Below, in pieces: positions 1 through 64,000 of a stretch of 64,000 bases of DNA. Both the position numbers and the translations under genes were made by a program. How positions within the stretch are numbered: the first letter of the stretch is position 1; each line of letters begins with the position of its first letter. Origin of the DNA: Prauserella marina (GTDB taxonomy: Bacteria; Actinomycetota; Actinomycetes; Mycobacteriales; Pseudonocardiaceae); the NCBI RefSeq assembly GCF_002240355.1, contig NZ_CP016353.1, positions 3,088,501-3,152,500 on the forward strand, read 5' to 3'. Below the pieces are notes generated by a model, which worked only from the letters and a program-made list of their open reading frames with translations, was not told the origin of the DNA and made no database searches.

Positions 1-3
1 CCG

Positions 4-477
4 GTGACCAAACTGCTGCTGTCCGTCCACGTTCTCGCCGCGATACTGGCGATCGGCCCGATCGCCGTCGCCGCGTCGCTGTTTCCTCGCTACGCGCGCG
101 CGGTGCGGCTCGTGCCGGCTTCCGGCGGCGCCGGGGGCGAGGAGCCGAAGGCCGCCGGGGTCGCGGCCGTGCTGCACCGGATCTGCCGTGGCTACGCGGT
201 GTTCGGACTTGCCGTACCCGTGTTCGGGTTCGCGACGGGTGCCGCGCTCGGTGTTCTCACCGACGTGTGGCTCATCGCGTCGGTCGTGCTGACGGCGGTC
301 GCCGCCGCGCTGCTGGTGTTCGTGATCCTGCCAGGACAGCGCGAGGCGCTGACCGCGAACGAGGTCAGCTCGTCGCTTTCGGCAAGGCTCAGCGGAATGA
401 CGGGTGTGTTCAACCTGTTGTGGGCCGTCGTCGTTGTGCTGATGATCGTTCGGCCCGGCTCGACGACCGGGGTGTGA
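4..477 (+). CDS. Small integral membrane protein, DUF2269-like
   Basis: The 157-residue product has four hydrophobic stretches (about residues 5-27, 63-84, 86-108 and 133-149) and no catalytic motif. Size and helix spacing resemble DUF2269-type predicted membrane proteins, but the family call is tentative. The GTG at position 4 is the first visible start and lies at the window edge, so the true start may be outside. It runs head-on into the DUF2252 gene with a gap of 14 bases. Confidence 0.55.
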   Translation: MTKLLLSVHVLAAILAIGPIAVAASLFPRYARAVRLVPASGGAGGEEPKAAGVAAVLHRICRGYAVFGLAVPVFGFATGAALGVLTDVWLIASVVLTAVAAALLVFVILPGQREALTANEVSSSLSARLSGMTGVFNLLWAVVVVLMIVRPGSTTGV

Positions 478-491
478 GCGTCCGTTGTGGA

Positions 492-1886
492 CTACCCGGT
501 GAGCGAGGCGGGCCGCCCGGTCGCGGTCGTGGAGTCGAGACCGGCGATTTCCCTGTTGCGGAAAGCCTCGATGAACAGCCGGTAGTCGTCCCTGACGACG
601 GCGGAGTAGCCGAGCGCAAAAGAACTCAGCCAGCCGACGAGCTCGGCTTCCCTTCCGGCGACGACCCTTTCGATCGCGGACTCCGTCTGAAACGGCACCA
701 GCGTGTGATCGGAGTCGGAATCCGAGACGCAGTGGACCTTCGCGACCGCCCTGCCGAGGTAGTCCATGACGGGCCGCAGTTCGTCGAGTTCGTTGATGTC
801 TCCCCAGTCCACATCGGACTCATAGGGGGAGAGTTCGCTCACCACGAAGCCGACGCCGCCCATCTCGGTGTAACCGAGCAGCGGATCGGCGTGCGCTTGC
901 AGCGCGCGTTGTGACACCGCCGTGCGGTGGCCGTGGTGCCGGAAGTACCGCTCGACCCGCTCGTCGCTGACGACCCTCGACACGGCCGAGACGTTGCCCT
1001 GCTTCATCGAGAGCACGATGTCGTTGTCGAGCGCCTGGTTGTGGCCTTCGATGAGGATGTTGTAGGCGGGCAGGCCCGCGCTCCCGATGCCGAAACCGCC
1101 GCGGCCGACGACGTCCTTGATGGTGTAGGCGACACCGCGCATCCGCTTGTCGGCGGGAATGGTGCCGAGATATTCGGAGAAGGCTTCGACGACGTTCGCG
1201 CGCTCGGCTTCGCCGAGCACCCGCACTCCCGGCGCGATCCGGAACCGGCGGTCGTAGCCCTCCAGTTCGGTCAGCGAGTTCAGCAGCTCGTTCCTGCTGC
1301 TCAGTCGTGCTTTGCGCAGCACGTTCCTGACGACGCCCTCGGTGTTGCCGAGGTGCAGGCTGAAGGTGCTGTCGCCGGTGCCGACCGCGAACTCGCGCAC
1401 CTGATCGAGGTAACCGGTCGCCGCGATCCGCACCAGGTTGTCGATCTCGCTGTCGGGCAGTGCCTTGCTCCATCCGAGCAGCGCGATACTGGCCGCGAAC
1501 CGCCGCAGATCCCAGGTGAAGTGGCCGAGATACGCCTCGTCGAAATCGTTGACGTCGAAGACGAGGGTGCCCTCGCCGTCCATGTAGGTCCCGAAGTTGG
1601 CCGCGTGCAGATCGCCCTGGATCCACACTCTGCTCGTTCGTTCGTCGGCCCACGGGTCGTCGAGCCGGACCACGTCGGCGTAGAAGAGGCACGCGCTGCC
1701 GCGGTAGAACGCGAACGGATCGGAGGCCATCTTGCGGAACTTGGTGCGAAACGCCGCGGGATCGGCCGACATCAGTCCGGAGAACGCCTCCACCAATGTC
1801 GTGACGATGTGGGCTCTGCGTGCCACCTGGTCCCCTGTTCCCAGGGCGGCCGGTAACGAGTGGGAAGGCATGGGCAGCTCGGACAT
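492..1886 (-). CDS. DUF2252 family protein
   Basis: The protein carries the DUF2252 signature: FYRGSACLFYADV, then GDLHAANFGTYMDGEG, then FDVNDFDEA and HFTWDLRRFAASIALLG. DUF2252 proteins have a fold related to aminoglycoside/choline kinases, and the GDLHxxNF and DxNDFDE blocks look like the catalytic and metal-binding loops of that fold. No substrate is established. An open frame continues upstream to 1976, but I chose the ATG at 1886 because GGGAG lies six bases before it; this gives 464 residues. It is divergent from the alarmone synthetase gene. Confidence 0.85.
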   Translation of the reverse strand: MSELPMPSHSLPAALGTGDQVARRAHIVTTLVEAFSGLMSADPAAFRTKFRKMASDPFAFYRGSACLFYADVVRLDDPWADERTSRVWIQGDLHAANFGTYMDGEGTLVFDVNDFDEAYLGHFTWDLRRFAASIALLGWSKALPDSEIDNLVRIAATGYLDQVREFAVGTGDSTFSLHLGNTEGVVRNVLRKARLSSRNELLNSLTELEGYDRRFRIAPGVRVLGEAERANVVEAFSEYLGTIPADKRMRGVAYTIKDVVGRGGFGIGSAGLPAYNILIEGHNQALDNDIVLSMKQGNVSAVSRVVSDERVERYFRHHGHRTAVSQRALQAHADPLLGYTEMGGVGFVVSELSPYESDVDWGDINELDELRPVMDYLGRAVAKVHCVSDSDSDHTLVPFQTESAIERVVAGREAELVGWLSSFALGYSAVVRDDYRLFIEAFRNREIAGLDSTTATGRPASLTG

Positions 1887-2087
1887 GGGCGCTCCCGCCG
1901 CGTCGAGGTCTCGGTTGTGCTCGCCGGATCCGATCTTAGGCGCGAGGGCGAGGGATTGCCGTCGCCCATCGGTCACTCTCCGTACAGGCTGCCTGAGTGT
2001 GCCGCGTCACGGCGGCATATCGCGGCGTGCCGATCACGGGCATGCATAGGCTGGACTCATCAGCAACCGAGAACGGATGAGAGACCC

Positions 2088-2840
2088 GTGCAGAATTGGT
2101 CGTTCAACGATGGCGTCGCGCGATTGTCGCGGAGGAGCCCGGTCACCGGTGAGGTGGCGGGGGAGCGGACGGGCTCTGAGCTTGAGTTCGTGCGCGAGCT
2201 GGGCGGCCTCCTGCTCATGCACAAGTTCGCCGTCGACGAACTGCTGACCAAGCTGCGGATCTGGAGCGAGGAATTCGACTACGCCCACGAACACGACCCC
2301 ATCGAGCACATCGCGTCACGGATCAAACGCCCTGAGTCGATCATGCAGAAGCTGCGCCGCAAGGGACTGCCCGTGACGCTCGCCTCGGCGAGGGACCACC
2401 TCACCGACATCGCCGGGGTGCGCGTGGTGTGCCCGTTCGTGTCCGACGTGTACCTCATCCGCGATCTGATCCGGCGCAACGGCATGGAGATCGTGCAGAC
2501 CAAGGACTACATCGCCGAGCCGAAACCCAACGGGTACCGCAGCCTGCATTTGCTCATCAGGGTTCCCGTGCACCTTTCCGACCGGGTCGAGAAGGTCACG
2601 GCCGAGATCCAGCTCAGGACGATCGCGATGGACTTCTGGGCCGCCGTCGAACGCAAGATCTTCGACAAGTCGGGCGGCGCGCCGAGGCCCGAGTTCTCCG
2701 GCGAGCTGAAAGCCGCAGCCGACGCCGCCGCCGATCTGGACGCCAGGATGAAGGGGCTGCACGAACTGAAGGCCCTCGCGAGGGAGGTCGTCCCCGACGG
2801 CATCGAGGGGCTTGGTGGCGAGGAGCTTCCGGCGCGCTGA
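2088..2840 (+). CDS. Small alarmone synthetase (RelA/SpoT-type (p)ppGpp synthetase)
   Basis: This predicted cytoplasmic enzyme of 250 residues would transfer pyrophosphate from ATP to GDP or GTP, making stringent-response alarmones. The synthetase domain fills the protein: RIKRPESIMQKL (residues 78-89), DIAGVRV (107-113), the substrate loop EPKPNGYRSLH (144-154) and EIQLRT (173-178). There is no HD hydrolase domain, TGS or ACT domain, so it is a stand-alone small synthetase closest in layout to RelQ-type proteins. The GTG at 2088 follows a GGATGAGAG stretch and starts just before the conserved region; longer upstream frames are not conserved-looking. Degradation of the alarmone must depend on another enzyme. 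Confidence 0.88.
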   Translation: MQNWSFNDGVARLSRRSPVTGEVAGERTGSELEFVRELGGLLLMHKFAVDELLTKLRIWSEEFDYAHEHDPIEHIASRIKRPESIMQKLRRKGLPVTLASARDHLTDIAGVRVVCPFVSDVYLIRDLIRRNGMEIVQTKDYIAEPKPNGYRSLHLLIRVPVHLSDRVEKVTAEIQLRTIAMDFWAAVERKIFDKSGGAPRPEFSGELKAAADAAADLDARMKGLHELKALAREVVPDGIEGLGGEELPAR

Positions 2841-2909
2841 GCCGGCCGGTCGTGCACGGATGATCAGCGGGTGTGCGCTGAGAGCCAAGGACACCTGCCC
2901 CGGTTCTTC

Positions 2910-3995
2910 CTAGGCTGGAGTGACCCCCGCAAAACCACCGTGAGGAAAATCCGTGTCCAGTTCATCCAAGGCATTCGCCGTCCCGGTCACCGAATCCCGA
3001 GCGAGAAGGCCCGTTTCCCGGTAGTCGCGCGGTGACAAGCCGTACGCGGTGCGAAAGGCCCTGCTGAACGCGGCCGGGTGCGCGAACCCGCGCCTCGCCG
3101 AGATCTCCTGGATGGTCGAGGTCGACGCCGGGTCGGCGAGGTCTCTTCGGGCGCGTTCGAGTCGTTGCCACCGGATCCAGGCGGCCACACCGGTTCCGTG
3201 TTCGTGGAACAGCCGGTGGAGGTAGCTCACTGAGATGTGGTGCGCCGAGGCGATGCTGCTCGGAGTGAGCCCAGGGTCGTGCAGGTTGCGCAGGATAAAC
3301 GCTCTGACACGGGCGCCGAGCGCGTGCCGTGGCTGGCCGCTCCTGGTGCCATGTGCTTCGAACGCGCCGGTGAACAGCCCTGACACGAGCTCGACCAGCG
3401 CGGCTTCGATCCGGGAGGTGTCAGCGGCAGAGTAGGCCGCGCCGCCGCCGGGCTCCGGCCGTGCCGCCTGTGCCGACTGTGTCGTCAACGTCATCAGCGT
3501 GCCCGCGAGCAGCCCGCCGATGCCGGTGTCGGCGGGAAGCGGGATGCCGCAGAGCCGGTCGGCCGCGGCACGCGGAAGCGGGAGCAGGGCCTTGGGAATC
3601 TCCAGCCCGGCACACGACACCGCGCCCGTCGCGCTGCGCGTGGCCAGCTCGAACGGCCGGGACGAGTCGAGGGCGTGCAGGTGCCGGGGGAGATAGGTGC
3701 GTTCATCCCTGCCGTCGAGCTGCCCGAACGTGCCTTCGCGGACCAGCACGAGGTTGTAGGTGCCTGGATCGGCCTTGTCGACGAGCGCGGCAGGGCGCCG
3801 GAAGGTCATGGGCCGGAACGACATCGTCCACACCCGGATCCTGTCCAGCCACAGGTCTCTCTGGTGCATGCGGAAGCCGGCGGCGGCGATACCGGCGGGT
3901 TCCATCGGTGAAGGAGCGCCTTCGGCCAGCGCGCGCCAGTGATCGAACCGGTCCGCCTCGGCGACCCGGTCGGTGTTGAACTCGGTCTCGATCAT
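2910..3995 (-). CDS. AraC-family transcriptional regulator
   Basis: The 361-residue protein has an N-terminal half of the AraC-binding-like (cupin-type) kind, with the patch FRPMTFRRP and a hydrophobic core. Two C-terminal helix-turn-helix units follow; the second contains EISARRGFAHPAAFSRAFR and ends in GLSPRDYRE, the usual AraC/XylS signature. The ATG at 3995 has GGAGAG upstream and is preferred over an ATG at 4025. It converges on the alarmone synthetase and diverges from the DUF3558 lipoprotein, with about 210 bases between. Its targets and inducer cannot be read from the sequence. Confidence 0.85.
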   Translation of the reverse strand: MIETEFNTDRVAEADRFDHWRALAEGAPSPMEPAGIAAAGFRMHQRDLWLDRIRVWTMSFRPMTFRRPAALVDKADPGTYNLVLVREGTFGQLDGRDERTYLPRHLHALDSSRPFELATRSATGAVSCAGLEIPKALLPLPRAAADRLCGIPLPADTGIGGLLAGTLMTLTTQSAQAARPEPGGGAAYSAADTSRIEAALVELVSGLFTGAFEAHGTRSGQPRHALGARVRAFILRNLHDPGLTPSSIASAHHISVSYLHRLFHEHGTGVAAWIRWQRLERARRDLADPASTSTIQEISARRGFAHPAAFSRAFRTAYGLSPRDYRETGLLARDSVTGTANALDELDTDFPHGGFAGVTPA

Positions 3996-4209
3996 CGATG
4001 CTCTCCGTCGTCGTCGCGCGAGCATGGGAACCCGCGTGCCATGCCGACGTTACCGGCGCGACGCCAGTATCCGGGAGCTGGTCCGGTATCCGTCCTGATG
4101 TCCACTGTGGACGTCGAGGGCGGGCGGGGCACTTTCCGTCCCCGCGCTCGCACGGGGTGTATAGGGTGCTGGCAGGACACGCGGGCAGGGAAGACCAAGG
4201 GGGAGGACC

Positions 4210-5187
4210 GTGCGCTTACGGGGTGGCGGGCGATGGGTCTGCTGGCTGTCGCTGATCGCGATGCTGACGCTGGCCGGATGCGGGCGTTCGGTGGAGGGAG
4301 CGCCTTCCGGTGAGGACGGCGCCGCGCTGACCTCGGCCGCACTCGGGGATCCGAGAACGATCGATCCGTGCTCGCTGATCGCGCCGAATGCCTTCGCCGA
4401 GCACGGGCCGGCCCACGCGCTGCCCCGGCAATGGCTGGACAACTGCCGCACCGCCGTCACGGTCGGTTCGGAGAACGTCGAGGTCTCCTCGGGAATGCTC
4501 AGGCCAGCCGCGGCGATCTCGGAGAGCCAGGAACTGGTGAGCGCGCGGCCAGGGGACGCGCGCATCGTGCGGGTCCCCTCGAACGGCACCACGTGCGAGC
4601 TGCACGTCGTTCTCGCCGACGGTGTCGGCATCGAGGTCTCGGCGCGGCCTCAGCAGAGCGACTCCGGGCTGGCCGGCGATAAGGTGTGCGCCATCGCGGA
4701 GGCGGGGGCTCGTGGCATGGTCACGACCCTGGAGTCGGGCGAGGTCCGGCACTGGAAACCGGCGCACAACTCGCTGGCGCGGGTGTCGGCCTGCGGGCCG
4801 TTGCCCTCGGCCCAGGTGGCGAAAATGGTCGCCGCCTCGCCGTCCGACGTCACGCTCTACCCCGCCGAGCATCAATGCACCTGGGGAGTCAGCGAAGGCG
4901 AAACCTCCAACGTGCAGCTCGATTTCATCCTCGGCCCGGCGCTCGATCCACGGGACGGCACGGTGGAGGACATCGGCGGCCGGTCGTCGCTGGTCGTGCC
5001 GACGGATACCGAGAACTTGAGGGTGTGCAACATCTACACCGAGCACATCGAGTTTCCCGACGCCGTCGAGGGCGAGCGCGAGATCGCGCTCGTGCGGGTG
5101 CTGCACCTGACCGAGACAGGCAAGGACCCGTGCGACACCGCGCGGCAGGTGGCCGGCATGGCGTGGCCGAGGCTTCCGCCTTCGTGA
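4210..5187 (+). CDS. DUF3558 family lipoprotein
   Basis: The 325-residue protein begins with a basic segment, a hydrophobic core and the lipobox LAGC (residues 21-24). Cys24 should therefore be lipidated and the protein anchored on the outer face of the membrane. DPCSLI near residue 57 and four further cysteines match DUF3558, a family common in Pseudonocardiaceae and mycobacteria and of unknown function. GGGGGAGG directly before the GTG at 4210 supports the start. The gene stands alone, divergent from the AraC regulator, and ends at a hairpin shared with the convergent FAD oxidoreductase gene. Confidence 0.8.
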   Translation: MRLRGGGRWVCWLSLIAMLTLAGCGRSVEGAPSGEDGAALTSAALGDPRTIDPCSLIAPNAFAEHGPAHALPRQWLDNCRTAVTVGSENVEVSSGMLRPAAAISESQELVSARPGDARIVRVPSNGTTCELHVVLADGVGIEVSARPQQSDSGLAGDKVCAIAEAGARGMVTTLESGEVRHWKPAHNSLARVSACGPLPSAQVAKMVAASPSDVTLYPAEHQCTWGVSEGETSNVQLDFILGPALDPRDGTVEDIGGRSSLVVPTDTENLRVCNIYTEHIEFPDAVEGEREIALVRVLHLTETGKDPCDTARQVAGMAWPRLPPS

Positions 5188-5198
5188 CGCCTCGCTCG

Positions 5199-5229
5199 CC
5201 GCGGCGGGACCCCCAGTGCCCCGCCGCGG
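5199..5229. terminator. Hairpin between convergent genes
   Basis: CCGCGGCGGG (5199-5208) pairs perfectly with CCCGCCGCGG (5220-5229) around an 11-base loop. It lies between the stop of the lipoprotein gene and the stop of the FAD oxidoreductase gene, so it probably ends both transcripts. There is no U-tract, as is common in high-GC actinomycetes. Confidence 0.6.
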
Positions 5230-5242
5230 AGCTGACCCCGGA

Positions 5243-6508
5243 TCAGCCGGGCAGCCTGGCGTCCTGCCGGTTGAGTTCCGCCCTGACCTCACGGGTCGCG
5301 GCTTCCCCTCGCGTCGCGGTGAGCGCGGCGGCCACACCGGCGGCGTGACCGGTCGCGAACGCGGTTCCCATCGCCCGCAGCGATCCACCGGCACCCCGGT
5401 CGCCGTCGACGGTCCTTCCCGCCGCGAAGAGGTTGGCGGTGTCGTTGCTGCGCAACACGTCCAGCGGAATGCCGTAGTAGCCGGGGTCGCCGATGAAGCT
5501 CCACTCGGAAGGGATCGAAGGCCCGGGGTGGTATTCGATGGGCCATGCTCCGATGGCGACCGCGTCGTCCGCGGGGCCGGGGTGCAGGACCTCCTTCTCG
5601 GTGAGCTGGTAGCGCGCCCTGATGTGCCGGGATTCGCGGGTGCCCAGTTCCGGCCCTGTACTGACGATGTAGGCAGAGGAACAGCCGGGCAGGGTGCGGA
5701 TGACGGAGAGATACGCCTGTGCCTGACGGCGCGCGGAGATCTCCGCTCTCGTCGTGTCGGCGGCGCTGCGGGCGTCGTAGCCCTCGTCGGCGAGGTAGGT
5801 GATGAGGTCGCCGGACACCGGCATGCGCGCGATCAGCCCCGACTCGGCGGTCAGGTCGGCGGCGCCCGCGCGCTTGGCGGCCCTGACGGCTTCGCCCACG
5901 GTGTCCCTTGTGACGCGCGCGTCGGCCGCGAGCCCGCCGAACCGCACGCCCAGCGTTCCGTTCTGCACCCAGCCCTCGTTGCCGTAGCGGACTTCCGCGC
6001 CGCCGTGCGCGGCCAGATCGGCCTCGCCCGTCGCGTCGACGAAGGTGGCCGCCCTCAGTTCGCGGATGCCGCTGTGGTCGGCGACGCGCACGGTCGTGAT
6101 CCGGTCGCCGTCGCGGCGCGCGCCGAGCAACTGGGTGTGCAGCAGCACCTCGGCGCCGGAAGCGGTGACCAGTTCGTCGGCGACCCTTTTGACGCTCTCC
6201 GGGTCGAAGACGACGGCGACCGCGGTGAACCTGGTCGGCTCGCTGACGGCGCCAAGCTCCCTCAGCCCGGTCAGCAGCTCACCGGCGACCCCGTGGACGA
6301 CCTGCCGCCGTTCCTCCCTCGTGTACAGCCCGCAGTAGGTCACCACGTTGCGCAGGGTCGCCGCTCCGCCGAGGCAGGGACCGCGCTCGACGAGCAGGGT
6401 CGATGCTCCCGACCGGCTCGCGCCGACCGCGGCCGCGATGCCCGCCGAGCCACCACCCGCGACGATCACGTCGTACTGGTCTTTCACTCCTGCTCCATTT
6501 CGTTTCAT
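5243..6508 (-). CDS. FAD-dependent oxidoreductase (FAD_oxidored family)
   Basis: The 421-residue flavoprotein shows the ADP-binding fold VIVAGGGSAGIAAAV (residues 14-28), ERGPCLGGAATLRN soon after, ATFVDATGEADLA in the middle, and a C-terminal FAD-closing block with AAGRTVDGDRGAGGS. This order is typical of PF12831-type oxidoreductases, which act on diverse small carboxylates or other metabolites. The start codon overlaps the stop of the upstream MFS gene (ATGA), so the two are translationally coupled. The likely reading is that the transporter imports the compound this enzyme oxidises. The substrate is not identifiable. Confidence 0.82.
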   Translation of the reverse strand: MKRNGAGVKDQYDVIVAGGGSAGIAAAVGASRSGASTLLVERGPCLGGAATLRNVVTYCGLYTREERRQVVHGVAGELLTGLRELGAVSEPTRFTAVAVVFDPESVKRVADELVTASGAEVLLHTQLLGARRDGDRITTVRVADHSGIRELRAATFVDATGEADLAAHGGAEVRYGNEGWVQNGTLGVRFGGLAADARVTRDTVGEAVRAAKRAGAADLTAESGLIARMPVSGDLITYLADEGYDARSAADTTRAEISARRQAQAYLSVIRTLPGCSSAYIVSTGPELGTRESRHIRARYQLTEKEVLHPGPADDAVAIGAWPIEYHPGPSIPSEWSFIGDPGYYGIPLDVLRSNDTANLFAAGRTVDGDRGAGGSLRAMGTAFATGHAAGVAAALTATRGEAATREVRAELNRQDARLPG

Positions 6509-7776
6509 CGGGAAACCTGCTGGGTCGCGTTGTCCTCGGTGCCTTCCGCGTCAGCCTCCGCGGGACCGGTACCGCTTGCCTTGCTCTCCCTGACCCCCAG
6601 CAGGAAGAGAATGGCCACCAGCGGACCGGCCGCGAGCGTGGCGAAGGCGACGAAGAACGAGTCGCTCGCCTGGAACACCGCGCCCAGTACGACGGGCACC
6701 ACGGTGCTGCCGAGTTGCCAGAAGGCGTTGGTGGCGCCCGCCGCTGATCCGGCGAGCCGCAGGCCGGAAAGCTGCGGGATCATCGCGACCATCAGCGGGC
6801 TGTAGACGTAGGCCGCGATGCCGAGGAACGGCGCCGTCCACAGGAACGCGGTGAGGCTGCTGCCCGAGCCGAATATCAGCAGCGTGCACACGAACGCCGC
6901 GAGCACGACGATGGTGAGAGCTTTGCGTCGCCCGCCGAAGAAGTCGGAGACGATGCCGATCACCGGTTTGGCGAGCACGGCGGTGAAGCCGAAGATCGCG
7001 GTCACCCCGCCCGCTTCGATGGGGGAGATGCCGCTTCCCTTGACCATCAGCGCGTTGGACCAGGTGATGAAGCCGTAGGTACCCCACATGGCACCGAATC
7101 CGGCGAGCCCGAGCAACAGCAGGTCCCTGTTGTGCAGCAGCGGCCGCAGGCTCGGCAGACCGCGTTCGCCCCCCGCGTCGCGGTTTCCGTCACCGGAATT
7201 GCGCAGCAGGACGAAACACAGCACCGCGACGACCATCGAGGCGATACCGAAGACGTGGTAGGAGGTCCGCCAGCCGGACGAGGCGATCAGGCTGGGCACG
7301 ATCGCGTTGGCGATCACCGTTCCCAGCGAGGTCGCCGTCATGAAAACGCCCATCGCCAGCCCACGGTCCTTCGGGACGAACCACTGCGAGATGAGCTTGA
7401 CGCCCGCCGCGTAGTCGCAACCGGCGAAGATGCCGATACCGGCTTGGAAAGCGATACCGACCGTCGCCGATTCGGTCTCGCCGAACAGGATCATGAAGCC
7501 ACCCGCGATGAACAGCGAGCAGGACAGGATCATCCGTCCGCCGAGCCAGTCGGTGAGGAAACCGCCGAAGGCGTTGGAGATGACGTAGCCGATGTAGTAA
7601 CCGGTGGCGAAGACCCCGAGACCGGCGAGCGAGACCCCGAGGTTCTCGCCGACCGACACCGAGGCGGGCCCCCAGGTGGAACGGTCAACCGCGGTCATGG
7701 TGAACGCGGCCCAACACAGCGCGAGGACAACCCAGCGGTAGGGGCTGCGCGCGGTGTCAGTGGTCGTATGACTCAT
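6505..7776 (-). CDS. MFS transporter
   Basis: The 423-residue protein has about twelve hydrophobic segments and MFS loop signatures: GGFLTDWLGGRMI after helix 2, WFVPKDRGLAMG between helices 4 and 5, and GIVSDFFGGRRKA in the second half. The overall pattern resembles organic-anion/sugar-acid carriers of the ACS type. The ATG at 7776 gives a normal MFS N-terminus; the open frame further upstream is not protein-like. It is first in a two-gene operon with the FAD oxidoreductase and divergent from the LysR regulator. Confidence 0.85.
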   Translation of the reverse strand: MSHTTTDTARSPYRWVVLALCWAAFTMTAVDRSTWGPASVSVGENLGVSLAGLGVFATGYYIGYVISNAFGGFLTDWLGGRMILSCSLFIAGGFMILFGETESATVGIAFQAGIGIFAGCDYAAGVKLISQWFVPKDRGLAMGVFMTATSLGTVIANAIVPSLIASSGWRTSYHVFGIASMVVAVLCFVLLRNSGDGNRDAGGERGLPSLRPLLHNRDLLLLGLAGFGAMWGTYGFITWSNALMVKGSGISPIEAGGVTAIFGFTAVLAKPVIGIVSDFFGGRRKALTIVVLAAFVCTLLIFGSGSSLTAFLWTAPFLGIAAYVYSPLMVAMIPQLSGLRLAGSAAGATNAFWQLGSTVVPVVLGAVFQASDSFFVAFATLAAGPLVAILFLLGVRESKASGTGPAEADAEGTEDNATQQVSR

Positions 7777-7933
7777 CGTTGAGCGGCCTTTCTGCGACGG
7801 CGGCCCTGCCTGATGGGCAGAGTCGGAACGCCCCGTCAGTAGAACTCGCTTGCCATTCCGCGTCCAATGCTCATTAATCACTCTCGCTATGCTTTTCAGG
7901 CATGGCCTTGAGCAGACGAGCACGGGAGGCTTG

Positions 7934-8827
7934 ATGGAGCTGCGGCATCTTCGGTACTTCGTCGCGGTCGCCGCCGAGCGGTCGATGTCGAGGGCGGCCG
8001 AGCAACTGCACCTCACGCAGCCATCCTTGAGCAGGCAGATCCGCCAGCTTGAACAGGAACTCGGTGTGGTGCTGTTCGAGCGCACCACCACCGGAACCGC
8101 GCTGACCCCCGGCGGCGCCGCGTTCTACCACCACGCCCGCCTGCTGCTGCGGTTGGCGGAGGCGAGCAGGGAAGCGGCACATTCGGCGGGCGAGGCCACT
8201 CGCGAGGTCGTCGACCTGGGAATCCCTCCCGGACTGTCGCCGGACTGGGTGGTGCGGCTGCTCGGCCTGCTCAGGGACGAGGTCGGCAGGGCATCGGTGC
8301 TGATCACCGAGGCCAACAGCGCCGAGCAGCTGCGGATGGTGCGTGAGGGCAGGCTCGACCTCGGCCTCGTGCACGAACGCCCACTGCAAGCGCTGACCGG
8401 AACGCGGCTGTTCAGTCAGCCGTTCGGGCTCGCGGTGCGCCCGGATCACCCGCTCGCCGCACGCACCGAATGCACCCTGCGGGAGTTGCACGGACTGCGG
8501 ATACTGGCCCACGGCCGCGAGCAGGTGCAGGCGGCTCACGACGCGCTGATCGTCGCCGCGCACGAACGCGGCGTGACTCCATTGTGGAGGTTCGCCCAGT
8601 TCTCCGAGCACGCCCGCTCGTGCGCGGAGGCGACCGAGTCGGACGCGGTCGTGCTCACCGAGAACTCCGCGCGGAGGCTGTTGCCGCAGTGGCCGTGGCT
8701 GCGGCTGGCCGAGGATTCGGTCGACCTCACCACGTGGCTGATCTGGCAGCCCGCGACACGCACGGTCGTCACCAGGGTCGCCGAGGTGATCTCCGGGCTC
8801 GCGGAGCCCGTGACGGTACCGCGCTGA
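7934..8827 (+). CDS. LysR-family transcriptional regulator
   Basis: The N-terminus MELRHLRYFVAVAAERSMSR and the following LHLTQPSLSRQIRQLEQELG form the classic LysR winged-helix domain. The rest (residues 90-297) is a periplasmic-binding-type effector domain. The ATG at 7934 has GGGAGG at the right distance. It is divergent from the MFS/FAD-oxidoreductase operon, which is therefore its likely target. In the shared 157-base gap the dyad ATGC-N7-GCAT (around 7889-7903) is a possible LysR box. The effector is probably the imported substrate, by inference. Confidence 0.88.
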   Translation: MELRHLRYFVAVAAERSMSRAAEQLHLTQPSLSRQIRQLEQELGVVLFERTTTGTALTPGGAAFYHHARLLLRLAEASREAAHSAGEATREVVDLGIPPGLSPDWVVRLLGLLRDEVGRASVLITEANSAEQLRMVREGRLDLGLVHERPLQALTGTRLFSQPFGLAVRPDHPLAARTECTLRELHGLRILAHGREQVQAAHDALIVAAHERGVTPLWRFAQFSEHARSCAEATESDAVVLTENSARRLLPQWPWLRLAEDSVDLTTWLIWQPATRTVVTRVAEVISGLAEPVTVPR

Positions 8828-8839
8828 GTACCGTCACGG
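8808..8839. terminator. Bidirectional terminator hairpin
   Basis: CCGTGACGGTAC (8808-8819) pairs with GTACCGTCACGG (8828-8839) in a perfect 12-bp stem with an 8-base loop. The loop contains the LysR stop codon. The hairpin ends immediately before the stop codon of the convergent maleylpyruvate isomerase gene. Confidence 0.7.
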
Positions 8840-9634
8840 CTACAGCCAGCGAGGGAGCACCGGTAGCTCACCGGCGTCGCTCGTGACGCCGGAGGCGCCT
8901 CTTCCGGTGAGCCACCGCACGAGGTCCGGCAGCGAGCCCCGCACCGTCGGGCCGCCCTCGCCGAGGACGATTCGCTCGCCGCCCTCGTGCGCGAGCACCA
9001 GGTCGACCTTCTCCCGCTTGCGTTCCCACGAGCCGGTCACGTCGGCGCGCAGCGCGGTGAGCAACTCGGTGGGGAAATCGCGGGTGTCACCGCCGTTGCC
9101 GAGGTCGACGGCGTGCAGCCACACCTCACGGGCGCGCATCCACGCGGTCTCGTTCACCGGGACGAGCCTGCCCTGCGCCGTGCGTACCTCGGCGTCCCAT
9201 CGCTCGCCGGGAAGATCCCGCCACGCGACGCTCAGCGCGACCTCGGTGTGCGCGAACAGGTTTCGCAGCGCCCTCGCCGGTGTCGTGGCACCCAGTTCGA
9301 TCTCGGCGGCCCGCTGCCGCGCCGAGGCGTACATCGGGTTCTCGACCCCGGTGCGTGCCCAGTCGACAAGCCTGGTCAGCGCTCTGGCGTTGTACCCGAC
9401 GTGGGCGATCACGTGCCGCCTCGACCAGCCGGGCAACAGACTGTCACCGTCCAGAGCGGCGTCGCCGAGTTCGTTGAGCTTGCGCGCGAAGTAGGCCGTT
9501 CCCCGCCGGGCCAGCGCGAGCCGTTCGGCAGGCGCCTCCGGCGCGTCGTAACGTGCGCCGGCGCCCTGGCGTTCCCGTAGTTCCGCCCTCGCCGCTGCCT
9601 CGGCGTCGGCGTGCTCGCCGCCGGGGGTGCTCAT
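8840..9634 (-). CDS. Mycothiol-dependent maleylpyruvate isomerase
   Basis: The 264-residue enzyme has the DinB-like metal motif of the MDMPI family: PGWSRRHVIAHVGYNARAL (residues 68-86, with His74 and His78) and later REVWLHAVDL (Glu170, His174). These fit the zinc ligands of the Corynebacterium enzyme. In the gentisate pathway it converts maleylpyruvate to fumarylpyruvate using mycothiol. The ATG overlaps the stop of the fumarylpyruvate hydrolase gene (ATGA), so it is the last gene of the gentisate operon. Many family members of unknown role exist in actinomycetes, but this location makes the pathway role likely. Confidence 0.87.
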   Translation of the reverse strand: MSTPGGEHADAEAAARAELRERQGAGARYDAPEAPAERLALARRGTAYFARKLNELGDAALDGDSLLPGWSRRHVIAHVGYNARALTRLVDWARTGVENPMYASARQRAAEIELGATTPARALRNLFAHTEVALSVAWRDLPGERWDAEVRTAQGRLVPVNETAWMRAREVWLHAVDLGNGGDTRDFPTELLTALRADVTGSWERKREKVDLVLAHEGGERIVLGEGGPTVRGSLPDLVRWLTGRGASGVTSDAGELPVLPRWL

Positions 9635-10452
9635 GCGCGCTCGGGGGCCGCGACGTTGACGAGCGAGCCGATGCCGTCGATGGTCGTGGTCAGCGTCTGG
9701 CCCTTGCCGAGGTACTGCCGGGGCGTCCTCGCGTGCCCGACCCCGCCCGGCGTTCCCGTCGCGATCACGTCGCCGGGCCGCAGCGTGAAGATCGTCGAGA
9801 TGTACTCGACGAGCTGAACCGGGCCGAACACGAGGTCGTCGATGGGCGTGCGCTGCAACTCGGTGCCGTCCAGCGACGTGACGAGCCGCGCATCCGACGG
9901 CAGCTCGCCGGGGGTGACCATGACCGGGCCGAACGGGGTGCTGTTCTCCCACGCCTTGCCCTGGAACCACTGCGTCGTGCGGTACTGGTAGTCGCGCATG
10001 GTGACGTCGTTGAGCACGGAATAGCCCGCGATGGCCGCCTCGGCCTCCGCGGCCGAGGCCCGCCTCACCGTCCGGCCGATCACCACGGCGAGTTCACCCT
10101 CCCAGTCGGCCTGGTCCGATTCCGGCGGCAACCGGATCTCGTCGCGGGCGCCGATGAGCGCCTCGGGGTACTTGGTGAACAGCGTCGGGTACTCGGGCAG
10201 CTCCCTGCCCATCTCCAGGATGTGGTTGCGGTAGTTGAGCCCGACACAGACGATCTTGCCGGGCCGGGGCACCACCGGCGCGTAATCGGCGTTCGCGGCG
10301 TCGTGCGCCGCCCCTTCGGCCGAGGCCGCCTCAGCGAGACCACCGGCGCGCAGCAACTCGCCGACGTCACCGAACCCGGTCTCGACCGCGGTGTCGCCGG
10401 TGATCCTGACGGCGGCGCTCCGGTCTCCGAGCCGGATCGTGGCGAGCTTCAT
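9631..10452 (-). CDS. Fumarylpyruvate hydrolase (fumarylacetoacetate hydrolase family)
   Basis: The 273-residue protein shows the FAH fold signatures: VGLNYRNH (residues 70-77), DWEGELAVVIG (Glu118 and Glu120 as metal ligands), NDVTMRD (Asp149), TGTPGGVGHARTPRQYLG and the terminal GIGSLVN. It should cleave fumarylpyruvate to fumarate and pyruvate, the last step of gentisate breakdown. Both ends overlap neighbouring genes by four bases. GGAGAACAACG precedes the ATG. FAH proteins also act on related 3-keto acids, but the gene order supports this assignment. Confidence 0.88.
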   Translation of the reverse strand: MKLATIRLGDRSAAVRITGDTAVETGFGDVGELLRAGGLAEAASAEGAAHDAANADYAPVVPRPGKIVCVGLNYRNHILEMGRELPEYPTLFTKYPEALIGARDEIRLPPESDQADWEGELAVVIGRTVRRASAAEAEAAIAGYSVLNDVTMRDYQYRTTQWFQGKAWENSTPFGPVMVTPGELPSDARLVTSLDGTELQRTPIDDLVFGPVQLVEYISTIFTLRPGDVIATGTPGGVGHARTPRQYLGKGQTLTTTIDGIGSLVNVAAPERA

Positions 10453-11564
10453 CGTTGTTCTCCTTCGACGTGCGTGCGGTTGAAGTGCAGCCGCTCCATG
10501 ATGGGAGCATCCGAGAAACGAAACAGGTCGAGCGGGGTCTCCGCGTGCAGCGACCATGGCACCCAGGACGGTGCGACGAACAGGTCGCCCTTGTCGATCG
10601 GGTGCTCGACGCCATCGAGAACCACCTGGCCCCTGCCCTCGAAAACCTGGAAGACGCTGGATCCGACCTCCCGCGTCGCCGGGGTCGCCGCACCCGCCCG
10701 CAGCCGGTGGAACTCCGCGCGGATCGTCGGCATCACGTCACCACCGGTCGTCGGGTTCACGTAGCGGATCGCGGCGTGGCCCTGCCCTACGGTCGCGGGC
10801 TGCCCTTCGTCCTCAAGCAGGAGCTGCTGGGTCAGCGCGGCGTCGGTGTGCTCCCAGCGGTAGGCGCCGATGGGGGAGGACACCGTGTCGCGCAGTCCGC
10901 TGAGCGGCCGGAGCCCGGGATGGCACCACAGGCGTTCGCCTCGCGAGAAGTTCGGGGTCGCATAGTCGGTGACGCGATCGGAGCCGAACTCGAAGAAGCC
11001 GACGTCGGTGTAGTGCGAGAACGGGATGTCGAGCCCGTCCAGCCAGGCCATCGGCTGGTCGGTTTCGTTGTGGTGGCCGTGGAAATGCCAGCCGGGGGTG
11101 AGCAGGAAGTCGCCCCGGGACATGCGCACCGGATCGCCGTCGACGACCGTCCACACGCCCTCGCCCTCGACGACGAACCGGAACGCGTTCTGTGCGTGCC
11201 GGTGTTCCGGCGCGGTCTCGCGCGGTCCGAGGTACTGGATCGCCGCCCACAGGGTGGGGCTGACGTAGGCGTGCCCGCCGAGGCCGGGATTGGCCAGCGC
11301 CAGCGCCCTGCGCTCGCCGCCCCTTCCCACCGGCACGAGATCACCGGCCCGCCGCGCCAGTGGGTACAGATCGGACCAGCGCCACAGATGCGCGACCGCC
11401 TTCGGTTGCGGGTGCATGGGCATCAGGTCGCCGAGTTGTGTCCACAGTGGAGTCAGGTTCGCCGATTCGAAGTCCCGGTACAGCTCGCGCAGTTCCGGGC
11501 CCTCGCCCGAGGTCATGGCGTTGTCGATCGAACCGTGATCGACCGGTCGCTCGGTGTTGGTCAT
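10449..11564 (-). CDS. Gentisate 1,2-dioxygenase
   Basis: This 371-residue bicupin should open the ring of gentisate to maleylpyruvate with Fe(II) and oxygen. The metal site is visible in the first cupin: APEHRHAQNAFRFVVEG (residues 118-134, His121 and His123) followed by TPGWHFHGHHNE (His160, His162 and His164). The second cupin, at about residues 285-355, lacks such a cluster, as usual for this family. GAAGGAGC lies before the ATG. It follows the hydroxylase gene by 26 bases and overlaps the hydrolase gene by four. Confidence 0.92.
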   Translation of the reverse strand: MTNTERPVDHGSIDNAMTSGEGPELRELYRDFESANLTPLWTQLGDLMPMHPQPKAVAHLWRWSDLYPLARRAGDLVPVGRGGERRALALANPGLGGHAYVSPTLWAAIQYLGPRETAPEHRHAQNAFRFVVEGEGVWTVVDGDPVRMSRGDFLLTPGWHFHGHHNETDQPMAWLDGLDIPFSHYTDVGFFEFGSDRVTDYATPNFSRGERLWCHPGLRPLSGLRDTVSSPIGAYRWEHTDAALTQQLLLEDEGQPATVGQGHAAIRYVNPTTGGDVMPTIRAEFHRLRAGAATPATREVGSSVFQVFEGRGQVVLDGVEHPIDKGDLFVAPSWVPWSLHAETPLDLFRFSDAPIMERLHFNRTHVEGEQR

Positions 11565-11590
11565 GGAAGCTCCTTCGCTTCGGGGCGGGC

Positions 11591-12838
11591 TCAGGCTGGA
11601 GTGGGAACGTCGGATCCGGCGGGAGTGGCCGGGGCTCGCGTGGGGGCCTGGCCCTCGCGCACGGGGCCGTACAGCCAGTCGACGAGGTGATAGTCGTGGA
11701 TGTCCCTCGACCGGAACACCTCATCGCGCAGCAACGTCGCGACCGGCTGGTCGACGTGCCAGATGTCGCCCCACACCCGCGCGCTCGACTGCACCCTGCC
11801 CGCCAAGGCCAGCCGCTCGCCCTCGTAACCGCCGAGAGCTTCGCCGAGCGCTGGCAGGGACCAGGAACCGGTGCCGAGCGCGGGCAGCGCCTTCGCCAGC
11901 GCCGCGCCATCGAGCAGTGCCTGGCCCGCGCCCTGCGCGAGGTATTGCAGCATGGGGTGCGCGGCGTCGCCGAGCAGGCTGATCCTGCCTTTCGTCCACG
12001 TCGCGGCCGGTTCCCTGTCGTACATGGGCCAGCGGTTGTTGCGTTGCAGCGAGGGGATGGCGACCCTGACCGCCTCGCACATTCCCGAGTACATCCGGTC
12101 CAGTTCCTCCGGCGTGCCCCAGTCCTGTTTGCCTTCGAGGTATTCCTGGCTCCGGAAGACGGCGACCTGGTTGTACAGCTCGCCCGCGCGGACCGGGTAC
12201 TGCACGAGGTGCATGCCGGGGCCCATCCACACGCAGACGTCGTCGAGCGCCGCGCGCCGGTCGACCTGCTCGATGGGAACGGCGCCACGGTAGGCGACGT
12301 AACCGGAGCACAGCGGCTCGTCGGTGATGATCTCCTTGCGGATCGTCGAGTGCAGCCCGTCGGCGCCGAGCAGCAACCGCCCGGTGAACTCGGCGCCGTT
12401 GGCGCAGGTCACCGTGATCGCGTCGGGGTTGTCGGTGAATCCGGTGACGTGATGGTCGGTGTGCAGGCTGATCAGGTCTTCGCCCCGCGCGGCTTCCAGT
12501 AGTGCCTGGAGCAGGTCGCTGCGGTGCAGTACGAGATAGGGGCCGCCGTAGCGGGCATGCGCGTCGGTCAGGTCGAGGTGGGTCAGCTCTTCGCCGCTTT
12601 CCGCGTTGCGGAAGACGAGCCGCCTCGGCCGTACCGAGCGCGGGAGGATCTTGTCGAGCACCCCGATCTGGTCGAGCATTCGCGTGATGTTGGGCGCGAG
12701 CTGTAATCCCGCACCGACCTCGGCGAACTCAGGCGAGCGTTCGAGCACCCTGACCCTGACGCCGCTTCTGGCCAGGTGCACCGCCGCGCCGAGCCCGCCG
12801 ATGCCGCCTCCGGCGATGATCACCTGATCCGTTGCCAC
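11591..12838 (-). CDS. FAD-dependent monooxygenase, probable 3-hydroxybenzoate 6-hydroxylase
   Basis: A 415-residue class A flavin hydroxylase. It has the dinucleotide fold IIAGGGIGGLGAAVHLARSG (residues 7-26), the DG motif LLGADGLHSTIR (156-167) and the GD motif GRISLLGDAAHPM (284-296). Related enzymes hydroxylate salicylate or 3-hydroxybenzoate. Because the next genes degrade gentisate, 6-hydroxylation of 3-hydroxybenzoate is the best reading; salicylate 5-hydroxylation is not excluded. The GTG at 12838 is chosen for its GAGGAGG and position just before the FAD motif. It heads the operon, divergent from the IclR regulator. Confidence 0.82.
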   Translation of the reverse strand: MATDQVIIAGGGIGGLGAAVHLARSGVRVRVLERSPEFAEVGAGLQLAPNITRMLDQIGVLDKILPRSVRPRRLVFRNAESGEELTHLDLTDAHARYGGPYLVLHRSDLLQALLEAARGEDLISLHTDHHVTGFTDNPDAITVTCANGAEFTGRLLLGADGLHSTIRKEIITDEPLCSGYVAYRGAVPIEQVDRRAALDDVCVWMGPGMHLVQYPVRAGELYNQVAVFRSQEYLEGKQDWGTPEELDRMYSGMCEAVRVAIPSLQRNNRWPMYDREPAATWTKGRISLLGDAAHPMLQYLAQGAGQALLDGAALAKALPALGTGSWSLPALGEALGGYEGERLALAGRVQSSARVWGDIWHVDQPVATLLRDEVFRSRDIHDYHLVDWLYGPVREGQAPTRAPATPAGSDVPTPA

Positions 12839-12889
12839 CTTGGGCCTCCTCCTCGAAGCATTGAGAAGCACTGAGCGGACGTGTCCTGA

Positions 12890-12917
12890 CCGGTGGTGCG
12901 GGTAGCCGGACCACCGG
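12890..12917. promoter_or_regulatory. Inverted repeat upstream of the gentisate operon, candidate IclR operator
   Basis: CCGGTGGT (12890-12897) and ACCACCGG (12910-12917) are perfect inverted copies separated by 12 bases. The dyad lies about 50 bases upstream of the hydroxylase start, in the gap shared with the IclR gene. Its placement suits a regulator of the gentisate operon; the binding protein is inferred. Confidence 0.45.
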
Positions 12918-12946
12918 AGCGCTTGTTCTCTGACCTTAGCCAGACT

Positions 12947-12982
12947 GTTCCGCACAACGCAAAGATTGCTAGGATCATTCTG
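12947..12982 (+). promoter_or_regulatory. Promoter of the iclR gene, probably leaderless
   Basis: TAGGAT at 12970-12975 is a good actinobacterial -10 element. Exactly six bases separate it from the GTG at 12982, and there is no ribosome binding site. Transcription should start at or next to the first base of the start codon, giving a leaderless mRNA. The -35 position (12947-12952, GTTCCG) is weak. Confidence 0.5.
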
Positions 12983-13752
12983 TGGAGCGGAAAACTGACC
13001 CTTACCGCGTGGAGGCCGTCGACCGCGCGCTGATCCTGCTCTCGCTGCTCGCGGAGCGGGGCGACCTCAGCGTCACCGAGGCGGGGAAAGCGCTGGGCGT
13101 GGCGCCCTCGACGGCACACCGGCTGCTGTCCACGCTGTGCCACCGCGGCTTCGCCGTCCACGACGACCGCAGGAGGTACGGGCTCGGTCCCTCGGCGGCG
13201 GCCCTGACGGTGGCCTGGCGATCGCCGCCGTTGCCGGACCGGGTCCGGCCGCACCTGGAATACCTCTTCGCGCAGGTGTCCGAAACCGTGCATCTCATGG
13301 TGCTGACCGGTTCGGACGTTCGCTTCGCCGACGGTATCGAGAGCGCCCGGCCGCTCAGGGTGGGACTGCGGACGGGCGCGAGGATGCCCGCCTACTGCAC
13401 CTCCGGTGGCAAGGCGATGCTCGCGGACCTGACCCCGGAGCAGGTCGAGGCTCTGCATCCGGATGGCCTCACGCCGTGGCCGGTTGAACGCATCCACGAC
13501 CTGGGCGCGCTGCACACCGAGCTTCGGGAAGTACGCGGCAAGCGGTTCGGCCTCAACCACGACGAGAGCGAACCCGACGTCACCGCGATCGGCGCGTCCA
13601 TCGGGATCATCGGAGGCGAGCACGCCGCGCTGACCGTCGCCTTGCCCTCGACGCGCTTCGCCGTCTCCGACACCGAGCACATCGCCGCCGTGCTGCTCGC
13701 GGCGTGCCGGGACGTCAGGGGCGCGCTCGGCGCGGCCGACGTCCCGGACTGA
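12982..13752 (+). CDS. IclR-family transcriptional regulator
   Basis: The 256-residue protein has an N-terminal winged helix (VEAVDRALILLSLLAERG, then LGVAPSTAHRLLSTLCHRGF, residues 10-55). An IclR effector domain follows, with the conserved YCTSGGKAMLADLTPEQ (about residues 137-153). It is divergent from the gentisate operon and should control it in response to an aromatic acid or pathway intermediate. The GTG start has no Shine-Dalgarno sequence and fits a leaderless transcript. The gene ends four bases before a 21-bp repeat array. Confidence 0.88.
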   Translation: MERKTDPYRVEAVDRALILLSLLAERGDLSVTEAGKALGVAPSTAHRLLSTLCHRGFAVHDDRRRYGLGPSAAALTVAWRSPPLPDRVRPHLEYLFAQVSETVHLMVLTGSDVRFADGIESARPLRVGLRTGARMPAYCTSGGKAMLADLTPEQVEALHPDGLTPWPVERIHDLGALHTELREVRGKRFGLNHDESEPDVTAIGASIGIIGGEHAALTVALPSTRFAVSDTEHIAAVLLAACRDVRGALGAADVPD

Positions 13753-13756
13753 GGGC

Positions 13757-13851
13757 CCGCGAGTCCCCCGCCCAGCCCGCCGAGATCCGCACTCAGGGCG
13801 GCGAGATCCGCGCCCAGGATGGCGAGATCCGCGTTCGGCCCGCCGCGCTCG
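13757..13851 (-). repeat. 21-bp periodic array, copy A
   Basis: Boxes of the type CGAGATCC or CGAGTCCC begin at 13760, 13781, 13802 and 13823, exactly 21 bases apart, with a degenerate fifth at 13844. The left end, 13757-13796, is nearly identical to the ends of arrays at 35.9 kb and 36.5 kb: two mismatches in 40 against the latter, after reverse complementing. On the minus strand the units can encode a heptapeptide repeat of the NADLAIL / SADLGGL type. No gene uses it convincingly. Confidence 0.8.
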
Positions 13852-13907
13852 CGGGGAACCACCGCCGAGCAAGACTCGTTGCGCAGCGCACGGGTCTTGT
13901 CGAAACG

Positions 13908-14201
13908 GTGCTCGCGTGGAGCATTCCCGGCGGAGTGCTGCTGGTGACGGCGGTCGGCGGGTACGAGCTGTGGCGCAAGCGGCGCCGCAAGCAGCTCGGT
14001 ACCCCGCTCGCCGCGACCTACATCGACGAGTTCACCGCCATGTTCTACGGCACGAAGCGGATGGAGCTCGACCACCGCGACTCGATGTCGATGATGCGCG
14101 AGGACGACGCGCAGGGCGCTCCTCCGCGTCACGGCGTCGACCTGGAGCGGGGCGTCGTCGTACTCCGCGCCGGTGACCTGGGTCGCGGCCACACCGGCTG
14201 A
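13908..14201 (+). CDS. Small membrane protein, DUF6191 family
   Basis: About 97 residues: one N-terminal transmembrane segment (AWSIPGGVLLVTAVGGYELW), a basic stretch, then a conserved-looking tail with HRDSMSMMREDDAQGAPP and GVDLERGVVVLR, the pattern of DUF6191 proteins of actinomycetes. No function is known. The GTG at 13908 is chosen because it sits just before the membrane segment, but no strong ribosome binding site is visible, so the start is uncertain. The gene is flanked on both sides by 21-bp repeat arrays in opposite orientation. Confidence 0.6.
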   Translation: MLAWSIPGGVLLVTAVGGYELWRKRRRKQLGTPLAATYIDEFTAMFYGTKRMELDHRDSMSMMREDDAQGAPPRHGVDLERGVVVLRAGDLGRGHTG

Positions 14202-14208
14202 GCGACCA

Positions 14209-14290
14209 CGGCGTCGGCAACGCGAACGCGCGACTCGGTGACCTGAGTGCGGAAGTCGTCGGCCTGAGCGCGGAACTCGCCTCCACCCGG
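14209..14290 (+). repeat. 21-bp periodic array, copy A2 (inverted relative to copy A)
   Basis: GCGACTCG (14230), GGAAGTCG (14251) and GGAACTCG (14272) recur at exactly 21 bases, with a weaker box at 14209. The unit is the reverse complement of copy A, so the two arrays bracket the DUF6191 gene as inverted copies. Read on the plus strand it can encode RLGDLSAEVVGLSAELAS, again a heptad pattern. It is more degenerate than the other copies and lacks the conserved 40-bp end. Confidence 0.65.
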
Positions 14291-14361
14291 TCGGGGCGTT
14301 GTTGCCTTCGCGTGGCGGGAGTGGGACCGTGATCTCGGCTCGCGAGCGGGAGGACACCACA

Positions 14362-15084
14362 ATGGGTGCCGAGACGGCGTGGGGACGACCGGAACTACCG
14401 CCCAACACCAATTACCGTGAGCACAGGGACCGGTTGATCACGCTGGGCACCGACGAGGTGTTCGGTTACATCCACCGGCACAACCTGTGGGCGAGTGACG
14501 AATCGGTGTCTGGTCAGGGATCCGAGGAAGCCGCGACGCGGCGGCTGCGCGCCGCGATCCCCGCCTTGCTGCGCGAGAAGGGGATCAGCTCGATCGCCGA
14601 TGTACCATGTGGCGACTTCGGCTGGCTCAGCGGCACCGACCTCGGTGTCGAGCACTACTTCGGCGCCGACATCGTGCCGGCACTCGTCGAGCGCAACCGG
14701 CGCCGGTTCGCGGGCGACCGGCCGGCCCGCCGGTTCGAAGTTCTCGACCTTACCGTAGGTCCACTGCCCACAGTGGACCTGGTGCTGTGCAGGGATTGCC
14801 TTGTGCACCTCACGTTCGCGCAGGCGATCGCCGCATTGCGCACGATCGCCGACAGCGGAGCGCGGTACCTGCTGACCACGACGTTCCCCGGCTTGGCTGT
14901 CAACGTCGACGCCGAGACGGGGGACTGGCGCCCGCTGAACCTCCAGCGGCCTCCGTTCGGGTTCGGCGAACCTGATGCGCTCATCGTCGAGGGCTGCCGC
15001 GAAGGCGCGGGCAGCTACGCCGACAAGGCCCTCGCGCTGTGGCCGGTGCGGGCGCTGATCCCGGCGCTGGACCGCGCGGCGTAG
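14362..15084 (+). CDS. Class I SAM-dependent methyltransferase
   Basis: The 240-residue protein has the SAM-binding motif I IADVPCGDFGWLSG, an acidic motif II near YFGADIV, and motif IV VDLVLCRDCLVHLT. This pattern fits small-molecule or sugar methyltransferases with an unknown acceptor. The ATG at 14362 follows GGGAGGAC; an earlier in-frame GTG is not preferred. A hairpin directly after the gene suggests it is transcribed alone. Confidence 0.75.
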   Translation: MGAETAWGRPELPPNTNYREHRDRLITLGTDEVFGYIHRHNLWASDESVSGQGSEEAATRRLRAAIPALLREKGISSIADVPCGDFGWLSGTDLGVEHYFGADIVPALVERNRRRFAGDRPARRFEVLDLTVGPLPTVDLVLCRDCLVHLTFAQAIAALRTIADSGARYLLTTTFPGLAVNVDAETGDWRPLNLQRPPFGFGEPDALIVEGCREGAGSYADKALALWPVRALIPALDRAA

Positions 15085-15142
15085 CCCCGGCGGGCGGGTC
15101 CGCCTCCGTACGGGGCTTCCGCGAACGGCGCCCGCGTGATCG

Positions 15143-15183
15143 ACTTGCCGGGGCCGGGGCGCGTGTCCCCGGCTCCGGCAAGT
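15143..15183. terminator. Strong terminator hairpin
   Basis: Positions 15143-15159 and 15167-15183 form a 17-bp stem with a single G-T wobble and a 7-base loop. It lies between the methyltransferase gene and the following transporter gene. Confidence 0.7.
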
Positions 15184-15208
15184 GTCCACTCGAACAACGG
15201 AGTTCGCC

Positions 15209-16567
15209 ATGAGCACGCCAGCAGAGTCGGCAAGCCAGCCCGGCACACAACCTTTCTCGCGGCCGGGGGACGAGAACAGAAAACTGACGCGCGACGAGCG
15301 CAAGGTGCTGGCGAGCACGCTCGCGGGAACGACCATCGAGTGGTACGACTTCTTCATCTACGCGCAGGCGGCCAGCCTCGTGCTGGGGCCGTTGTTCCTC
15401 GCGCCGGTCAGCGACGCCTCTCCGGGCCTCGCCACCGTCATCTCCTTGGCGACCATCGGGATCAGCTTCCTGTTCCGGCCGCTCGGCGCGATCGTGGCTG
15501 GGCGCTTCGGCGACCGGCTGGGGCGCAAGCGGATGCTGGTCTTCACACTTGTGCTGATGGGCGCGGCGACCGCGCTGATCGGAGCCCTGCCCACCTACGC
15601 CGACATCGGTGTTCTGGCGCCGATCGCGCTGATCCTGCTGCGGATCGTGCAGGGCTTCTCGGCGGGCGGCGAATGGGGCGGTGCCGCGCTCATGGCCGTC
15701 GAGCACGCGCCGAGGTCGCGAAGGGGCCTGTTCGGTGCCTACCCGCAGATCGGTGTTCCCATCGGGCTCATCATGGCGACCGGAATGCTGTGGCTCGTCA
15801 CGAGCGTGACCAGCCAGGAGCAGTTCCAGCAGTGGGGATGGCGAGTGCCGTTCCTGTTCTCCGTCGTCCTGATCCTCGTCGGCTACCTGATCCGCCGTTC
15901 CGTCGAGGAAAGCCCCATCTTCAAGGAGATGCTGGCGCGAAAGAAGGAATCCTCGGCACCGCTTCGCGACCTGTTCGCCCGCGACTGGAAGCAGGTCCTG
16001 CTGACCGCGCTGATCTTCGTCGCCAACAACGCGGCGGGCTATCTGGTGATCGCCTTTTTCATCGCCTACGGGACCGAGAGCCTGGACTTGCCGAGGCCGT
16101 GGGTGTTGCTGTCCATTGTGGTCGCTTCAGTGGGCTGGCTGGTCTTTTCCCTCTATGGAGGGCTGTTGTCCGACCGGATCGGCAGGGTGCGCACCTTCCA
16201 GATCGGCTACGCGCTGATCTTCGCGTGGATGATCCCGCTGTTCCTGCTGATCGAGACCAGGAACATCCTGCTGTTCGGTGTCGCGATCTTCCTGCTCTCG
16301 ATCGGGCTCGGCCTCTCCTACGGTCCGATGTCGGCCATGTACGCCGAGATGTTCCCCGTCGCGGTGCGGTATTCGGGAGTGTCGATCGGGTACGCGCTTG
16401 GCGCGATTCTCGGCGGTGCCTTCGCGCCCACGATCGCGGAGATCCTGATGCAGGCGACGGACTGGTCGGTGTCGATCGCGCTCTACATCATGGTGCTGTG
16501 CGTGATCTCGTTCGCGGCGGTGTCGTGCGTCAAGGAGCCGAAAGGCACCGATCTGGGCGTCCGGTGA
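15209..16567 (+). CDS. MHS-family MFS transporter (metabolite:H+ symporter)
   Basis: The 452-residue protein has twelve membrane segments and the MHS hallmarks: TIEWYDFFIYAQAASLV at helix 1, GRFGDRLGRKRML in the 2-3 loop, RIVQGFSAGGEWGGAALM and EHAPRSRRGLFGAYPQIG. Members import dicarboxylates, shikimate, proline, betaine or aromatic acids by proton symport. The nearby gentisate operon makes an aromatic acid possible, but this is only context. The ATG at 15209 has GGAG eight bases upstream and is preferred to the GTG at 15182. Confidence 0.85.
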   Translation: MSTPAESASQPGTQPFSRPGDENRKLTRDERKVLASTLAGTTIEWYDFFIYAQAASLVLGPLFLAPVSDASPGLATVISLATIGISFLFRPLGAIVAGRFGDRLGRKRMLVFTLVLMGAATALIGALPTYADIGVLAPIALILLRIVQGFSAGGEWGGAALMAVEHAPRSRRGLFGAYPQIGVPIGLIMATGMLWLVTSVTSQEQFQQWGWRVPFLFSVVLILVGYLIRRSVEESPIFKEMLARKKESSAPLRDLFARDWKQVLLTALIFVANNAAGYLVIAFFIAYGTESLDLPRPWVLLSIVVASVGWLVFSLYGGLLSDRIGRVRTFQIGYALIFAWMIPLFLLIETRNILLFGVAIFLLSIGLGLSYGPMSAMYAEMFPVAVRYSGVSIGYALGAILGGAFAPTIAEILMQATDWSVSIALYIMVLCVISFAAVSCVKEPKGTDLGVR

Positions 16568-16697
16568 TTCGAGCGCGATTGAGGGTTGTCGCACGATCAC
16601 GCTGGTTGCTTCGGCGAGCATTCGGAAAAGGTTCACTGGGTACTTCAATGAGAAACTTGAAGGGTCGGTATCTGGTCTACGAGAGGTTTCGCCACTG

Positions 16698-17204
16698 ATG
16701 AACGATGCATGGAAGGGGCCGGACGCGGCGCGGCGCTATATCGCCGCAACGCTGCCGGGGGTCGTCGCCGAGAACGGTGAGGGGGACAGCGCGGGAGACA
16801 CGTTCTTCAGTTTCTGTCCCGACGGTGTCCTGCGGAAGGATCGCTGGACGCCGTTCGCCACGATCGTCACCGGCGACACCTACGATTCGGTGTCCGGGTT
16901 GTCCGAAGAGGGTGCCTACCGGCTCAACATCGGCCTGCCCAAAGCGGTCTATACCGGCCGGTTCGGCGCACCACCCGCAGAGCGGGACGCCGAAGGTGTG
17001 CTCGACACCGGATGGGACTACTCGGTACGCGACGCGGTGATGCCCCATCCGCATTACGCGAGCCAGTACTGGGTGTGCGTTGTCAATCCTGGGCCCGAAA
17101 CCTGGGCTGACATCCGTGAACTTCTGGACGAGGCGTACCGGTTCGCCGAGCGCAAGCACGCCAACACCGTGGCGCGGCAAGCGGCCTCCGAAGCGGGGGA
17201 TTGA
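16698..17204 (+). CDS. DUF6194 family protein
   Basis: The 168-residue protein contains DTFFSFCPDG, PFATIVTGDTYDSVSGL, YRLNIGLPK and, near the end, MPHPHYASQYWVCVVNPG. This string of motifs is typical of DUF6194, a family of unknown function in actinomycetes. It is predicted cytoplasmic, with no signal or membrane segment. It stands alone between the MHS transporter and a strong bidirectional hairpin. Confidence 0.7.
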   Translation: MNDAWKGPDAARRYIAATLPGVVAENGEGDSAGDTFFSFCPDGVLRKDRWTPFATIVTGDTYDSVSGLSEEGAYRLNIGLPKAVYTGRFGAPPAERDAEGVLDTGWDYSVRDAVMPHPHYASQYWVCVVNPGPETWADIRELLDEAYRFAERKHANTVARQAASEAGD

Positions 17205-17213
17205 CCTATGACC

Positions 17214-17250
17214 GCCTCACATGGAGTCCACAGTGGACTCCATGTGAGGC
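17214..17250. terminator. Perfect bidirectional terminator hairpin
   Basis: Positions 17214-17231 and 17233-17250 are perfect 18-bp inverted copies around a single base. The centre is the TCCACAGTGGA palindrome that recurs elsewhere in the window. It lies exactly between the stop codons of two convergent genes. Confidence 0.8.
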
Positions 17251-17256
17251 TCGCCG

Positions 17257-18582
17257 TCAGTCTCCGTATACCGTGTCGGCCTGGTCGCCGATGATGGTGC
17301 CGTCCTCACGCTGGACAGGTCCGAGTGAGCCGTCGGGATTGACGAAACCCGTCGTCGAGCACGGGTAGGGCGTTGCCTTCTCCGGAAGCGGCTCGATGAA
17401 CATCGGGTTGATCAGCCAGCGCCGGTCGGCGTTGTCGTAGGCCTTGCACATGACCTCGTTCTGGTTGCGGTTGATCACCAGATGGGCCGCCGTCGCGTCC
17501 TCGACGATGGAGACGTCGGTGTTGGCGTCGCCCGCGGCGATCGCGGGCCGGTCGGCCGGTGCCTGCCGCTCCCACGCCTCGGGGCCGGTGATGCCGAAGA
17601 CCTCCTGGTTGAGCCAGCACCGCTTGCCCTCGATGTAGGGAATGCTCTCGCCCTTGCCGTCAGGTTCGCCTCCGCAGCCCTTGATGGTCGTGCTGATCCT
17701 GCCCGCGTCGTCGAGAACGTTGCGGATGGCGATGACGTGGTCGGCGCCGATCCCGATCCCCTCGGCCCACGGGACCGTGACCGGGGTCGCCCCGGCCGAG
17801 TCGATCCACACGTCGAATCCGGCTTCGCGCAAAGTCGAGATCAGGTCGGTGATCTGCGGGTAGTAGCGCGCCCACGCGTGCACCTCGTGGCTGCCCACCC
17901 GCTGGGTCGCTCCCTCCGGCGCCGCGAGCGCCGCACGCCGCGAAGCCAGCGCGATGGCATTGACCTCGGCTTCGGTGTGCCCCGCGAACAACTGCGGAAC
18001 CCAGGCGTACTGCGGCAGGGTGCGGCGGCTGTTCCAGTCACCCTCGAACGCGTCCTCCCCGCTCATCAGCGCGGCGTCTTTCCTGATGGAGAAGATCTCG
18101 TCGGCGCAAGCGGGCGTGCTCGACGTCGGCAGCGGCGACCCGACGGGAACATCGGTGCCGCACGCCTCGGTGAGGGTGCGCACCGCGTTCGCGGTCAGCC
18201 ACGGGCTGGTGTCGGCCCAGTCGGCTGGCCGCAGGATTTCGTCGTGGTTGATCGCCCACGCGATCGCGAGGTCGGTGATGTCGTTCTTGGTGACCGTGTT
18301 GTCCCAGTCGAATACGGCGACCGGCCGCTCGCCCTCGCGCGGCACCGAACAGTGCCCGAGCCTGTTGATCACACGTTGCAGTTTCTGCCGGTTGTGGCCG
18401 TGCCAGTCGAGATCGCGGTCCAGTTGCGGGCAGTGCGCGTGACCGGCCTCCGAGAAGGGGGCCTGCTCGGCCGCACCGGCGGGCACGGACAGTGCCGTCA
18501 GTGTGGTCAGGGCCGTGACCACGGCGGCGAGGAGGGCGGCAACCCTCCGTGCCCTGCCGGTTCTGGGGCGCTGGGTTCGCAT
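17257..18582 (-). CDS. Secreted HAD-superfamily phosphatase
   Basis: The 441-residue protein begins with a basic n-region and a hydrophobic stretch ending at VPAGAA (residues 33-38), a signal peptide with an Ala-X-Ala site. The HAD catalytic motif VAVFDWDNTVTKND (Asp92, Asp94) and the late acidic motif AIAAGDANTDVSIVE are both present, so it should be an active extracytoplasmic phosphatase. Layout and size resemble secreted phosphorylcholine/acid phosphatases; the substrate is unproven. AAAGGAG lies before the ATG at 18582. It is divergent from the MocR regulator. Confidence 0.78.
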   Translation of the reverse strand: MRTQRPRTGRARRVAALLAAVVTALTTLTALSVPAGAAEQAPFSEAGHAHCPQLDRDLDWHGHNRQKLQRVINRLGHCSVPREGERPVAVFDWDNTVTKNDITDLAIAWAINHDEILRPADWADTSPWLTANAVRTLTEACGTDVPVGSPLPTSSTPACADEIFSIRKDAALMSGEDAFEGDWNSRRTLPQYAWVPQLFAGHTEAEVNAIALASRRAALAAPEGATQRVGSHEVHAWARYYPQITDLISTLREAGFDVWIDSAGATPVTVPWAEGIGIGADHVIAIRNVLDDAGRISTTIKGCGGEPDGKGESIPYIEGKRCWLNQEVFGITGPEAWERQAPADRPAIAAGDANTDVSIVEDATAAHLVINRNQNEVMCKAYDNADRRWLINPMFIEPLPEKATPYPCSTTGFVNPDGSLGPVQREDGTIIGDQADTVYGD

Positions 18583-18627
18583 GGAATGGACTCCTTTGTC
18601 CTCGGCGGATGACGTCCCGGTCGGTAG

Positions 18628-18639
18628 TGGTACATACCA
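18628..18639. promoter_or_regulatory. Candidate operator between the phosphatase and MocR genes
   Basis: TGGTACATACCA is a 12-base palindrome with arms TGGTA/TACCA in the 101-base divergent gap. MocR/GabR regulators often bind such boxes near their own promoters. The assignment is by position only. Confidence 0.35.
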
Positions 18640-18683
18640 TGCCGGGAGGGTTTCCCGCGCGGTCACGGGCCGGGGATGGAATC

Positions 18684-20072
18684 GTGTACCGCATGGCCGG
18701 CGCGGATTTCCTCCAGCTCGATCCTGGCCAGTCCCCGCGCAACGGCCGCACGGCCTGGCTTGCCGAACGACTGCGCATCGCGGTCGCCGACGGCACGCTG
18801 GGCCCCGGAACCCGGCTGCCCGCGACGAGGGTCCTCGCCGACGAACTGGCCATGGCGCGTGGCACGGTCGTCGAGGCCTATCGGAGGCTCGCCGAGGAAG
18901 GGCTGCTCGTCACCAATCGCGGCGGTGGAACGATCGTCGCCGATCCGGTCACCGGCCCGCCCGCCCTGCGCGAGTCCCCGGTGTCCCGGCCCGGCGCCGT
19001 CGACATCTCGTCGGGTATGCCCGACCTGACGGCGTTTCCGCGCGCGGCCTGGCTGAAGGCCGAGCGGAGTGTGTTGTCCTCGGCGACCCAGCGCGAACTC
19101 GGATACACCGATCCGCGGGGTGCCGGAAAGCTGCGCGAGGCGCTGGCCGGCTGGCTCGGCCGAAGTCGCGGTGTCGCCGCCGATCCCGGCCGGATCATCG
19201 TCACCGCGGGTGTGGCGGGAGCCCTCAGCCTGCTCGCGCAGGTGCTGCGGCGGCACGGCGTCACCACCTGGGCGGTCGAGGACCCAGGGGCCGACGGCAA
19301 CCGCCGCGTCCTCGGACACTGGCTGGACCACCTCGTGCCGGTCCCCGTCGACGGGCACGGACTCGACGTGTCCGCGCTCGCCGAAAGTGGTGAGCGGGCC
19401 GTGCTGGTCACCCCCGCGCATCAGTTCCCGACCGGCGTCGTGCTGTCTCCTTTCCGTCGCCGTGAGTTACTGGCCTGGGCCGAGCGGGCAGGCGGCGTGG
19501 TGATCGAGGACGACTACGACGCCGAGTACCGCTACGACCGCGCGCCAGTCAGGGCGTTGCAGGCCACCGCGCCCGACCGGGTCGCGCACGTCTCCAGCCT
19601 TTCGAAAGTCCTCGCCCCCGCGCTGCGCCTCGGCTGGCTCATCGCCCCTCCCGCGCTGCACGACGACCTGGTCCATCTCCGGTGGGCGACCGATCTCGGC
19701 TCGCCCACCCTGCCTCAACTCGCGCTCGCCCAGTTGATCGAGACCGGTTCCCTTGAGCGGCACCTGCGCACGCTGCGTAGGCGGCACCAGGCCCGCAGGG
19801 ACGCCGCCGTCGCGGCGATCCGGCGTTACCTGCCAGGCTGCGCCGTCGAGGGCGTCGCGGCCGGTCTTCACCTCGTCGTCAGGCTCCCGGCCCGGCTCGA
19901 CGACACCGACATCGCCGCCCGCGCCCTTGAGGCGGGTATCGCGGTGCATCCGCTGTCCCATCACCGGTTCGCGCCGGGACCGCCCGGCCTCGTCATCGGT
20001 TACGGCCCGCACCCCGCGCCGCGTCTGGAACGCGCCATCGCGACGCTCGGAACCATCGTCAGCGCGGAGTGA
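18684..20072 (+). CDS. MocR/GabR-type regulator (GntR HTH fused to aminotransferase domain)
   Basis: The 462-residue protein couples a GntR winged helix (GTRLPATRVLADELAMARGT, then VVEAYRRLAEEGLL) to a class I aminotransferase-like domain. PLP-binding features are VIEDDYDAEYRYDR and SSLSKVLAPALRLGW, in which Lys would form the internal aldimine. Such proteins sense PLP-linked amines or amino acids and do not normally act as enzymes. The start at 18684 (GTG) has GGGGATGGA upstream; the ATG at 18693 is an alternative. The convergent LysE-type exporter overlaps its end by 14 bases and may be functionally linked. Confidence 0.87.
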   Translation: MYRMAGADFLQLDPGQSPRNGRTAWLAERLRIAVADGTLGPGTRLPATRVLADELAMARGTVVEAYRRLAEEGLLVTNRGGGTIVADPVTGPPALRESPVSRPGAVDISSGMPDLTAFPRAAWLKAERSVLSSATQRELGYTDPRGAGKLREALAGWLGRSRGVAADPGRIIVTAGVAGALSLLAQVLRRHGVTTWAVEDPGADGNRRVLGHWLDHLVPVPVDGHGLDVSALAESGERAVLVTPAHQFPTGVVLSPFRRRELLAWAERAGGVVIEDDYDAEYRYDRAPVRALQATAPDRVAHVSSLSKVLAPALRLGWLIAPPALHDDLVHLRWATDLGSPTLPQLALAQLIETGSLERHLRTLRRRHQARRDAAVAAIRRYLPGCAVEGVAAGLHLVVRLPARLDDTDIAARALEAGIAVHPLSHHRFAPGPPGLVIGYGPHPAPRLERAIATLGTIVSAE

Positions 20073-20676
20073 AGGCCAGCAGCATCGCCAGCGCCACGAA
20101 CGAGAGGCCGAAGACCTGGCCGATCCGGCCCATCACCCCGGGCTTGCCGACGACATACGAGCGCAGCCAGGCCGCACAAGCGCCGTATATACCGAAGACC
20201 ACCAGTGTCACCACCATGAACGCCGCCCCGAGCATCGCCATCCGGACCGTCGCGCCGGGACTGGCAGGATCGACGAACATCGGAAGGAACACGAAGAAGA
20301 ACAGCGTCAGCTTGGGGTTGAGCAGGTTCACCAGCACCGCGCCGCCGATCGTCCTGCCTGCCGACGAGCTTCGTTCACCGTCCTCCAGTCCGGGAGCCAG
20401 CACGCCACGCTGATGCCACGTGCCCCAGGCCATGTACAGCAGATAGCCGACCCCGAGCCACTTCATCACCTCGAAGGCCACCGGGCTCGCCGCGAGCACC
20501 GCCGCCGTGCCCGAAAGCGCGAGCACCAGGTGCGGCAACGCCCCGAGCGCGCACCCCACGGCGGCCAGCTGTCCCATCCGTACCCCGCGCGAAAGTCCCG
20601 CCGCGATGGTGAACAGCGCGCCGGAACCCGGTGTGGCCGTCACGACGAACGACGTGATCCAGAAATCCAGTCCCAC
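20059..20676 (-). CDS. LysE/RhtB-family amino-acid exporter
   Basis: The 205-residue length and six hydrophobic segments fit the LysE/RhtB family. Near the N-terminus TPGSGALFTIAAGLSRG replaces the usual TPGP block, and GGAVLVNLLNPKLTLFF is the conserved mid-protein signature. It should export an amino acid or analogue across the membrane. The start was set at the GTG 20676 because this gives the standard family length and N-terminus; no strong ribosome binding site is visible. Its end overlaps the convergent MocR gene. Confidence 0.82.
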   Translation of the reverse strand: MGLDFWITSFVVTATPGSGALFTIAAGLSRGVRMGQLAAVGCALGALPHLVLALSGTAAVLAASPVAFEVMKWLGVGYLLYMAWGTWHQRGVLAPGLEDGERSSSAGRTIGGAVLVNLLNPKLTLFFFVFLPMFVDPASPGATVRMAMLGAAFMVVTLVVFGIYGACAAWLRSYVVGKPGVMGRIGQVFGLSFVALAMLLAFTPR

Positions 20677-20765
20677 GGTTCCACTGTTCGTGCCGGCCGC
20701 GGCGAGGCGAAGGGCCAAGTCACGACCGTCGGCATGGACCAAACGTCAGCCGCTTCCCGCCCGGC

Positions 20766-21419
20766 TCACGACCGCAAGGCCGCGGCGGCCGAGGAGAACA
20801 TCGTGGTCTTGATGGCGCCGAGAGTGCCGCGATCCTTGCCCGCTCGCTCGCCGGCGCGCTCGACGGCCCGCTCCAGCAGGTCCGCCTCGCTCGCGGTCTC
20901 GTCGACGAGCCCCAGTTCGCGCGCGTGCTCACCGCCGAAGCGCCGTGCCGTGGTCATCGAGGCCACGGCAGCCGAGGGAGTGAGCTTGCACTGGATGAGC
21001 GCGGCCATGCCGGGGGTGAACGGGATGTTGATGTCGGCCTCGGGGAAACAGAAGAAACCCCGGTCGGCGCGCATCACGCGATGATCGTGTGCCATCGCCA
21101 GCATCGCGCCCGCGCCGAACGCGTGCCCGTTGACGGCGGCGACCGTCGGAACCGGCAGGGTCAGCATTCTGGCGAGCAGTTCGTGTACCGCGGTGACATA
21201 CCCTTCGGCGTCGTCGCCGTGCGCGGCGAGCCATTCGAGATCGAGGCCGTTGGAGTAGAACTTTCCCGTTCCGCGCGTGACGAGCGCGGCGGCATCGGTT
21301 CCGGAGGTCACCGTGTCGAGCAGGGAGTGCGTCTCGCTCAGCCAGTCAGGCGTGAACCGGTTCTCGTCGTCGCCGAAGTCCAGTACGTACACCGGTTCCC
21401 TTTGCTGCAATGTGGGCAT
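20766..21419 (-). CDS. Enoyl-CoA hydratase/isomerase family protein
   Basis: The 217-residue crotonase-fold protein has oxyanion-hole segments TGTGKFYSNGLDLEWL and AAVNGHAFGAGAMLAMAHDHR. The usual acidic catalytic region follows as FPEADINIPFTPGM. It should act on an acyl-CoA; the reaction (hydration, isomerisation or other) cannot be fixed. It is somewhat shorter than standard hydratases (about 250-260 residues). AAAGGA precedes the ATG at 21419, and the upstream TetR gene ends two bases before it, so the two form an operon. Confidence 0.82.
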   Translation of the reverse strand: MPTLQQREPVYVLDFGDDENRFTPDWLSETHSLLDTVTSGTDAAALVTRGTGKFYSNGLDLEWLAAHGDDAEGYVTAVHELLARMLTLPVPTVAAVNGHAFGAGAMLAMAHDHRVMRADRGFFCFPEADINIPFTPGMAALIQCKLTPSAAVASMTTARRFGGEHARELGLVDETASEADLLERAVERAGERAGKDRGTLGAIKTTMFSSAAAALRS

Positions 21420-21421
21420 GA

Positions 21422-22090
21422 TCAGTCCTTTGTGGTCGGTTGTTTCCTCGTGGTGGCCGGACGGCGGGGGAGGGGCGGCGGTGGCACGGTGAGTACCGCG
21501 CGAACAGCGGCGGCCAGCCGCTCGCGAAGTCGTTGCGGCACCGGGCGGGTTTCCGCGCCGGTGAGTGCTCCGCGCAGGAGGGCGGAAGGCAGATCGACGA
21601 CGCACGTGGTCATGACCTCGACCGCGGCACCGTCGCGCCGGTTCCACACGGTCTCGGAAAGGCCGACCAGCAGTGAGACCAGTCTGGCGTCGATGCCGAT
21701 GAGCTCATCGGCGAGTTCGGCCGGCAGCCGGGGACCCAGCAGCCGGTCCCTTTCGACGGTGAGCAGCATCCGCGCCGCAGCGCTCCTGCGCTCGGCGAAC
21801 TCGGCCGGTGCCAGCGCCGCGGCGACCACCGCGGCGCTGGGGTCTTCGGCTCCCGTCTTCGCGCGATCGGCCAGTTCGCGTTGGAGGTCGAGGAAGTCGT
21901 TGGCGGCGCGGAGCCAGGTGCGGGCCAGAACGGCGCCAAGCGAACCGAACGCGTGATAGATCGTCCCGTTCGGCACACCGGCCGCCGAGGCCAGCTCCCT
22001 GACGGTCACGCGATCCGCGCCGACATCAGCCACGAGCCGCTCCGTGGTGTCGAGCAGGCAGGACAGATCGTGAACGCGGGGCCGGGGCAC
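21422..22090 (-). CDS. TetR-family regulator
   Basis: The 222-residue protein has an N-terminal helix-turn-helix, VTVRELASAAGVPNGTIYHAF (residues about 28-48), and an alpha-helical C-terminal ligand domain rich in Leu and Arg. It starts with GTG at 22090, only eight bases from a 30-bp dyad that is probably its own operator. It is co-transcribed with the enoyl-CoA hydratase gene, suggesting an acyl-CoA-responsive regulator, by inference. Confidence 0.83.
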   Translation of the reverse strand: MPRPRVHDLSCLLDTTERLVADVGADRVTVRELASAAGVPNGTIYHAFGSLGAVLARTWLRAANDFLDLQRELADRAKTGAEDPSAAVVAAALAPAEFAERRSAAARMLLTVERDRLLGPRLPAELADELIGIDARLVSLLVGLSETVWNRRDGAAVEVMTTCVVDLPSALLRGALTGAETRPVPQRLRERLAAAVRAVLTVPPPPLPRRPATTRKQPTTKD

Positions 22091-22097
22091 GAACCGT

Positions 22098-22127
22098 ACA
22101 GTAACAGAGCGGCTGCTCCATTACTGT
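22098..22127. promoter_or_regulatory. Dyad in the tetR/GNAT gap, candidate TetR operator
   Basis: ACAGTAA (22098-22104) and TTACTGT (22121-22127) are perfect inverted copies. A nested GAGC/GCTC pair sits symmetrically between them. The site is just upstream of the TetR GTG start, the usual place for an autoregulatory operator. Confidence 0.5.
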
Positions 22128-22207
22128 GCGCGGGGCAGTGGATCACCGTTCCGCCCGGCTGTGAGAATGAGCGCGCTACGAATGTGCCGGACAAGGGGGT
22201 AATCGAC

Positions 22208-22852
22208 GTGGTGGAGATCCGCACGTACACCGAAGCCGACCGCCAGCGCATGCGAGCCCTGTTCGCCCGCGCCGGCGAGGGCTCGCCGACCGAGTCGTTG
22301 TGGGGGCACGTCGAGTCGGAAGCCGCGATCTACCTCCATCCCTACCTCGATCTTGAGCCGGATTCGGTGTTGCTCGCGGTCGGCGACGACGGCGAGCTGA
22401 CCGGTTATCTCACCGGATGTCTCGACACGGCCCGGTTTCCCAGCGAATCGAAGCGCATGGAACGGGCCATCAAGGAATACCGCCTCGTGTTCAAGCGGTC
22501 GACGGCGAAGTTCTTCGCGACGGCGGCTTTCGACGGCATCACGGGCCTGGTCCGGCGACAGCCTGGCGCCGGCGAACTGTCCGACCCGAGGTGGCCCGCG
22601 CACCTGCACATCAACGTCCAGCCGGACGCGCGGGGGACGGGCGCTGCCGACGGGCTGATGAACACGTGGCTACAGAAACTGCGGGAGACCGGTTCGGCGG
22701 GCTGTCATTTGCAGACGCTGTGTGAGAACACGAGGGCCGTGCGGTTCTTCGAGCGCATGGGCTTCGTCAAGCACGGACCGACGCCACTCGTGCCGGGCAT
22801 CCGGTATCGGGGAAGGCGGCTCCATCAGCAGACGATGGTCTGGAATCCCTGA
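22208..22852 (+). CDS. GNAT-family N-acetyltransferase
   Basis: The 214-residue protein has the acetyl-CoA binding motif A at NVQPDARGTGAADGLMNTWL and motif B at CENTRAVRFFERMGFVKHG, typical of GNAT enzymes. Before these it has an extra segment with LTGYLTGCLDT. The acceptor is unknown. AAGGGGG lies eight bases before the GTG at 22208 (22211 is a possible alternative). It is divergent from the TetR/hydratase pair and is followed by a clear hairpin. Confidence 0.8.
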   Translation: MVEIRTYTEADRQRMRALFARAGEGSPTESLWGHVESEAAIYLHPYLDLEPDSVLLAVGDDGELTGYLTGCLDTARFPSESKRMERAIKEYRLVFKRSTAKFFATAAFDGITGLVRRQPGAGELSDPRWPAHLHINVQPDARGTGAADGLMNTWLQKLRETGSAGCHLQTLCENTRAVRFFERMGFVKHGPTPLVPGIRYRGRRLHQQTMVWNP

Positions 22853-22855
22853 GCC

Positions 22856-22890
22856 GTTCCCTCACCGTCCATGATGGACAGTGAGGGAAC
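22856..22890. terminator. Terminator hairpin between convergent genes
   Basis: GTTCCCTCACCGTCCA (22856-22871) pairs with TGGACAGTGAGGGAAC (22875-22890) with one mismatch and a 3-base loop. It lies just after the acetyltransferase stop codon and before the stop of the convergent membrane-protein gene. Confidence 0.7.
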
Positions 22891-22927
22891 CTCCGCCGCC
22901 GTGCGCGTTCCACGGCGGCGCTCCGGG

Positions 22928-23602
22928 TCAGCGCGGTGGCTGACCATGGGGCGGGTACTGACCTTGTTGACCCTGCTGGATCTGTTGACCATATGGGCCG
23001 GGCTGGGCGTAGGGTCCCGGCTGGGCGTAAGGACCGGGATGGCCGTACTGGCCCGGCTGGGGATAGCCCTGCTGGCCGGGTCCGCCCTGTGGCATCGGCT
23101 GCTGGACGCCGGGAGGCGGGCCGAAACCCTGTGGCGCGGGGTTCGGTGACCACGCCGCTCCGCCGGGGCCACCCTGCGGGGCACCCATGGGCTGCGGCTG
23201 CTGCTGACCGAAGGGTGGCGGCGCGGCAGCGGCGTACTCCCGCGCGGCGAGTTGCTCGGCGCTCACCTTCTTCTTGCGGAAGTTGAAGAACGTCCACACG
23301 CCGGAGCCGACGGCGAGCGCGGAACCACCCGCGACCATCCACCATCCCGTCGAGGTGTTGTCGCTCTGCTGCTCCTCCATGGAGCGTTCGGCCCTCGTGG
23401 TGCCGTTCTTGGTCTCCTCGCAGATGTCTCCCGCCGACATCTCCTGGCTGCCGCACATGACGCGGTCGTCGTTCAGCATCACGATTCCGCCGATGAGCAG
23501 GCCGATTCCGACGAGTATCCCGATAATCGACTGTAGGCGCTCCTTCATCAATTTGGCATTGACGGCACGCGCGGTGCGCGTATGCGCCTGTGAAACGTTC
23601 AC
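22928..23602 (-). CDS. Membrane protein with Pro/Gln/Gly-rich tail
   Basis: The 224-residue protein has two membrane segments (about 25-43 and 86-105) flanking a short external loop with two cysteines (MCGSQEMSAGDIC), which could form a disulfide. The C-terminal 100 residues are low-complexity, rich in Pro, Gln, Gly and Tyr, with repeated GPYAQP units, as in actinobacterial cell-envelope and septum-associated proteins. GGAGGG lies before the GTG at 23602. I recognise no named family. Confidence 0.65.
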   Translation of the reverse strand: MNVSQAHTRTARAVNAKLMKERLQSIIGILVGIGLLIGGIVMLNDDRVMCGSQEMSAGDICEETKNGTTRAERSMEEQQSDNTSTGWWMVAGGSALAVGSGVWTFFNFRKKKVSAEQLAAREYAAAAPPPFGQQQPQPMGAPQGGPGGAAWSPNPAPQGFGPPPGVQQPMPQGGPGQQGYPQPGQYGHPGPYAQPGPYAQPGPYGQQIQQGQQGQYPPHGQPPR

Positions 23603-23867
23603 GAATGTCCCTCCAGTGTGTTCAGACGGGACACCTTAACCGCCGCCCCCACGCGGTGGTGCCGGTCTTCCGGAATCGGGCGGATCGCTTGCGTCACAAC
23701 GATCACGCACCGCACCGAAGGTGCCGCCCTACCGGCACACGGTAATCGGCACTCGGTGTGCTCTCGCGCCGGGGTTGAGCAGTCCGATTTCGTCATCGCC
23801 TCACGAACAACAGCCCACACAAAAGGGATGAAACGCGCGCGTTGTCGGCATTGGACTGCCGAGTTCG

Positions 23868-24437
23868 CTACCGCGCGCCGAGCAATGCCCGTAGCCCCGC
23901 GACGATGTCCGGCCCGCCCGGCGTGGCCTCGGGCCGGACGAGCGCCTGCACCGTGTACCCCATGACGAGCGCGTGCACGGCGGCTCCCGCGGTGTGCTTC
24001 TGCTCTTCGGTCACGTCCTCGCGGGGCACGTCGAGCAGGATCGAGGCGAACGAGGTCCACGCGTCGTCGAACCCTGCTGCCATCGAGTCGTGCATGTGCT
24101 CGTCGAATTCGGACTGTGCGATGGCCTGGATGTTGGCGACGAGCAGATCGCGGTCGCCCGGGATGGCGGCGAGAAGCTGGCCGAGTACCGCCTCCAGCCG
24201 CCCCGCCGGGTCCTCCGGCTCCGCGGCCCGCGCCGCCGATTCCACCTTGTCGCCCCATTCGCTGGTCGCCTCGATGAGGGCGGTGCTCATCAGGTTGTCC
24301 TTCGACCCGAAGTGATAGCCGATCGAGGCGAGATGGGCACCGGAGGCCGCGGCGATGTCCCGGGCGGTGGTATTGCCGTAGCCCTTCTCGACGAGGCAGC
24401 GTTTGGCACCGGCCAGCAGATCGTCACGTTGGCTCAT
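23868..24437 (-). CDS. TetR-family repressor of the adjacent efflux gene
   Basis: The 189-residue protein has the TetR helix-turn-helix (TTARDIAAASGAHLASIGYHF, about residues 23-43) followed by GSKDNLM and a helical ligand-binding domain. It is divergent from a DHA2 efflux transporter. The 67-base gap contains two alternating ACGT palindromes, so it very probably represses that transporter and itself. Pairs of this kind usually respond to a transported drug or dye. Confidence 0.87.
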   Translation of the reverse strand: MSQRDDLLAGAKRCLVEKGYGNTTARDIAAASGAHLASIGYHFGSKDNLMSTALIEATSEWGDKVESAARAAEPEDPAGRLEAVLGQLLAAIPGDRDLLVANIQAIAQSEFDEHMHDSMAAGFDDAWTSFASILLDVPREDVTEEQKHTAGAAVHALVMGYTVQALVRPEATPGGPDIVAGLRALLGAR

Positions 24438-24454
24438 GGTGCCAGCCTAACGCC

Positions 24455-24504
24455 TTGACGTACGTACGTTTGACGGGTGATTTGTACGTACGTACGATCT
24501 AGTC
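24455..24504 (+). promoter_or_regulatory. Efflux promoter with two TetR-type operators
   Basis: TTGACG (24470-24475) and TACGAT (24493-24498) are separated by exactly 17 bases. Six bases further begins the ATG of the transporter, so the transcript is probably leaderless. The palindromes ACGTACGTACGT (24458-24469) and GTACGTACGTAC (24484-24495) lie just upstream of the -35 and across the spacer and -10. Repressor bound there would block RNA polymerase. Confidence 0.75.
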
Positions 24505-26022
24505 ATGGATTCCACGCCACCCTCGCGCGCCTCGGCCAGACAGTGGTCGGCGCTCGCGGTGCTGCTGCTGCCCGCTCTGCTGACCTCCATGGACATTTCG
24601 GTGCTTTTCGTCGCCGCTCCGGCGATCACCGAGGCATTGGAGCCCAGCGCCACGCAATGGCTGTGGATGATGGACAGCTACGGCTTCGTCATGGCGGGCT
24701 TGCTGATCACGATGGGCAGCCTCGGCGACCGCGTCGGCCGAAGGAAGGTCCTGCTCGTCGGATCAGTGCTGTTCGGGGCCGCGTCCGCGCTGGTCGCGTT
24801 CGCCTCCAGCGCGGAACTGCTCATCGCGGGAAGGGTTCTGCTCGGCATCGGTGCCGCGACACTCGCGCCATCGACCCTTTCGCTCGTTCGCGACCTGTTC
24901 CCCGACGAACGACAACGGCGCGTCGCGGTGGGCGCGTGGACGACGGCCTTCACCGGAGGTGCCGTCGCGGGCCCGATCGTCGGTGGCATTCTGCTGGAGA
25001 ACTTCTGGTGGGGTTCGGTTTTCCTCATCAACATTCCGGTGATGCTGATGTTGCTGCTCGTGGTTCCCTTCCTGGTACCGGAGTCGGCACGCTCGTCCCA
25101 CGCGGGGTTCGACCTCGCGGGCGCGGCGACATCGCTCGTGGCGATTCTCGCGCTCGTCTTCGCGGTGAAGAACCTGACGGAGCACGGACTCGATGCCACG
25201 ACCGTCGCGGTGGGCGTGCTCGGCGTGCTGTTCCTCGTCGTGTTCCTGCGCGGGCAGCGATCGGCGACGGCACCGCTGATCGACGTGTCGCTCTTCCGCG
25301 ACGCCGCCTTCACCGCCGCGGTCGGCTCCGGCCTTGTCGTCTCCTTCGCGGCCGCCGGGCTGGGCCTGCTCGCCTTCACCTTCCTGCAGACCGTCCACGA
25401 CCTCGGCCCGCTCGCCGCGGCCCTGCACGCGTTGCCCACCTTCGCCGGCACCTTCGCCGGCGCGGTCCTCGGCGCGGGCCTCGCCGGGAAAGTCCGCCCC
25501 GGAGTGCTGTTGTGCACGGGGTTACTGATCGGCGCGGCGGGTTTCTGTGTCGTCGGTTCGCTCAGCCCCACCACGCCGGTCGTGGTGTTCATCGCCGGCT
25601 ACACCGTGCTCACCCTCGGGGTCGGCATCGTCGGCACACTGGCCAACTCGCTCGTGCTGGGGACCGCCCCCGCGCACAGGGCGGGCGCCGCGGCCGGGAT
25701 CTCGGAGACCAGCAACGAACTCGGCGCCGCACTGGGGATCGCGGCACTGGGCACCGTGTCGGCCACCGTCTACAAGAACGGTGTCGGCCAGGAACTGTCG
25801 TTCCTGCCGCCGGAGGCCACCGAGACCGTCACGGCCACCGTTCAGGCCGCCGACGTGCTCGCCGAGCCGGAAGCGGCCGACGTTCGCTCGCTCGCGTTCG
25901 ACGCCTTCACGAGCGGAGTGAACGTCGCGGCGTTCTCGGCGGCGGGAGTACTGGCTGTCGTCGCCGTGCTGGCCGCGCTGGCGCTGCGCCGCACGAAAGT
26001 GCCTGCCGGTCACAGCCGGTAG
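24505..26022 (+). CDS. DHA2-family multidrug efflux MFS transporter
   Basis: The 505-residue protein has about 14 membrane segments and DHA2 motifs: TSMDISVLFVAAPAI in helix 1, GSLGDRVGRRKVLLVG in the 2-3 loop, AGRVLLGIGAATLAPSTLSL and TTAFTGGAVAGPIVGGILLE (motif C, antiporter). It resembles SmvA/LfrA-type exporters of cationic compounds. No ribosome binding site is present before the ATG, consistent with leaderless translation. Control by the divergent TetR protein is strongly suggested by the operators. Confidence 0.87.
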   Translation: MDSTPPSRASARQWSALAVLLLPALLTSMDISVLFVAAPAITEALEPSATQWLWMMDSYGFVMAGLLITMGSLGDRVGRRKVLLVGSVLFGAASALVAFASSAELLIAGRVLLGIGAATLAPSTLSLVRDLFPDERQRRVAVGAWTTAFTGGAVAGPIVGGILLENFWWGSVFLINIPVMLMLLLVVPFLVPESARSSHAGFDLAGAATSLVAILALVFAVKNLTEHGLDATTVAVGVLGVLFLVVFLRGQRSATAPLIDVSLFRDAAFTAAVGSGLVVSFAAAGLGLLAFTFLQTVHDLGPLAAALHALPTFAGTFAGAVLGAGLAGKVRPGVLLCTGLLIGAAGFCVVGSLSPTTPVVVFIAGYTVLTLGVGIVGTLANSLVLGTAPAHRAGAAAGISETSNELGAALGIAALGTVSATVYKNGVGQELSFLPPEATETVTATVQAADVLAEPEAADVRSLAFDAFTSGVNVAAFSAAGVLAVVAVLAALALRRTKVPAGHSR

Positions 26023-26921
26023 ACGCGCCGGGCGGTCTCAGCGAATACCGCACGCCTGGTTTCCTCGGGATAGCGCGACAGCGATCGTTCCCACGCCGCG
26101 ACGAGCGGCGGCAGCGAGGTCCAGATCTTCTCGACGGGAAAGTTGGTGCCCCACAGGCAACGGCCCGCACCGAAGAGGCGAAGGCACGTGTCGGTCACGA
26201 GATCGATCAGGTCCGGATCGACCCTGTGCACGAAGGTTCCCTGCCCGGTGAGCTTGACGACGACGTTGGGTACCTCGGCCAGCAAGGAGAGCCCGCTTTC
26301 CCACTCGGCGACCGTGGCCTCGCCGGTACCGGTCGGCATCCCGGCGTGCACGAGCACGAAGGTCGTGCCGGGGAACCTGGCCGCGAACCGGGCCGCTGCC
26401 CGCATTTGCGGAGCGAAGACCTGGAGTTCGAACACCCAGTCCCACTCGGAGAGCAGCCCGATGTTGCGCAGGAATACCGGATCGGCCATGCGGTCGGGAC
26501 CGGAGGCGAACCGGAACTCCGGCCGGTCGTGCCAGTGCAACTGCAACCGGGTTCCTCTCATGAGCGGAGTCGTCGCGGCCTGCCTGCGCAGAACCTCACC
26601 CGCTTCGGCGTCGAAAAGGTCGGCCGAGCCGACGACCGCCGAAGGCCAGCCCCATTCGGCGTGCACGTCGCGCAGCCACTCCACTTCCTCGACCGACCGC
26701 GCCGGCGGCCAGTTGGCCTGGACGTACACCGACCGGCCGATCCCGCACGCGCCTGCCTCCGCGATGTACTCACCCGCGAGATAGTCGCGCCGGATCGGTT
26801 CGTAGGGCCCGAAGATACGCGGGACCATCGGACCGGAAAGCCACGGCAGATCGGCTTTGCGCCACAGGTGGTGGTGGGCGTCGATCTTCTCGAATCCGCC
26901 TTGTGGTTCTTCCGCTGTCAT
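26010..26921 (-). CDS. Amidohydrolase-family hydrolase (PDC-hydrolase/lactonase-like)
   Basis: The 303-residue TIM-barrel protein begins with KIDAHHHLWR (metal-binding HxH), has TFVLVHAGMP in the middle and CLWGTNFPVEK near the end, where Asp of the usual GTDxP is replaced by Asn. Members hydrolyse lactones or cyclic acids such as 2-pyrone-4,6-dicarboxylate. GGGGAGG precedes the ATG at 26921, which overlaps the VWA gene stop (ATGA). It is therefore the last gene of the molybdenum-hydroxylase operon and may act on its product. Confidence 0.8.
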   Translation of the reverse strand: MTAEEPQGGFEKIDAHHHLWRKADLPWLSGPMVPRIFGPYEPIRRDYLAGEYIAEAGACGIGRSVYVQANWPPARSVEEVEWLRDVHAEWGWPSAVVGSADLFDAEAGEVLRRQAATTPLMRGTRLQLHWHDRPEFRFASGPDRMADPVFLRNIGLLSEWDWVFELQVFAPQMRAAARFAARFPGTTFVLVHAGMPTGTGEATVAEWESGLSLLAEVPNVVVKLTGQGTFVHRVDPDLIDLVTDTCLRLFGAGRCLWGTNFPVEKIWTSLPPLVAAWERSLSRYPEETRRAVFAETARRVYRL

Positions 26922-28084
26922 CGGTACCTCCCCGGGTGAGCCGGCCGCCAATCCCGGAGCGCCTCGCGCCGGGGGCGCGCGCGGACACCGGGAAGATGGC
27001 GCAGTTCGGCGAGCGCCGTCGGCAGGTCGCCTACGCCGCCGAGGTGGTCGAGCCAGGGAAGCACCCCCGCGATCCCGCGCGTGACGGGCCGGTATCCGGG
27101 CGAACAAGCCAGCGGCGACCACCACAGCAGCCGGTGCCCGAGGAGCGACAACCGCCGCGCCCGGCGCAGCATCAGGTCACAGTCACCGCGTTCGAGCCCG
27201 TCGGACACGACGATCACCACCGCGCCCCTCGCCAGTGAGAGAAACCGGGGATTGGCGACGAACTCGTCGAGCGCGCCGCCGATCGCGGTGCCACCGTCGA
27301 CATCGGACACCGCGTGCGCGACCGCCGCCAGCGAACGGCCGGTGTCGGGGTGGGCGAGTGCCGTGGTGACCCTCGTCAGCCGTGTGCCGAAGGTGAACAC
27401 CTCGGCCCTGCCTTCGGCGCGGACCGCGGTGTGCGCGAGCCGCAGCAGATCGGGGGTGTGCTGTTTGACCGAACCGGACACGTCCACCAGCAACAGCACC
27501 GGCCGGTTGCGCGGCGGCCTCACTTCGCGGCGCAGGTACACGATCTCACCACCGGTGCGGCGGGCCAGCCGCGCGGTGGCCCGCAACGCGAGTGTGCCGC
27601 GCGAGCGGGAGAGGCGACGCCGCCGGGATCGTGTCGTGGGAAGGGCACGCGGCCATTCCGCTTCGAGCGCGCGAAGCAGCCTCGCCCGATCGCCGGTGGC
27701 ACCGAACGCGCGCGTGCGCGTGACCGTGTCCGCTCCGGCGCGCGCTCCGCCGCCGAGTACGGCCTCGTCCACGGGCGGTTCACCGGTGTCCTGGCCTCGT
27801 GGAGCGGGAACCCCCGTACTTCCGTGCCCGGCAGGGTCGGCGGGTTCTTCCCTGAGCATCCAGGAGCCGAAAACCGCGTCGAAAGCCGGTATCAGGCCGA
27901 CGTCGTCGACGAGGGTCAGCCGTGCTCGCCAGTACAGGGCCACCGCGTCACGGGGAGCCGAGACGGCGAGCGCGCGGAAGAAGTCCTCCGTCCGCGCCGG
28001 GGAGACGGCAAGCCCCTCCGCGCGCAGCGCGCCGAGGAAACCCCACAGCAGCTCGCGCACCCCGTCCCGGGCAGGGTCACGCAT
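26918..28084 (-). CDS. VWA-domain protein, CoxE-like
   Basis: The 388-residue protein has a long N-terminal part rich in Ala and Arg and a C-terminal von Willebrand A domain. Its MIDAS motif is DVSGS at residues 201-205, with DGGTAIGGALDEF and VVIVVSDGLERGD as later metal-site segments. CoxE-type proteins work with MoxR ATPases; in CO dehydrogenase clusters the pair assembles the Cu/Mo site. Here it overlaps the MoxR gene by eight bases and probably helps mature the adjacent Mo enzyme. Being cytoplasmic (no signal) agrees with that. Confidence 0.83.
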   Translation of the reverse strand: MRDPARDGVRELLWGFLGALRAEGLAVSPARTEDFFRALAVSAPRDAVALYWRARLTLVDDVGLIPAFDAVFGSWMLREEPADPAGHGSTGVPAPRGQDTGEPPVDEAVLGGGARAGADTVTRTRAFGATGDRARLLRALEAEWPRALPTTRSRRRRLSRSRGTLALRATARLARRTGGEIVYLRREVRPPRNRPVLLLVDVSGSVKQHTPDLLRLAHTAVRAEGRAEVFTFGTRLTRVTTALAHPDTGRSLAAVAHAVSDVDGGTAIGGALDEFVANPRFLSLARGAVVIVVSDGLERGDCDLMLRRARRLSLLGHRLLWWSPLACSPGYRPVTRGIAGVLPWLDHLGGVGDLPTALAELRHLPGVRARPRREALRDWRPAHPGRYR

Positions 28085-28955
28085 CGCCGAACAACTCCGT
28101 TGCCTTGGCGGCGAGCAGCCTGGTGTCCTCCTCGTCCTTGACGAGCAGGCCGAGCGCCGCGCGCATGGCCGGTGGCCACGCGGCGCCGTCCGCGACGAGT
28201 GCCGCCCCGCCCCTCGCCCATTCCACCGTCTCCGCGATCCCTGGGCGCTTGAGCAACGGCAGGTTCCGCACCGAGGTGACAGCGCGGACGAGCCGGTCGG
28301 CCGCCTCGGCATCCAGGCCCGGCACGTGCGCCGCCAGTATCGATCTTTCCCTTTCCTGCCCGGGAAAGTCGATCCAGTGGTAGAGGCAGCGGCGTTTCAG
28401 CGCACCGTGTAGTTCCCTGGTGCGGTTGGAGGAGAGCACGACGAACGGCTTCCGCCGCGCGGTGAGCGTGCCCAGCTCCGGGATCGTGATCTGGAAGTCT
28501 CCGAGGAATTCGAGCAGGAACGCCTCGAACTCGCTGTCGGCGCGGTCGATCTCGTCGATCAGCAACACCGTGCCTTGGTCGGAGGTCACCGCCCGCAGCA
28601 ACGGCCTTGCCAGCAGGAACCGCTCCGAGTAGAGGTCGTCGGCGGTGCCCTCGGCCGTTCCGGCCTCGGCCTCGCGGATGCGCAGCAACTGCCGTGGGTG
28701 GTCCCATTCGTAGAGCGCCTGCGCGGAATCGAGTCCTTCGAAGCATTGCAGCCTGATCAGCGGCCTGCCGAGCACCGGGGCCATGACGCTGGCCAGTTCG
28801 GTCTTCCCGACGCCCGGTTCGCCCTCCAGCAGCAACGGCTTGCCGAGCCGCAGCGCGAGGTGGACGGCCGTCAGCAGTCCTTCGTCGGCGAAGTAGCCCT
28901 GTTCCGACAGCAGTCCGGCCAGGCGATGCTCGTCGAGCGATTCGGGTGCCGTCAC
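28077..28955 (-). CDS. MoxR-family AAA+ ATPase, CoxD-like
   Basis: The 292-residue ATPase has Walker A GEPGVGKT (residues 45-52), Walker B LLIDEID (131-137) and sensor-1 VVLSSNRTRELHGALKRRCL. MoxR/CoxD proteins are chaperone-like remodelling ATPases partnered with VWA proteins. The GTG at 28955 overlaps the stop of the EthD-like gene. Its place inside a molybdenum-hydroxylase operon argues for a role in cofactor insertion or sulfuration of that enzyme. Confidence 0.87.
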   Translation of the reverse strand: MTAPESLDEHRLAGLLSEQGYFADEGLLTAVHLALRLGKPLLLEGEPGVGKTELASVMAPVLGRPLIRLQCFEGLDSAQALYEWDHPRQLLRIREAEAGTAEGTADDLYSERFLLARPLLRAVTSDQGTVLLIDEIDRADSEFEAFLLEFLGDFQITIPELGTLTARRKPFVVLSSNRTRELHGALKRRCLYHWIDFPGQERERSILAAHVPGLDAEAADRLVRAVTSVRNLPLLKRPGIAETVEWARGGAALVADGAAWPPAMRAALGLLVKDEEDTRLLAAKATELFGDA

Positions 28956-29254
28956 AACTGCTCGTACTCGGTGGTGAGCAGGTGAACGCGCCGCGAGGTG
29001 TGCGCGGCGGCGTCGGCCGCTGCCGCCTTGCCGTGCTCGGAGCCGAACGCGGCGGCCCTGGCGGGCTCGTCGTCGAAGTAGAGCGCGTTGACCGAGTCGA
29101 ACGCGGCGTCCTCGCCCTCGCTGACACTCACCGTGTACTTGCGGAGGCCGGGCAGTTTCCTGGCGAATTCGACGTGCTCCTCGACGACCCACCGCGCGAA
29201 GTCCTCCTTGGACAGTCCGTCCGCGCGCTTGAGCAACGACATGACCTTCAGCAT
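28952..29254 (-). CDS. EthD-like dimeric alpha-beta barrel protein
   Basis: The 100-residue protein starts MLKVMSLLKRADGLSKEDFA and continues WVVEEHVEFARKLPGLRKYT, the pattern of the EthD/ferredoxin-like barrel family. Such proteins are small dimers often found in degradative operons, for example with ether- or aromatic-degrading enzymes, and some are decarboxylases or lactone isomerases. The exact role is unknown. AAGGTAGGA precedes the ATG. It sits between the molybdopterin subunit and MoxR genes in the same operon. Confidence 0.75.
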   Translation of the reverse strand: MLKVMSLLKRADGLSKEDFARWVVEEHVEFARKLPGLRKYTVSVSEGEDAAFDSVNALYFDDEPARAAAFGSEHGKAAAADAAAHTSRRVHLLTTEYEQL

Positions 29255-29261
29255 GGCGGTC

Positions 29262-30284
29262 CTACCTTTCGTCCGGTTCGCTTCGGTTTCGAAGTGCGTC
29301 GATACCGCGCAGCACGCGCTCCGGCGTGAAGGGCATCGAGGTGAGGCGAACGCCGCAGGCGTCGAAAATGGCGTTGGCGATCGCGGGAATCGGGGCATTG
29401 GCCGTCATCTCGCCGATCCCCTTCGCTCCGAACGGCCCGTTGTCCGAAGGCCGTTCGAGGAACACGCTGTGCTGTACCGGAATGTCGGCCGCGCCGGGCA
29501 TAAGGTATTCGGCGAAGTCGCGAGGACCATGCGCGCGCGAGGGGTAGTAGGGTTCCGTCGTCTCGAACAGCGCGTGCGAGATCCCCATCCACGCGCCTCC
29601 CTCCACCTGCTGCGTGGCGAGCGCCGGGTTGAGCGCGCGGCCGACCTCGTAGGTGTTGTACATCTCCAGTACCTCGACGACACCGGTCTCGTCGTCGACC
29701 CCGACGACGGCGACGGTGCACGCGTGTGCCTGGCACGAATCGGGATCCATCTCGCCCGTTTCCGGAACGGGTTCGCTCTTCTCCTTGAGATAGATTCCTC
29801 GCCCCGAGAGGGTGCGGCCGTGCGTGAAGTGCGCGGCCATGGCCAGATCGGTGATGTGGATGCGTTTCTCGGCAGCGCCCTTCACCGCGATGTAGCCGGT
29901 TCCGTCCGTGTCGAGGTCCGCGGCGTCGACCTCCAGTTCCTCTGCGGCCACGGCGAGCATCGCCTCCCTCGCCTCGGTGGCCGCCATGATCACCGCGTTG
30001 CCGACCCGGTGGGTCCCCCTGCTCGCGAAGGTGCCCATGCAATGCGGTCCCGTGTCCGTGTCGGCCGTGTCGACGAGGATGTTCTCGAACGGCAGCCCCA
30101 GTGTCTCCGCCGCGCACTGGGCGACGACGGTCTTGAGGCCCTGTCCGAGGTCCACGGAGGACAGTGAGAGTACGAAGGTTCCGGTCGTGGTGGAGTGAAT
30201 GAGGGCCTGCGAGGGATCGCCGCCGAGGTTCATGCCCGTCGGGTAGTTGACAGCGGCGTAGCCGCGCCCGGTGAGGATCGCCAT
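29262..30284 (-). CDS. Molybdenum hydroxylase large subunit, C-terminal part
   Basis: This 340-residue product corresponds to the second half of a xanthine-dehydrogenase/CoxL-type molybdopterin subunit. It contains DLGQGLKTVVAQ, GSS-like FASRGTHRVGNAV and FGAKGIGEMTANAPIPAIAN, where the Glu of GxKGxGE is the catalytic base. The first half is encoded by the gene just upstream in another frame, with only two bases between its TAG stop and this ATG. AAGGGG lies eight bases before the ATG, so separate translation is possible. Either a naturally split subunit or a frameshifted gene. Confidence 0.8.
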   Translation of the reverse strand: MAILTGRGYAAVNYPTGMNLGGDPSQALIHSTTTGTFVLSLSSVDLGQGLKTVVAQCAAETLGLPFENILVDTADTDTGPHCMGTFASRGTHRVGNAVIMAATEAREAMLAVAAEELEVDAADLDTDGTGYIAVKGAAEKRIHITDLAMAAHFTHGRTLSGRGIYLKEKSEPVPETGEMDPDSCQAHACTVAVVGVDDETGVVEVLEMYNTYEVGRALNPALATQQVEGGAWMGISHALFETTEPYYPSRAHGPRDFAEYLMPGAADIPVQHSVFLERPSDNGPFGAKGIGEMTANAPIPAIANAIFDACGVRLTSMPFTPERVLRGIDALRNRSEPDER

Positions 30285-30286
30285 CG

Positions 30287-31672
30287 CTAAGCCCCTTCCC
30301 GCCGCCGTGCCGACGACATGCGCAGGTACTCCTCCGGCAACGGGTGCTCGACGAGTTCAGCGGCCCTCTGAATCACCTCGACGAGCGCGGTGCCCTCGGC
30401 GATCTTGCGGTGTGCCTTGAGATCGCCGTCGCGGTAGGCGTTGCGCAGCCGCAGGGCGAGCGGATCCATGCCGAGCCGCCTCGCGACCGTGTCCATGTGG
30501 GACTCCAGCGCGAAGTCGGCGATCGTGACGCCGAAGCCGCGCATGGCGCTGGAGGGCGTGCGATTGGTGAACACGCAGTGACAATCGATCCAGACGTGCG
30601 GAATGGTGTAGGGCCCCGGAAGGTGGGCGGCGGCTTTCGTCGTTCCGTAGGGAGAATGCCGGGAGTAGGCACCGGAGTCGACGAAGAGCGTGACCTTGCG
30701 GCCGATGATGTCGCCGTTGTCGAGTACGGCGTCGGTGATGTAGATGCGCTCGGCGGCGCGCGGTGAGGAAACCCGCATCTCCTCGTGTCGCGTGTAGACG
30801 AACCGCACCGGCCTCGCCGTCAGCATCGCCGCGACACACGCGACCGGCTCGACCACGACGTCCACCTTGCCGCCGAACCCGCCCCCGACGGTCCCGCCGA
30901 CGAGGCGAAGAGTGTTGAACGGCGCCTTGAGGATGAGCGCGGTGTTGTCGAGGGTGAAGAAACAGGCTTGCGTGTCGGAGTGGATGCGCAGCCTGCCATC
31001 CGGTTGCGGCACGACGATACAGCCGGTGGTTTCCACGGGTGCCTGTTCGATGGGCGCGGAATCGTAGCGGGAGGCAATGACGTGGTCGGCGCGGGCGAAC
31101 GCGGTGCCGGTGTCACCGAGACGCACGCGTCGACAGTGATGTCCCTCGTACTCGAAGTAGTTGTGCCCGTGGTACTCGTTGACAAGCGGCGCGCCGTCGG
31201 CGAGCGCTTCCTCGACGTCGAAGACGGCCGGAAGGTCCTCGTAGCCGACGACGATCGCGGCGGCACCGGCGCGGGCCGCGGCTTCGGTCTCGGCGACGAC
31301 GGCGCAGATCGGCTCGCCGAGATACCGGACGACGTCCTCGGCCAGCACCGGTTCGTCGTCCGGTTCGACGCCGATGAGCTTCAGCGGCGTGTAGAGGTTG
31401 TTGGGGATGTCGGCGTGGGTCAGAACGCGGACCACGCCGGGCACCGCGTAGGCGCCGGTCACGTCGACGCTTGCCAGCCTCGCGTGGTGACGGGCGGAAC
31501 GGTGCATCGTCAGGTGCAGCAGGCCGGGCGGCAGGTGGTCTTCGAAGAACTCGGTGCGCCCGGTGACGTGCCCGAGCGCGTCGGAGCGCTGGACGGGCGA
31601 GCCGACGACGTGGAGATCGTCGCGGCGCCGGTCGGCGAAGAAACCGGTGTCGACGGGCGTCGTGCGGGTCAT
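30287..31672 (-). CDS. Molybdenum hydroxylase large subunit, N-terminal part
   Basis: The 461-residue product matches the first half of CoxL/XdhB-type molybdopterin-binding subunits: DALGHVTGRTEFFEDH, VVRYLGEPICAVVAET, VGGTVGGGFGGKVDVVVEP and the active-site region SSAMRGFGV. It lacks the Cys-containing AYXCSFR loop of true aerobic CO dehydrogenase, so CO is not the substrate. The frame ends early at a TAG; the C-terminal half follows in a different frame. The start overlaps the 2Fe-2S subunit stop (ATGA). Confidence 0.82.
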   Translation of the reverse strand: MTRTTPVDTGFFADRRRDDLHVVGSPVQRSDALGHVTGRTEFFEDHLPPGLLHLTMHRSARHHARLASVDVTGAYAVPGVVRVLTHADIPNNLYTPLKLIGVEPDDEPVLAEDVVRYLGEPICAVVAETEAAARAGAAAIVVGYEDLPAVFDVEEALADGAPLVNEYHGHNYFEYEGHHCRRVRLGDTGTAFARADHVIASRYDSAPIEQAPVETTGCIVVPQPDGRLRIHSDTQACFFTLDNTALILKAPFNTLRLVGGTVGGGFGGKVDVVVEPVACVAAMLTARPVRFVYTRHEEMRVSSPRAAERIYITDAVLDNGDIIGRKVTLFVDSGAYSRHSPYGTTKAAAHLPGPYTIPHVWIDCHCVFTNRTPSSAMRGFGVTIADFALESHMDTVARRLGMDPLALRLRNAYRDGDLKAHRKIAEGTALVEVIQRAAELVEHPLPEEYLRMSSARRREGA

Positions 31673-32166
31673 GGTGTCCCTCCGGCCGCGCGCAGCCGTG
31701 CCGCCGTCATGATCGCCTCGACGATGGGCTGGTAGCCGGTGCACCGGCAGACGTTGCCGCACATCGCCTCCATGACGTCGGCTCTTCCGGGTTCGGGCTC
31801 GGCCGACAGCAGCGCCTCGGCCGCCATGATCATCCCTGGCGTGCAGAACCCGCACTGGGTGGCGAAGCCGTCGAGGAACGCCTGCTGTATCTCGTCGAGA
31901 TCGTTGCCCTTGGCGACGCCCTCCAGCGTCTCGACGGTGCTCGCGTCGATGGTTTCCACGGCCAGCAGGCAGGACAGCACCGCTTTTCCGTCGACGAGTA
32001 CCGTGCAGCTTCCGCAACTGCCCTGCCCACAGCCGCGTTTCGCCGAGGTCAGGCCGAGTTTCTCGCGTAGCGCGGTCAGCAGCGAACCGCAGGGCGGGGT
32101 GAGGAATTCGCGCTGACGTCCGTTGACGACGAGCGTGACGACCCGGGCTGGCGGGGGAGGGGGCAC
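31669..32166 (-). CDS. Molybdenum hydroxylase 2Fe-2S subunit
   Basis: The 165-residue small subunit carries two [2Fe-2S] sites. The plant-type N-terminal site is Cys46, Cys51, Cys54 and Cys66 (CGQGSCGSC), and the C-terminal helical site is Cys105, Cys108, Cys140 and Cys142 (CGFCTPGM and CRCTGY). It passes electrons from the molybdenum centre to the FAD subunit. GGAAGGGAA precedes the GTG at 32166. Confidence 0.92.
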   Translation of the reverse strand: MPPPPPARVVTLVVNGRQREFLTPPCGSLLTALREKLGLTSAKRGCGQGSCGSCTVLVDGKAVLSCLLAVETIDASTVETLEGVAKGNDLDEIQQAFLDGFATQCGFCTPGMIMAAEALLSAEPEPGRADVMEAMCGNVCRCTGYQPIVEAIMTAARLRAAGGTP

Positions 32167-32203
32167 GGTGGATTCCCTTCCAGGAAAGGGGAACGAGGGG
32201 GTT

Positions 32204-33001
32204 TCAGCCGAGCAGTGTTCTGCGCAGGTGCACGGGAAGTACCCTGCGCCGGTACCAGGCACTGGCGTAGGCGTCGTCGGCCGGTGCGATGTCTGCCCGC
32301 GCGGCCCGGCCCGCGGCTTCGACCGTGGCCGGGGTGAGCGGTCGGCCTGCCAGCGCCGCTTCCGCCGAGGTTGCGCGCACGGGGGAGGGGGCGACTCCGC
32401 CGAGTGCGATCCTCGGGTCGGCGATGACCCCGGCTCGCCGGCCGATCACGGCGGCGACGGTGACGATCGAGGCGGAGTTGAGCTTGCGGCGCATGGCTTT
32501 GTGATAGCGCCAGGTGTCTGGATCGGGGAGGTCGAAGCGCACCGACGTCACGATGGCTCCGGCTCCGGTTCTGGCGAGGCCGGTGACGGTGGTGTCGTAG
32601 GTGCCCGACCGCCCCGCGACGGTCACGGTCGCGCCGAGAGCGAGCAGGCAGACCGCGAGATCGCCGTAAGGGCCGTCCGCGAACAGATTGCCGCCCACGG
32701 TGGCGGTGTTGCGCAGTGTCGGTGACCCGATGCCGCGCACGGCGGGGTGGAGAAACTCGAGGCGGGGCTCGCCGAGGAGGTCGCCGAGCGGCGTGGCGGC
32801 GCCGACGCGGACGCCGCCCTCGGTGGTGGTGATGCCGGAGAGGCCGAGCCGGTGCAGGCTGATCAGTTCGGCCGAGGGGGCCTCGCCCGCGTTCACCGCT
32901 GCCATGACGAGCGTTCCACCGCCGAGCACGGAGCCGCCTTGATGGAGCAGATCCGTCGCCGCCGAGATCGATTCGGGCGCGTGCACCGCCGTGACCAGCA
33001 T
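32204..33001 (-). CDS. Molybdenum hydroxylase FAD-binding (medium) subunit
   Basis: The 265-residue protein has the two FAD-binding signatures of CoxM/XdhA-type subunits, GGGTLVMAAVN near residue 27 and TVGGNLFADGPYGDLAVCL near residue 101. It also has IGSPTLRNTATVGG and a C-terminal SAWYRRRVLPVHLRR. It is first in the operon, preceded by AGAGGTAAGAG before the ATG at 33001. Electrons would leave the complex from its FAD to an unknown acceptor. Confidence 0.9.
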   Translation of the reverse strand: MLVTAVHAPESISAATDLLHQGGSVLGGGTLVMAAVNAGEAPSAELISLHRLGLSGITTTEGGVRVGAATPLGDLLGEPRLEFLHPAVRGIGSPTLRNTATVGGNLFADGPYGDLAVCLLALGATVTVAGRSGTYDTTVTGLARTGAGAIVTSVRFDLPDPDTWRYHKAMRRKLNSASIVTVAAVIGRRAGVIADPRIALGGVAPSPVRATSAEAALAGRPLTPATVEAAGRAARADIAPADDAYASAWYRRRVLPVHLRRTLLG

Positions 33002-33070
33002 GCTCTTACCTCTTCTCGCGACAGCGTCATCGGTTCGCCGGGAGTGGTGGAGCGGTTCGAGCGGGTAACT

Positions 33071-33170
33071 ATCGATAATTGATAATCGCTAAAGCTAGGC
33101 CGGGTCGGCGGCACGGTCAAGGGCGTGGCGTCATCGAGAATCGATAACCCGGCGTTGTTATCGTTGCCCG
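33071..33170. promoter_or_regulatory. Divergent promoter region with ATCGATAA boxes
   Basis: ATCGATAA occurs at 33071-33078 and again at 33140-33147. The first lies in the AT-rich near-palindrome TATCGATAATTGATA, which stands out in this GC-rich DNA. One box is close to each of the divergent genes, which suits autoregulation by the GntR protein plus control of the Mo-hydroxylase operon. TATCGT (33159-33164), six bases before the gntR ATG, may be a -10 element of a leaderless transcript. Confidence 0.5.
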
Positions 33171-33848
33171 ATGACCGGCAACGCCGAACAACCGCTGGCC
33201 CGCCTCACGCTCGCGCAGCAGATCAGGGACGCACTCGTCAGCAGGATCGTCTCCGGTGAGATCAAGCCGGGACAGCGGCTGGTGGAGACCCAACTCGCGG
33301 CGACGTACGGCACGAGTCAGGCCCCGGTGCGCGAGGCGTTGCGCGAGCTGGAGTCCATGCGGATGGTGGAAACCCGGCCGCGGCGCGGTACGTTCGTCAG
33401 GCACTTCGTCCAGCAGACGCTCAAGGAGAGCTACGTCGTCAGGGCCGCGCTCGAAGAGACGGCGACCCGGCTGGCGATGCTCGGCGGCCGGTTGCCGCTG
33501 GCCGAACTGCGCGCCGAGGTCAAGGCGATGCGCGCGGCGGCGAAAGCGGACGACGCGGAGGCGGCCTGCTGGGCGAGTGTCGCCTTCCACCGGCACATCG
33601 TCCGCGCCGCGCACAACGAACTGCTCGCGTTGTCGTGGGAGGCGCTGCAAATCGAGGCCCGCACGGCGGTGACGATGGTCGCGGCCGATGTGAGCCCGCG
33701 CCAGGTCGCTCGCGACCACGCCGAACTGCTCGCCTCGCTCGAAGCGGGCGATCTCGAACAGGCGTGCAGGCATGCGAGGGACCACCAGTGGCACTACGCG
33801 GATCTCCCGCACGACGCGCACGGAAAGGCGCGTGGCAGCGCGGGCTGA
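33171..33848 (+). CDS. GntR-family regulator, FCD type
   Basis: The 225-residue protein has a GntR winged helix (LAQQIRDALVSRIVSGEIKP, then TYGTSQAPVREALRELESM) and an FCD ligand domain. The FCD metal-site histidines appear in FHRHIVRAAHNE and in RDHAELLASLEAGD. FCD regulators usually bind carboxylic acids. It is divergent from the molybdenum-hydroxylase operon and likely controls it. No ribosome binding site is visible before the ATG, in line with a leaderless mRNA. Confidence 0.87.
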   Translation: MTGNAEQPLARLTLAQQIRDALVSRIVSGEIKPGQRLVETQLAATYGTSQAPVREALRELESMRMVETRPRRGTFVRHFVQQTLKESYVVRAALEETATRLAMLGGRLPLAELRAEVKAMRAAAKADDAEAACWASVAFHRHIVRAAHNELLALSWEALQIEARTAVTMVAADVSPRQVARDHAELLASLEAGDLEQACRHARDHQWHYADLPHDAHGKARGSAG

Positions 33849-33963
33849 ACGCCGCTCGTCCTGCGGCGTGTCCCGTCGTGGATTACCGTCGCTTCGGCGC
33901 GGGGCGGCGGGTGCCGTCCGAACGCGACACCACGTCGCGGGCGAGCATGATCGGGTGTGGCTG

Positions 33964-34881
33964 ATGAGAGTTCTGGTGGCGGGATCCTCCGGCTTCGTCG
34001 GCCGCAGGCTCTGTCCCGCGCTTGAGGAGCACGGGCACACCGTGCTCGCGATGACGAGGCAGCCGGAGCATTACGCCGGTGCGGGCACCGCTGTCTATGG
34101 CGACGTGCACGACGAGGACTCGCTGCGCTCCGCGCTTGCCGGTGTCGACGCGGCGTACTACCTCGTGCACTCGCTGGGCGAGCGGGACTTCGAACAACAG
34201 GACGCCGCGGCGGCGAGGGCCTTTGCCACGGCCGCAAGGGACGCCGGTGTGCACAACCTGGTGTATCTCGGCGGTCTCGGCGAGGAATCCGACGAGCTTT
34301 CCGCGCACCTGCGCAGCAGGCGGCAGGTCGAGTACGTACTGGCCGCCGAAGGCGTTCCGGTCACCGTACTTCGCGCGGGGATCATCATCGGGCACGGCGG
34401 GATCTCCTGGGAGATCACCCGCCAGCTCGTGGAGAATCTTCCCGTCATGGTCACGCCGCGCTGGGTCGGCACCCGCGCGCAACCCATCGCGGTCGCCGAC
34501 GTCGTGCGGTATCTCGTCGCCGTGCTCGGGGAACCAGCCGCCATCGGCAGGACCTTCGAGATCGGCGGAAGCGAGGTGCTGACCTATGTGGACATGCTGA
34601 AGAGGCTCGCCGTGCTGGAAGGTCGGCGGCTGCTCGTGATCGCCGTTCCCCTTCTGTCGCCCCGGTTGTCGTCGCAATGGCTGTCGCTGGTCACCGATGT
34701 CGACGTGCCGACGGGAAGGGCGCTCATCGATTCGATGGGCAACGAGGTCGTCGTCTCCGACGACCGGCACGGTGGCATTCGCGAGATCGTGGACTTCACG
34801 CCCATGGGATACGACGACGCGGCTCTGGCCGCCCTGCGGGAGCGGGCGATGTCCCGTCGTGAGCGGAAGGAACGCAGGTGA
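33964..34881 (+). CDS. NAD(P)-binding Rossmann-fold protein (atypical SDR)
   Basis: The 305-residue protein begins MRVLVAGSSGFVGRRLCPAL, an NAD(P)-binding GxxGxxG of atypical short-chain dehydrogenases. It continues with DVHDEDSLRSALAGVDAAYY and LVYLGGLGEESDELSAHLRS, a pattern seen in NmrA/complex-I-assembly-like proteins. The Tyr-X3-Lys catalytic pair is not evident, so it may be a sensor or act on a quinone or lipid. It overlaps the following CPBP protease gene (GTGA). Confidence 0.78.
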   Translation: MRVLVAGSSGFVGRRLCPALEEHGHTVLAMTRQPEHYAGAGTAVYGDVHDEDSLRSALAGVDAAYYLVHSLGERDFEQQDAAAARAFATAARDAGVHNLVYLGGLGEESDELSAHLRSRRQVEYVLAAEGVPVTVLRAGIIIGHGGISWEITRQLVENLPVMVTPRWVGTRAQPIAVADVVRYLVAVLGEPAAIGRTFEIGGSEVLTYVDMLKRLAVLEGRRLLVIAVPLLSPRLSSQWLSLVTDVDVPTGRALIDSMGNEVVVSDDRHGGIREIVDFTPMGYDDAALAALRERAMSRRERKERR

Positions 34882-35558
34882 CCTTGTCGCGTGCCGCGGT
34901 GCCGAGGTCGCGTGTGCTCGCCTGCGCCGGTGCGCTGGGCGCGGCCACGCTGGGCCGGTCGCTGTCGGCCAGCCCGGCGTCGAGGACGTTCTACGTTTTC
35001 GGCACGGTGACCGCCGCCGTGTGGCTCGCGGGAGGACTGCTGGCCGGGCCCTCGTCCCCGCGACGGCGGCCCCGCGCGGGCACTGCCGGGTGGCTGTCGG
35101 GAGTCGCGACCGGCGCGGCGGCGTTCGGGTTCTTCCGGATCTGTGCCGTGCCCGCGCGGCGAATCCCGTTGCTGCGCAAGGCGATCACCGGGGTCCTGCG
35201 GCACGCGAAGGCGGGAGATCCCAGGGCGATCCTGCTGACAACGGTGGTCAATGGCGCCGCGGAGGAGGTCTTCTTCCGCGGCGCGGTGTACGCCGCTGGC
35301 GGGACCCGGCCCGTGCTGACGTCGACGGCGGCGTATGTCCTCGTCACCACGGCCACCCGCAATCCGGCTCTGGTGGTGGCCTCGGCCGTGATGGGAACGC
35401 TGTGCGGCCTGCAACGGAAGGCGAGCGGCGGTATCGCGGCACCGGTGCTCACCCACCTCGTGTGGTCGGTGCTCATGGTGCGCGCGCTTCCTCCGTTGTT
35501 CGGTGATCCGTCCGTTGAGGACGGTCGTGACGGCGTCCGCCGTGCCCGTAAAGTGTGA
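34878..35558 (+). CDS. CPBP-family intramembrane metalloprotease
   Basis: The 226-residue membrane protein has the CPBP/Rce1-like motif 1 GAAEEVFFRGAVY (Glu-Glu-X3-Arg) and the later GIAAPVLTHLVWS with the metal-binding His. It has about five to six hydrophobic segments. Family members are membrane-embedded proteases or of unknown role in bacteria. The GTG start overlaps the stop of the SDR-like gene, so both are probably one transcription unit. Confidence 0.8.
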   Translation: MTLSRAAVPRSRVLACAGALGAATLGRSLSASPASRTFYVFGTVTAAVWLAGGLLAGPSSPRRRPRAGTAGWLSGVATGAAAFGFFRICAVPARRIPLLRKAITGVLRHAKAGDPRAILLTTVVNGAAEEVFFRGAVYAAGGTRPVLTSTAAYVLVTTATRNPALVVASAVMGTLCGLQRKASGGIAAPVLTHLVWSVLMVRALPPLFGDPSVEDGRDGVRRARKV

Positions 35559-35631
35559 AATGCCCGTGCCTCGCGTGCCGTCGTTCCGGCCGCATACTGG
35601 GAGAGCCGCGTCTTGAGGAACGGAGTGAGCC

Positions 35632-35880
35632 ATGAGCACCGTACGCGCAGGCTGGGGAAGGGCCATCGGGACGAAGCTGCGGGCGGTGCCGGTCACCACG
35701 TGGCTCGCGCTGGCCATCGTCGTGGTGGCGCTGGTCTTCGTTCTGCAGAACCGCAATGAGACCAGCGTTCACCTCTTCGGGGCGGCGCTGACGGCGCCGC
35801 TTTGGTTGACCTTGTTGTTCACCTTCCTCGCCGGTGTGCTCGCGGGCTGGCTCGGCAAGCGAAGGCGGACCCGCCGCTAG
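35632..35880 (+). CDS. LapA-like small membrane protein (DUF1049)
   Basis: The 82-residue protein has two membrane segments separated by VLQNRNETSVHLFG, the DUF1049 hallmark (a QNxxxVxxxFF-type pattern), and a basic C-terminus KRRRTRR. It is a small inner-membrane protein; homologues relate to lipopolysaccharide assembly in proteobacteria but are of unclear role in actinomycetes. GGAGTGAG precedes the ATG. Its stop codon lies 42 bases before a 21-bp repeat array. Confidence 0.8.
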   Translation: MSTVRAGWGRAIGTKLRAVPVTTWLALAIVVVALVFVLQNRNETSVHLFGAALTAPLWLTLLFTFLAGVLAGWLGKRRRTRR

Positions 35881-35922
35881 CGGCCCAGGAGCCCGCCTCC
35901 CCCGTGCCCTTGCCCGCGGAAC

Positions 35923-36059
35923 CCGCGAGTCCCCCGTCCAGGCCGTCGAGATCCGCACTCAGGCGGCCGAGATCCGCATTCGGGACGGCGAGATCCGCAT
36001 TCGGGGCCGTGACATGCGCGATCAGGTCGCCGAGATCTGCGTTCGTGCGGGCGAGATCC
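35923..36059 (-). repeat. 21-bp periodic array, copy B
   Basis: Boxes related to CGAGATCC begin at 35926, 35947, 35968, 35989, 36010, 36031 and 36052, exactly 21 bases apart. The left end (35923-35962) is the same 40-bp end seen in copies A and C, with three mismatches against C. On the minus strand it can encode NADLAVPNADLGRLSADL. It lies outside genes, after the LapA-like gene, and points away from copy C. Confidence 0.85.
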
Positions 36060-36303
36060 GCCGGGGAGACCGTGTCGTGACGCCGGACGCGCGAGTGGAA
36101 GGACAGGCGAGTCGAAGACGGTGAGAGCAACCGGCACCGAGTCCATCCCCGTTCATCCACGTCATCACGCACTGGATCCAGGAAGTGACTGTTCGCGACA
36201 TTCGCGACCACCGCGATGGTGGCGGCACCGGATCTCGTCGTCGCCGGGCGTGTACCTCGTCGCATGTGGGCGTCGTCGGATGTGGTCAGCATCGGGGTGT
36301 GGG

Positions 36304-36511
36304 TCTCGCCGATTGTGGATCTCGGTCGCGTGGGTGTGCATCTCGCATACCCCACCGCGGATCTCGGTGGCCAGGATTCGGATCTCAGGGTCCTGCACGC
36401 GGATCTCGCGGTCCCGGATGCGGATCTCGCGGTCCTGAACGCAGAACTCGGGCATCTGAGTGCGGATCTCGGCGTCCTGGGCGGGGGACTCGCGGACGTA
36501 CGGGGGACTCG
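36304..36511 (+). repeat. 21-bp periodic array, copy C (inverted relative to copy B)
   Basis: GGATCTCG-like boxes begin at 36317 and recur at 36338, 36359, 36380, 36401, 36422, 36443, 36464 and 36485: nine steps of exactly 21 bases. It ends in the 40-bp block 36456-36495 shared with copies A and B, and a partial extra end copy follows at 36504. Looser copies may extend left to about 36230. On the plus strand it encodes ADLAVPDADLAVLNAEL within an open frame from 36216 to 36587. That frame has no ribosome binding site and is not called as a gene. Confidence 0.88.
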
Positions 36512-36561
36512 CGGGGCTCGGCGGACGGGCGGGGGCTGGTTCGGGCACGCCCCGGTATGTT

Positions 36562-36588
36562 CTTATACGTACAACATGTACGTATAAG
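36562..36588. promoter_or_regulatory. Operator of the acid-sugar operon
   Basis: CTTATACGTAC (36562-36572) and GTACGTATAAG (36578-36588) are perfect 11-bp inverted copies around five bases. The right arm ends in TATAAG, a possible -10 element, about 35 bases before the permease start. GntR/HutC-type regulators bind this kind of site, and such a gene closes the operon. Confidence 0.7.
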
Positions 36589-36623
36589 CGACCTACGGGT
36601 CGGGTGCCTGCAAGGAGGCCGGC

Positions 36624-37622
36624 GTGAGTGGTTCGGAAACGTCGCGAGTTCCCCTGTTCGCCACGATGCAACGCATCCCAGGCGGACTGATGCTGATTCC
36701 GCTGGTTCTCGGCACCCTTTTCGGCACCTTCGCCCCCGGTGCGCTGGAGATCGGCAGCTTCACGACCGCGTTGTTCCAGGACAGCGCACTACCGCTCATC
36801 GCGCTGCTGATCTTCGCGACGGGCACGCAGGTCTCGATGCGCACCGGCGGCCCGATCCTCGCCACCGCGGGCACGATGCTGCTGATGAAGAGCCTGATCC
36901 CGGCGGGCCTCGTCGTGCTGCTCGGGGTCTTCGTCGGCATCGACGGCCTGCTCGGCGTCTCACTGCTGGGCCTGCTCGCCGCGATCGACAACAGCAATGG
37001 CGGGCTCTGGCTCGCGTTCGCCGGTCAGTACGGCGACGAGCGCGACCGCGGCGCCTACATCGCGAGCGCCATCAACGACGGGCCGTTCCTGAGCCTGCTG
37101 TTCCTCGGCGCGTCCGGATTCGGCGACATCCCGGTGCTCGCGCTGGTCGCGGCCATCGTCCCGTTCCTGCTCGGCGTGCTCGTCGGCAACCTGGACCGGC
37201 AGTGGAGCAAGGTCGTCGAGCCGGTGCCCAACATCGTCATCCCGTTCTTCGCCTTCGCGCTCGGTACCGGCATCGACCTCGGCGACGTGGTCACCGGCGG
37301 GCTCACCGGTGTGGTCGTCGGCCTGATCGTGGCACCGTTCACCGGTTTCCTCTGCTACCTCGGATACCGGTTCATCCTTCGCCGTGGCGCGATGTCCGGC
37401 ATCGGCTTCGCGCAGGGCACCACCGCGGGCAACGCCATTGCTACACCCGCTGTCGTCGCGGCGGCCGATCCCCGGTTCCAGGAGTTCGTCGGCACCGCGA
37501 CAGCGCAAGTGGCGGCATCGGTGCTGGTGACGGCCATCGTCGCGCCCCTGCTGGCGACGTGGGCACTCAACCGTGCCGGTGCGCTGCGTCCGGCCGGGGT
37601 CGTGGAGACGCAACCGTCATGA
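36624..37622 (+). CDS. KdgT-family sugar-acid permease
   Basis: The 332-residue protein has about ten membrane segments and is similar in layout to 2-keto-3-deoxygluconate permeases: RIPGGLMLIPLVLGTLFGTF at the start, AAIDNSNGGLWLAF in the middle and GFAQGTTAGNAIATPAVVAA near the end. It should import a sugar acid by proton symport. AAGGAGG lies just before the GTG at 36624. The next two genes metabolise four-carbon acid sugars, so the cargo here is more likely threonate or erythronate than ketodeoxygluconate. Confidence 0.85.
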   Translation: MSGSETSRVPLFATMQRIPGGLMLIPLVLGTLFGTFAPGALEIGSFTTALFQDSALPLIALLIFATGTQVSMRTGGPILATAGTMLLMKSLIPAGLVVLLGVFVGIDGLLGVSLLGLLAAIDNSNGGLWLAFAGQYGDERDRGAYIASAINDGPFLSLLFLGASGFGDIPVLALVAAIVPFLLGVLVGNLDRQWSKVVEPVPNIVIPFFAFALGTGIDLGDVVTGGLTGVVVGLIVAPFTGFLCYLGYRFILRRGAMSGIGFAQGTTAGNAIATPAVVAAADPRFQEFVGTATAQVAASVLVTAIVAPLLATWALNRAGALRPAGVVETQPS

Positions 37623-38818
37623 GCTACGACATCGCGATCATCGCCGACGACCTGACCGGCGCCGGTGACACCGCCGTGCAGTTCTCCGAGCAGGGCTGGA
37701 CCGCCGAACTCAGGTTGCGCAGCGGTGAGACCAGCCCCGGAGCGGCGGCGACCGTGGTCGCCGTGACGACGGATTCACGGGCACTCGGCGAGCACGATGC
37801 CGCCGTCAAGGTTCGAGACGCTACCGCGCGACTGCGCGAACAGGGCGTGACGCGGTTCTTCAAGAAGGTCGATTCGACGCTACGCGGCCCCATCCGGGCC
37901 GAGATCGACGCCGCGCTCGGCGTGCTGGCACCGGGCACCATCGCCGTGGTCTGTCCCGCCTTTCCCGACGTCGGCAGGACGGTCGCCGGTGGAACACTGC
38001 TCGTCGACGGCGTCCCGGTCGCCGAGACGGTGATCGGTTCGGACCCGGTCAACCCGGTGACCATGAGCGAGGTACCCGAACTGCTCGGCGCGCCGCTCGT
38101 GCGGCTCGATCCGGCCGAGCCGCCCTCGCGATGGGCCGACCGGATCCGGGAGGCGGGCAGCGGGGTCGTCGTACTCGACGCGGCCGACAACGCCGGTCTC
38201 GACCGGATCGCCGCAGCGGTCGCCGAGCTCGGCGACCGCGCGCTGCCCGTCGGCTCCGCCGGACTGGCCTCGGCACTCGCGAAACGGTGGCGGCCACGGG
38301 AACGGCCCTCGACCGCGCTCGTCGTGGTCACGAGCCTCAACGCGGCCTCCCGCGAGCAGGCCTCCGCGCTCACCGACGCCGCCGCGGTGCGGCACGAGCC
38401 GACCGGGCTGGAACTGTCCGACGACACCGCGTGGGAGGTGTTCGTCGACGGTGTACTCGCCTCGGCGAGCGCCCGGCCCCGCGCCCTGCTCGTCATCGCC
38501 CCCGAACGGGAAACCGCGACCGTCGCCGCCGGCCTGGTGCCGCGCCGCCTCGCCGACGCCGCCGCACGGGTGGTGCGCTCGGGAAACGTGGCCGGTGTCG
38601 TCGTCACCGGCGGAGACGGGGCGCGGGCACTGCTCGACGGGCTCGACAGCACCGGGATCCGGTTGCGCGGCCACGTCGCGCCCGGTGTCGCGCTCGGCGC
38701 CGTCGTCGGTGGCTGGGCGGCGGGTCTGCCGGTCGCGACGAAAGCGGGTGGCTTCGGTGGACCCGGCGTATTGATCAAGGCCGCGGACGCGGTACGAGAG
38801 AACAGGAGCGATCGTTGA
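37619..38818 (+). CDS. DUF1537 four-carbon acid-sugar kinase (DtnK/OtnK type)
   Basis: The 399-residue protein has the DUF1537 signatures IIADDLTGAGDTAVQF at the N-terminus, RFFKKVDSTLRGPIRAEIDA in the sugar-binding domain, and the C-terminal nucleotide site GVVVTGGDGARALLDGL with KAGGFGGP. These kinases phosphorylate D-threonate, D-erythronate or related acids at C4. The ATG overlaps the permease stop (ATGA). With no aldolase in the operon, D-threonate or another PdxA2-dependent acid is the best guess. Confidence 0.87.
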   Translation: MSYDIAIIADDLTGAGDTAVQFSEQGWTAELRLRSGETSPGAAATVVAVTTDSRALGEHDAAVKVRDATARLREQGVTRFFKKVDSTLRGPIRAEIDAALGVLAPGTIAVVCPAFPDVGRTVAGGTLLVDGVPVAETVIGSDPVNPVTMSEVPELLGAPLVRLDPAEPPSRWADRIREAGSGVVVLDAADNAGLDRIAAAVAELGDRALPVGSAGLASALAKRWRPRERPSTALVVVTSLNAASREQASALTDAAAVRHEPTGLELSDDTAWEVFVDGVLASASARPRALLVIAPERETATVAAGLVPRRLADAAARVVRSGNVAGVVVTGGDGARALLDGLDSTGIRLRGHVAPGVALGAVVGGWAAGLPVATKAGGFGGPGVLIKAADAVRENRSDR

Positions 38819-39858
38819 CCGACCAGCAGCTGCCCACACTCGCCCTCACTCTTGGCGACGTCGCGGGGATCGGCCCGGAAATCACGGTGCGCACCCTGTT
38901 GCGCCACAACGATCTCAGGCAGATCTGCACGCCGGTCGTCGTCGGTGACGAGGGCACGGTCAGCAGGGCCGTGGCCATGCTCGGAGAGGATCCCGGCGTG
39001 GTGCGGGTGCTGGCCTCGCCGCGCGATGCCGAGAACGCCGAGGGCACGATCGAACTGGTGCAGGAAGGCGAGCCGTTGCCTGAGCTGCCTCCCGGCGAAC
39101 TGAGCGGCGTCGCCGGTGACGCGGCGGCGAGGTTCGTGATGCGGGCCTGCGCGCTGGCGAGGGAAGGGCTCGTCGACGGCATCGTGACCGCCCCGCTGAA
39201 CAAGGCGGCCATGCACGCGGGAGGACACGACTGGCCCGGCCACACCGAACTGCTCGCCCACGAGTTCGGCGTAACCAATTTCAGTCTCGTCCTCTCCGCC
39301 GGTGAGCTGTTCTTCTTCCACCTGACCACCCACGTCTCGCTGCGCGAGGCGATCGGCGGTGTCACTCCGGAGCGCACCGGCAACGTGCTGCGCCTCGTCG
39401 GTTCCTTCGCCACCGCGCTCGGCAAAGGACAGGAACGGATCGGCGTGGCTGGGCTCAACCCGCACGCGGGGGAGGACCGCCTGTTCGGCGACGAGGACGC
39501 CGACATCCTCGCTCCCGCGGTGAAAAGGGCGAAGGCGGAGGGAATCAACGCGGTCGGCCCGCTTCCGGCCGATGCGCTCATTCCCTCCGCCGTCAGGGGA
39601 AACTGGCGTTTCGTCGTCGTGTGCTACCACGACCAGGGTCACGCGCCGTTCAAGGCGGTGTACGGCGACGACGGCGTGAACATCACCGTCGGACTTCCCG
39701 TCGTGCGGGTGTCGGTCGATCACGGCACCGCGTTCGACATCGCGGGCAAGGGCATCGCGAGGGAAGCCAGCATGGTGCTCGCGACGCGAAGGGCCGCCGA
39801 ACTCGCCCCAGGCTGGCACCAGGTGTGGGAGACGGCCCGCTCGGATGGGGCGGCATAG
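38815..39858 (+). CDS. PdxA2-type 4-phospho-acid-sugar dehydrogenase
   Basis: The 347-residue protein is PdxA-like: LTLGDVAGIGPEI, VTAPLNKAAMHAGGHDWPGH (metal-site His), GLNPHAGEDRLFGDED and CYHDQGHAPFK (second His). Next to a DUF1537 kinase, PdxA2 proteins oxidise the 4-phosphorylated acid, which decarboxylates to dihydroxyacetone phosphate and CO2. The start is TTG at 38815, supported by AGGAG six bases upstream and a TTGA overlap with the kinase stop. It is not expected to serve vitamin B6 synthesis here. Confidence 0.87.
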   Translation: MTDQQLPTLALTLGDVAGIGPEITVRTLLRHNDLRQICTPVVVGDEGTVSRAVAMLGEDPGVVRVLASPRDAENAEGTIELVQEGEPLPELPPGELSGVAGDAAARFVMRACALAREGLVDGIVTAPLNKAAMHAGGHDWPGHTELLAHEFGVTNFSLVLSAGELFFFHLTTHVSLREAIGGVTPERTGNVLRLVGSFATALGKGQERIGVAGLNPHAGEDRLFGDEDADILAPAVKRAKAEGINAVGPLPADALIPSAVRGNWRFVVVCYHDQGHAPFKAVYGDDGVNITVGLPVVRVSVDHGTAFDIAGKGIAREASMVLATRRAAELAPGWHQVWETARSDGAA

Positions 39859-39868
39859 ACTTCCGATC

Positions 39869-40714
39869 ATGGGCGTCGACAGGAACACATCGCGGCCACT
39901 GCATCAGCAGGTCGCGCAGTCCCTTCGGCGGCGGATCCTCGGGCACGACCTGCCGCCGGGCGCGGTGCTGCCCAGCGAGGCCGAACTGTGCTCGGCCTTC
40001 GGGGTCGGCCGCAGCGTGATCCGTCAGGCCGTCGCCGGTCTCGCCGCCGACGGGCTCCTCATCCGCAGCCAGGGCAGGCCGACCGTGGTCGCCTCGCCTT
40101 CGGAGTACCGGAGGCTGGTCCAGCGGGCGACGGGCATGTTCGACCAGTTCGCGGGAAGCGGCCAGGAGCTGCGCACCACCGTGCGTGAGTTGCGGGCCGA
40201 CGAACCGCCGCCGCCCGCCAGGGCGTTCCTGCGCACGGCGGAGACGGTGAGGCTGGAAAGGGTCAGGCTCGTCGACGGCAACCCACTGTCCTATGTGCGC
40301 ACCTGGCTGCCATCGGAGCGGGTTCCCGGTCTGACCGCGGGGGAACTCACCGACGCCTCGCTGCACCGGCTGCTCGCGAGCCGCTACGAGCTGCGGCCGG
40401 TGAGCGGGCGAAGGCAGGTGCGCGCTGTCGCCGCCGACGACCTGCTTGCCGAGGCGTTGCACACCGAGCAGGGCGGTCCGTTGCTGTTGCTGGAAGGTGA
40501 GACCACCGACCAGTACGACCGGCCGCTCGAATGGTTTTCCGCCTGGCACAGGGCGGATCGGGTCGTGTTCGACATCGACGTGTCCGAAACGGCGGAGACG
40601 GTGCGGATCGGACCGCTCGACAGGGAAGTCACCGGGCCGGCGACCGGACCGGGAACGGCCGAGCTGGCGAGGGCGAGGGAGTTGCTCGCCGAACTCGGGA
40701 AGCTGCTGGGCTGA
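39869..40714 (+). CDS. GntR-family regulator with UTRA domain
   Basis: The 281-residue protein has a GntR winged helix (LPSEAELCSAFGVGRSVIRQ, about residues 34-53) and a UTRA effector domain that includes LERVRLVDGNPLSYVRTWLP. It starts ten bases after the dehydrogenase gene, so it belongs to the acid-sugar operon and probably regulates it through the 27-bp inverted repeat upstream of the permease. The effector may be a phosphorylated intermediate. Confidence 0.87.
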   Translation: MGVDRNTSRPLHQQVAQSLRRRILGHDLPPGAVLPSEAELCSAFGVGRSVIRQAVAGLAADGLLIRSQGRPTVVASPSEYRRLVQRATGMFDQFAGSGQELRTTVRELRADEPPPPARAFLRTAETVRLERVRLVDGNPLSYVRTWLPSERVPGLTAGELTDASLHRLLASRYELRPVSGRRQVRAVAADDLLAEALHTEQGGPLLLLEGETTDQYDRPLEWFSAWHRADRVVFDIDVSETAETVRIGPLDREVTGPATGPGTAELARARELLAELGKLLG

Positions 40715-40721
40715 ACCGCCC

Positions 40722-42134
40722 TCAGCTCATGCGTCCCTTCGCCATGTCGCGAAGGGTTTCGGCGACCAGGTCCTTGAATCTCGCCTTGGTTTCGTGTGCT
40801 CGCGGGGTGTCGGCGTAGATGGAGTTGACGAAAAGGCCATCGGCGTTGCGGTGGAACCAGTGGCAGATGCCGTTGCTGCGCGAGGCCCAGATGTGTTTCT
40901 TCGCGTTCCACTTGGGGAGGTGCTCGCCGCCGAGTGCCTTCCGGAAGTCGAGGTAGGAGAAGAAGTTCACGGCGTAGGGCCACGACCTGAGGTTCGCCAG
41001 TTCGGGAGCGAGCACCTGCCATGCCTTGACGAACGGGACCTCCGCTCCGGCGAGCATGTCCTGAAGGGCGACGTCGACGCCTTTGACGAGTTCGGCGAAG
41101 TCTTTGTCGGCGGCGACGGAGAACTCGATGGGCATCGTGTTCACGAACCAGCCCATGGAGTGCCGCCAGCCGCCTTTTCCGCGTTCGCTGACCGGCATCA
41201 GCCCCCGGTACACGTCGGGGCCGCCCGCTTCGCGCAGCGCGACACCGGTGGCGGCGAGCACGGCCATCGACAACCGGCCGCCGGCGTCGACGCTGCGGCT
41301 GCTCAGCGCGGCGGTCTCCTCAGGGGTCAGCAACGCGTCGGTGTCGTTGACCGTCTCGTACATCTGACCGGGTTCGAGCCCGAGGTCGAGTGGGTAGCGG
41401 GGGAAGAACCCTCCGTTGCGGGCGGTGAAGTCCCTCCAGTATCCGAGCTTCGGGTCGTCGGCTTCGATCGAGGTGTACCGGTGACGCTGGACGTGCCCGA
41501 AGTCGACGTAGCTGCCCGCCTCCGGCAATTCGGGCTCGCGGCCCTCGGCGTAGGCGGTGTAGGCGGCGGTGATGTCGTTGACCGCGATGGGGCTCGACAT
41601 GCCGTCGCAGACGAGGTGATCGTAGGCGACGAACATCGTGGTGTAGTCCGGGCGTTCGACGGCGCCCATGACGATGAGCGGCCAGCGCAGCGTGTCGATA
41701 CCGGACACGAAGAACTCGTGGATGAAGTCCCTGAGCTCGGCCGTTGTCGCGAGGTACCCGATGTCGTCGCGGGTGATCGTGACCTCGTCGGCAGGCAGCG
41801 CCGTGCAGCTCACGTCGCCGGTGAGTCCCGTGAATTCGCAGCGCAGCACCTCGTGCCTGCGCACGAAGTACAGCAGTGCCGATGTCAGCGCCGCGTGATC
41901 GAGCGCGCCGGGCAGTTCGAAGGTGGTAGCCACCCAGGAGGCGAGCGGGTCGGCGTCCTGCCTGGCTTCGACCGCGGCGGTGAAGTGTTTGTTCTGGTTG
42001 AACGACGCGTCCCGCCGCTGTGACACCTCGGACGGCACGGACGGCTCGGGGGCTTCGGTCGTGGTCGAGCTGAGCCGCCATTGCGACACATGGCCCGGTT
42101 CGATGTCCAATTCGCGGACGGGGATTTGCAGCAT
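40722..42134 (-). CDS. Stand-alone condensation-domain acyltransferase (PapA-like)
   Basis: The 470-residue protein has the condensation-enzyme motif HLVCDGMSS, with His173 and Asp177 of HxxxDG intact. It also has FNQNKHFTAAVEA near residue 45 and a second-half SMGWFVNTMPIEFSV corresponding to the channel-floor region. It should join an acyl or aminoacyl thioester to an alcohol or amine, as PapA/WS-type enzymes and free-standing NRPS condensation proteins do. No carrier protein, NRPS or PKS lies nearby, so partners must be elsewhere. The ribosome binding site before the ATG is weak. Confidence 0.8.
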   Translation of the reverse strand: MLQIPVRELDIEPGHVSQWRLSSTTTEAPEPSVPSEVSQRRDASFNQNKHFTAAVEARQDADPLASWVATTFELPGALDHAALTSALLYFVRRHEVLRCEFTGLTGDVSCTALPADEVTITRDDIGYLATTAELRDFIHEFFVSGIDTLRWPLIVMGAVERPDYTTMFVAYDHLVCDGMSSPIAVNDITAAYTAYAEGREPELPEAGSYVDFGHVQRHRYTSIEADDPKLGYWRDFTARNGGFFPRYPLDLGLEPGQMYETVNDTDALLTPEETAALSSRSVDAGGRLSMAVLAATGVALREAGGPDVYRGLMPVSERGKGGWRHSMGWFVNTMPIEFSVAADKDFAELVKGVDVALQDMLAGAEVPFVKAWQVLAPELANLRSWPYAVNFFSYLDFRKALGGEHLPKWNAKKHIWASRSNGICHWFHRNADGLFVNSIYADTPRAHETKARFKDLVAETLRDMAKGRMS

Positions 42135-42472
42135 TGACGTCCCAACGGTTCGGCGGAAACTGGGGGAACAGACGCGGAGGGGCCGCCGCTCGCACGAAGG
42201 TATGAACCTTTACGTGCCGACAGCTACTCTGGGTCTTGCCCCGTCGGCGTTCTGGTCATTCGTCCGGGTGAGCCAGCGGCTGGGCTCAGTGCGGCGATCA
42301 CCCGGGCGCATTCGTCATTCCTTTGCCTGCAAAGAAGATTCGCTGACCGGGCCGCAGCCTAGCAGCAGGAGAACGGCAAGTGGGACAAGGGCACCGCGCG
42401 ACGGCGCCGTGCTGCCGAAGGGAATGAGAGCGCCGGTGACGGCGAGCGTTCCGGCTGGCTACTGTGGACGGT
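42135..42472. other. Gap without a recognised gene
   Basis: This 338-base stretch lies between two genes of the minus strand. I see no convincing coding frame, repeat or clear hairpin. It should contain the promoter of the condensation-domain gene. Confidence 0.5.
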
Positions 42473-42826
42473 TCAGGCGGTGGTGTGGCGAGTCGCCAGT
42501 CTGCCCAGCGTCATCATGAGGGGAAAGCCGACGATGGCGAGCAGGACGGTACCCGCTCCGATGCCGCCCAGTACGGCGAACACCACGAAGCTCACCGCGG
42601 CGAGCGCGCCCGCGATCGTGCCGTGCGTCGATGACAGTCGTGAGGCGCCGAGGACGGCCTCGGCGGCGAGCAGCACGAATGCCATCGGTGCCGCGGCGTC
42701 GACGAGGTGAAGCAGAAACGCTGTCAGCACGAAAAGCACGCCTGCCCGCGCGAGCGCGAAGCCCTGCGGTACGCCCGCGTTACGACCGCTGGTTCGCTCC
42801 ATCCGGACAGTCACAGCTACTGTCAT
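42473..42826 (-). CDS. Small hydrophobic membrane protein
   Basis: About 117 residues with four predicted hydrophobic segments (residues about 28-45, 47-65, 70-92 and 94-110) and no recognised motif. The ATG at 42826 has GGGAGC at a longish distance; the ATG at 42802 is an alternative. The family is not recognised. It is divergent from the DeoR gene. Confidence 0.55.
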   Translation of the reverse strand: MTVAVTVRMERTSGRNAGVPQGFALARAGVLFVLTAFLLHLVDAAAPMAFVLLAAEAVLGASRLSSTHGTIAGALAAVSFVVFAVLGGIGAGTVLLAIVGFPLMMTLGRLATRHTTA

Positions 42827-43188
42827 CGCAGTGCGAGCTCCCGCTTTCAAGATGCCGCTGGTGTTCTTGACGTTTTCCTAACGCCGGTTTTTACACCCGA
42901 AACCGAGCCGTCCTGAGTCCTTGGATCCACTGTGGACATACTTGGCCACGTCGAATTCTGTGTGAATATGTCGGACTGGGTAAACGCGGCAAACCGCGCG
43001 AAGCGGGCGGGCAGACGAGCCAGACCGCCTGCCGGGACACAAAATCAGCAAAATACCGGGCATCCGGCGAGCCGGAACCGCTGCCGCCGTGGTGTTGACT
43101 GTTGCCGGGAATCCTCGATGTGCGTGCGATAATGTGCGACCCTTGACGAGGGTTGGGGCCGGGAACCACAGCGAGCGGAGGGGCGGCG
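42827..43188. promoter_or_regulatory. Divergent intergenic region with extended -10 promoter for the DeoR gene
   Basis: TGCGATAAT at 43125-43133 is a good extended -10 element (TGN plus GATAAT), about 55 bases before the DeoR ATG. No clear -35 is visible. TCCACTGTGGA at 42926-42936 is one of the short palindromes recurring in this window. Nothing here looks coding. Confidence 0.45.
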
Positions 43189-44019
43189 ATGCTGGCGAGC
43201 CAACGGCGGGCACGGATACTCGATGAGATCCGTCGCAGCGGCGCCGTGCAGGTCAGCGATCTGGTGGCCCGGCTCGGCGTGTCGGACATGACGATCCGCA
43301 GGGACCTCGGTGTTCTCGCGCGTGAGGGGCAACTCCAGAAGGTGCACGGTGGCGCCGTGCTTCCGGGAGGGCGCAGTACCGAGGAACCGGGCTTCGCCGC
43401 GAAATCCAACCGGCAGAACGCCGAGAAGGAAGCGATCGCGACGGAGGCGCTGAGCCTCGTCGAGCCGGGAATGGCGCTCGGTCTCTCGGGTGGTACGACG
43501 ACCTGGACGTTCGCCAGATCGCTGAGGGACGTCCCCGACATCACCGTCGTGACCAATTCCGTGCAGGTGGCCGATCTGTTCTCAGGGCAACCGCGTCCTG
43601 ATCAGACGGTCGTGCTCACCGGAGGCATCCGCACGCCGTCCGAGGCCCTCGTCGGCCCGTTCGCCGTCGCCGCGATCCGTTCGGTCAACCTCGACCTGAT
43701 GTTCCTCGGCGTGCACGGCATGGATCTGCGCAGCGGGTTCACCACTCCCAATCTCGTGGAGGCCGAGACCGACCGGGCTTTCGTCGAAGCGTCGCGGCGG
43801 TTCGTCGTACTCGCCGACCACACCAAATACGGTGTGCTCGGGATCAGCACCATCGCCGGTATCGAGGCGGCCGACGTGCTGATCACCGATTCCGGTCTCG
43901 CGGAGGAGTACCGGGGCCCCTTGCGCGAGCGGGTCGGCGAACTCATCGTCGCGCACGCGGCCGTCCCGGAGCAGCCGGTCCCGCAACCGTCGGTGGAATC
44001 GGCTCGTTCGGCGGAGTGA
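43189..44019 (+). CDS. DeoR-family transcriptional regulator
   Basis: The 276-residue protein has the DeoR helix-turn-helix (RRARILDEIRRSGAVQVSDL, then RLGVSDMTIRRDLGVLAREG) and the conserved KVHGGAVLP linker. The C-terminal phosphosugar-sensing domain shows GLSGGTTTWTFARSL, VTNSVQVADL and ADHTKYGVLG. Members repress sugar operons and respond to sugar phosphates. In related genomes such a gene often precedes galT; here only a broken galT remains 1.3 kb downstream, so the original target may be lost. GGAGGGG precedes the ATG. Confidence 0.85.
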   Translation: MLASQRRARILDEIRRSGAVQVSDLVARLGVSDMTIRRDLGVLAREGQLQKVHGGAVLPGGRSTEEPGFAAKSNRQNAEKEAIATEALSLVEPGMALGLSGGTTTWTFARSLRDVPDITVVTNSVQVADLFSGQPRPDQTVVLTGGIRTPSEALVGPFAVAAIRSVNLDLMFLGVHGMDLRSGFTTPNLVEAETDRAFVEASRRFVVLADHTKYGVLGISTIAGIEAADVLITDSGLAEEYRGPLRERVGELIVAHAAVPEQPVPQPSVESARSAE

Positions 44020-44233
44020 CGGCGGGGCAAGCCCGTACGGTCGAGGACACCTTCGGCCCTGCCGTTACTGGATCGGAATGAAACCAGGGTGTCCGCGCTG
44101 GGTGGACTGCTAGCTTTCCGCCGGGGAGTCTGGAATGTCTCCTTCGGCTGGGCCTGGTGCCGTGAGCCAGCCGATACCGAAAGCAGCCGACCGGCTCGAA
44201 GCCGGTCCGGACACCAGCGAAGGACGAGCCACC

Positions 44234-45010
44234 ATGACGTATCCGCCGCAGCACGACATGCCCGGATGGCGGGGTGAGCCCGGACATGGGGCGCGATCCG
44301 GTACGTACGGCGGAGCTGGCGTACCACCACGACCCCCGAAGAGGGGATTGCTGATCGGGATCGTCAGTGCGGCTCTCGTCGCGGTCGTGGCTGTCGGCGT
44401 CGTCTTCTACGTCACGAGAGACGGCGGTTCCGGCGACGACGGTGCGCCGGTCGCGCAAGGTCGGGGCGGATTCGAGATCAGCGCGGACGAACCGGAGAGT
44501 CCGGAGCAACCCGGCGACGACACCCCCGATTCGCACCGAGGCGGGACCTGGCGGTACATCGACGACCTGTGCGACAGGGTCACCATCGATCCCTATGTCT
44601 CAGGTATGTCCGAGGCGTCGCCGAGGCTGGATTTCGACTTCGAACTCGGGAGTGGTCAAGGGTCGATGGGCTGCGTGCTCAATTACCGGGGCGAGGGCCG
44701 TTCGGTGGTGCTGAGTGTCGCGATCTGGGTGGGTTCGACGCCCGAAAAGGCGAAGGCGACGTATGAGAAGAACATCGAATACTACTACCAGGACGACCCG
44801 GTCGAAACGGTTCTTCCCGGTGACTGGGATCAGTCGGTCGTACGTACCGGGGGAGGCATCTCCGAAACCAGCGTGAATTCGGCTGTCCTGCTTGAGCACG
44901 TGACCGCGTATGTGCACGTCGGCGGCAGCGGCCTTCCCTACACCGAAGCCGAGATCCCCGGCATGGCATTGCGGACGATCGAGGAAATGCTTGAGCTGAC
45001 CTCGGTGTGA
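44234..45010 (+). CDS. Membrane-anchored extracellular protein of unknown function
   Basis: The 258-residue protein has a Gly/Pro-rich cytoplasmic N-terminus, one membrane segment (about residues 38-59, GIVSAALVAVVAVGVVFYVT) and an external domain with two cysteines (LCDRVTIDPYVSG and GSMGCVLNYRG). The outside domain is reminiscent of DUF3558-type envelope proteins but the match is weak. AAGGACGAG lies before the ATG at 44234. There is no obvious functional partner. Confidence 0.65.
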   Translation: MTYPPQHDMPGWRGEPGHGARSGTYGGAGVPPRPPKRGLLIGIVSAALVAVVAVGVVFYVTRDGGSGDDGAPVAQGRGGFEISADEPESPEQPGDDTPDSHRGGTWRYIDDLCDRVTIDPYVSGMSEASPRLDFDFELGSGQGSMGCVLNYRGEGRSVVLSVAIWVGSTPEKAKATYEKNIEYYYQDDPVETVLPGDWDQSVVRTGGGISETSVNSAVLLEHVTAYVHVGGSGLPYTEAEIPGMALRTIEEMLELTSV

Positions 45011-45055
45011 ACGGCGCACTGCGGCCTGTCCGGCGTGCTCAATCCACAATGGACA

Positions 45056-45325
45056 GTCCTTGGCTCGGCGTCGTTGCCCGAACGCCAGCCATCGTTGCAC
45101 CGTGACGACGACGAGCAGGATGGTGCCGCTCACCAGCGCCTGCCAGTTCGATTTCAGCGACCCGATCTGGTTGATGACGTGCTTGATCACCTGGAGCAGC
45201 AGCAGCAGCACGCCGACGAGCGAGCCGAGCCGGTACCCGCGCCACCGGTGAGCAGTGTGCCGCCCAGTACCACGGCAGAGATGACCTCCAGTTCCATGCC
45301 CACGCCGAGCACCGGTATAGGTCGG
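45056..45325 (-). pseudogene. Remnant of a sugar ABC-transporter permease (RbsC-like C-terminus)
   Basis: Reading the minus strand from 45321, PIPVLGVGMELEVISAVVLG then GTLLTGG matches the conserved loop of RbsC/XylH-type permeases. The continuation RLGSLVGVLLLL and IKHVINQIGSLKSNWQALV is in a different frame, with the shift at about 45240-45255. Only the last fifth of such a gene is present. It abuts a decayed galT on the other strand. Confidence 0.6.
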
Positions 45326-45844
45326 CACCGTCGTCCGCACCACGGGAAGGCTTATCAGTTCGGCGGCGTCGCAATTGCGGCTCGATCCGCTGCTGGACGA
45401 ATGGGTCATGATGGCGGCGCACCGGCAGCACCGGGCGTTCCGGCCCGCCGAGGAGAATTGCCCGTTCTGCCCGTCGGGGCGGGGCAGGCAGGCGGAGATT
45501 TCCGCCGCGAGCTACACCGTCGCGAGCTCCGAGAGCCTGTCCACCCTCGCCGACCCCGAGCGGGCCGACATCAGGCATCCGCTGGTTGCGGCCGGGCTCA
45601 AGACGCTGTGAGGTCGTGTGCTTCACGAGTGATCACAACGCCCGCTTCGCCGATCTGAGTGCCGAACAGGCGGTGCTCGTCTGGACGCGCTGGCCGACCG
45701 GACCAGCGAACTGTCCGCATTGGACGGCTGACAGCTCAAGCACCTCGCCGGTTCGGAGTCGGGGATGGGTGCCTCATCACCGACTCGCTGCCGGAAGACG
45801 TCGCGGCCCGGCTCAGGGAGATCGGAGCCGAGCCGCGATGCTAG
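45321..45844 (+). pseudogene. galT: Decayed galT (galactose-1-phosphate uridylyltransferase)
   Basis: Three GalT pieces occur in order but in different frames. LDPLLDEWVMMAAHRQHRAF with ENCPFCPSGRGRQAEI is the N-terminal zinc and substrate region. CEVVCFTSDHNARFADLS (about 45610-45670) is the middle. GSESGMGA followed after a shift by ITDSLPEDVAARLREIG is the C-terminus, ending at a TAG at 45844. The whole is about 175 codons instead of about 350, and the catalytic HPH region is missing. Large deletions and at least two frameshifts make it non-functional. Confidence 0.7.
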
Positions 45845-46365
45845 GCCGCTGGCGCCGGATGAAGCCCAGCCACCAGGTTGAACGAGCCGGTGAGCTGGTT
45901 GAGCGCGACAAGGCCGACCACATCGGCGATGATCCGCTCGGTCCAGCCGTGCTCGCCCAGCTCCGCGATGTCGGCGTCGGTGAGACCCGATGGCTCGGCC
46001 AGTACCCGCACGGCGAAGGTCAGCAGCGCGGTTTCCCGCTCGTCGGCGGCGACCCCCTGCCTCGCGAGCGTGATGCCGGACTCGGTGACCCCGGCTTTGC
46101 GCGCGGCCCGCGTGTGGGCGGCCAGGCACAGCTCGCAGCCGATCCACTGCTGGAGCGCCAGCGAGATCTTCTCGCTCAGCGCCCGTGGCAGCGTGGCTCG
46201 CTTCATCGCCCTCGACAGTTCGAGGTAGCCCATGAGCAGTGCGGGGGAGTGTGCCATGGTCGCGACCATGGGGCCCACCTGCCCCGAACGCTCGGTGAGC
46301 TCGGCGAGCACGGCACGCGAACGCTCGGGTGCGGTGTCCTGATCGGCGGCTGCGATGCGGGGCAC
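45841..46365 (-). CDS. AhpD/carboxymuconolactone-decarboxylase-family protein
   Basis: The 174-residue protein has the AhpD-type redox motif GCELCLAAHTRAARKAG, with Cys77, Cys80 and His84 (ExxCxxCxxxH), in an all-helical fold. Such proteins reduce peroxides or serve as thiol-dependent antioxidants; decarboxylase activity is unlikely with the cysteine pair. GAGGAGGAACC precedes the GTG. Its promoter contains two ATACCC-N5-GGGTAY palindromes, suggesting control by a CsoR-family metal or sulfide sensor. Confidence 0.82.
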   Translation of the reverse strand: MPRIAAADQDTAPERSRAVLAELTERSGQVGPMVATMAHSPALLMGYLELSRAMKRATLPRALSEKISLALQQWIGCELCLAAHTRAARKAGVTESGITLARQGVAADERETALLTFAVRVLAEPSGLTDADIAELGEHGWTERIIADVVGLVALNQLTGSFNLVAGLHPAPAA

Positions 46366-46387
46366 GGTTCCTCCTCGTGACTCGCGG

Positions 46388-46440
46388 ATACCCGGCCGGG
46401 GTATGCGTCGTTTATACCCCTACAGGGTACCGAAAAGCAA
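46388..46440 (-). promoter_or_regulatory. Promoter of the AhpD-like gene with two CsoR-type operators
   Basis: On the minus strand TTGCTT (46435-46440) and TATAAA (46411-46416) form a promoter with an 18-base spacer. ATACCC-N5-GGGTAT lies at 46388-46404 and ATACCC-N5-GGGTAC at 46414-46430, centres 26 bases apart. One covers the -10/spacer and the other lies just downstream of the expected start. The half-sites match those bound by CsoR/CstR-family sensors; no such gene is in the window. Confidence 0.55.
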
Positions 46441-46500
46441 TGATCGATTCCCTGAGCCGAGCGGGACGGGAGTCGCCGCGGGGGAGGGTTAGTCTGCTCT

Positions 46501-46536
46501 GTTGTGCGAGATGTTGTGCGAGATGTTGTGCGAGAC
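46501..46536 (+). repeat. 12-bp triplicate at the start of the PucR gene
   Basis: GTTGTGCGAGAT occurs three times in tandem, the last copy with one change. It places in-frame GTG codons at 46504, 46516 and 46528, each a possible start, and encodes repeated VRDV. Slippage here would alter the protein by four residues without breaking the frame, and would change the distance from GGGGAGGG (46481-46488). Confidence 0.75.
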
Positions 46537-47751
46537 GCGCGAGGTGATACCGCGTCGGCGAGTACCAGGACGCTTGCCGAGGCGTGGCTGACCGATGTCG
46601 ATGTGCTGACCGGCCGGTTGCTGACGGCGATCTTCACCGACAATCCGGAGTGGACCGACTACGAACCGGTACCCCGCGCCGATCTGCGCGAAGGCTGCAA
46701 GCAGTACCTGACCCGGATACTGGAGATCCTCAGCGGTGCGGCCGGAGGGCCGGACGGGGACGACGTCGCCGCCTCGATCGGCAGGCACAGGGCCGAACAG
46801 GGCGTCCGCCTCGAAGTGATGTTGCGGACCTTCCGGCTCGGCGGCCGCATCGTGTGGGAGGCGCTGCTCGAACAGGCGGAGCTGACCGGGGTGGCCCCGC
46901 ACGACGTGCTGGAGGCCGGTACCGCGATGTGGTCGGTGATCGACGGGCTGTCCTCGACGCTGTCGACGTACTACCGCAACACCGAGCTGGAGCGCGTCCG
47001 GCTCGACGAGCAGCGACGGCACGCGCTGATCGAGGACCTGCTCGGCGGAAGGGCGGGTGACGCGACGTTCGCGGCGAGGGCGGCGAGCGAGCTGAACCTG
47101 CCAGCGGGCGGTGGTTACGTCGTCGTGGTGGCCGACCAGGCCGCCGACGGTACCCCGGCGCTGTCGAGCCCGAGGGCGACGCTCAGCGCGCTGCGGATCT
47201 TCTCGGTCTGGCAGTCCAGAGTGGATACCGAGGTCGGCATCGTCGCGCTGGAGAACCGGCCGCCTGCCGCGGTGCTCGACCGGTTGCGTCCGCTGGCCAG
47301 GGGCAGAGCCGGGGTGTCGCCGCCCGTCGCCTCGCTCACCGAGATCGGCACGGCACACGCGCTGGCTCAGGTCGCGTTGGGCACCTCGCCCAAGGGGGCG
47401 GCCGAGGTGGTCTCACTGGAACAGCGCTACCCGGAGGCGCTGCTCGTGCGCTCGCCCGAACTGGCGGCGCGCATGGCAGGTCAGGTCCTCGGCGGCGTGC
47501 TCGCCAGGCCCGAGAAGGAACGTGACGTGCTGTTGCGGACCATCACCGCCTGGCTGGAGGAGAACCGCTCCGCCGCCAACGCCGCCGTGCGCCTGCACTG
47601 CCACCGCAACACCGTGTTGAACCGGTTGCAGCGCGTGGCCGAGCTGATCGGAAGGCCGCTTGAGGGGCGGAAGGCCTACGTCGAGCTATCTCTCGCGCTG
47701 TCGGCGCTCGACCTGCCCCGCGACGAGGAGGGCCCGGCGCCGGGGGCGTGA
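46504..47751 (+). CDS. PucR/CdaR-type transcriptional regulator
   Basis: Up to 415 residues. The N-terminal half is helical and matches the RsbR/GGDEF-like region of actinobacterial PucR proteins (EQGVRLEVMLRTFRLGGRIVW). The C-terminus has the PucR helix-turn-helix AAVRLHCHRNTVLNRLQRVA followed by IGRPLEGRKAYVELSLAL. The start is ambiguous because three tandem GTG codons are available. It lies upstream of and in the same direction as the 2-oxoacid dehydrogenase operon, separated by a strong hairpin, and is a candidate activator of it. Confidence 0.82.
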   Translation: MRDVVRDVVRDARGDTASASTRTLAEAWLTDVDVLTGRLLTAIFTDNPEWTDYEPVPRADLREGCKQYLTRILEILSGAAGGPDGDDVAASIGRHRAEQGVRLEVMLRTFRLGGRIVWEALLEQAELTGVAPHDVLEAGTAMWSVIDGLSSTLSTYYRNTELERVRLDEQRRHALIEDLLGGRAGDATFAARAASELNLPAGGGYVVVVADQAADGTPALSSPRATLSALRIFSVWQSRVDTEVGIVALENRPPAAVLDRLRPLARGRAGVSPPVASLTEIGTAHALAQVALGTSPKGAAEVVSLEQRYPEALLVRSPELAARMAGQVLGGVLARPEKERDVLLRTITAWLEENRSAANAAVRLHCHRNTVLNRLQRVAELIGRPLEGRKAYVELSLALSALDLPRDEEGPAPGA

Positions 47752-47769
47752 CTGGGCGCGATGGGGCTT

Positions 47770-47810
47770 GATCACCCTTGATTGGGCACAGTGCCCAATC
47801 AAGGGTGATC
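47770..47810. terminator. Perfect 20-bp terminator hairpin
   Basis: Positions 47770-47789 and 47791-47810 are perfect inverted copies around a single A. It follows the PucR stop codon and precedes the dehydrogenase operon. Confidence 0.8.
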
Positions 47811-47901
47811 AGTTCTGGGCTGTCGCGCATGGTGCCGGTGCCTCGCGGTCACGACACTCGTCCCTGACCGAGTTGCGTGACGCGAGAAGGAGCACGACGC
47901 C

Positions 47902-49383
47902 GTGCGCGAATTCGATGTGCTGGTGGTCGGTGGCGGGCCTGGTGGCTACGTGGCCGCGATCCGGGCCGCCCAGCGAGGGCTTTCGGTGGCCCTCGTGGAA
48001 AAGGAGCGCGCGGGGGGCGTGTGCCTCAACTGGGGCTGCATTCCCACCAAAGCCATGCTGCGCTCGGCCGAGGTGCTGCAAACCGTGCGGGACGCCGCCG
48101 AGTTCGGGGTCTTCGCCGACAACGTCCGCTTCGACTACGCCACCGTGCGCGGTCGCAAGGACGGCATCGTCAAGGGGCTCACCGACGGCGTCGCGGGCCT
48201 GCTGAAAGCCAATGGCGTCACCGTCATCTCCGGCCACGCCACGTTCACCGGTCCGACCACAGTGGACATTCATGGCGTCGGTTCCTCCCCGCAGGGCCCC
48301 GGCGGCCCGCGCTACGCGGCGGAGCCCGATGGCGCGGCGACGGAGACCGTGTGCGCCCGCGACGTGATCATCGCTACCGGATCGGTTCCCGCGCGCTTGC
48401 CCGTCGATGGCGCGGACCTGCCGGGTGTGGTGACTTCGGACGGGGCGTTCGGGCTCACTGAGATTCCCGGCAGGGTGGTGATCGTCGGAGGCAGCGCGGT
48501 CGGCGCCGAATGGGCGAACCTGTTCGCCACCTTCGGCAGCGACGTGACGATCGTGGAGACCCGGGACCGGCTCGTTCCCGCTGAGGACGCCGACATCGGC
48601 ACGGCGCTCGGCAGGTCGTTCACCCGCAGGGGCATCGAGGTGCTCACCGGCTGCACGGTCGCCGGTATCCGGCAGCGGACGGTGCGCAAGGCGAGGAAGA
48701 ATCAGCCAGCCGGGCTGCTGGTCACCGTCGAGGGGCAGCAGGCGAAAGAACTCGAAGCCGACGTCGTACTGATCGGGGTCGGCCGCACGCCCAACACCGC
48801 GAACCTCAATCTCGCGGCCACCGGTGCCGCCACCGACGAGCGCGGCTTCATCACCGTGGACGAGCGGCTGCGCACCACGACGGAGCACGTGTACGCGATC
48901 GGCGACGTGACGGGCAAGGCACTGCTGGCCCACGTCGCCTCGCATCAGGGCACCACGGCCGCCGACGTCATCGCCGGTCACGAGGCGCACCTCGACTACA
49001 CGGTGATTCCCGCCGCTACCTTCACCCACCCCGAGATCGCGAGCGTCGGTCTCACCGAGGCCGCCGCCGTCGCGGCCGGGCACGACGTCGTCACGGCGAA
49101 GTTCCCGTTCTCGGCGCTGGGAAGGGCGATGAGCGTCGGTGACACCGAGGGATTCGCGAAGATCGTCGCGGGCAAGGTCCACGGCGAGGTGCTCGGCGTG
49201 CACATCATCGGCCCTTCGGCGAGCGACCTGATCACCGAGGGCGCGCTCGCGATGACCACGGAGGCCACGCTCGACGAACTCGCGGGCACGATCCACGCCC
49301 ATCCCACTCTCGGCGAGATCGGCATGGAGGCCGCGCTGACCGCGCTCGGCCTTCCCGTTCACGTCGCACCGAAGAAGCGCTGA
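47902..49383 (+). CDS. lpdA: Dihydrolipoyl dehydrogenase (E3)
   Basis: The 493-residue flavoprotein has the FAD motif VLVVGGGPGGYVAAIRAAQR, the redox disulfide CLNWGC (Cys41 and Cys46), the NAD motif VIVGGSAVGAEWANLFATFG and the active-site HAHPTLGEIGMEA. It reoxidises the lipoyl group of the E2 encoded three genes downstream. A loop near residue 140 (GSSPQGPGGPRYAAEP) is longer than usual. GAAGGAG precedes the GTG. It is first of four genes for one complex. Confidence 0.9.
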   Translation: MREFDVLVVGGGPGGYVAAIRAAQRGLSVALVEKERAGGVCLNWGCIPTKAMLRSAEVLQTVRDAAEFGVFADNVRFDYATVRGRKDGIVKGLTDGVAGLLKANGVTVISGHATFTGPTTVDIHGVGSSPQGPGGPRYAAEPDGAATETVCARDVIIATGSVPARLPVDGADLPGVVTSDGAFGLTEIPGRVVIVGGSAVGAEWANLFATFGSDVTIVETRDRLVPAEDADIGTALGRSFTRRGIEVLTGCTVAGIRQRTVRKARKNQPAGLLVTVEGQQAKELEADVVLIGVGRTPNTANLNLAATGAATDERGFITVDERLRTTTEHVYAIGDVTGKALLAHVASHQGTTAADVIAGHEAHLDYTVIPAATFTHPEIASVGLTEAAAVAAGHDVVTAKFPFSALGRAMSVGDTEGFAKIVAGKVHGEVLGVHIIGPSASDLITEGALAMTTEATLDELAGTIHAHPTLGEIGMEAALTALGLPVHVAPKKR

Positions 49384-49392
49384 GGAGTATCG

Positions 49393-50436
49393 ATGACGGA
49401 GACACTGGACAGGGTCGTCACCGCCCTCTCCGCGGAGGATCCGGGCGTCGTGCGCGGTTACTACCGCGAGATGGTGCTGATCCGCCGGTTCGAGGAACGC
49501 GCGGCGCAGGGCTACACGCAGGCCAAGATCGGCGGCTACTGCCACCTGAATCTCGGCGAGGAGGCGACCGTCGTCGGGTTGATGGCGGCGCTGCGCCCGA
49601 GTGACTATCTGTTCACCAACTACCGCGAGCACGGCTACGCGATCGCCAAGGGCATCGAACCGGGCAGGGTGATGGCCGAGCTGTACGGCCGCACCACCGG
49701 CACCTCGAAGGGCTGGGGCGGCTCGATGCACATGTTCGACACCGGGTCGCGGCTGCTCGGCGGCTACGGCATCGTCGGAGGGCAGCTCCCGCTGGCCGTC
49801 GGCGCGGCGCTCGCCATCGACTACCGGGGCGGCGACGACGTGGTGGTGTGCCAGATGGGCGACGGGACCACCAACATCGGCGCGTTCCACGAATCGCTCA
49901 ACATCGCGGCGCTGTGGAACCTGCCCGTGGTCTTCGTCGTGATCAACAACAACCTCGGCATGGGAACGACGGTCGAGCAGTCGTCGGCGGAGCCGGAGTT
50001 GTTCCGCCGCGCCTCGGCCTACCGGATGACCGGCGAGCGGGTCGACGGTACCGACGTACTCGCGGTGAGGGACGCCGCGACCCGGCTGGTCGCGGGCGCG
50101 AGGGAAGAGGGGAAACCCGCGCTGCTGGAGGCGGTCAGCGAACGGCTCAAGGGACACTCCGTCGTCGACCCCGGAAAGTACCGCGACGCCGAGGCGATCG
50201 AGCGGGCGAGGGGGGCCGATCCGATCACGCGGTTCCGCGCGGAGCTGCTGGAGACCGGATTGCTCGACGAGGCGACCGCCATCGAGATCGAGGCCGCCGC
50301 GCAGGCCGACGCGGACGCGGCGGTCGAATTCGCCGACGCGAGCCCGCATCCCGACCCGGCGACCCTCTTCGACTACACCTACGCCACGCCCGTCGCCGGT
50401 GAGTCGCGGAGGCTCCCCGCCGACCCGCTCTTCTGA
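49393..50436 (+). CDS. 2-oxoacid (pyruvate/acetoin) dehydrogenase E1 alpha subunit
   Basis: The 347-residue subunit has MVLIRRFEERAAQGYTQAKI at the start and the thiamine diphosphate motif GDGTTNIGAFHESLN ending in INNNLGMGT (GDG...NN). GWGGSMHMFDTGSRLLGGYG is a substrate-loop region. This E1 alpha type is shared by heterotetrameric pyruvate and acetoin dehydrogenases. Separate E1 alpha/beta genes and an operon-borne E3 resemble acetoin (aco) clusters, but AcoX-like genes are absent, so the substrate stays open. Confidence 0.88.
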   Translation: MTETLDRVVTALSAEDPGVVRGYYREMVLIRRFEERAAQGYTQAKIGGYCHLNLGEEATVVGLMAALRPSDYLFTNYREHGYAIAKGIEPGRVMAELYGRTTGTSKGWGGSMHMFDTGSRLLGGYGIVGGQLPLAVGAALAIDYRGGDDVVVCQMGDGTTNIGAFHESLNIAALWNLPVVFVVINNNLGMGTTVEQSSAEPELFRRASAYRMTGERVDGTDVLAVRDAATRLVAGAREEGKPALLEAVSERLKGHSVVDPGKYRDAEAIERARGADPITRFRAELLETGLLDEATAIEIEAAAQADADAAVEFADASPHPDPATLFDYTYATPVAGESRRLPADPLF

Positions 50437-50451
50437 CCACAAAGGACTATC

Positions 50452-51447
50452 GTGCCCGTCATCACATACCGCGAAGCGCTGCGCAGCACCCTGCGCGAGG
50501 AGATGCAGCGCGACGAGAACGTCTTGCTCATCGGCGAGGAGATCGGCGTCTTCGAGGGCTCCTACAAGATCACGGCCGGTCTGCTCGCCGAGTTCGGCGA
50601 GAAGCGGGTCCGTGACACGCCGATCGCCGAGGAGGGCTTCGTCGGCGCCGCCGTCGGCGCGGCGATGCTCGGCCTGCGGCCCGTCGTCGAGCTCATGACG
50701 ATCAACTTCTCGTTGCTCGCGCTCGACCAGATCGTCAACCACGCCGCCAAGATCTACGGCATGTTCGGCGGCCAGACGAGCGTGCCGATGGTCATCAGGA
50801 CCCCCGGAGGGGGCGGGCAGCAGCTCGGCGCGACCCACTCGCAGAACATCGAGCTGTACTACGCGTTCGTCCCCGGTTTGAAGGTCGTGGCGCCGAGTAC
50901 CCCCGCCGACGCGCGCGCTCTGCTGCTGTCGGCGCTGCGGGACGACGATCCCGTGCTGTTCCTGGAAAATCTCGCGCTGTACAACACCAAGGGCGAGGTG
51001 CCCGACGACCTCGCCCCCGCCCCGATCGGCAAGGCGGCGGTGACGAGGGAAGGCAGCGACATCACCATCATCGGCTACTCGCGGATGGCCGCCGTCGCCA
51101 CCTCGGTCGCTGACCGGCTGCGCGAGGAATCGGGGATCTCGGCCGAGGTGATCGACCTGCGCAGCCTCCGCCCGCTCGACAGGGACACGATCGTCGAATC
51201 GGTGCGCAAGACCGGGTGTGCCGTCGTCGCCGAGGACGACTGGCTCACCTACGGTATCGGCGCCGAGATCGCCGCGTCCATTTCGGACGGCGCGTTCGAC
51301 TACCTCGACGCGCCGGTGCGCAGGGTCGCCGCAGCCGAGGTTCCGCTTCCCTACGCCAAACCCCTTGAGCAGGCCGCGCTGCCGTCGGCCGAATCGCTGC
51401 TCACCGCTGTTTCCGAAACGTTGGACGCGGTCGGCCGGCGCCGCTGA
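50452..51447 (+). CDS. 2-oxoacid dehydrogenase E1 beta subunit
   Basis: The 331-residue subunit has the transketolase-like fold: LLIGEEIGVFEGSYKITAGL, DTPIAEEGFVGAAVGAAMLG, PMVIRTPGGGGQQLGATHSQ and a C-terminal domain with EVIDLRSLRPLD. With the alpha subunit it forms the decarboxylating E1 heterotetramer. It starts with GTG 15 bases after the alpha gene. Confidence 0.9.
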   Translation: MPVITYREALRSTLREEMQRDENVLLIGEEIGVFEGSYKITAGLLAEFGEKRVRDTPIAEEGFVGAAVGAAMLGLRPVVELMTINFSLLALDQIVNHAAKIYGMFGGQTSVPMVIRTPGGGGQQLGATHSQNIELYYAFVPGLKVVAPSTPADARALLLSALRDDDPVLFLENLALYNTKGEVPDDLAPAPIGKAAVTREGSDITIIGYSRMAAVATSVADRLREESGISAEVIDLRSLRPLDRDTIVESVRKTGCAVVAEDDWLTYGIGAEIAASISDGAFDYLDAPVRRVAAAEVPLPYAKPLEQAALPSAESLLTAVSETLDAVGRRR

Positions 51448-51481
51448 CCACCGGACCACACTGTCGAACCGAGGACGAGAA

Positions 51482-52684
51482 ATGCCCGACATCAGCATGC
51501 CGCGACTGTCCGACACCATGGAGGACGGCGTCATCGTGGCCTGGCACAAACAGGTAGGCGACCAGGTCGGCAAGGGGGAAGTGCTGGCCGAGATCGAGAC
51601 CGACAAGGCCATCATGGAGCTGGAGTCCTACGACGAAGGGATACTGGAGCGGGTACTCGTCGCCGAGGGGGAGCGCGTCGCGATCGGTACCCCCATCGGG
51701 ATCGTCGGAGACGGGACCGGCTCGGCTTCCCCCGCGCCGGTGCCGGCTCCGGCCGCTGTCGCCGCCACGCCGTTGGTGGCGGGGGCCGCGGCGGTCGTGC
51801 CGGACGGCGAGCGAGGGCCGAAGTCCTCCCCGCTGGCCCGCAAGGTCGCCAGGGAACTGGGCGTCGAACTCGCCGGGGTCGCCGGAACGGGACCCGGCGG
51901 CCGGATCATCAGGCGCGACGTCGAATCCGCGGCACGTGAGGCCGCCGATACCCCCGCCCCCGCGTCAGCAGTATCCACTGTGGAGGCAGGCGAGGACACC
52001 GAGCTGGTGCCGTTGAGCAGCATGCGCCGGGTGGCGGCGAAGCGGCTCACCGAAAGCAAGCAGCAGGCGCCGCACTTCTATTTGACCAGCGCGATCGATG
52101 TGACCGAGCTGCTGGCCTTCCGGGGCACGGTCAACGCGACCCTCGCCGGGGCCGGGGGACCCAAGGTCAGCGTCAACGACCTGATCGTGAAGGCGGTCGC
52201 CGTCGCGCTGCGGGAAAACCCCGACGTCAACGTGTCGTTCGCCGGTGACGATCTGGCCAGGCACAAGCGGATCAACCTCGGCATCGCGGTCGCGGTACCC
52301 GATGGGCTCGTCGTGCCGGTCGTGCCCGACGCCGATCGCAAGAGCGTCTCCGAGATCGCGGCTGAGGCGAGGGAAAAGGGGGAGCGGGCCCGCGAGGGCA
52401 AACTCAAGGCCGCCGAGATGTCGGGTGGAACCTTCACGATCTCCAACCTCGGCATGTTCGGCATCGAGCAGTTCGCCGCCGTGATCAACCCTCCGGAGGC
52501 CGCGATTCTCGCCGTCGGCGCGGCCGCCGAGGAAGTCAAGGTCGTCGAAGGCGAGTTCGTGGCCCGCAAGATCCTGCGCGTGACGCTCTCGGCCGATCAC
52601 CGTGCCGTCGACGGCGCGACCGGCGCCCGTTTCCTGAGCACCCTCACCGGATTGCTGGAGGCACCGCTGCGCATCCTCGCCTGA
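51482..52684 (+). CDS. Dihydrolipoamide acyltransferase (E2)
   Basis: The 400-residue protein has one lipoyl domain (residues 1-76, lipoylated Lys42 in EIETDKAIME) and an Ala/Pro-rich linker. An E3/E1-binding domain follows (about 113-148, SSPLARKVARELGVEL and GTGPGGRI), then a second linker and the catalytic domain with TLSADHRAVDGATGA (catalytic His). It transfers the acyl group to CoA and is the core of the complex. GAGGACGAG precedes the ATG. Confidence 0.9.
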   Translation: MPDISMPRLSDTMEDGVIVAWHKQVGDQVGKGEVLAEIETDKAIMELESYDEGILERVLVAEGERVAIGTPIGIVGDGTGSASPAPVPAPAAVAATPLVAGAAAVVPDGERGPKSSPLARKVARELGVELAGVAGTGPGGRIIRRDVESAAREAADTPAPASAVSTVEAGEDTELVPLSSMRRVAAKRLTESKQQAPHFYLTSAIDVTELLAFRGTVNATLAGAGGPKVSVNDLIVKAVAVALRENPDVNVSFAGDDLARHKRINLGIAVAVPDGLVVPVVPDADRKSVSEIAAEAREKGERAREGKLKAAEMSGGTFTISNLGMFGIEQFAAVINPPEAAILAVGAAAEEVKVVEGEFVARKILRVTLSADHRAVDGATGARFLSTLTGLLEAPLRILA

Positions 52685-52711
52685 CCGCCGCCGTTTCCGG
52701 CGCGGTCGGCG

Positions 52712-53599
52712 TCACCGGTGGTCCGGCGCCTGCTCGTCGTCGTCGGGGGCGGTGGCGCCCGCGCTGCCCACGATGTCGGCGAACCGGGTCAGTTCCTCGC
52801 GCACCTCGGCGATGAGCGCGCTCGCCTTGGCCATCTCGATACTGAGTTCGGCCGCGGTCTGCTGGTAGGCGGGTTCGGTGCCGGCGAGACCGAGCCTCGG
52901 CAGCACCTCGGCCGGGGTGGCCAACAGCGCGGGACGGCTGTCGAGCATTCGCTGCTGCTCGTCGGTGAGCTGATGCACCGCCATGGCCGCACCTGCCTTG
53001 ACGACGAGCAGCGCACCGAGCCGCACGGCGGCGGTGTCGCTTCCCTGCACGGATTCCAGCAGCGGTCCCAGATGCCGCATCAGCGCGGCGGTGACCACCG
53101 CGTCGTCGGGATCGATCCGCCCGGCAGGCCGGGATTCGAGCGCCTCGGCGAGCGGCGGCCTTTCGGTCGTGCCGGGAGGCCCGGAAGGCGCGGACGGCGA
53201 GGTGTGAAACCACGAGCCCTCTTCGGTGTCTTCCCGCGCGACCACCTCGGAGCCCGCGAGCCGGACGAGCCGTTCCACCTCGGCGAGAACGGCCTCGGGT
53301 TCGCCCGTTCCCGGAAGGTGGCAGGACACGGCCAGTTCGCCGGGTAGGTGTGTTCGCGCGGCGCGGTCGGTGAGCCACGCGCGCAGTGCCGTGATGACGG
53401 CGGGATCCCGCTCACCGGCTCGCTCAAGCAGCACGGTCAGCCGGTGAATGGTGTCGTCGCCGGGATGGGCGCGCAGGTCGCCGAGCGCGCCCGCCGCCTC
53501 GCTGTCGTCGGCGATCAGGCCGCCGACCGGTTCGGGAAGGACGGCGCGTGGATCGGCGGCCAGTTCTTCGGCAATGCGCCGCATACGAAAGTCGAGCAC
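52712..53599 (-). CDS. Uncharacterised helical protein
   Basis: About 295 residues, no membrane segment or signal peptide, rich in Ala, Arg, Glu and Leu. The C-terminal third (VRLGALLVVKAGAAMAVHQL, then AAELSIEMAKASALIAEVRE) is predicted to be long helices and may form a coiled coil, ending in an acidic tail with DDDEQAP. I recognise no family. The GTG at 53599 is chosen for AGGGGGC seven bases upstream. It converges on the E2 gene and is divergent from the CoA-transferase gene. Confidence 0.6.
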   Translation of the reverse strand: MLDFRMRRIAEELAADPRAVLPEPVGGLIADDSEAAGALGDLRAHPGDDTIHRLTVLLERAGERDPAVITALRAWLTDRAARTHLPGELAVSCHLPGTGEPEAVLAEVERLVRLAGSEVVAREDTEEGSWFHTSPSAPSGPPGTTERPPLAEALESRPAGRIDPDDAVVTAALMRHLGPLLESVQGSDTAAVRLGALLVVKAGAAMAVHQLTDEQQRMLDSRPALLATPAEVLPRLGLAGTEPAYQQTAAELSIEMAKASALIAEVREELTRFADIVGSAGATAPDDDEQAPDHR

Positions 53600-53777
53600 G
53601 GGCCGCCCCCTGTGTCCGCGATATCCGTAATGTTCGCGCCGCTCGCCCGCCGGTGCGCGCTTGGCGTTCTCGCGTGCGGGTTGCCGTGGCGCCGGGGTGA
53701 CGACTGTAGCGCACCCGGCGCGGATCCGTGGTGGACTCGGGTTTTCGGTCAGCTGAGCACACCACGACACTGGAGGC

Positions 53778-55184
53778 ATGCCGGAAGAACCCAGCGACTC
53801 CAGCGAAGCCGACGGTATCGATGCCACCACGGCTGAGGCGTGGGCGGCGCTCGGTGGCAGGCCCGCGCTCGCGCGCGGTGTCACCTACTCGACCGCAGGT
53901 GACGTGCTCGCGGCACGGCTGCCCGTCAGGAACATGGCAAGGGCCACCGTCGGCGTCTGCTCGCTGGCTGCCGCCGAGTTGCTGGCAACCCGTGACGGCA
54001 CCCCGGATCTGCCCTCGGTCAGGGTGCGGGAGAGTGCCGTCGCCACCGCGTTCGTCAGCGAACGGCTCTCCCGCGTCGACGGCGAGGAGCCGGTGACGTT
54101 CGCGCCGCTTTCCCGGTTCTGGAGAACCGCGGACGGCTGGGTGCGCACCCACGCCAACTATCCGCACCACCGCGAGCGGCTGCTGCGGGTACTGGGGATC
54201 GGCGACGACCCCGATCCCGAGCGGGTCGCGCGGCTGGTCGCGGAAGAACTTCGTACGCGTTCCGCAGTGGCGGTGCGGGAAGCTGTCTACGCCGGTGGCG
54301 GGCTCGCGGTCGCCGTCGCGGCGCGACCATGCCTCGCGCCCCGCCCGCTGGTCGAGTTCTCCCGGTGGGGCAGGCCGGTTCCCTTGGGGCTGCCCTCGGC
54401 GCGGCTTCCCGCCGAGGGAGTCAAGGTGCTCGATCTGACCAGGGTCATCGCGGGCCCGGTCGGCACGCGCACGCTCGCGCTGCTCGGCGCGGACGTGCTG
54501 CGGGTCGACGCGCCATGGCTTGAGGAGAGTCCCGGCGCGCACGCCGACACGGGCATGGGAAAGCGTTCTGCCTCGCTCGACCTCGCCTCCAAGGCGGGGA
54601 GGAGGACCTTCCGGGACTTGCTTGGCGCCGCCGATGTGGTGATCACCGGTTACCGGCCGGGAGCGCTGGAGAAGTTCGGTGTCTCGGCCGAAGCCATGCT
54701 CGCCGAGCACGAGGGGCTTGTCGTCGCTGAACTGTGCGCGTGGGGCTGGGACGGTCCGTGGGCGGGCCGAAGGGGCTTCGACAGTCTCGTCCAGGCGGCG
54801 AGCGGGATCGCCGCGATCGAGTCGCCAGGTGAGGGAAAGCCGGGGGCGCTTCCGGCGCAGGCGCTCGATCACGGCACCGGTTACCTGCTTGCCGCCGCCG
54901 TCCTGCGTGCGCTCACCGAGCGCGCGGAGCGCGGTGGCGGGCTGGCCCGCCTTTCGCTGGCGGGGACGGCCTACTGGCTGATGCACGGCATCGCGCGAAC
55001 CGAGCCGGGGAAGGGAAGTTACGACGAAGGGACCTGGCTCGCCGAGCGGCCTTCCGCCCTTGGCGCGCTGCGATACGCGCTGCCACCGGTGAGCTACGAC
55101 GGCGCACCGGCTGACTGGGCGCGTCCGCCGACACCGTGGGGCGGCGACGATCCGGTGTGGCGCGACCAGGCCGTGGCGATTTGA
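53778..55184 (+). CDS. CaiB/BaiF-type (family III) CoA-transferase, permuted layout
   Basis: The 468-residue protein carries VKVLDLTRVIAGPVGTRTLA and LGADVLRVDAPWLEESPGAH, the N-terminal signature of family III CoA transferases, but only from about residue 215. The segment before it (FWRTADGWVRTHANYPHHRE, then VYAGGGLAVAVAARP) looks like the C-terminal small domain of the same fold. The domain order is therefore changed. A catalytic Asp is not securely identifiable. Substrate unknown. The XRE-cupin regulator follows within 31 bases. Confidence 0.78.
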   Translation: MPEEPSDSSEADGIDATTAEAWAALGGRPALARGVTYSTAGDVLAARLPVRNMARATVGVCSLAAAELLATRDGTPDLPSVRVRESAVATAFVSERLSRVDGEEPVTFAPLSRFWRTADGWVRTHANYPHHRERLLRVLGIGDDPDPERVARLVAEELRTRSAVAVREAVYAGGGLAVAVAARPCLAPRPLVEFSRWGRPVPLGLPSARLPAEGVKVLDLTRVIAGPVGTRTLALLGADVLRVDAPWLEESPGAHADTGMGKRSASLDLASKAGRRTFRDLLGAADVVITGYRPGALEKFGVSAEAMLAEHEGLVVAELCAWGWDGPWAGRRGFDSLVQAASGIAAIESPGEGKPGALPAQALDHGTGYLLAAAVLRALTERAERGGGLARLSLAGTAYWLMHGIARTEPGKGSYDEGTWLAERPSALGALRYALPPVSYDGAPADWARPPTPWGGDDPVWRDQAVAI

Positions 55185-55210
55185 CATTCCGGTTTGCCGA
55201 AACTGCAATA
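55181..55210 (+). promoter_or_regulatory. Promoter of the XRE-cupin gene
   Basis: A perfect TTGACA (55181-55186) overlaps the CoA-transferase stop codon. A weak -10, GCAATA (55205-55210), follows after 18 bases, five bases before the GTG. The regulator can thus be transcribed independently, probably with little or no leader. Confidence 0.45.
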
Positions 55211-55215
55211 CGAAG

Positions 55216-55797
55216 GTGACTGACGACTTCGATGCCGTACTGACCGCGGTGGGGCCACGGTTGCGGGAACTGCGCAAGCGCGCCGGTGCGACCTTGACGG
55301 CGCTGTCGGAGACCACCGGAATCGCGGTCAGCACCTTGTCCCGGTTGGAGTCGGGTCAACGCAAGCCGAGCCTCGAACTGCTGCTCCCGCTGGCCAAGGC
55401 GTATCAGGTGCCGCTCGACGAACTGGTCGACGCGCCCGCGACGGGAGATCCGAGGGTGTTTCCCCGTCCTTTCACGCGGTACGGGATGACCGTCATTCCG
55501 CTGACGAGGCGGCCGGGCGGGTTACAGGCATTCAAGCACGTCCTGCCGCCCGGCTCCGGCAATGACGAACCGGATCCGAGGTCACACGAGGGCTATCACT
55601 GGCTGTATGTCCTGAATGGACGATTGAGGCTCATTCTCGGTGAGACGGACATGGTGCTGGAGCCCGGTGAGGTCGCCGAGTTCGACACGCACCTTCCACA
55701 CTGGTTCGGGGCCGCCGACCAGCGTCCCGTCGAGTACCTCAGCATCCTCGGCCCGCAGGGCGAGCGATTTCACGTCAGGGCGCGATACCGGCCGTGA
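55216..55797 (+). CDS. XRE-family regulator with C-terminal cupin
   Basis: The 193-residue protein has an N-terminal Cro/C1-type helix-turn-helix (LRKRAGATLTALSETTGIAV, then STLSRLESGQRKPSLELLLP). The C-terminal cupin barrel shows EGYHWLYVLNGRLRLILGE and EFDTHLPHWFGA. Proteins of this type sense small ligands and often control the adjacent metabolic gene. It may regulate the upstream CoA transferase or itself. Confidence 0.85.
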   Translation: MTDDFDAVLTAVGPRLRELRKRAGATLTALSETTGIAVSTLSRLESGQRKPSLELLLPLAKAYQVPLDELVDAPATGDPRVFPRPFTRYGMTVIPLTRRPGGLQAFKHVLPPGSGNDEPDPRSHEGYHWLYVLNGRLRLILGETDMVLEPGEVAEFDTHLPHWFGAADQRPVEYLSILGPQGERFHVRARYRP

Positions 55798-55822
55798 CCA
55801 GCCGGCAGCGCGGACGGTGCCG

Positions 55823-56623
55823 TCAGGAACGGCTCGTGCCGCGCGGTGCGGTTTCGGCCATCGCGGGTGGCGCGCCGAGCGGGGTGAGCCGGTAGCCCGT
55901 GCTCGCGGTGAATTCCGCGCTGAGCGCGAAGCGATCACCCCTGACGAGAGTGTGCCGCCATTCGACCGGCCTTCCCTGCGCCCTGCCGAGCCGGTTGATC
56001 GAGAAGGCGGCCGTCGTCGCGCCGAGATGGGCCTGTTCGGACTCGGTGGGAATGACGGCGTGTACTTCCTCGTGCCCCGTGTCGAGCCGCAGGTCGGCTC
56101 TGGCGGCCAGTTCGGTGTAGAGGCCGGTGTGCGTGAAGTCGACGTCGAGCAGGGGTGCCGCCAGCGCCGCCGGTAGCCACACGCGGTCGAGCGCGAGGGG
56201 TTCCCCTCCGGCGAGCCGCAGCCGTTCCAGGTACACCAGCGGCGTCGAGCCGTCCAGTCCGAGCCGGTCGGCGACGACGCCGTCCGCGCGCACGTCCAGC
56301 GCGTGCACGACGCTGTGCTGGGACAGTCCGGCCGCCTCGACCGAGGCGAACAGGCTGTAGAGCGCACCGAGCGGCTGCTGGATCTCCGGAGCGGGCGCGA
56401 CCCTGGGCTGGCGGCCCCTCGCGGCGACGACGACGCCCTCGGCCCTGAGATGCCGCAACGCCTGCCGGACGGTCGAGCGGCTGACCTCGTACTCGGCCAC
56501 GAGCGCGAGCTCGCCGGGGAACTGGTCGCCGAATTCGCCGGAATCGAGCCTGCGCGCCAGATCGTCCAGCAGTTGCCGCCACAGCGGCGCGGTGCCGTCT
56601 CGTTCCAGTACCCGTGCCGCCAT
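55823..56623 (-). CDS. GntR-family regulator with UTRA domain
   Basis: The 266-residue protein has a GntR winged helix (ELALVAEYEVSRSTVRQALR, then HLRAEGVVVAARGRQPRV) and a UTRA domain with LVYLERLRLAGGEPLALDRV. The ATG at 56623 is chosen because GGAGGAGG precedes it. An upstream ATG at 56674 lies inside the operator and is not used. It is divergent from a YeiH-type membrane protein and very likely represses it and itself through a double palindrome. Confidence 0.87.
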   Translation of the reverse strand: MAARVLERDGTAPLWRQLLDDLARRLDSGEFGDQFPGELALVAEYEVSRSTVRQALRHLRAEGVVVAARGRQPRVAPAPEIQQPLGALYSLFASVEAAGLSQHSVVHALDVRADGVVADRLGLDGSTPLVYLERLRLAGGEPLALDRVWLPAALAAPLLDVDFTHTGLYTELAARADLRLDTGHEEVHAVIPTESEQAHLGATTAAFSINRLGRAQGRPVEWRHTLVRGDRFALSAEFTASTGYRLTPLGAPPAMAETAPRGTSRS

Positions 56624-56660
56624 CGCACCTCCTCCGTGGTGAGCCACGTTACCCATTGCC

Positions 56661-56700
56661 AAATGTTCGTACATTCTCTAGCTTAAATGTACGAACATTT
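56661..56700. promoter_or_regulatory. Double palindromic operator between gntR and yeiH-like genes
   Basis: AAATGTTCGTACATT (56661-56675) and AATGTACGAACATTT (56686-56700) are perfect inverted copies. Each is also an imperfect palindrome AATGT-N4-ACATT, so two repressor dimers could bind with centres 24 bases apart. The site covers the region where both divergent promoters must lie. Confidence 0.75.
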
Positions 56701-56716
56701 GAGTGGAAGGTGGGAC

Positions 56717-57796
56717 ATGGCCGGTCTGGGGATCGAGGTCCCGGCCACCGTCATGGGCGCGCCCCGGCTGCACGCCGCCTTCCGGCGCGTCGCCGGAACG
56801 GCGCCGGGACTGCTGGTGGCCCTCGCCGTCGCCGCCGTGGCGACGGCGCTCGGCACACTCGTCCCCGTCGTCGGCGGCCCCGTGTTCGGCATCGTGCTCG
56901 GAGCGGCGCTTGCCGCGGCAGTGCCGTCGATGCGCGGTTCCCGATTGCGTCCCGGCTACGACGTCGCGGGCAAGCCGGTCCTCCAGTTGTCCATCGTGGT
57001 ACTGGGAACCGGCCTTTCCCTGAGGCAGGTGTGGCAGGTGGGTGGCGAGTCGCTGCCCGTCATGCTCGGCACCCTCGCCGTCGCGCTGGCAGGCGCGGCG
57101 CTGCTCGGGCGGCTGCTCAAGGTCGGCGGCGACACCAGCACCCTCATCGGTGTCGGTACCGGGATTTGCGGTGCCTCGGCCATTGCCGCGACCACGGCGG
57201 TTCTCAAGCCGAAGGACCGCGACGTCGCCTACGCGCTCGGCACCATCTTCACCTTCAACATCGTCGCCGTGCTCGTGTTCCCGCCCATCGGGCGGTTGCT
57301 CGGGATGGACCCGCACGCGTTCGGGCTGCTGAGCGGCACGGCCATCAACGACACCTCATCCGTCGTCGCGGCCGCCTACGCCTACGGCGCCGACGCGGGG
57401 GAGTACGCGATCGTGGTCAAGCTGACGAGAGCGCTGATGCTCGTGCCGATCGTCATCGGAATCGCCTTGCTCGTCGCAAGAAGGCAGCAGCGCGCGGCGG
57501 GCGGCGCGGCGCACACGGGACGGATTCCCTGGCACAAGGTGGTTCCGCTGTTCCTCGTCGGGTTCGTCGCGGCCGCCGCGCTCGGCAGCCTCGGGGTGAT
57601 CCCGAACGGATGGCAGCCCGCGCTGGCCTGGCTCGGCACCTTCCTCATCACCACCGCGCTGGCCGGGATCGGGCTCGCGATGCGGCCCTCGGATCTCCGT
57701 GGCGCCGGGCCGAGGCCGCTGCTGCTCGGTGGCGTGCTGTGGATCGCGGTCACGGTGACCAGCCTCGGGCTACAGGCGCTCACCGGCATGGTGTGA
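56717..57796 (+). CDS. YeiH/UPF0324-family membrane protein, putative anion exporter
   Basis: The 359-residue protein has about ten membrane segments and the UPF0324 features PGYDVAGKPVLQLSIVVLGTG, GTGICGASAIAATTAVLKPK and GLLSGTAINDTSSVVAAAYA. Family members are putative sulfate or sulfonate exporters. The ATG at 56717 follows GGAAGGTGGGAC; the ATG at 56687 lies within the operator. It is controlled, most probably, by the divergent GntR/UTRA protein, which would point to an amino- or sulfo-sugar-like effector. Confidence 0.82.
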   Translation: MAGLGIEVPATVMGAPRLHAAFRRVAGTAPGLLVALAVAAVATALGTLVPVVGGPVFGIVLGAALAAAVPSMRGSRLRPGYDVAGKPVLQLSIVVLGTGLSLRQVWQVGGESLPVMLGTLAVALAGAALLGRLLKVGGDTSTLIGVGTGICGASAIAATTAVLKPKDRDVAYALGTIFTFNIVAVLVFPPIGRLLGMDPHAFGLLSGTAINDTSSVVAAAYAYGADAGEYAIVVKLTRALMLVPIVIGIALLVARRQQRAAGGAAHTGRIPWHKVVPLFLVGFVAAAALGSLGVIPNGWQPALAWLGTFLITTALAGIGLAMRPSDLRGAGPRPLLLGGVLWIAVTVTSLGLQALTGMV

Positions 57797-57807
57797 GCCC
57801 TCGGCGG

Positions 57808-58416
57808 TCACAGCCAGCCCTCGGCGGCCGCGATCCTGGTCGCTCCGGCCGGGTCGTGGGCTTCCAGCTTCGCGACCGACGAGGCCAGCAGATCCCTGAC
57901 GACCCCTCGGGAGAGCCGGAGCCGCTTGGCCATGGCGCGTGCGGAGGTTCCCTCGGCGACCTGCCGGAGTACCTCGATCTCGTGGCGGGTGAGCGGATTG
58001 GACTCGACGTTCACCGTCGAATAGGCCAGCCGGTACCCGACCACTTTGCGGCCTGCCGCCGCCGCGCGGATCGCCTCGGCGAGTTCCCTTCCTCGCGCGT
58101 CGCGCGGTACGAAACCGCTCACGTGTTCGTCGGCGTCGCGGCCGAGGTTGGCGGGCCTCCCGTCCGTGGTGACGACCAGCGTGCGGCACTGGGGAAGGGC
58201 GCGGTGCAGCCGCACCGCCAGCGGTAGCCCCGCCAGGCCGGGCATGGTGATGTCGATGACGGCCACGTCGGGCTTGCCGGCGGTCGCGGTGGCCACCACG
58301 TCGGCGGCGCCGTCGGTCACCGAGGCCACCACGTCGATGTCGGTCTCCGGCTCCAGCGAGTCGGCGAGGCTGTTTCCTCGCACCAGGATGTCCTCGGCGA
58401 GCAGTACGCGAATCAC
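57808..58416 (-). CDS. Orphan NarL/LuxR-type response regulator
   Basis: The 202-residue protein has a receiver domain (VIRVLLAEDILVRGN at the start and phospho-acceptor Asp55 in VIDITMPG). A LuxR-type DNA-binding domain follows, with LTRHEIEVLRQVAEGTSARA and RLRLSRGVVRDLLASSVAKL. It resembles DesR-like regulators, but no histidine kinase gene is nearby. The GTG at 58416 has GGGAG upstream. The GGDEF/EAL gene lies upstream on the same strand. Confidence 0.84.
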   Translation of the reverse strand: MIRVLLAEDILVRGNSLADSLEPETDIDVVASVTDGAADVVATATAGKPDVAVIDITMPGLAGLPLAVRLHRALPQCRTLVVTTDGRPANLGRDADEHVSGFVPRDARGRELAEAIRAAAAGRKVVGYRLAYSTVNVESNPLTRHEIEVLRQVAEGTSARAMAKRLRLSRGVVRDLLASSVAKLEAHDPAGATRIAAAEGWL

Positions 58417-58487
58417 CTCGGCTCCCTTCTTCCGGTGAAGCAAGCCTAAGCCGGGAACAGGCAACTCGCTCGCGGCGGAACTCGGCG

Positions 58488-60603
58488 TCAGGAGCGCAGC
58501 CTTCCGGTGATGTCACAGGGCGGGCAGGGCGCGCCGAACAGTTCACCGGTCGCCGTGTCGGCTCCGGCGTCCCGCCACCAAGCAGCCTGCCGAGCGGTGG
58601 TGACACCGTCGACGGTCACACTCGCTCCCGCCTTGTGGGCCAGCGGCACGAGCGTGTGCAATCCCGTCGAATCGTCGCCGCTCGCGCGTTCGACGAGCCG
58701 TTTGTCGACGCGCATGCTCCGCACGGGAAGGTCCTGCGCGGCGGCGATGTCGGCCGGGCCGAGATCGCCGCCGTCGATCCCGGCCCGGATTCCCGCGTCC
58801 GCGAGTGCGGTCAAGTTCACGACCGCATCGTGCAGTTGTAGCGCGCGAGCGGGAAAGCCCACCGTGAGCCGCCGTGGAGTGAGCCCGGATTCCTGCCTGG
58901 CCTGCTGAATCCTGGCGACGAGGCCGGAGTCCAGTGCCTGGTGCGCGGTCAGCCCGATCGAGAGCATGAGTTCCGGGTCGCCGCTCTGTTGCCACCACAC
59001 GACCTGGCCCATCGCGACGCGCCACACCGCCTCGCCGAGCGGGAGAATGAAACCGGTCTGCTCCGCCAGCGCCGAACACCGGTCGTGCCCGATGGTGCCG
59101 AGGGCGGGGTGGTCCCACGACAACCGCGCTTCGACGCCGACGGTCCGGAAGTCGGTCAACCGCACCCACGGCTGGTAGCGCACGGACAGCTGGCCGTTCT
59201 CCCAGGCTCCGGGCAAACCGGCAGCCAGCGCGTGCGCTTGCCTGTCTCGCGTGTCCCTGTCCTGGTCGGCGGCGGCCCATTGGCCCTTGCCCCGCGCTTT
59301 GGCCCTGCGCAGGGCCAATCCGGCGTCGCGGAGTATCGCGTCGGGACCGGCCGAGGGCGCGCGCGTTCCCGCGACGCCCGCGCTGACCGAGATCGCGATG
59401 CCGTCGTCACCGACGAAGAGCGGTTCGGCCAGTTCCCTGTGGACCTCCGCGATGAGGGCGCCCGGATCCGGTGGCGTCGCGGAGTTCTCGATCACGACGC
59501 CGAACTCGTCGGCGTCAAGCCGGGCGACCATGGCTTCGTGGCCGGCGAACGCGTTCTCCAGCTGCCCCGCGACGTGCACGAGGACTCGTTCCGCCGCCGG
59601 GCCACCGAGTCCGGTGCGGACGAGGCTGAATTCGTCGATGTCGAACAGGAACACGGTGACGCCGAGATCGGCACCGGGCAGCACGCCTTCGAGGTGGGTG
59701 GTGAAGAACTGCCGGTTGGGAAGGCCGGTCAGGGCGTCGTGCAGGGCCTGCCTGCTCAGTTCGTTGCGCAGCAGGGTCAGTTCGGTGCCGTCTTCGAAGA
59801 CCGCGCTGAACCGATAGGGCCGGCCGTCCGCGTCGCGCAGCACGGACAGGGCCAGCGAGATGTCGGCGGCGTCGCCTTCCCCGCGCAGCAGGCGCAACGG
59901 CCGGGTGATGCGCTCACCCTCGTGCTTCAGCAAATCCGCGAGGTCTTCGCGCAAGTCTTGGAGTGAGCCGGGGTGCGTGATGTCGCCGAGGCAGAGCTGG
60001 GAAAGCTGAGCGGGCGAGTATTCCAGGATCGCGCACGCCGTCGTTGTGGCGCACGATCCGCTCGTCCAGCCCGATGTCCAGAATGCCGCTCGACGAGGAC
60101 CTTGCGACCTCGTCGAACCGGGCTTCGCTTCGCTCAAGGTTGCTTCGCGCGTCCCGGACCGCCTTGACCAGCGTGCGCTGCATGTGGTCCTGCTGCGCGA
60201 GTGTCGCGCGCAGGCTGGCCGTGACGAAGCCGGAAGCCAGCGAGCCGAGCCCGAGGATGATCCGCTCCGCGAACCGCTCGGCGGGCTGGAACCGGGCCAG
60301 CGAGGGCAGTCCTTTGCCGAGCGTGTCGATCGTGCAGCGCAACCCCGCCTCGCCGACGTAGCCGAGATCGACGAGGCGTTCGCCGACCAAGGCCGCCGCC
60401 TCCGTGTTCGCCGGTCCCTTTTCGATCGCGGCGCACAATTCGGCGAGCAGGCTTCTGAGCTGGTCGCCGAAAACCTCGCCTTCCAAGGACACGACGACGT
60501 GTCCGCTGAGCTGGTAGACCCATTTGCGGGCCAGCAGTGTCTCGTCGCGGGAGTCATCCGGATATCCGGGTGCGCCCGCCCGATCTCTGGGTGGGTTCGG
60601 CAT
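58488..60603 (-). pseudogene. PAS-GGDEF-EAL protein, frameshifted and catalytically degenerate
   Basis: The N-terminal part (from ATG 60603) reads to ARSSSSGILDIGLDERIVRH, a PAS-like end. At about 60035-60050 the frame is lost and continues in another frame as CAILEYSPAQLSQLCLGDI. A GGDEF domain follows with ALHDALTGLPNRQFF but RLDADEFGVV in place of GGDEF. An EAL domain has VGVEARLSW instead of EAL, and DGGDLGP in place of DDFGTG. Both enzymatic sites look dead. If the frameshift is a sequencing error, the protein of about 705 residues could be a c-di-GMP receptor. Confidence 0.72.
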
Positions 60604-60780
60604 TCACATGACCCTGCCGTGAAGGTTTGGATTGGAAATGACCGGCGGAATCTTACCCACACGACGACGGCCGCCGCTCACCTGACGGAGTGAAACCACG
60701 GTCCGGGTTTTGACAATCGTTCGGCCCATGAATGACACCTTGATGCAAGGCCGTCAGAATCATGTGGCGGATGCGTTTTG

Positions 60781-61599
60781 TCAGGGTTTTCGGCCCACGC
60801 CCCCGTAAACGAGCATGTTCATGTCGGGTTTATCGGATATGTCCGCGGGCCCGCGTGGCCGCCATTCTCCGCAGCCGACGAGTCCGGGCTCGACGAGTTC
60901 GAACCCGGCGAACAACGCGGTTATTTCGGCATGGCCGCGGGCATTGACCTGATCAGGGCTCTTGCTCTTTTTGATGACGTCGGTCGCCTCGGTGAGGTTG
61001 TCGCCCTGATGGTCGGCCGACACGTGGGTCATCGCGAGCTGAGAACCGCTCGCGAGGGGTGCCAGATACCGTTTCATGAGACCTGCCGGATCCGAATCGT
61101 CGGGAATCCAGTGCAGCATCAGCAACATCAACAGGCCGACCGGTTCGTCGAGATCGAGCAGATTCCGCGCGGCGGAGCTGGCGAATATGGCCTCCGGTTC
61201 GCGCATGTCCGCGTTGAGGACGGCCGCCCTTTCGTTTCCGGTGAGGATCAGTTCGCTGTGCGCGACCGCGACCGGATCGCGGTCGACGTAGAGCACTCTG
61301 CACTCCGGGTCGCGTCCCTGCGCGACCTCGTGCACGTTGGCCACGGTCGGGATTCCCGACCCGATATCGAGGAATTGCCTGATCCCGCTGTCCATCATGA
61401 AACGCACGGCCCTGGCGAGAAAAGCCCTGTTGACGCGTGCGGCGTGCCGCAATCCCGGCATCACCCTCTCGATCTTGTCGCCGATCTCCCTGTCGACGGC
61501 GAAATTGTGGCCGCCACCGAGCAGATAGTCGTAGGTGCGGGCCATGCTGGGCACGGAGATGTCGACTCCGTCGGGAATCCAGGCGTGATCTTCGGTCAC
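60781..61599 (-). CDS. SAM-dependent methyltransferase, DUF574 family
   Basis: The 272-residue protein starts with the family signature VPSMARTYDYLLGGGHNFAV and has RFLD-like FLDIGSGIPTVANVHEVAQG (SAM motif I) and VLYVDRDPVAVAHSELIL. This DUF574/Methyltransf_19 group is abundant in actinomycetes; some are proposed to act in signalling or secondary metabolism. The GTG at 61599 follows GAGGTG. It is divergent from the P450 gene. Confidence 0.88.
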   Translation of the reverse strand: MTEDHAWIPDGVDISVPSMARTYDYLLGGGHNFAVDREIGDKIERVMPGLRHAARVNRAFLARAVRFMMDSGIRQFLDIGSGIPTVANVHEVAQGRDPECRVLYVDRDPVAVAHSELILTGNERAAVLNADMREPEAIFASSAARNLLDLDEPVGLLMLLMLHWIPDDSDPAGLMKRYLAPLASGSQLAMTHVSADHQGDNLTEATDVIKKSKSPDQVNARGHAEITALFAGFELVEPGLVGCGEWRPRGPADISDKPDMNMLVYGGVGRKP

Positions 61600-61760
61600 G
61601 GGAAACACCTCTTCGTCGGCGAAGGGGACGAGCTTAGCGGCTGGGCCAAGGGGCGGTGGCCTTCGGTGGAACGCCTTGTATCCCACCCGAACGGTCTACT
61701 GCGCACTTCCGCCAGACGGGCCTATATTTGTCGTCCCATTCGGCGTCGAACGGAGTAGAG

Positions 61761-63092
61761 ATGTCCGCTCCGGTGGCGCCGGGCCGCTGGCCTTTGCTGG
61801 GGCATACTCCCGCGATGCTGCGCCGCCGGTTCGCGTTCACCTCGGCGCTGCGCGAACACGGCGACATCGTGACGATCTTCCTCGGCCCGATGCGCGTGCA
61901 TGTCGTCACCAGCCCTTCGCTGACCCATGAGGTCCTTGTCGCCAAGGGCGGAAGTTTCAGCAAGGGCGCCATGTTCGACAAGTTCGCGCCATATCTCGGA
62001 AACGGGCTGCTGCTGTCGAACGGGAAGTTCCACCTTCGGCAGCGCAGGCTGATCCAGCCCGCGTTCCACCGCGACCGGATCGCGCGGTACGCGACGACGA
62101 TGGTGTCGGCGGCGACCGAACTGACCGATTCGTGGCGAGCCGGTGAGGTGCGGGCCGTCGAGGAGGACATGCAGGCTCTCGCGGTCACGATCGTCGGCGA
62201 GGCGCTGTTCTCCACCGATATCGGAAAGCGGGCCATCGCCGAGGCGCGCAGGTCGATCTTCCTGGTGATCAAACAGGGGATGGCGCGGGCGCTGTCGCCG
62301 GGCATCGTTGAGCGGCTTCCGTTGCGTGCCAACAGGGAATTCGACGAGGCGATCGCGCGTATGCGCGCGATCGGCATGGAGGTCATCGCCGATTCTCGCG
62401 AAGGTGGAGCCGATCACGGCGACGTGCTGTCGATGCTGTTGCTCGCGCAGCACGAGGACACCGGCGCCGGAATGACCGACCGGCAGGTCTACGACGAGGT
62501 GCTCACCCTGCTGACGGCGGGAATCGAGACGACGGCGCTGGCGCTGGCCTGGGTTTTCCACGAGGTCGCCGCGCATCCGGACGTGGAAAGGAAATTGCAC
62601 GCGGAACTGGACGAGGTGCTGGAAGGGCCGGTGACGTTCGCCGACATTCCGCGATTGACCTACACCGCGCGAGTCGTGGACGAGGTACTGCGCATGTATC
62701 CGGTGTGGATTCTCATGCGGCGCGCGCTGACCGATGTCGAACTCGGGGGCGTGCGCATTCCGGAAGGCGCTGAGGTTATCGTGAGTCCACACGCGCTTCA
62801 TTTCGATCCGGATTCCTACGAGGACCCGCATCGTTTCGACCCCGACCGGTGGTCGCCCGCTCGCGCGAAGGATATTCCCAAAGGGGCTTTCATTCCGTTC
62901 GGGGCAGGAACCCGGCAATGCGTGGGCAACGTTTTCGCGAGGACCGAAATCATCATCACGCTGGCGACCGTGGCCGCGAAATGGTGGCTGGTGCCCGTTC
63001 CCGGAAAACCGGTGAAGATGAAATTCACCTCCGCCGCTTACCCGGACGGGCTGCTGATGACGGTGACGCCGCGGACGCCCCGCGAACAGTGA
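61761..63092 (+). CDS. Cytochrome P450
   Basis: The 443-residue monooxygenase has the I-helix oxygen motif AGIETT (residues 253-258), the K-helix ExxR in VVDEVLRMYP, and the heme loop PFGAGTRQCVGN with Cys387 as the iron ligand. The N-terminus PGRWPLLGHTPAMLRRRF resembles bacterial P450s of terpene and fatty-acid type. No ferredoxin or reductase gene is next to it, so redox partners are elsewhere. GGAGTAG precedes the ATG at 61761. Confidence 0.9.
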   Translation: MSAPVAPGRWPLLGHTPAMLRRRFAFTSALREHGDIVTIFLGPMRVHVVTSPSLTHEVLVAKGGSFSKGAMFDKFAPYLGNGLLLSNGKFHLRQRRLIQPAFHRDRIARYATTMVSAATELTDSWRAGEVRAVEEDMQALAVTIVGEALFSTDIGKRAIAEARRSIFLVIKQGMARALSPGIVERLPLRANREFDEAIARMRAIGMEVIADSREGGADHGDVLSMLLLAQHEDTGAGMTDRQVYDEVLTLLTAGIETTALALAWVFHEVAAHPDVERKLHAELDEVLEGPVTFADIPRLTYTARVVDEVLRMYPVWILMRRALTDVELGGVRIPEGAEVIVSPHALHFDPDSYEDPHRFDPDRWSPARAKDIPKGAFIPFGAGTRQCVGNVFARTEIIITLATVAAKWWLVPVPGKPVKMKFTSAAYPDGLLMTVTPRTPREQ

Positions 63093-63112
63093 GAAACAGT
63101 GGAGGTAGTTTC

Positions 63113-64000
63113 GTGCACAGCCGTTTTCGTCGGCTTGGTGCCGTTGTCGGCGCGGCGCTCGGTCTCACTCTCGTCGTCGCGCCCGGCCCCGCGGGGGCAG
63201 GTCCGGCGGCGACGTGCGAGGACCTGCGGACCCCCGTGACCGTCGCCGGTACGGCGCAGGCCATGTACGGCAGGCTGTGTGTGCCCGCAGGGGCGACACA
63301 GGTCCAGGTGCTCATTCCCGGCGGCACCTACGACAGCTCGTACTGGGACATCGGGTACGAACCGTCGCTTCGCTCCTACCGGCTCGCGATGAACGAGGCG
63401 GGAATCGCGACGCTGGCGCTCGACCGGCTGGGAACCGGGCGGAGTTCGAAACCGCTCAGCGCGCTGGTGACCGCGTCGGCCCAGGCCAGTGCCGCTCATC
63501 AGGTGATACGGACGCTGCGGCCGAGATTCGACGAGGTCGTCGTCGGCGGCCATTCGATCGGCGCGGCGATGGCGATGATCGAGGCGGGCAACTACCACGA
63601 CGTCGACGGTGTCGTCGTCACGGACATGACCCACCGGATGAACTATCTGACGGTGATCCCGGTGCTGGCCAACATGATTCCGGCCCCGCTCGACCCCGTT
63701 CTCCGGAGCAGGGGACTCGACCTCGGCTATCTCACGACGGCACCCGGCACGCGCTACGACGCGTTCCACTCCCCGGGGCCGGAGGACGACGGCGCGATCG
63801 CCTACGACGAGTCCACGAAGGATGTCTTCGCCGCGACGGAGGCCGTCGACACGATTCTGATGACCAACGTGGTCATCCCGGCGACGAAGCGGATCGACGT
63901 GCCGGTGCTGCTCGTCGTCGGTGACGGCGACGAGCACTTCTGCGGCGCGCCGCTGGGCAGCGATTGTTCCTCGGCCGAGGCGCTGCGGGCTTCGGAGGCA
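63113..64000 (+). CDS. Secreted alpha/beta hydrolase, truncated by the window end
   Basis: The first 296 codons are visible and open to the edge. A signal peptide ends at GPAGAGPAA. The nucleophile elbow VGGHSIGAAM gives Ser of GxSxG, and LLVVGDGDEHFC carries the likely acid Asp and nearby residues. Two or more cysteines fit an exported enzyme. It could be an esterase or lipase. GGAGGTAG lies before the GTG, 20 bases after the P450 gene, so the two may be co-transcribed. Confidence 0.8.
   Translation, partial: MHSRFRRLGAVVGAALGLTLVVAPGPAGAGPAATCEDLRTPVTVAGTAQAMYGRLCVPAGATQVQVLIPGGTYDSSYWDIGYEPSLRSYRLAMNEAGIATLALDRLGTGRSSKPLSALVTASAQASAAHQVIRTLRPRFDEVVVGGHSIGAAMAMIEAGNYHDVDGVVVTDMTHRMNYLTVIPVLANMIPAPLDPVLRSRGLDLGYLTTAPGTRYDAFHSPGPEDDGAIAYDESTKDVFAATEAVDTILMTNVVIPATKRIDVPVLLVVGDGDEHFCGAPLGSDCSSAEALRASEA

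Follow-up and report, generated by a model that had tools for sequence, protein, structure and literature searches.

Several described families of short repeated DNA invite comparison with the locus reported here. The DNA uptake sequences (DUS) of the Neisseriaceae are high-copy motifs with an invariant trinucleotide (CTG) that fall into dialects, form inverted pairs at gene ends and are often intragenic (PMC3630211). REP/BIME elements are intergenic, lie between convergent or unidirectional genes in opposite orientations, and have been reported to co-evolve with a recognizing protein (PMC3733652 and PMC8266576). CRISPR arrays consist of 24- to 48-bp repeats with unique spacers (PMC3733652).

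The locus compared with them here is a pair of 21-bp tandem arrays in a 64,000-nucleotide stretch of Prauserella marina DNA, the whole of which was analyzed and is referred to as the window. We regard the DUS dialect as the closest functional analogy: the arrays share with it a high-copy short motif with an invariant trinucleotide (GAG in this case), species-specific dialects around that core and inverted pairs at gene ends. They differ in being tandem, nearly absent from genes and polar, with separate unit classes at head and tail; at profile scores of at least 14, solitary copies, those inside genes included, stay at or near the control level. Membership in the DUS fails because the array units are not solitary or genic. 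With REP/BIME elements and their RAYT, the arrays have in common intergenic, convergent or unidirectional contexts and units in opposite orientation. Their units, however, are not palindromic, fold into no stem-loops, bear no GTAG/CGTC end tag and come from carriers without a Y1 transposase where this was tested (PF01797 in 0 of 10 array-rich genomes). Since palindrome, tag and transposase are all wanting, the arrays do not belong to the REP elements. A CRISPR array was likewise rejected: the 21-bp units are in contact, most of their columns are conserved, and there are no unique spacers.

Two facing arrays in the window

An earlier note, made from the letters of the window, had described a pair of opposed arrays with a 21-bp period in DNA devoid of genes. 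These are real: the pattern GAGWYCCSC-N12-GAGWYCCSC, with at most one mismatch, matches 14 times in the window against 0.07 expected, a count reached by 0 of 100 shuffles. The seven boxes given for array B were recovered as seven units starting at 35923+21k (k = 0 to 6; box start 35926/35927), units 5 and 7 being degenerate. For array C, the nine boxes and their uniform 21-bp steps stand, but the count must be extended by a tenth, outermost box at a different offset (Table 1). What had to be reversed is the orientation, which was given as pointing away: read from GAG to CCGC, the arrays face each other, with the head units outermost and inner units that are mostly GAGATCCGC. The surmise that no named element fits has held up, as the window has 0 Rfam matches at the gathering score, and the open-access literature, to which the search was confined (subscription papers and preprints fall outside it), yielded no description of such arrays.

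Just upstream of the kdgT, sugar kinase-like and pdxA genes, which are followed by a gene for a GntR-UTRA regulator, the window also carries a perfect palindrome that is likely an operator.

Table 1. Positions of arrays and neighboring features in the window
Feature	Position	Strand	Description
Array A	13758-13841	+	4 units; starts 5 bp past the stop codon of an IclR-type regulator gene
Weak array	14219-14281	-	3 units; inward-facing with array A across a small DUF6191 gene
LapA-domain gene	35632-35880		Flanks arrays B and C
Array B	35923-36069	+	Seven 21-bp units, headed by GAGTCCCCC at 35927; reads rightwards into the intergenic region
Interior between B and C	36070-36305		Unmatched to the interiors of 11 other pairs (800-kb sample)
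Array C	about 36306-36494	-	9 units of 21 bp; head GAGTCCCCC near 36491; reads leftwards to B
Extra outermost head box of array C	36501-36514	-	Tenth box; set off by 19 bp, not 21
16-bp perfect inverted repeat	35922-35937 and a partner including 36501-36514		Comprises the extra head box of array C
Palindrome	36562-36588		Perfect; 12-bp arms, CTTATACGTACA-ACA-TGTACGTATAAG
kdgT gene	start at 36624 or 36666		Flanks arrays B and C
12-bp repeat	46500-46535		Unit TGTTGTGCGAGA, three perfect copies

A dispersed family of polar arrays

Arrays B and C are members of a dispersed Pseudonocardiaceae family of polar tandem arrays. In the window's genome (6.99 Mb; G000 below), the two-unit pattern matches 452 times (225 forward, 227 reverse), compared with 0 for the reversed control. 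A contiguous 800-kb sample holds 47 arrays with 251 units, from which the genome total extrapolates to about 410 when scaled by length and about 220 when scaled by the share of forward matches (200 to 400 overall); the sample was chosen after the genome-wide matches had been seen and is richer than average, as 11.5% of the genome contributes 48 of the 225 forward matches. Unit counts carry the caveat that arrays may be collapsed in short-read assemblies. Arrays were excluded before counting if their best unit scored below 20 (5 of 50), or below 14 in later analyses, and called genes were excluded if arrays overlapped more than 25% of them and their coding score was weak (1 of 734).

The unit has the structure GAGT-key(4)-C followed by a body of 12, or 21 bp and two helical turns in all; unit profiles begin GAG(T/A), with conserved columns along most of the unit, and 219 of 228 close steps between successive units in the sample equal 21. 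Arrays have distinct head and tail unit classes, and the head unit sits at the gene border, where the outer array end is sharp, falling between CGC and GAG. At scores of at least 14, nearly all units lie within arrays: 232 of 243 in G000 and, over five other genomes combined, 271 of 275 (G003 47/48, G002 45/45, G001 87/88, G046 47/49, G078 45/45). Solitary hits at that score are at control level in the five genomes, and G000 has 11 against 3 to 10 in controls. At the looser score of at least 10, G000 shows a weak excess, with 66 solitary units, 62 of them in genes (controls: 11 to 51 permuted, 19 reversed). The proposal stood to fall if a profile of the unit scored no better in intergenic DNA than in shuffled sequence; the profile is intergenic and far above controls.

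The alternative that 21 bp stands for seven codons is not supported. A protein-coding repeat was rejected, as in each of five genomes all three frames occur after the preceding stop (first GAG in 9, 7 and 5 cases in G000) and the arrays are intergenic (45 of the 47 in the sample); unit variation has no consistent 3-base pattern by eye. In A+T content, a 3-base component ranks first in G000, with a share of 0.21, but is small elsewhere (0.01 to 0.08 in four other genomes). Nor did the stretch turn out to be part of a conserved coding gene in relatives.

The sharp outer end and the inverted ends would suit a REP-like or MITE-like nonautonomous mobile element that a transposase mobilizes by binding its 21-bp repeats, as would apparent gains against short gaps in relatives (for example, 627 bp against 81, 81 and 76 bp). 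Against this, the Y1 family, the one transposase family covered, occurs in 3 of 8 array-poor genomes and in none of the array-rich ones; the arrays do not fold on themselves, and no target duplication was seen by eye. Comparison of 12 interiors, that of the window included, gave no common core; the exceptions are a weak match of 24 bases (E 0.003) and a duplicate 2 kb away. A MITE or TIR transposon was rejected on the lack of common internal sequence, and we hold a mobile element of any such kind to be the least probable of the readings considered. The duplicate concerns two array pairs about 2 kb apart (G000:C1 2064534-2064745 and 2066555-2066891) with identical 58-bp interiors and tail units; this likeness is a copy or conversion event between neighboring gaps. 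Elsewhere, an 8-bp tandem repeat (unit GCCGCCTC, more than 10 copies by eye; G000:C1, about 1583580-1583740) adjoins an array between convergent genes.

Distribution and dialects

The arrays are confined to the Pseudonocardiaceae. A dialect-tolerant (generic) pattern matches 51 of 297 genomes there, spread over 13 of 46 genera, some of which have just one match, and control columns are 0. Outside the family, it gave one match in one genome among 294 genomes of the class; its reversed control hits three times in another genome, G425. The strict pattern also matches P. shujinwangii and Qaidamihabitans albus; its reversed control gives one hit in each of several genomes. Dialects matter for such counts: strict GAGWYCCSC pairs number 4 in G003 and 212 in G002, against 412 and 401 generic matches, so that G003 looked array-poor under the strict pattern because its dialect was missed. 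Conversely, the generic pattern misses most of G021, which has 424 strict matches (other g19 genomes, 0 to 2) and 9 generic ones.

Genome-wide dialects with an invariant trinucleotide, together with inverted pairs at gene ends, would be expected of a self-DNA label for uptake or transfer, comparable to the DUS dialects (PMC3630211) or to TraB recognition sites. One exact-pattern scan of viral contigs and one search of plasmid records with array B gave no match, a result that fits such a label and on which we rejected a viral or plasmid origin. The array units are nearly always tandem and outside genes, however, whereas intragenic DUS are common (PMC3630211), and loci are not significantly more even than random gaps; an even spacing was rejected, as 382 of 5,000 random draws were equally even. 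TraB recognition sites are part of actinomycete conjugation, and the carriers of the arrays are soil bacteria; we know of no competence in these bacteria, which also counts against a label. All told, we consider this reading very improbable.

Gene context and orientation

The earlier note had suggested mapping copies relative to gene ends, which places the arrays between genes with a preference for convergent gaps. Among gaps no shorter than 60 bp in five blocks of 0.38 to 0.8 Mb, arrays are present in 32 of the 146 convergent ones and 31 of the 887 others; in G000 alone, the figures are 18 of 42 and 16 of 300 (p 6e-10), the gap classes being approximate because the gene caller was homemade. 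All 22 two-array gaps in these blocks are inward-facing (plus, then minus), and one three-array gap reads plus, minus, minus. The inward order is not universal, since among the matches listed outside the blocks those in G123 (C23:51042-51153) and G286 (C1:641666-641785) stand minus, then plus. Heads toward the 3' end of a gene begin within 50 bp of that end in 47 of 60 cases, and heads toward a start codon leave at least 60 bp in 21 of 27. Single arrays in codirectional gaps turn their head to a 3' end in 7 cases and to a 5' end in 9, showing no transcription polarity. This counts against the reading we prefer, as a plain terminator would show polarity.

If the arrays were an RNA element, the transcript of an inward pair would fold as one long hairpin and end or stabilize transcripts from both sides, which would agree with the convergent bias and with the folding of the window pair (-403 against a shuffle mean of -310 kcal/mol, z -12.8, and -349 against -279 kcal/mol, z -9.7; 20 shuffles, both strands). 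The pair folds strongly, however, because two arms made of the same unit must. Among 64 inward pairs, the configuration to which collection was confined, pairing between partners is no better than pairing with arrays of other loci (p 0.45 on both strands), and a hairpin with locus-specific compensation was rejected on the lack of any excess. Moreover, 23 of 34 array-bearing G000 gaps hold a single array, and some arrays, as at a tRNA locus, lie beyond an apparent intrinsic terminator. Self-structure of the arrays was rejected as well: mean z values against dinucleotide shuffles (sense/antisense) are +0.33/+0.13 in G000 (20 arrays), with mild effects on one strand in G003 (-1.65/-0.58; 10 arrays) and G078 (+0.17/-1.57; 8 arrays). 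We therefore think an RNA element improbable. Rho utilization, which calls for C over G, is not general because units in G003 have C 6.9/G 7.6, compared with C 10.1/G 5.5 per unit in G078.

Constraint on the 21-bp step

Neighboring units differ by 2,103 substitutions, and 24 of 460 steps are out of the 21-bp register, that is, 0.011 indels per substitution (24/2103). Array-free gaps of two close pairs of genomes give 0.178 (149/838) and 0.137 (197/1433). Compared with array-free intergenic DNA, the 21-bp step is 12 to 16 times better protected against indels, a ratio to be read with the caveat that badly broken units may escape detection. Spacing is held to whole helical turns, as in a phased protein-binding array, and the idea in the earlier note of a protein on one face of the helix fits this protection better than seven codons do. 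A 10.5-bp A+T periodicity falls short of significance in all five genomes examined (permuted columns match it in 898 to 2,984 of 5,000 draws); DNA bending or gyrase-like wrapping, which would call for that period, was rejected, and the lack of it also counts against the reading we prefer.

Conserved positions and a switch of keys

Close relatives keep their arrays in place. G002 and G003 are 93.3% identical over 299 kb; where their blocks overlap, 5 of 5 loci and 8 of 8 arrays are common, two of the five loci being matched by position, and of 150 comparable gaps 147 are array-free in both and 3 have arrays in both. The two further G002 loci that could be compared, L042 and L075, have arrays at the matching G003 places, L263 and L266, which makes 7 of 7 examined loci common. 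G046 and G078 (92.2% identical) have 12 of 13 arrays in common. Arrays stand in the gap 3' of smc (genes identified by Pfam SMC domains) in 7 of 10 genomes from three genera (G000 to G003, G021, G046 and G078); G059 has a lone head unit there, and none was seen in G204 and G058. At greater distance, positions are less stable. Relative to G000, at about 80% protein identity, loci mostly do not coincide, and in some relatives the gaps are short and array-free; orthologous gaps of G000 and G003 comprise 4 with arrays in G000 only, 1 in G003 only, 2 in both and 127 in neither. Because many orthologous gaps lack them, arrays are dispensable.

The SMC protein of G000 (L115:15935-19795) has 1,286 residues, against 1,199 to 1,212 in seven relatives and 1,260 in G021, with an extended C-terminal tail; the array begins 3 bp past the stop codon. 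In G058 (L160), SMC shows up as a pair of matches in neighboring frames (residues 323-1276 and 1-327), perhaps a frameshift or a sequencing error.

Within this shared layout, sequences have diverged unevenly. In the block overlap, orthologous G003 and G002 arrays are 66% identical and nonorthologous ones 65%, against 72% and 68% within genomes. Across 38 head-anchored unit pairs, the key (unit positions 4-7) differs at rates of 0.34, 0.58, 0.76 and 0.63, while positions 0-3, 8, 12 and 20 are nearly fixed between orthologues; the body changes too at positions 10, 13 and 16, with rates of 0.47 to 0.58. Keys and bodies were then compared in all 11 orthologous arrays, the two of L075/L266 included. 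Head-anchored key distance is 0.58 between orthologues against 0.28 and 0.31 within genomes; in 10 of 11 arrays the keys of paralogues are nearer than that of the orthologue (p 0.003 and 0.002), and with tail anchoring this holds for 10 and 9 of 11 (p 0.002 and 0.019). Even so, orthologous keys are slightly closer than shuffled pairings (14/5000). Body distance is 0.27 between orthologues against 0.32 and 0.35 within genomes, and orthologous bodies are closer than under shuffled pairing (1/5000). Against G002 paralogues, bodies give p 0.054 and 0.014; against G003 paralogues, neither anchoring reaches significance, the orthologous body being closer in 7 of 11 arrays when aligned from the head (p 0.21) and in 5 of 11 when aligned from the tail (p 0.83). 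In the cleanest array, L042/L263, 4 of the 5 G002 units can be paired; among these, 2 of 48 body sites and 8 of 16 key sites have changed, the key changes being CCCC/CGTA twice and TCTG/TGTG twice. The head TCCCCC is the commonest in 5 of 6 genomes (18 of 44 in G000 and 7-12 of 8-13 in the others), G003 having it in 1 of 10. Keys have thus changed in concert genome-wide while bodies were partly inherited; the direction of change is not proven.

A rival reading is a selfish or neutral dispersed minisatellite that would grow and shrink by slippage, be homogenized between loci by recombination and persist between genes only because insertions elsewhere are harmful. Unit counts do vary at one locus (3 against 5, 4 against 6), middle units are often locally uniform, and the plus-strand array of L075/L266, with a body distance of 0.47, seems replaced rather than re-keyed. 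The patchy distribution over genera, the isolated abundance in G021 and the many orthologous gaps without arrays point the same way. Indels, on the other hand, are suppressed in the arrays, units occur in tandem only and in head and tail classes, and pairs in the blocks are inward without exception. Several loci change keys while keeping neighboring bodies in order, which long-tract conversion does not give. On balance, a minisatellite appears possible but rather unlikely.

A proposed role at gene borders

The arrays are tandem, phase-constrained, polar, mostly inward-facing, conserved in position among close relatives and concertedly re-keyed. Our preferred reading, which we put forward tentatively on the basis of sequence comparison, is that they may be polar, helically phased binding arrays for a putative fast-evolving DNA-binding protein and mark gene borders. 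Such a protein would bind each unit sequence-specifically via GAGT-key-C, probably cooperatively along one face of the helix, and as its specificity drifts, selection would rewrite the key at its sites. Bound arrays could then act as direction-dependent boundaries at both borders of an intergenic region, where they would stop or buffer transcription, or the supercoils it makes, entering from either side. We consider the binding step more likely than this particular boundary role. Arrays of sites for a terminator or roadblock protein are exemplified by the TTF-I sites downstream of rDNA, which are also orientation-dependent tandem sites at gene ends; the TTF-I system differs in being eukaryotic and confined to one locus.

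A bolder version, a border code, is doubtful: hundreds of polar, phased arrays would bracket intergenic regions and be read by the putative fast-evolving protein, with the key rewritten at nearly every unit when the specificity of that protein changes, while the arrays stay. If true, it would amount to a chromosome-wide insulator system of a new kind, involving a lock-and-key arms race. Should the binding-array reading be right, close pairs such as G002 and G003 would offer a natural experiment: within about 7% divergence, a code for DNA recognition would have changed throughout a genome, and bacteria would allow a direct test of how a DNA-binding protein and its hundreds of sites evolve together. 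The intergenic regions of Pseudonocardiaceae would also gain a gene-border element, and stretches open to misannotation as hypothetical genes would be explained.
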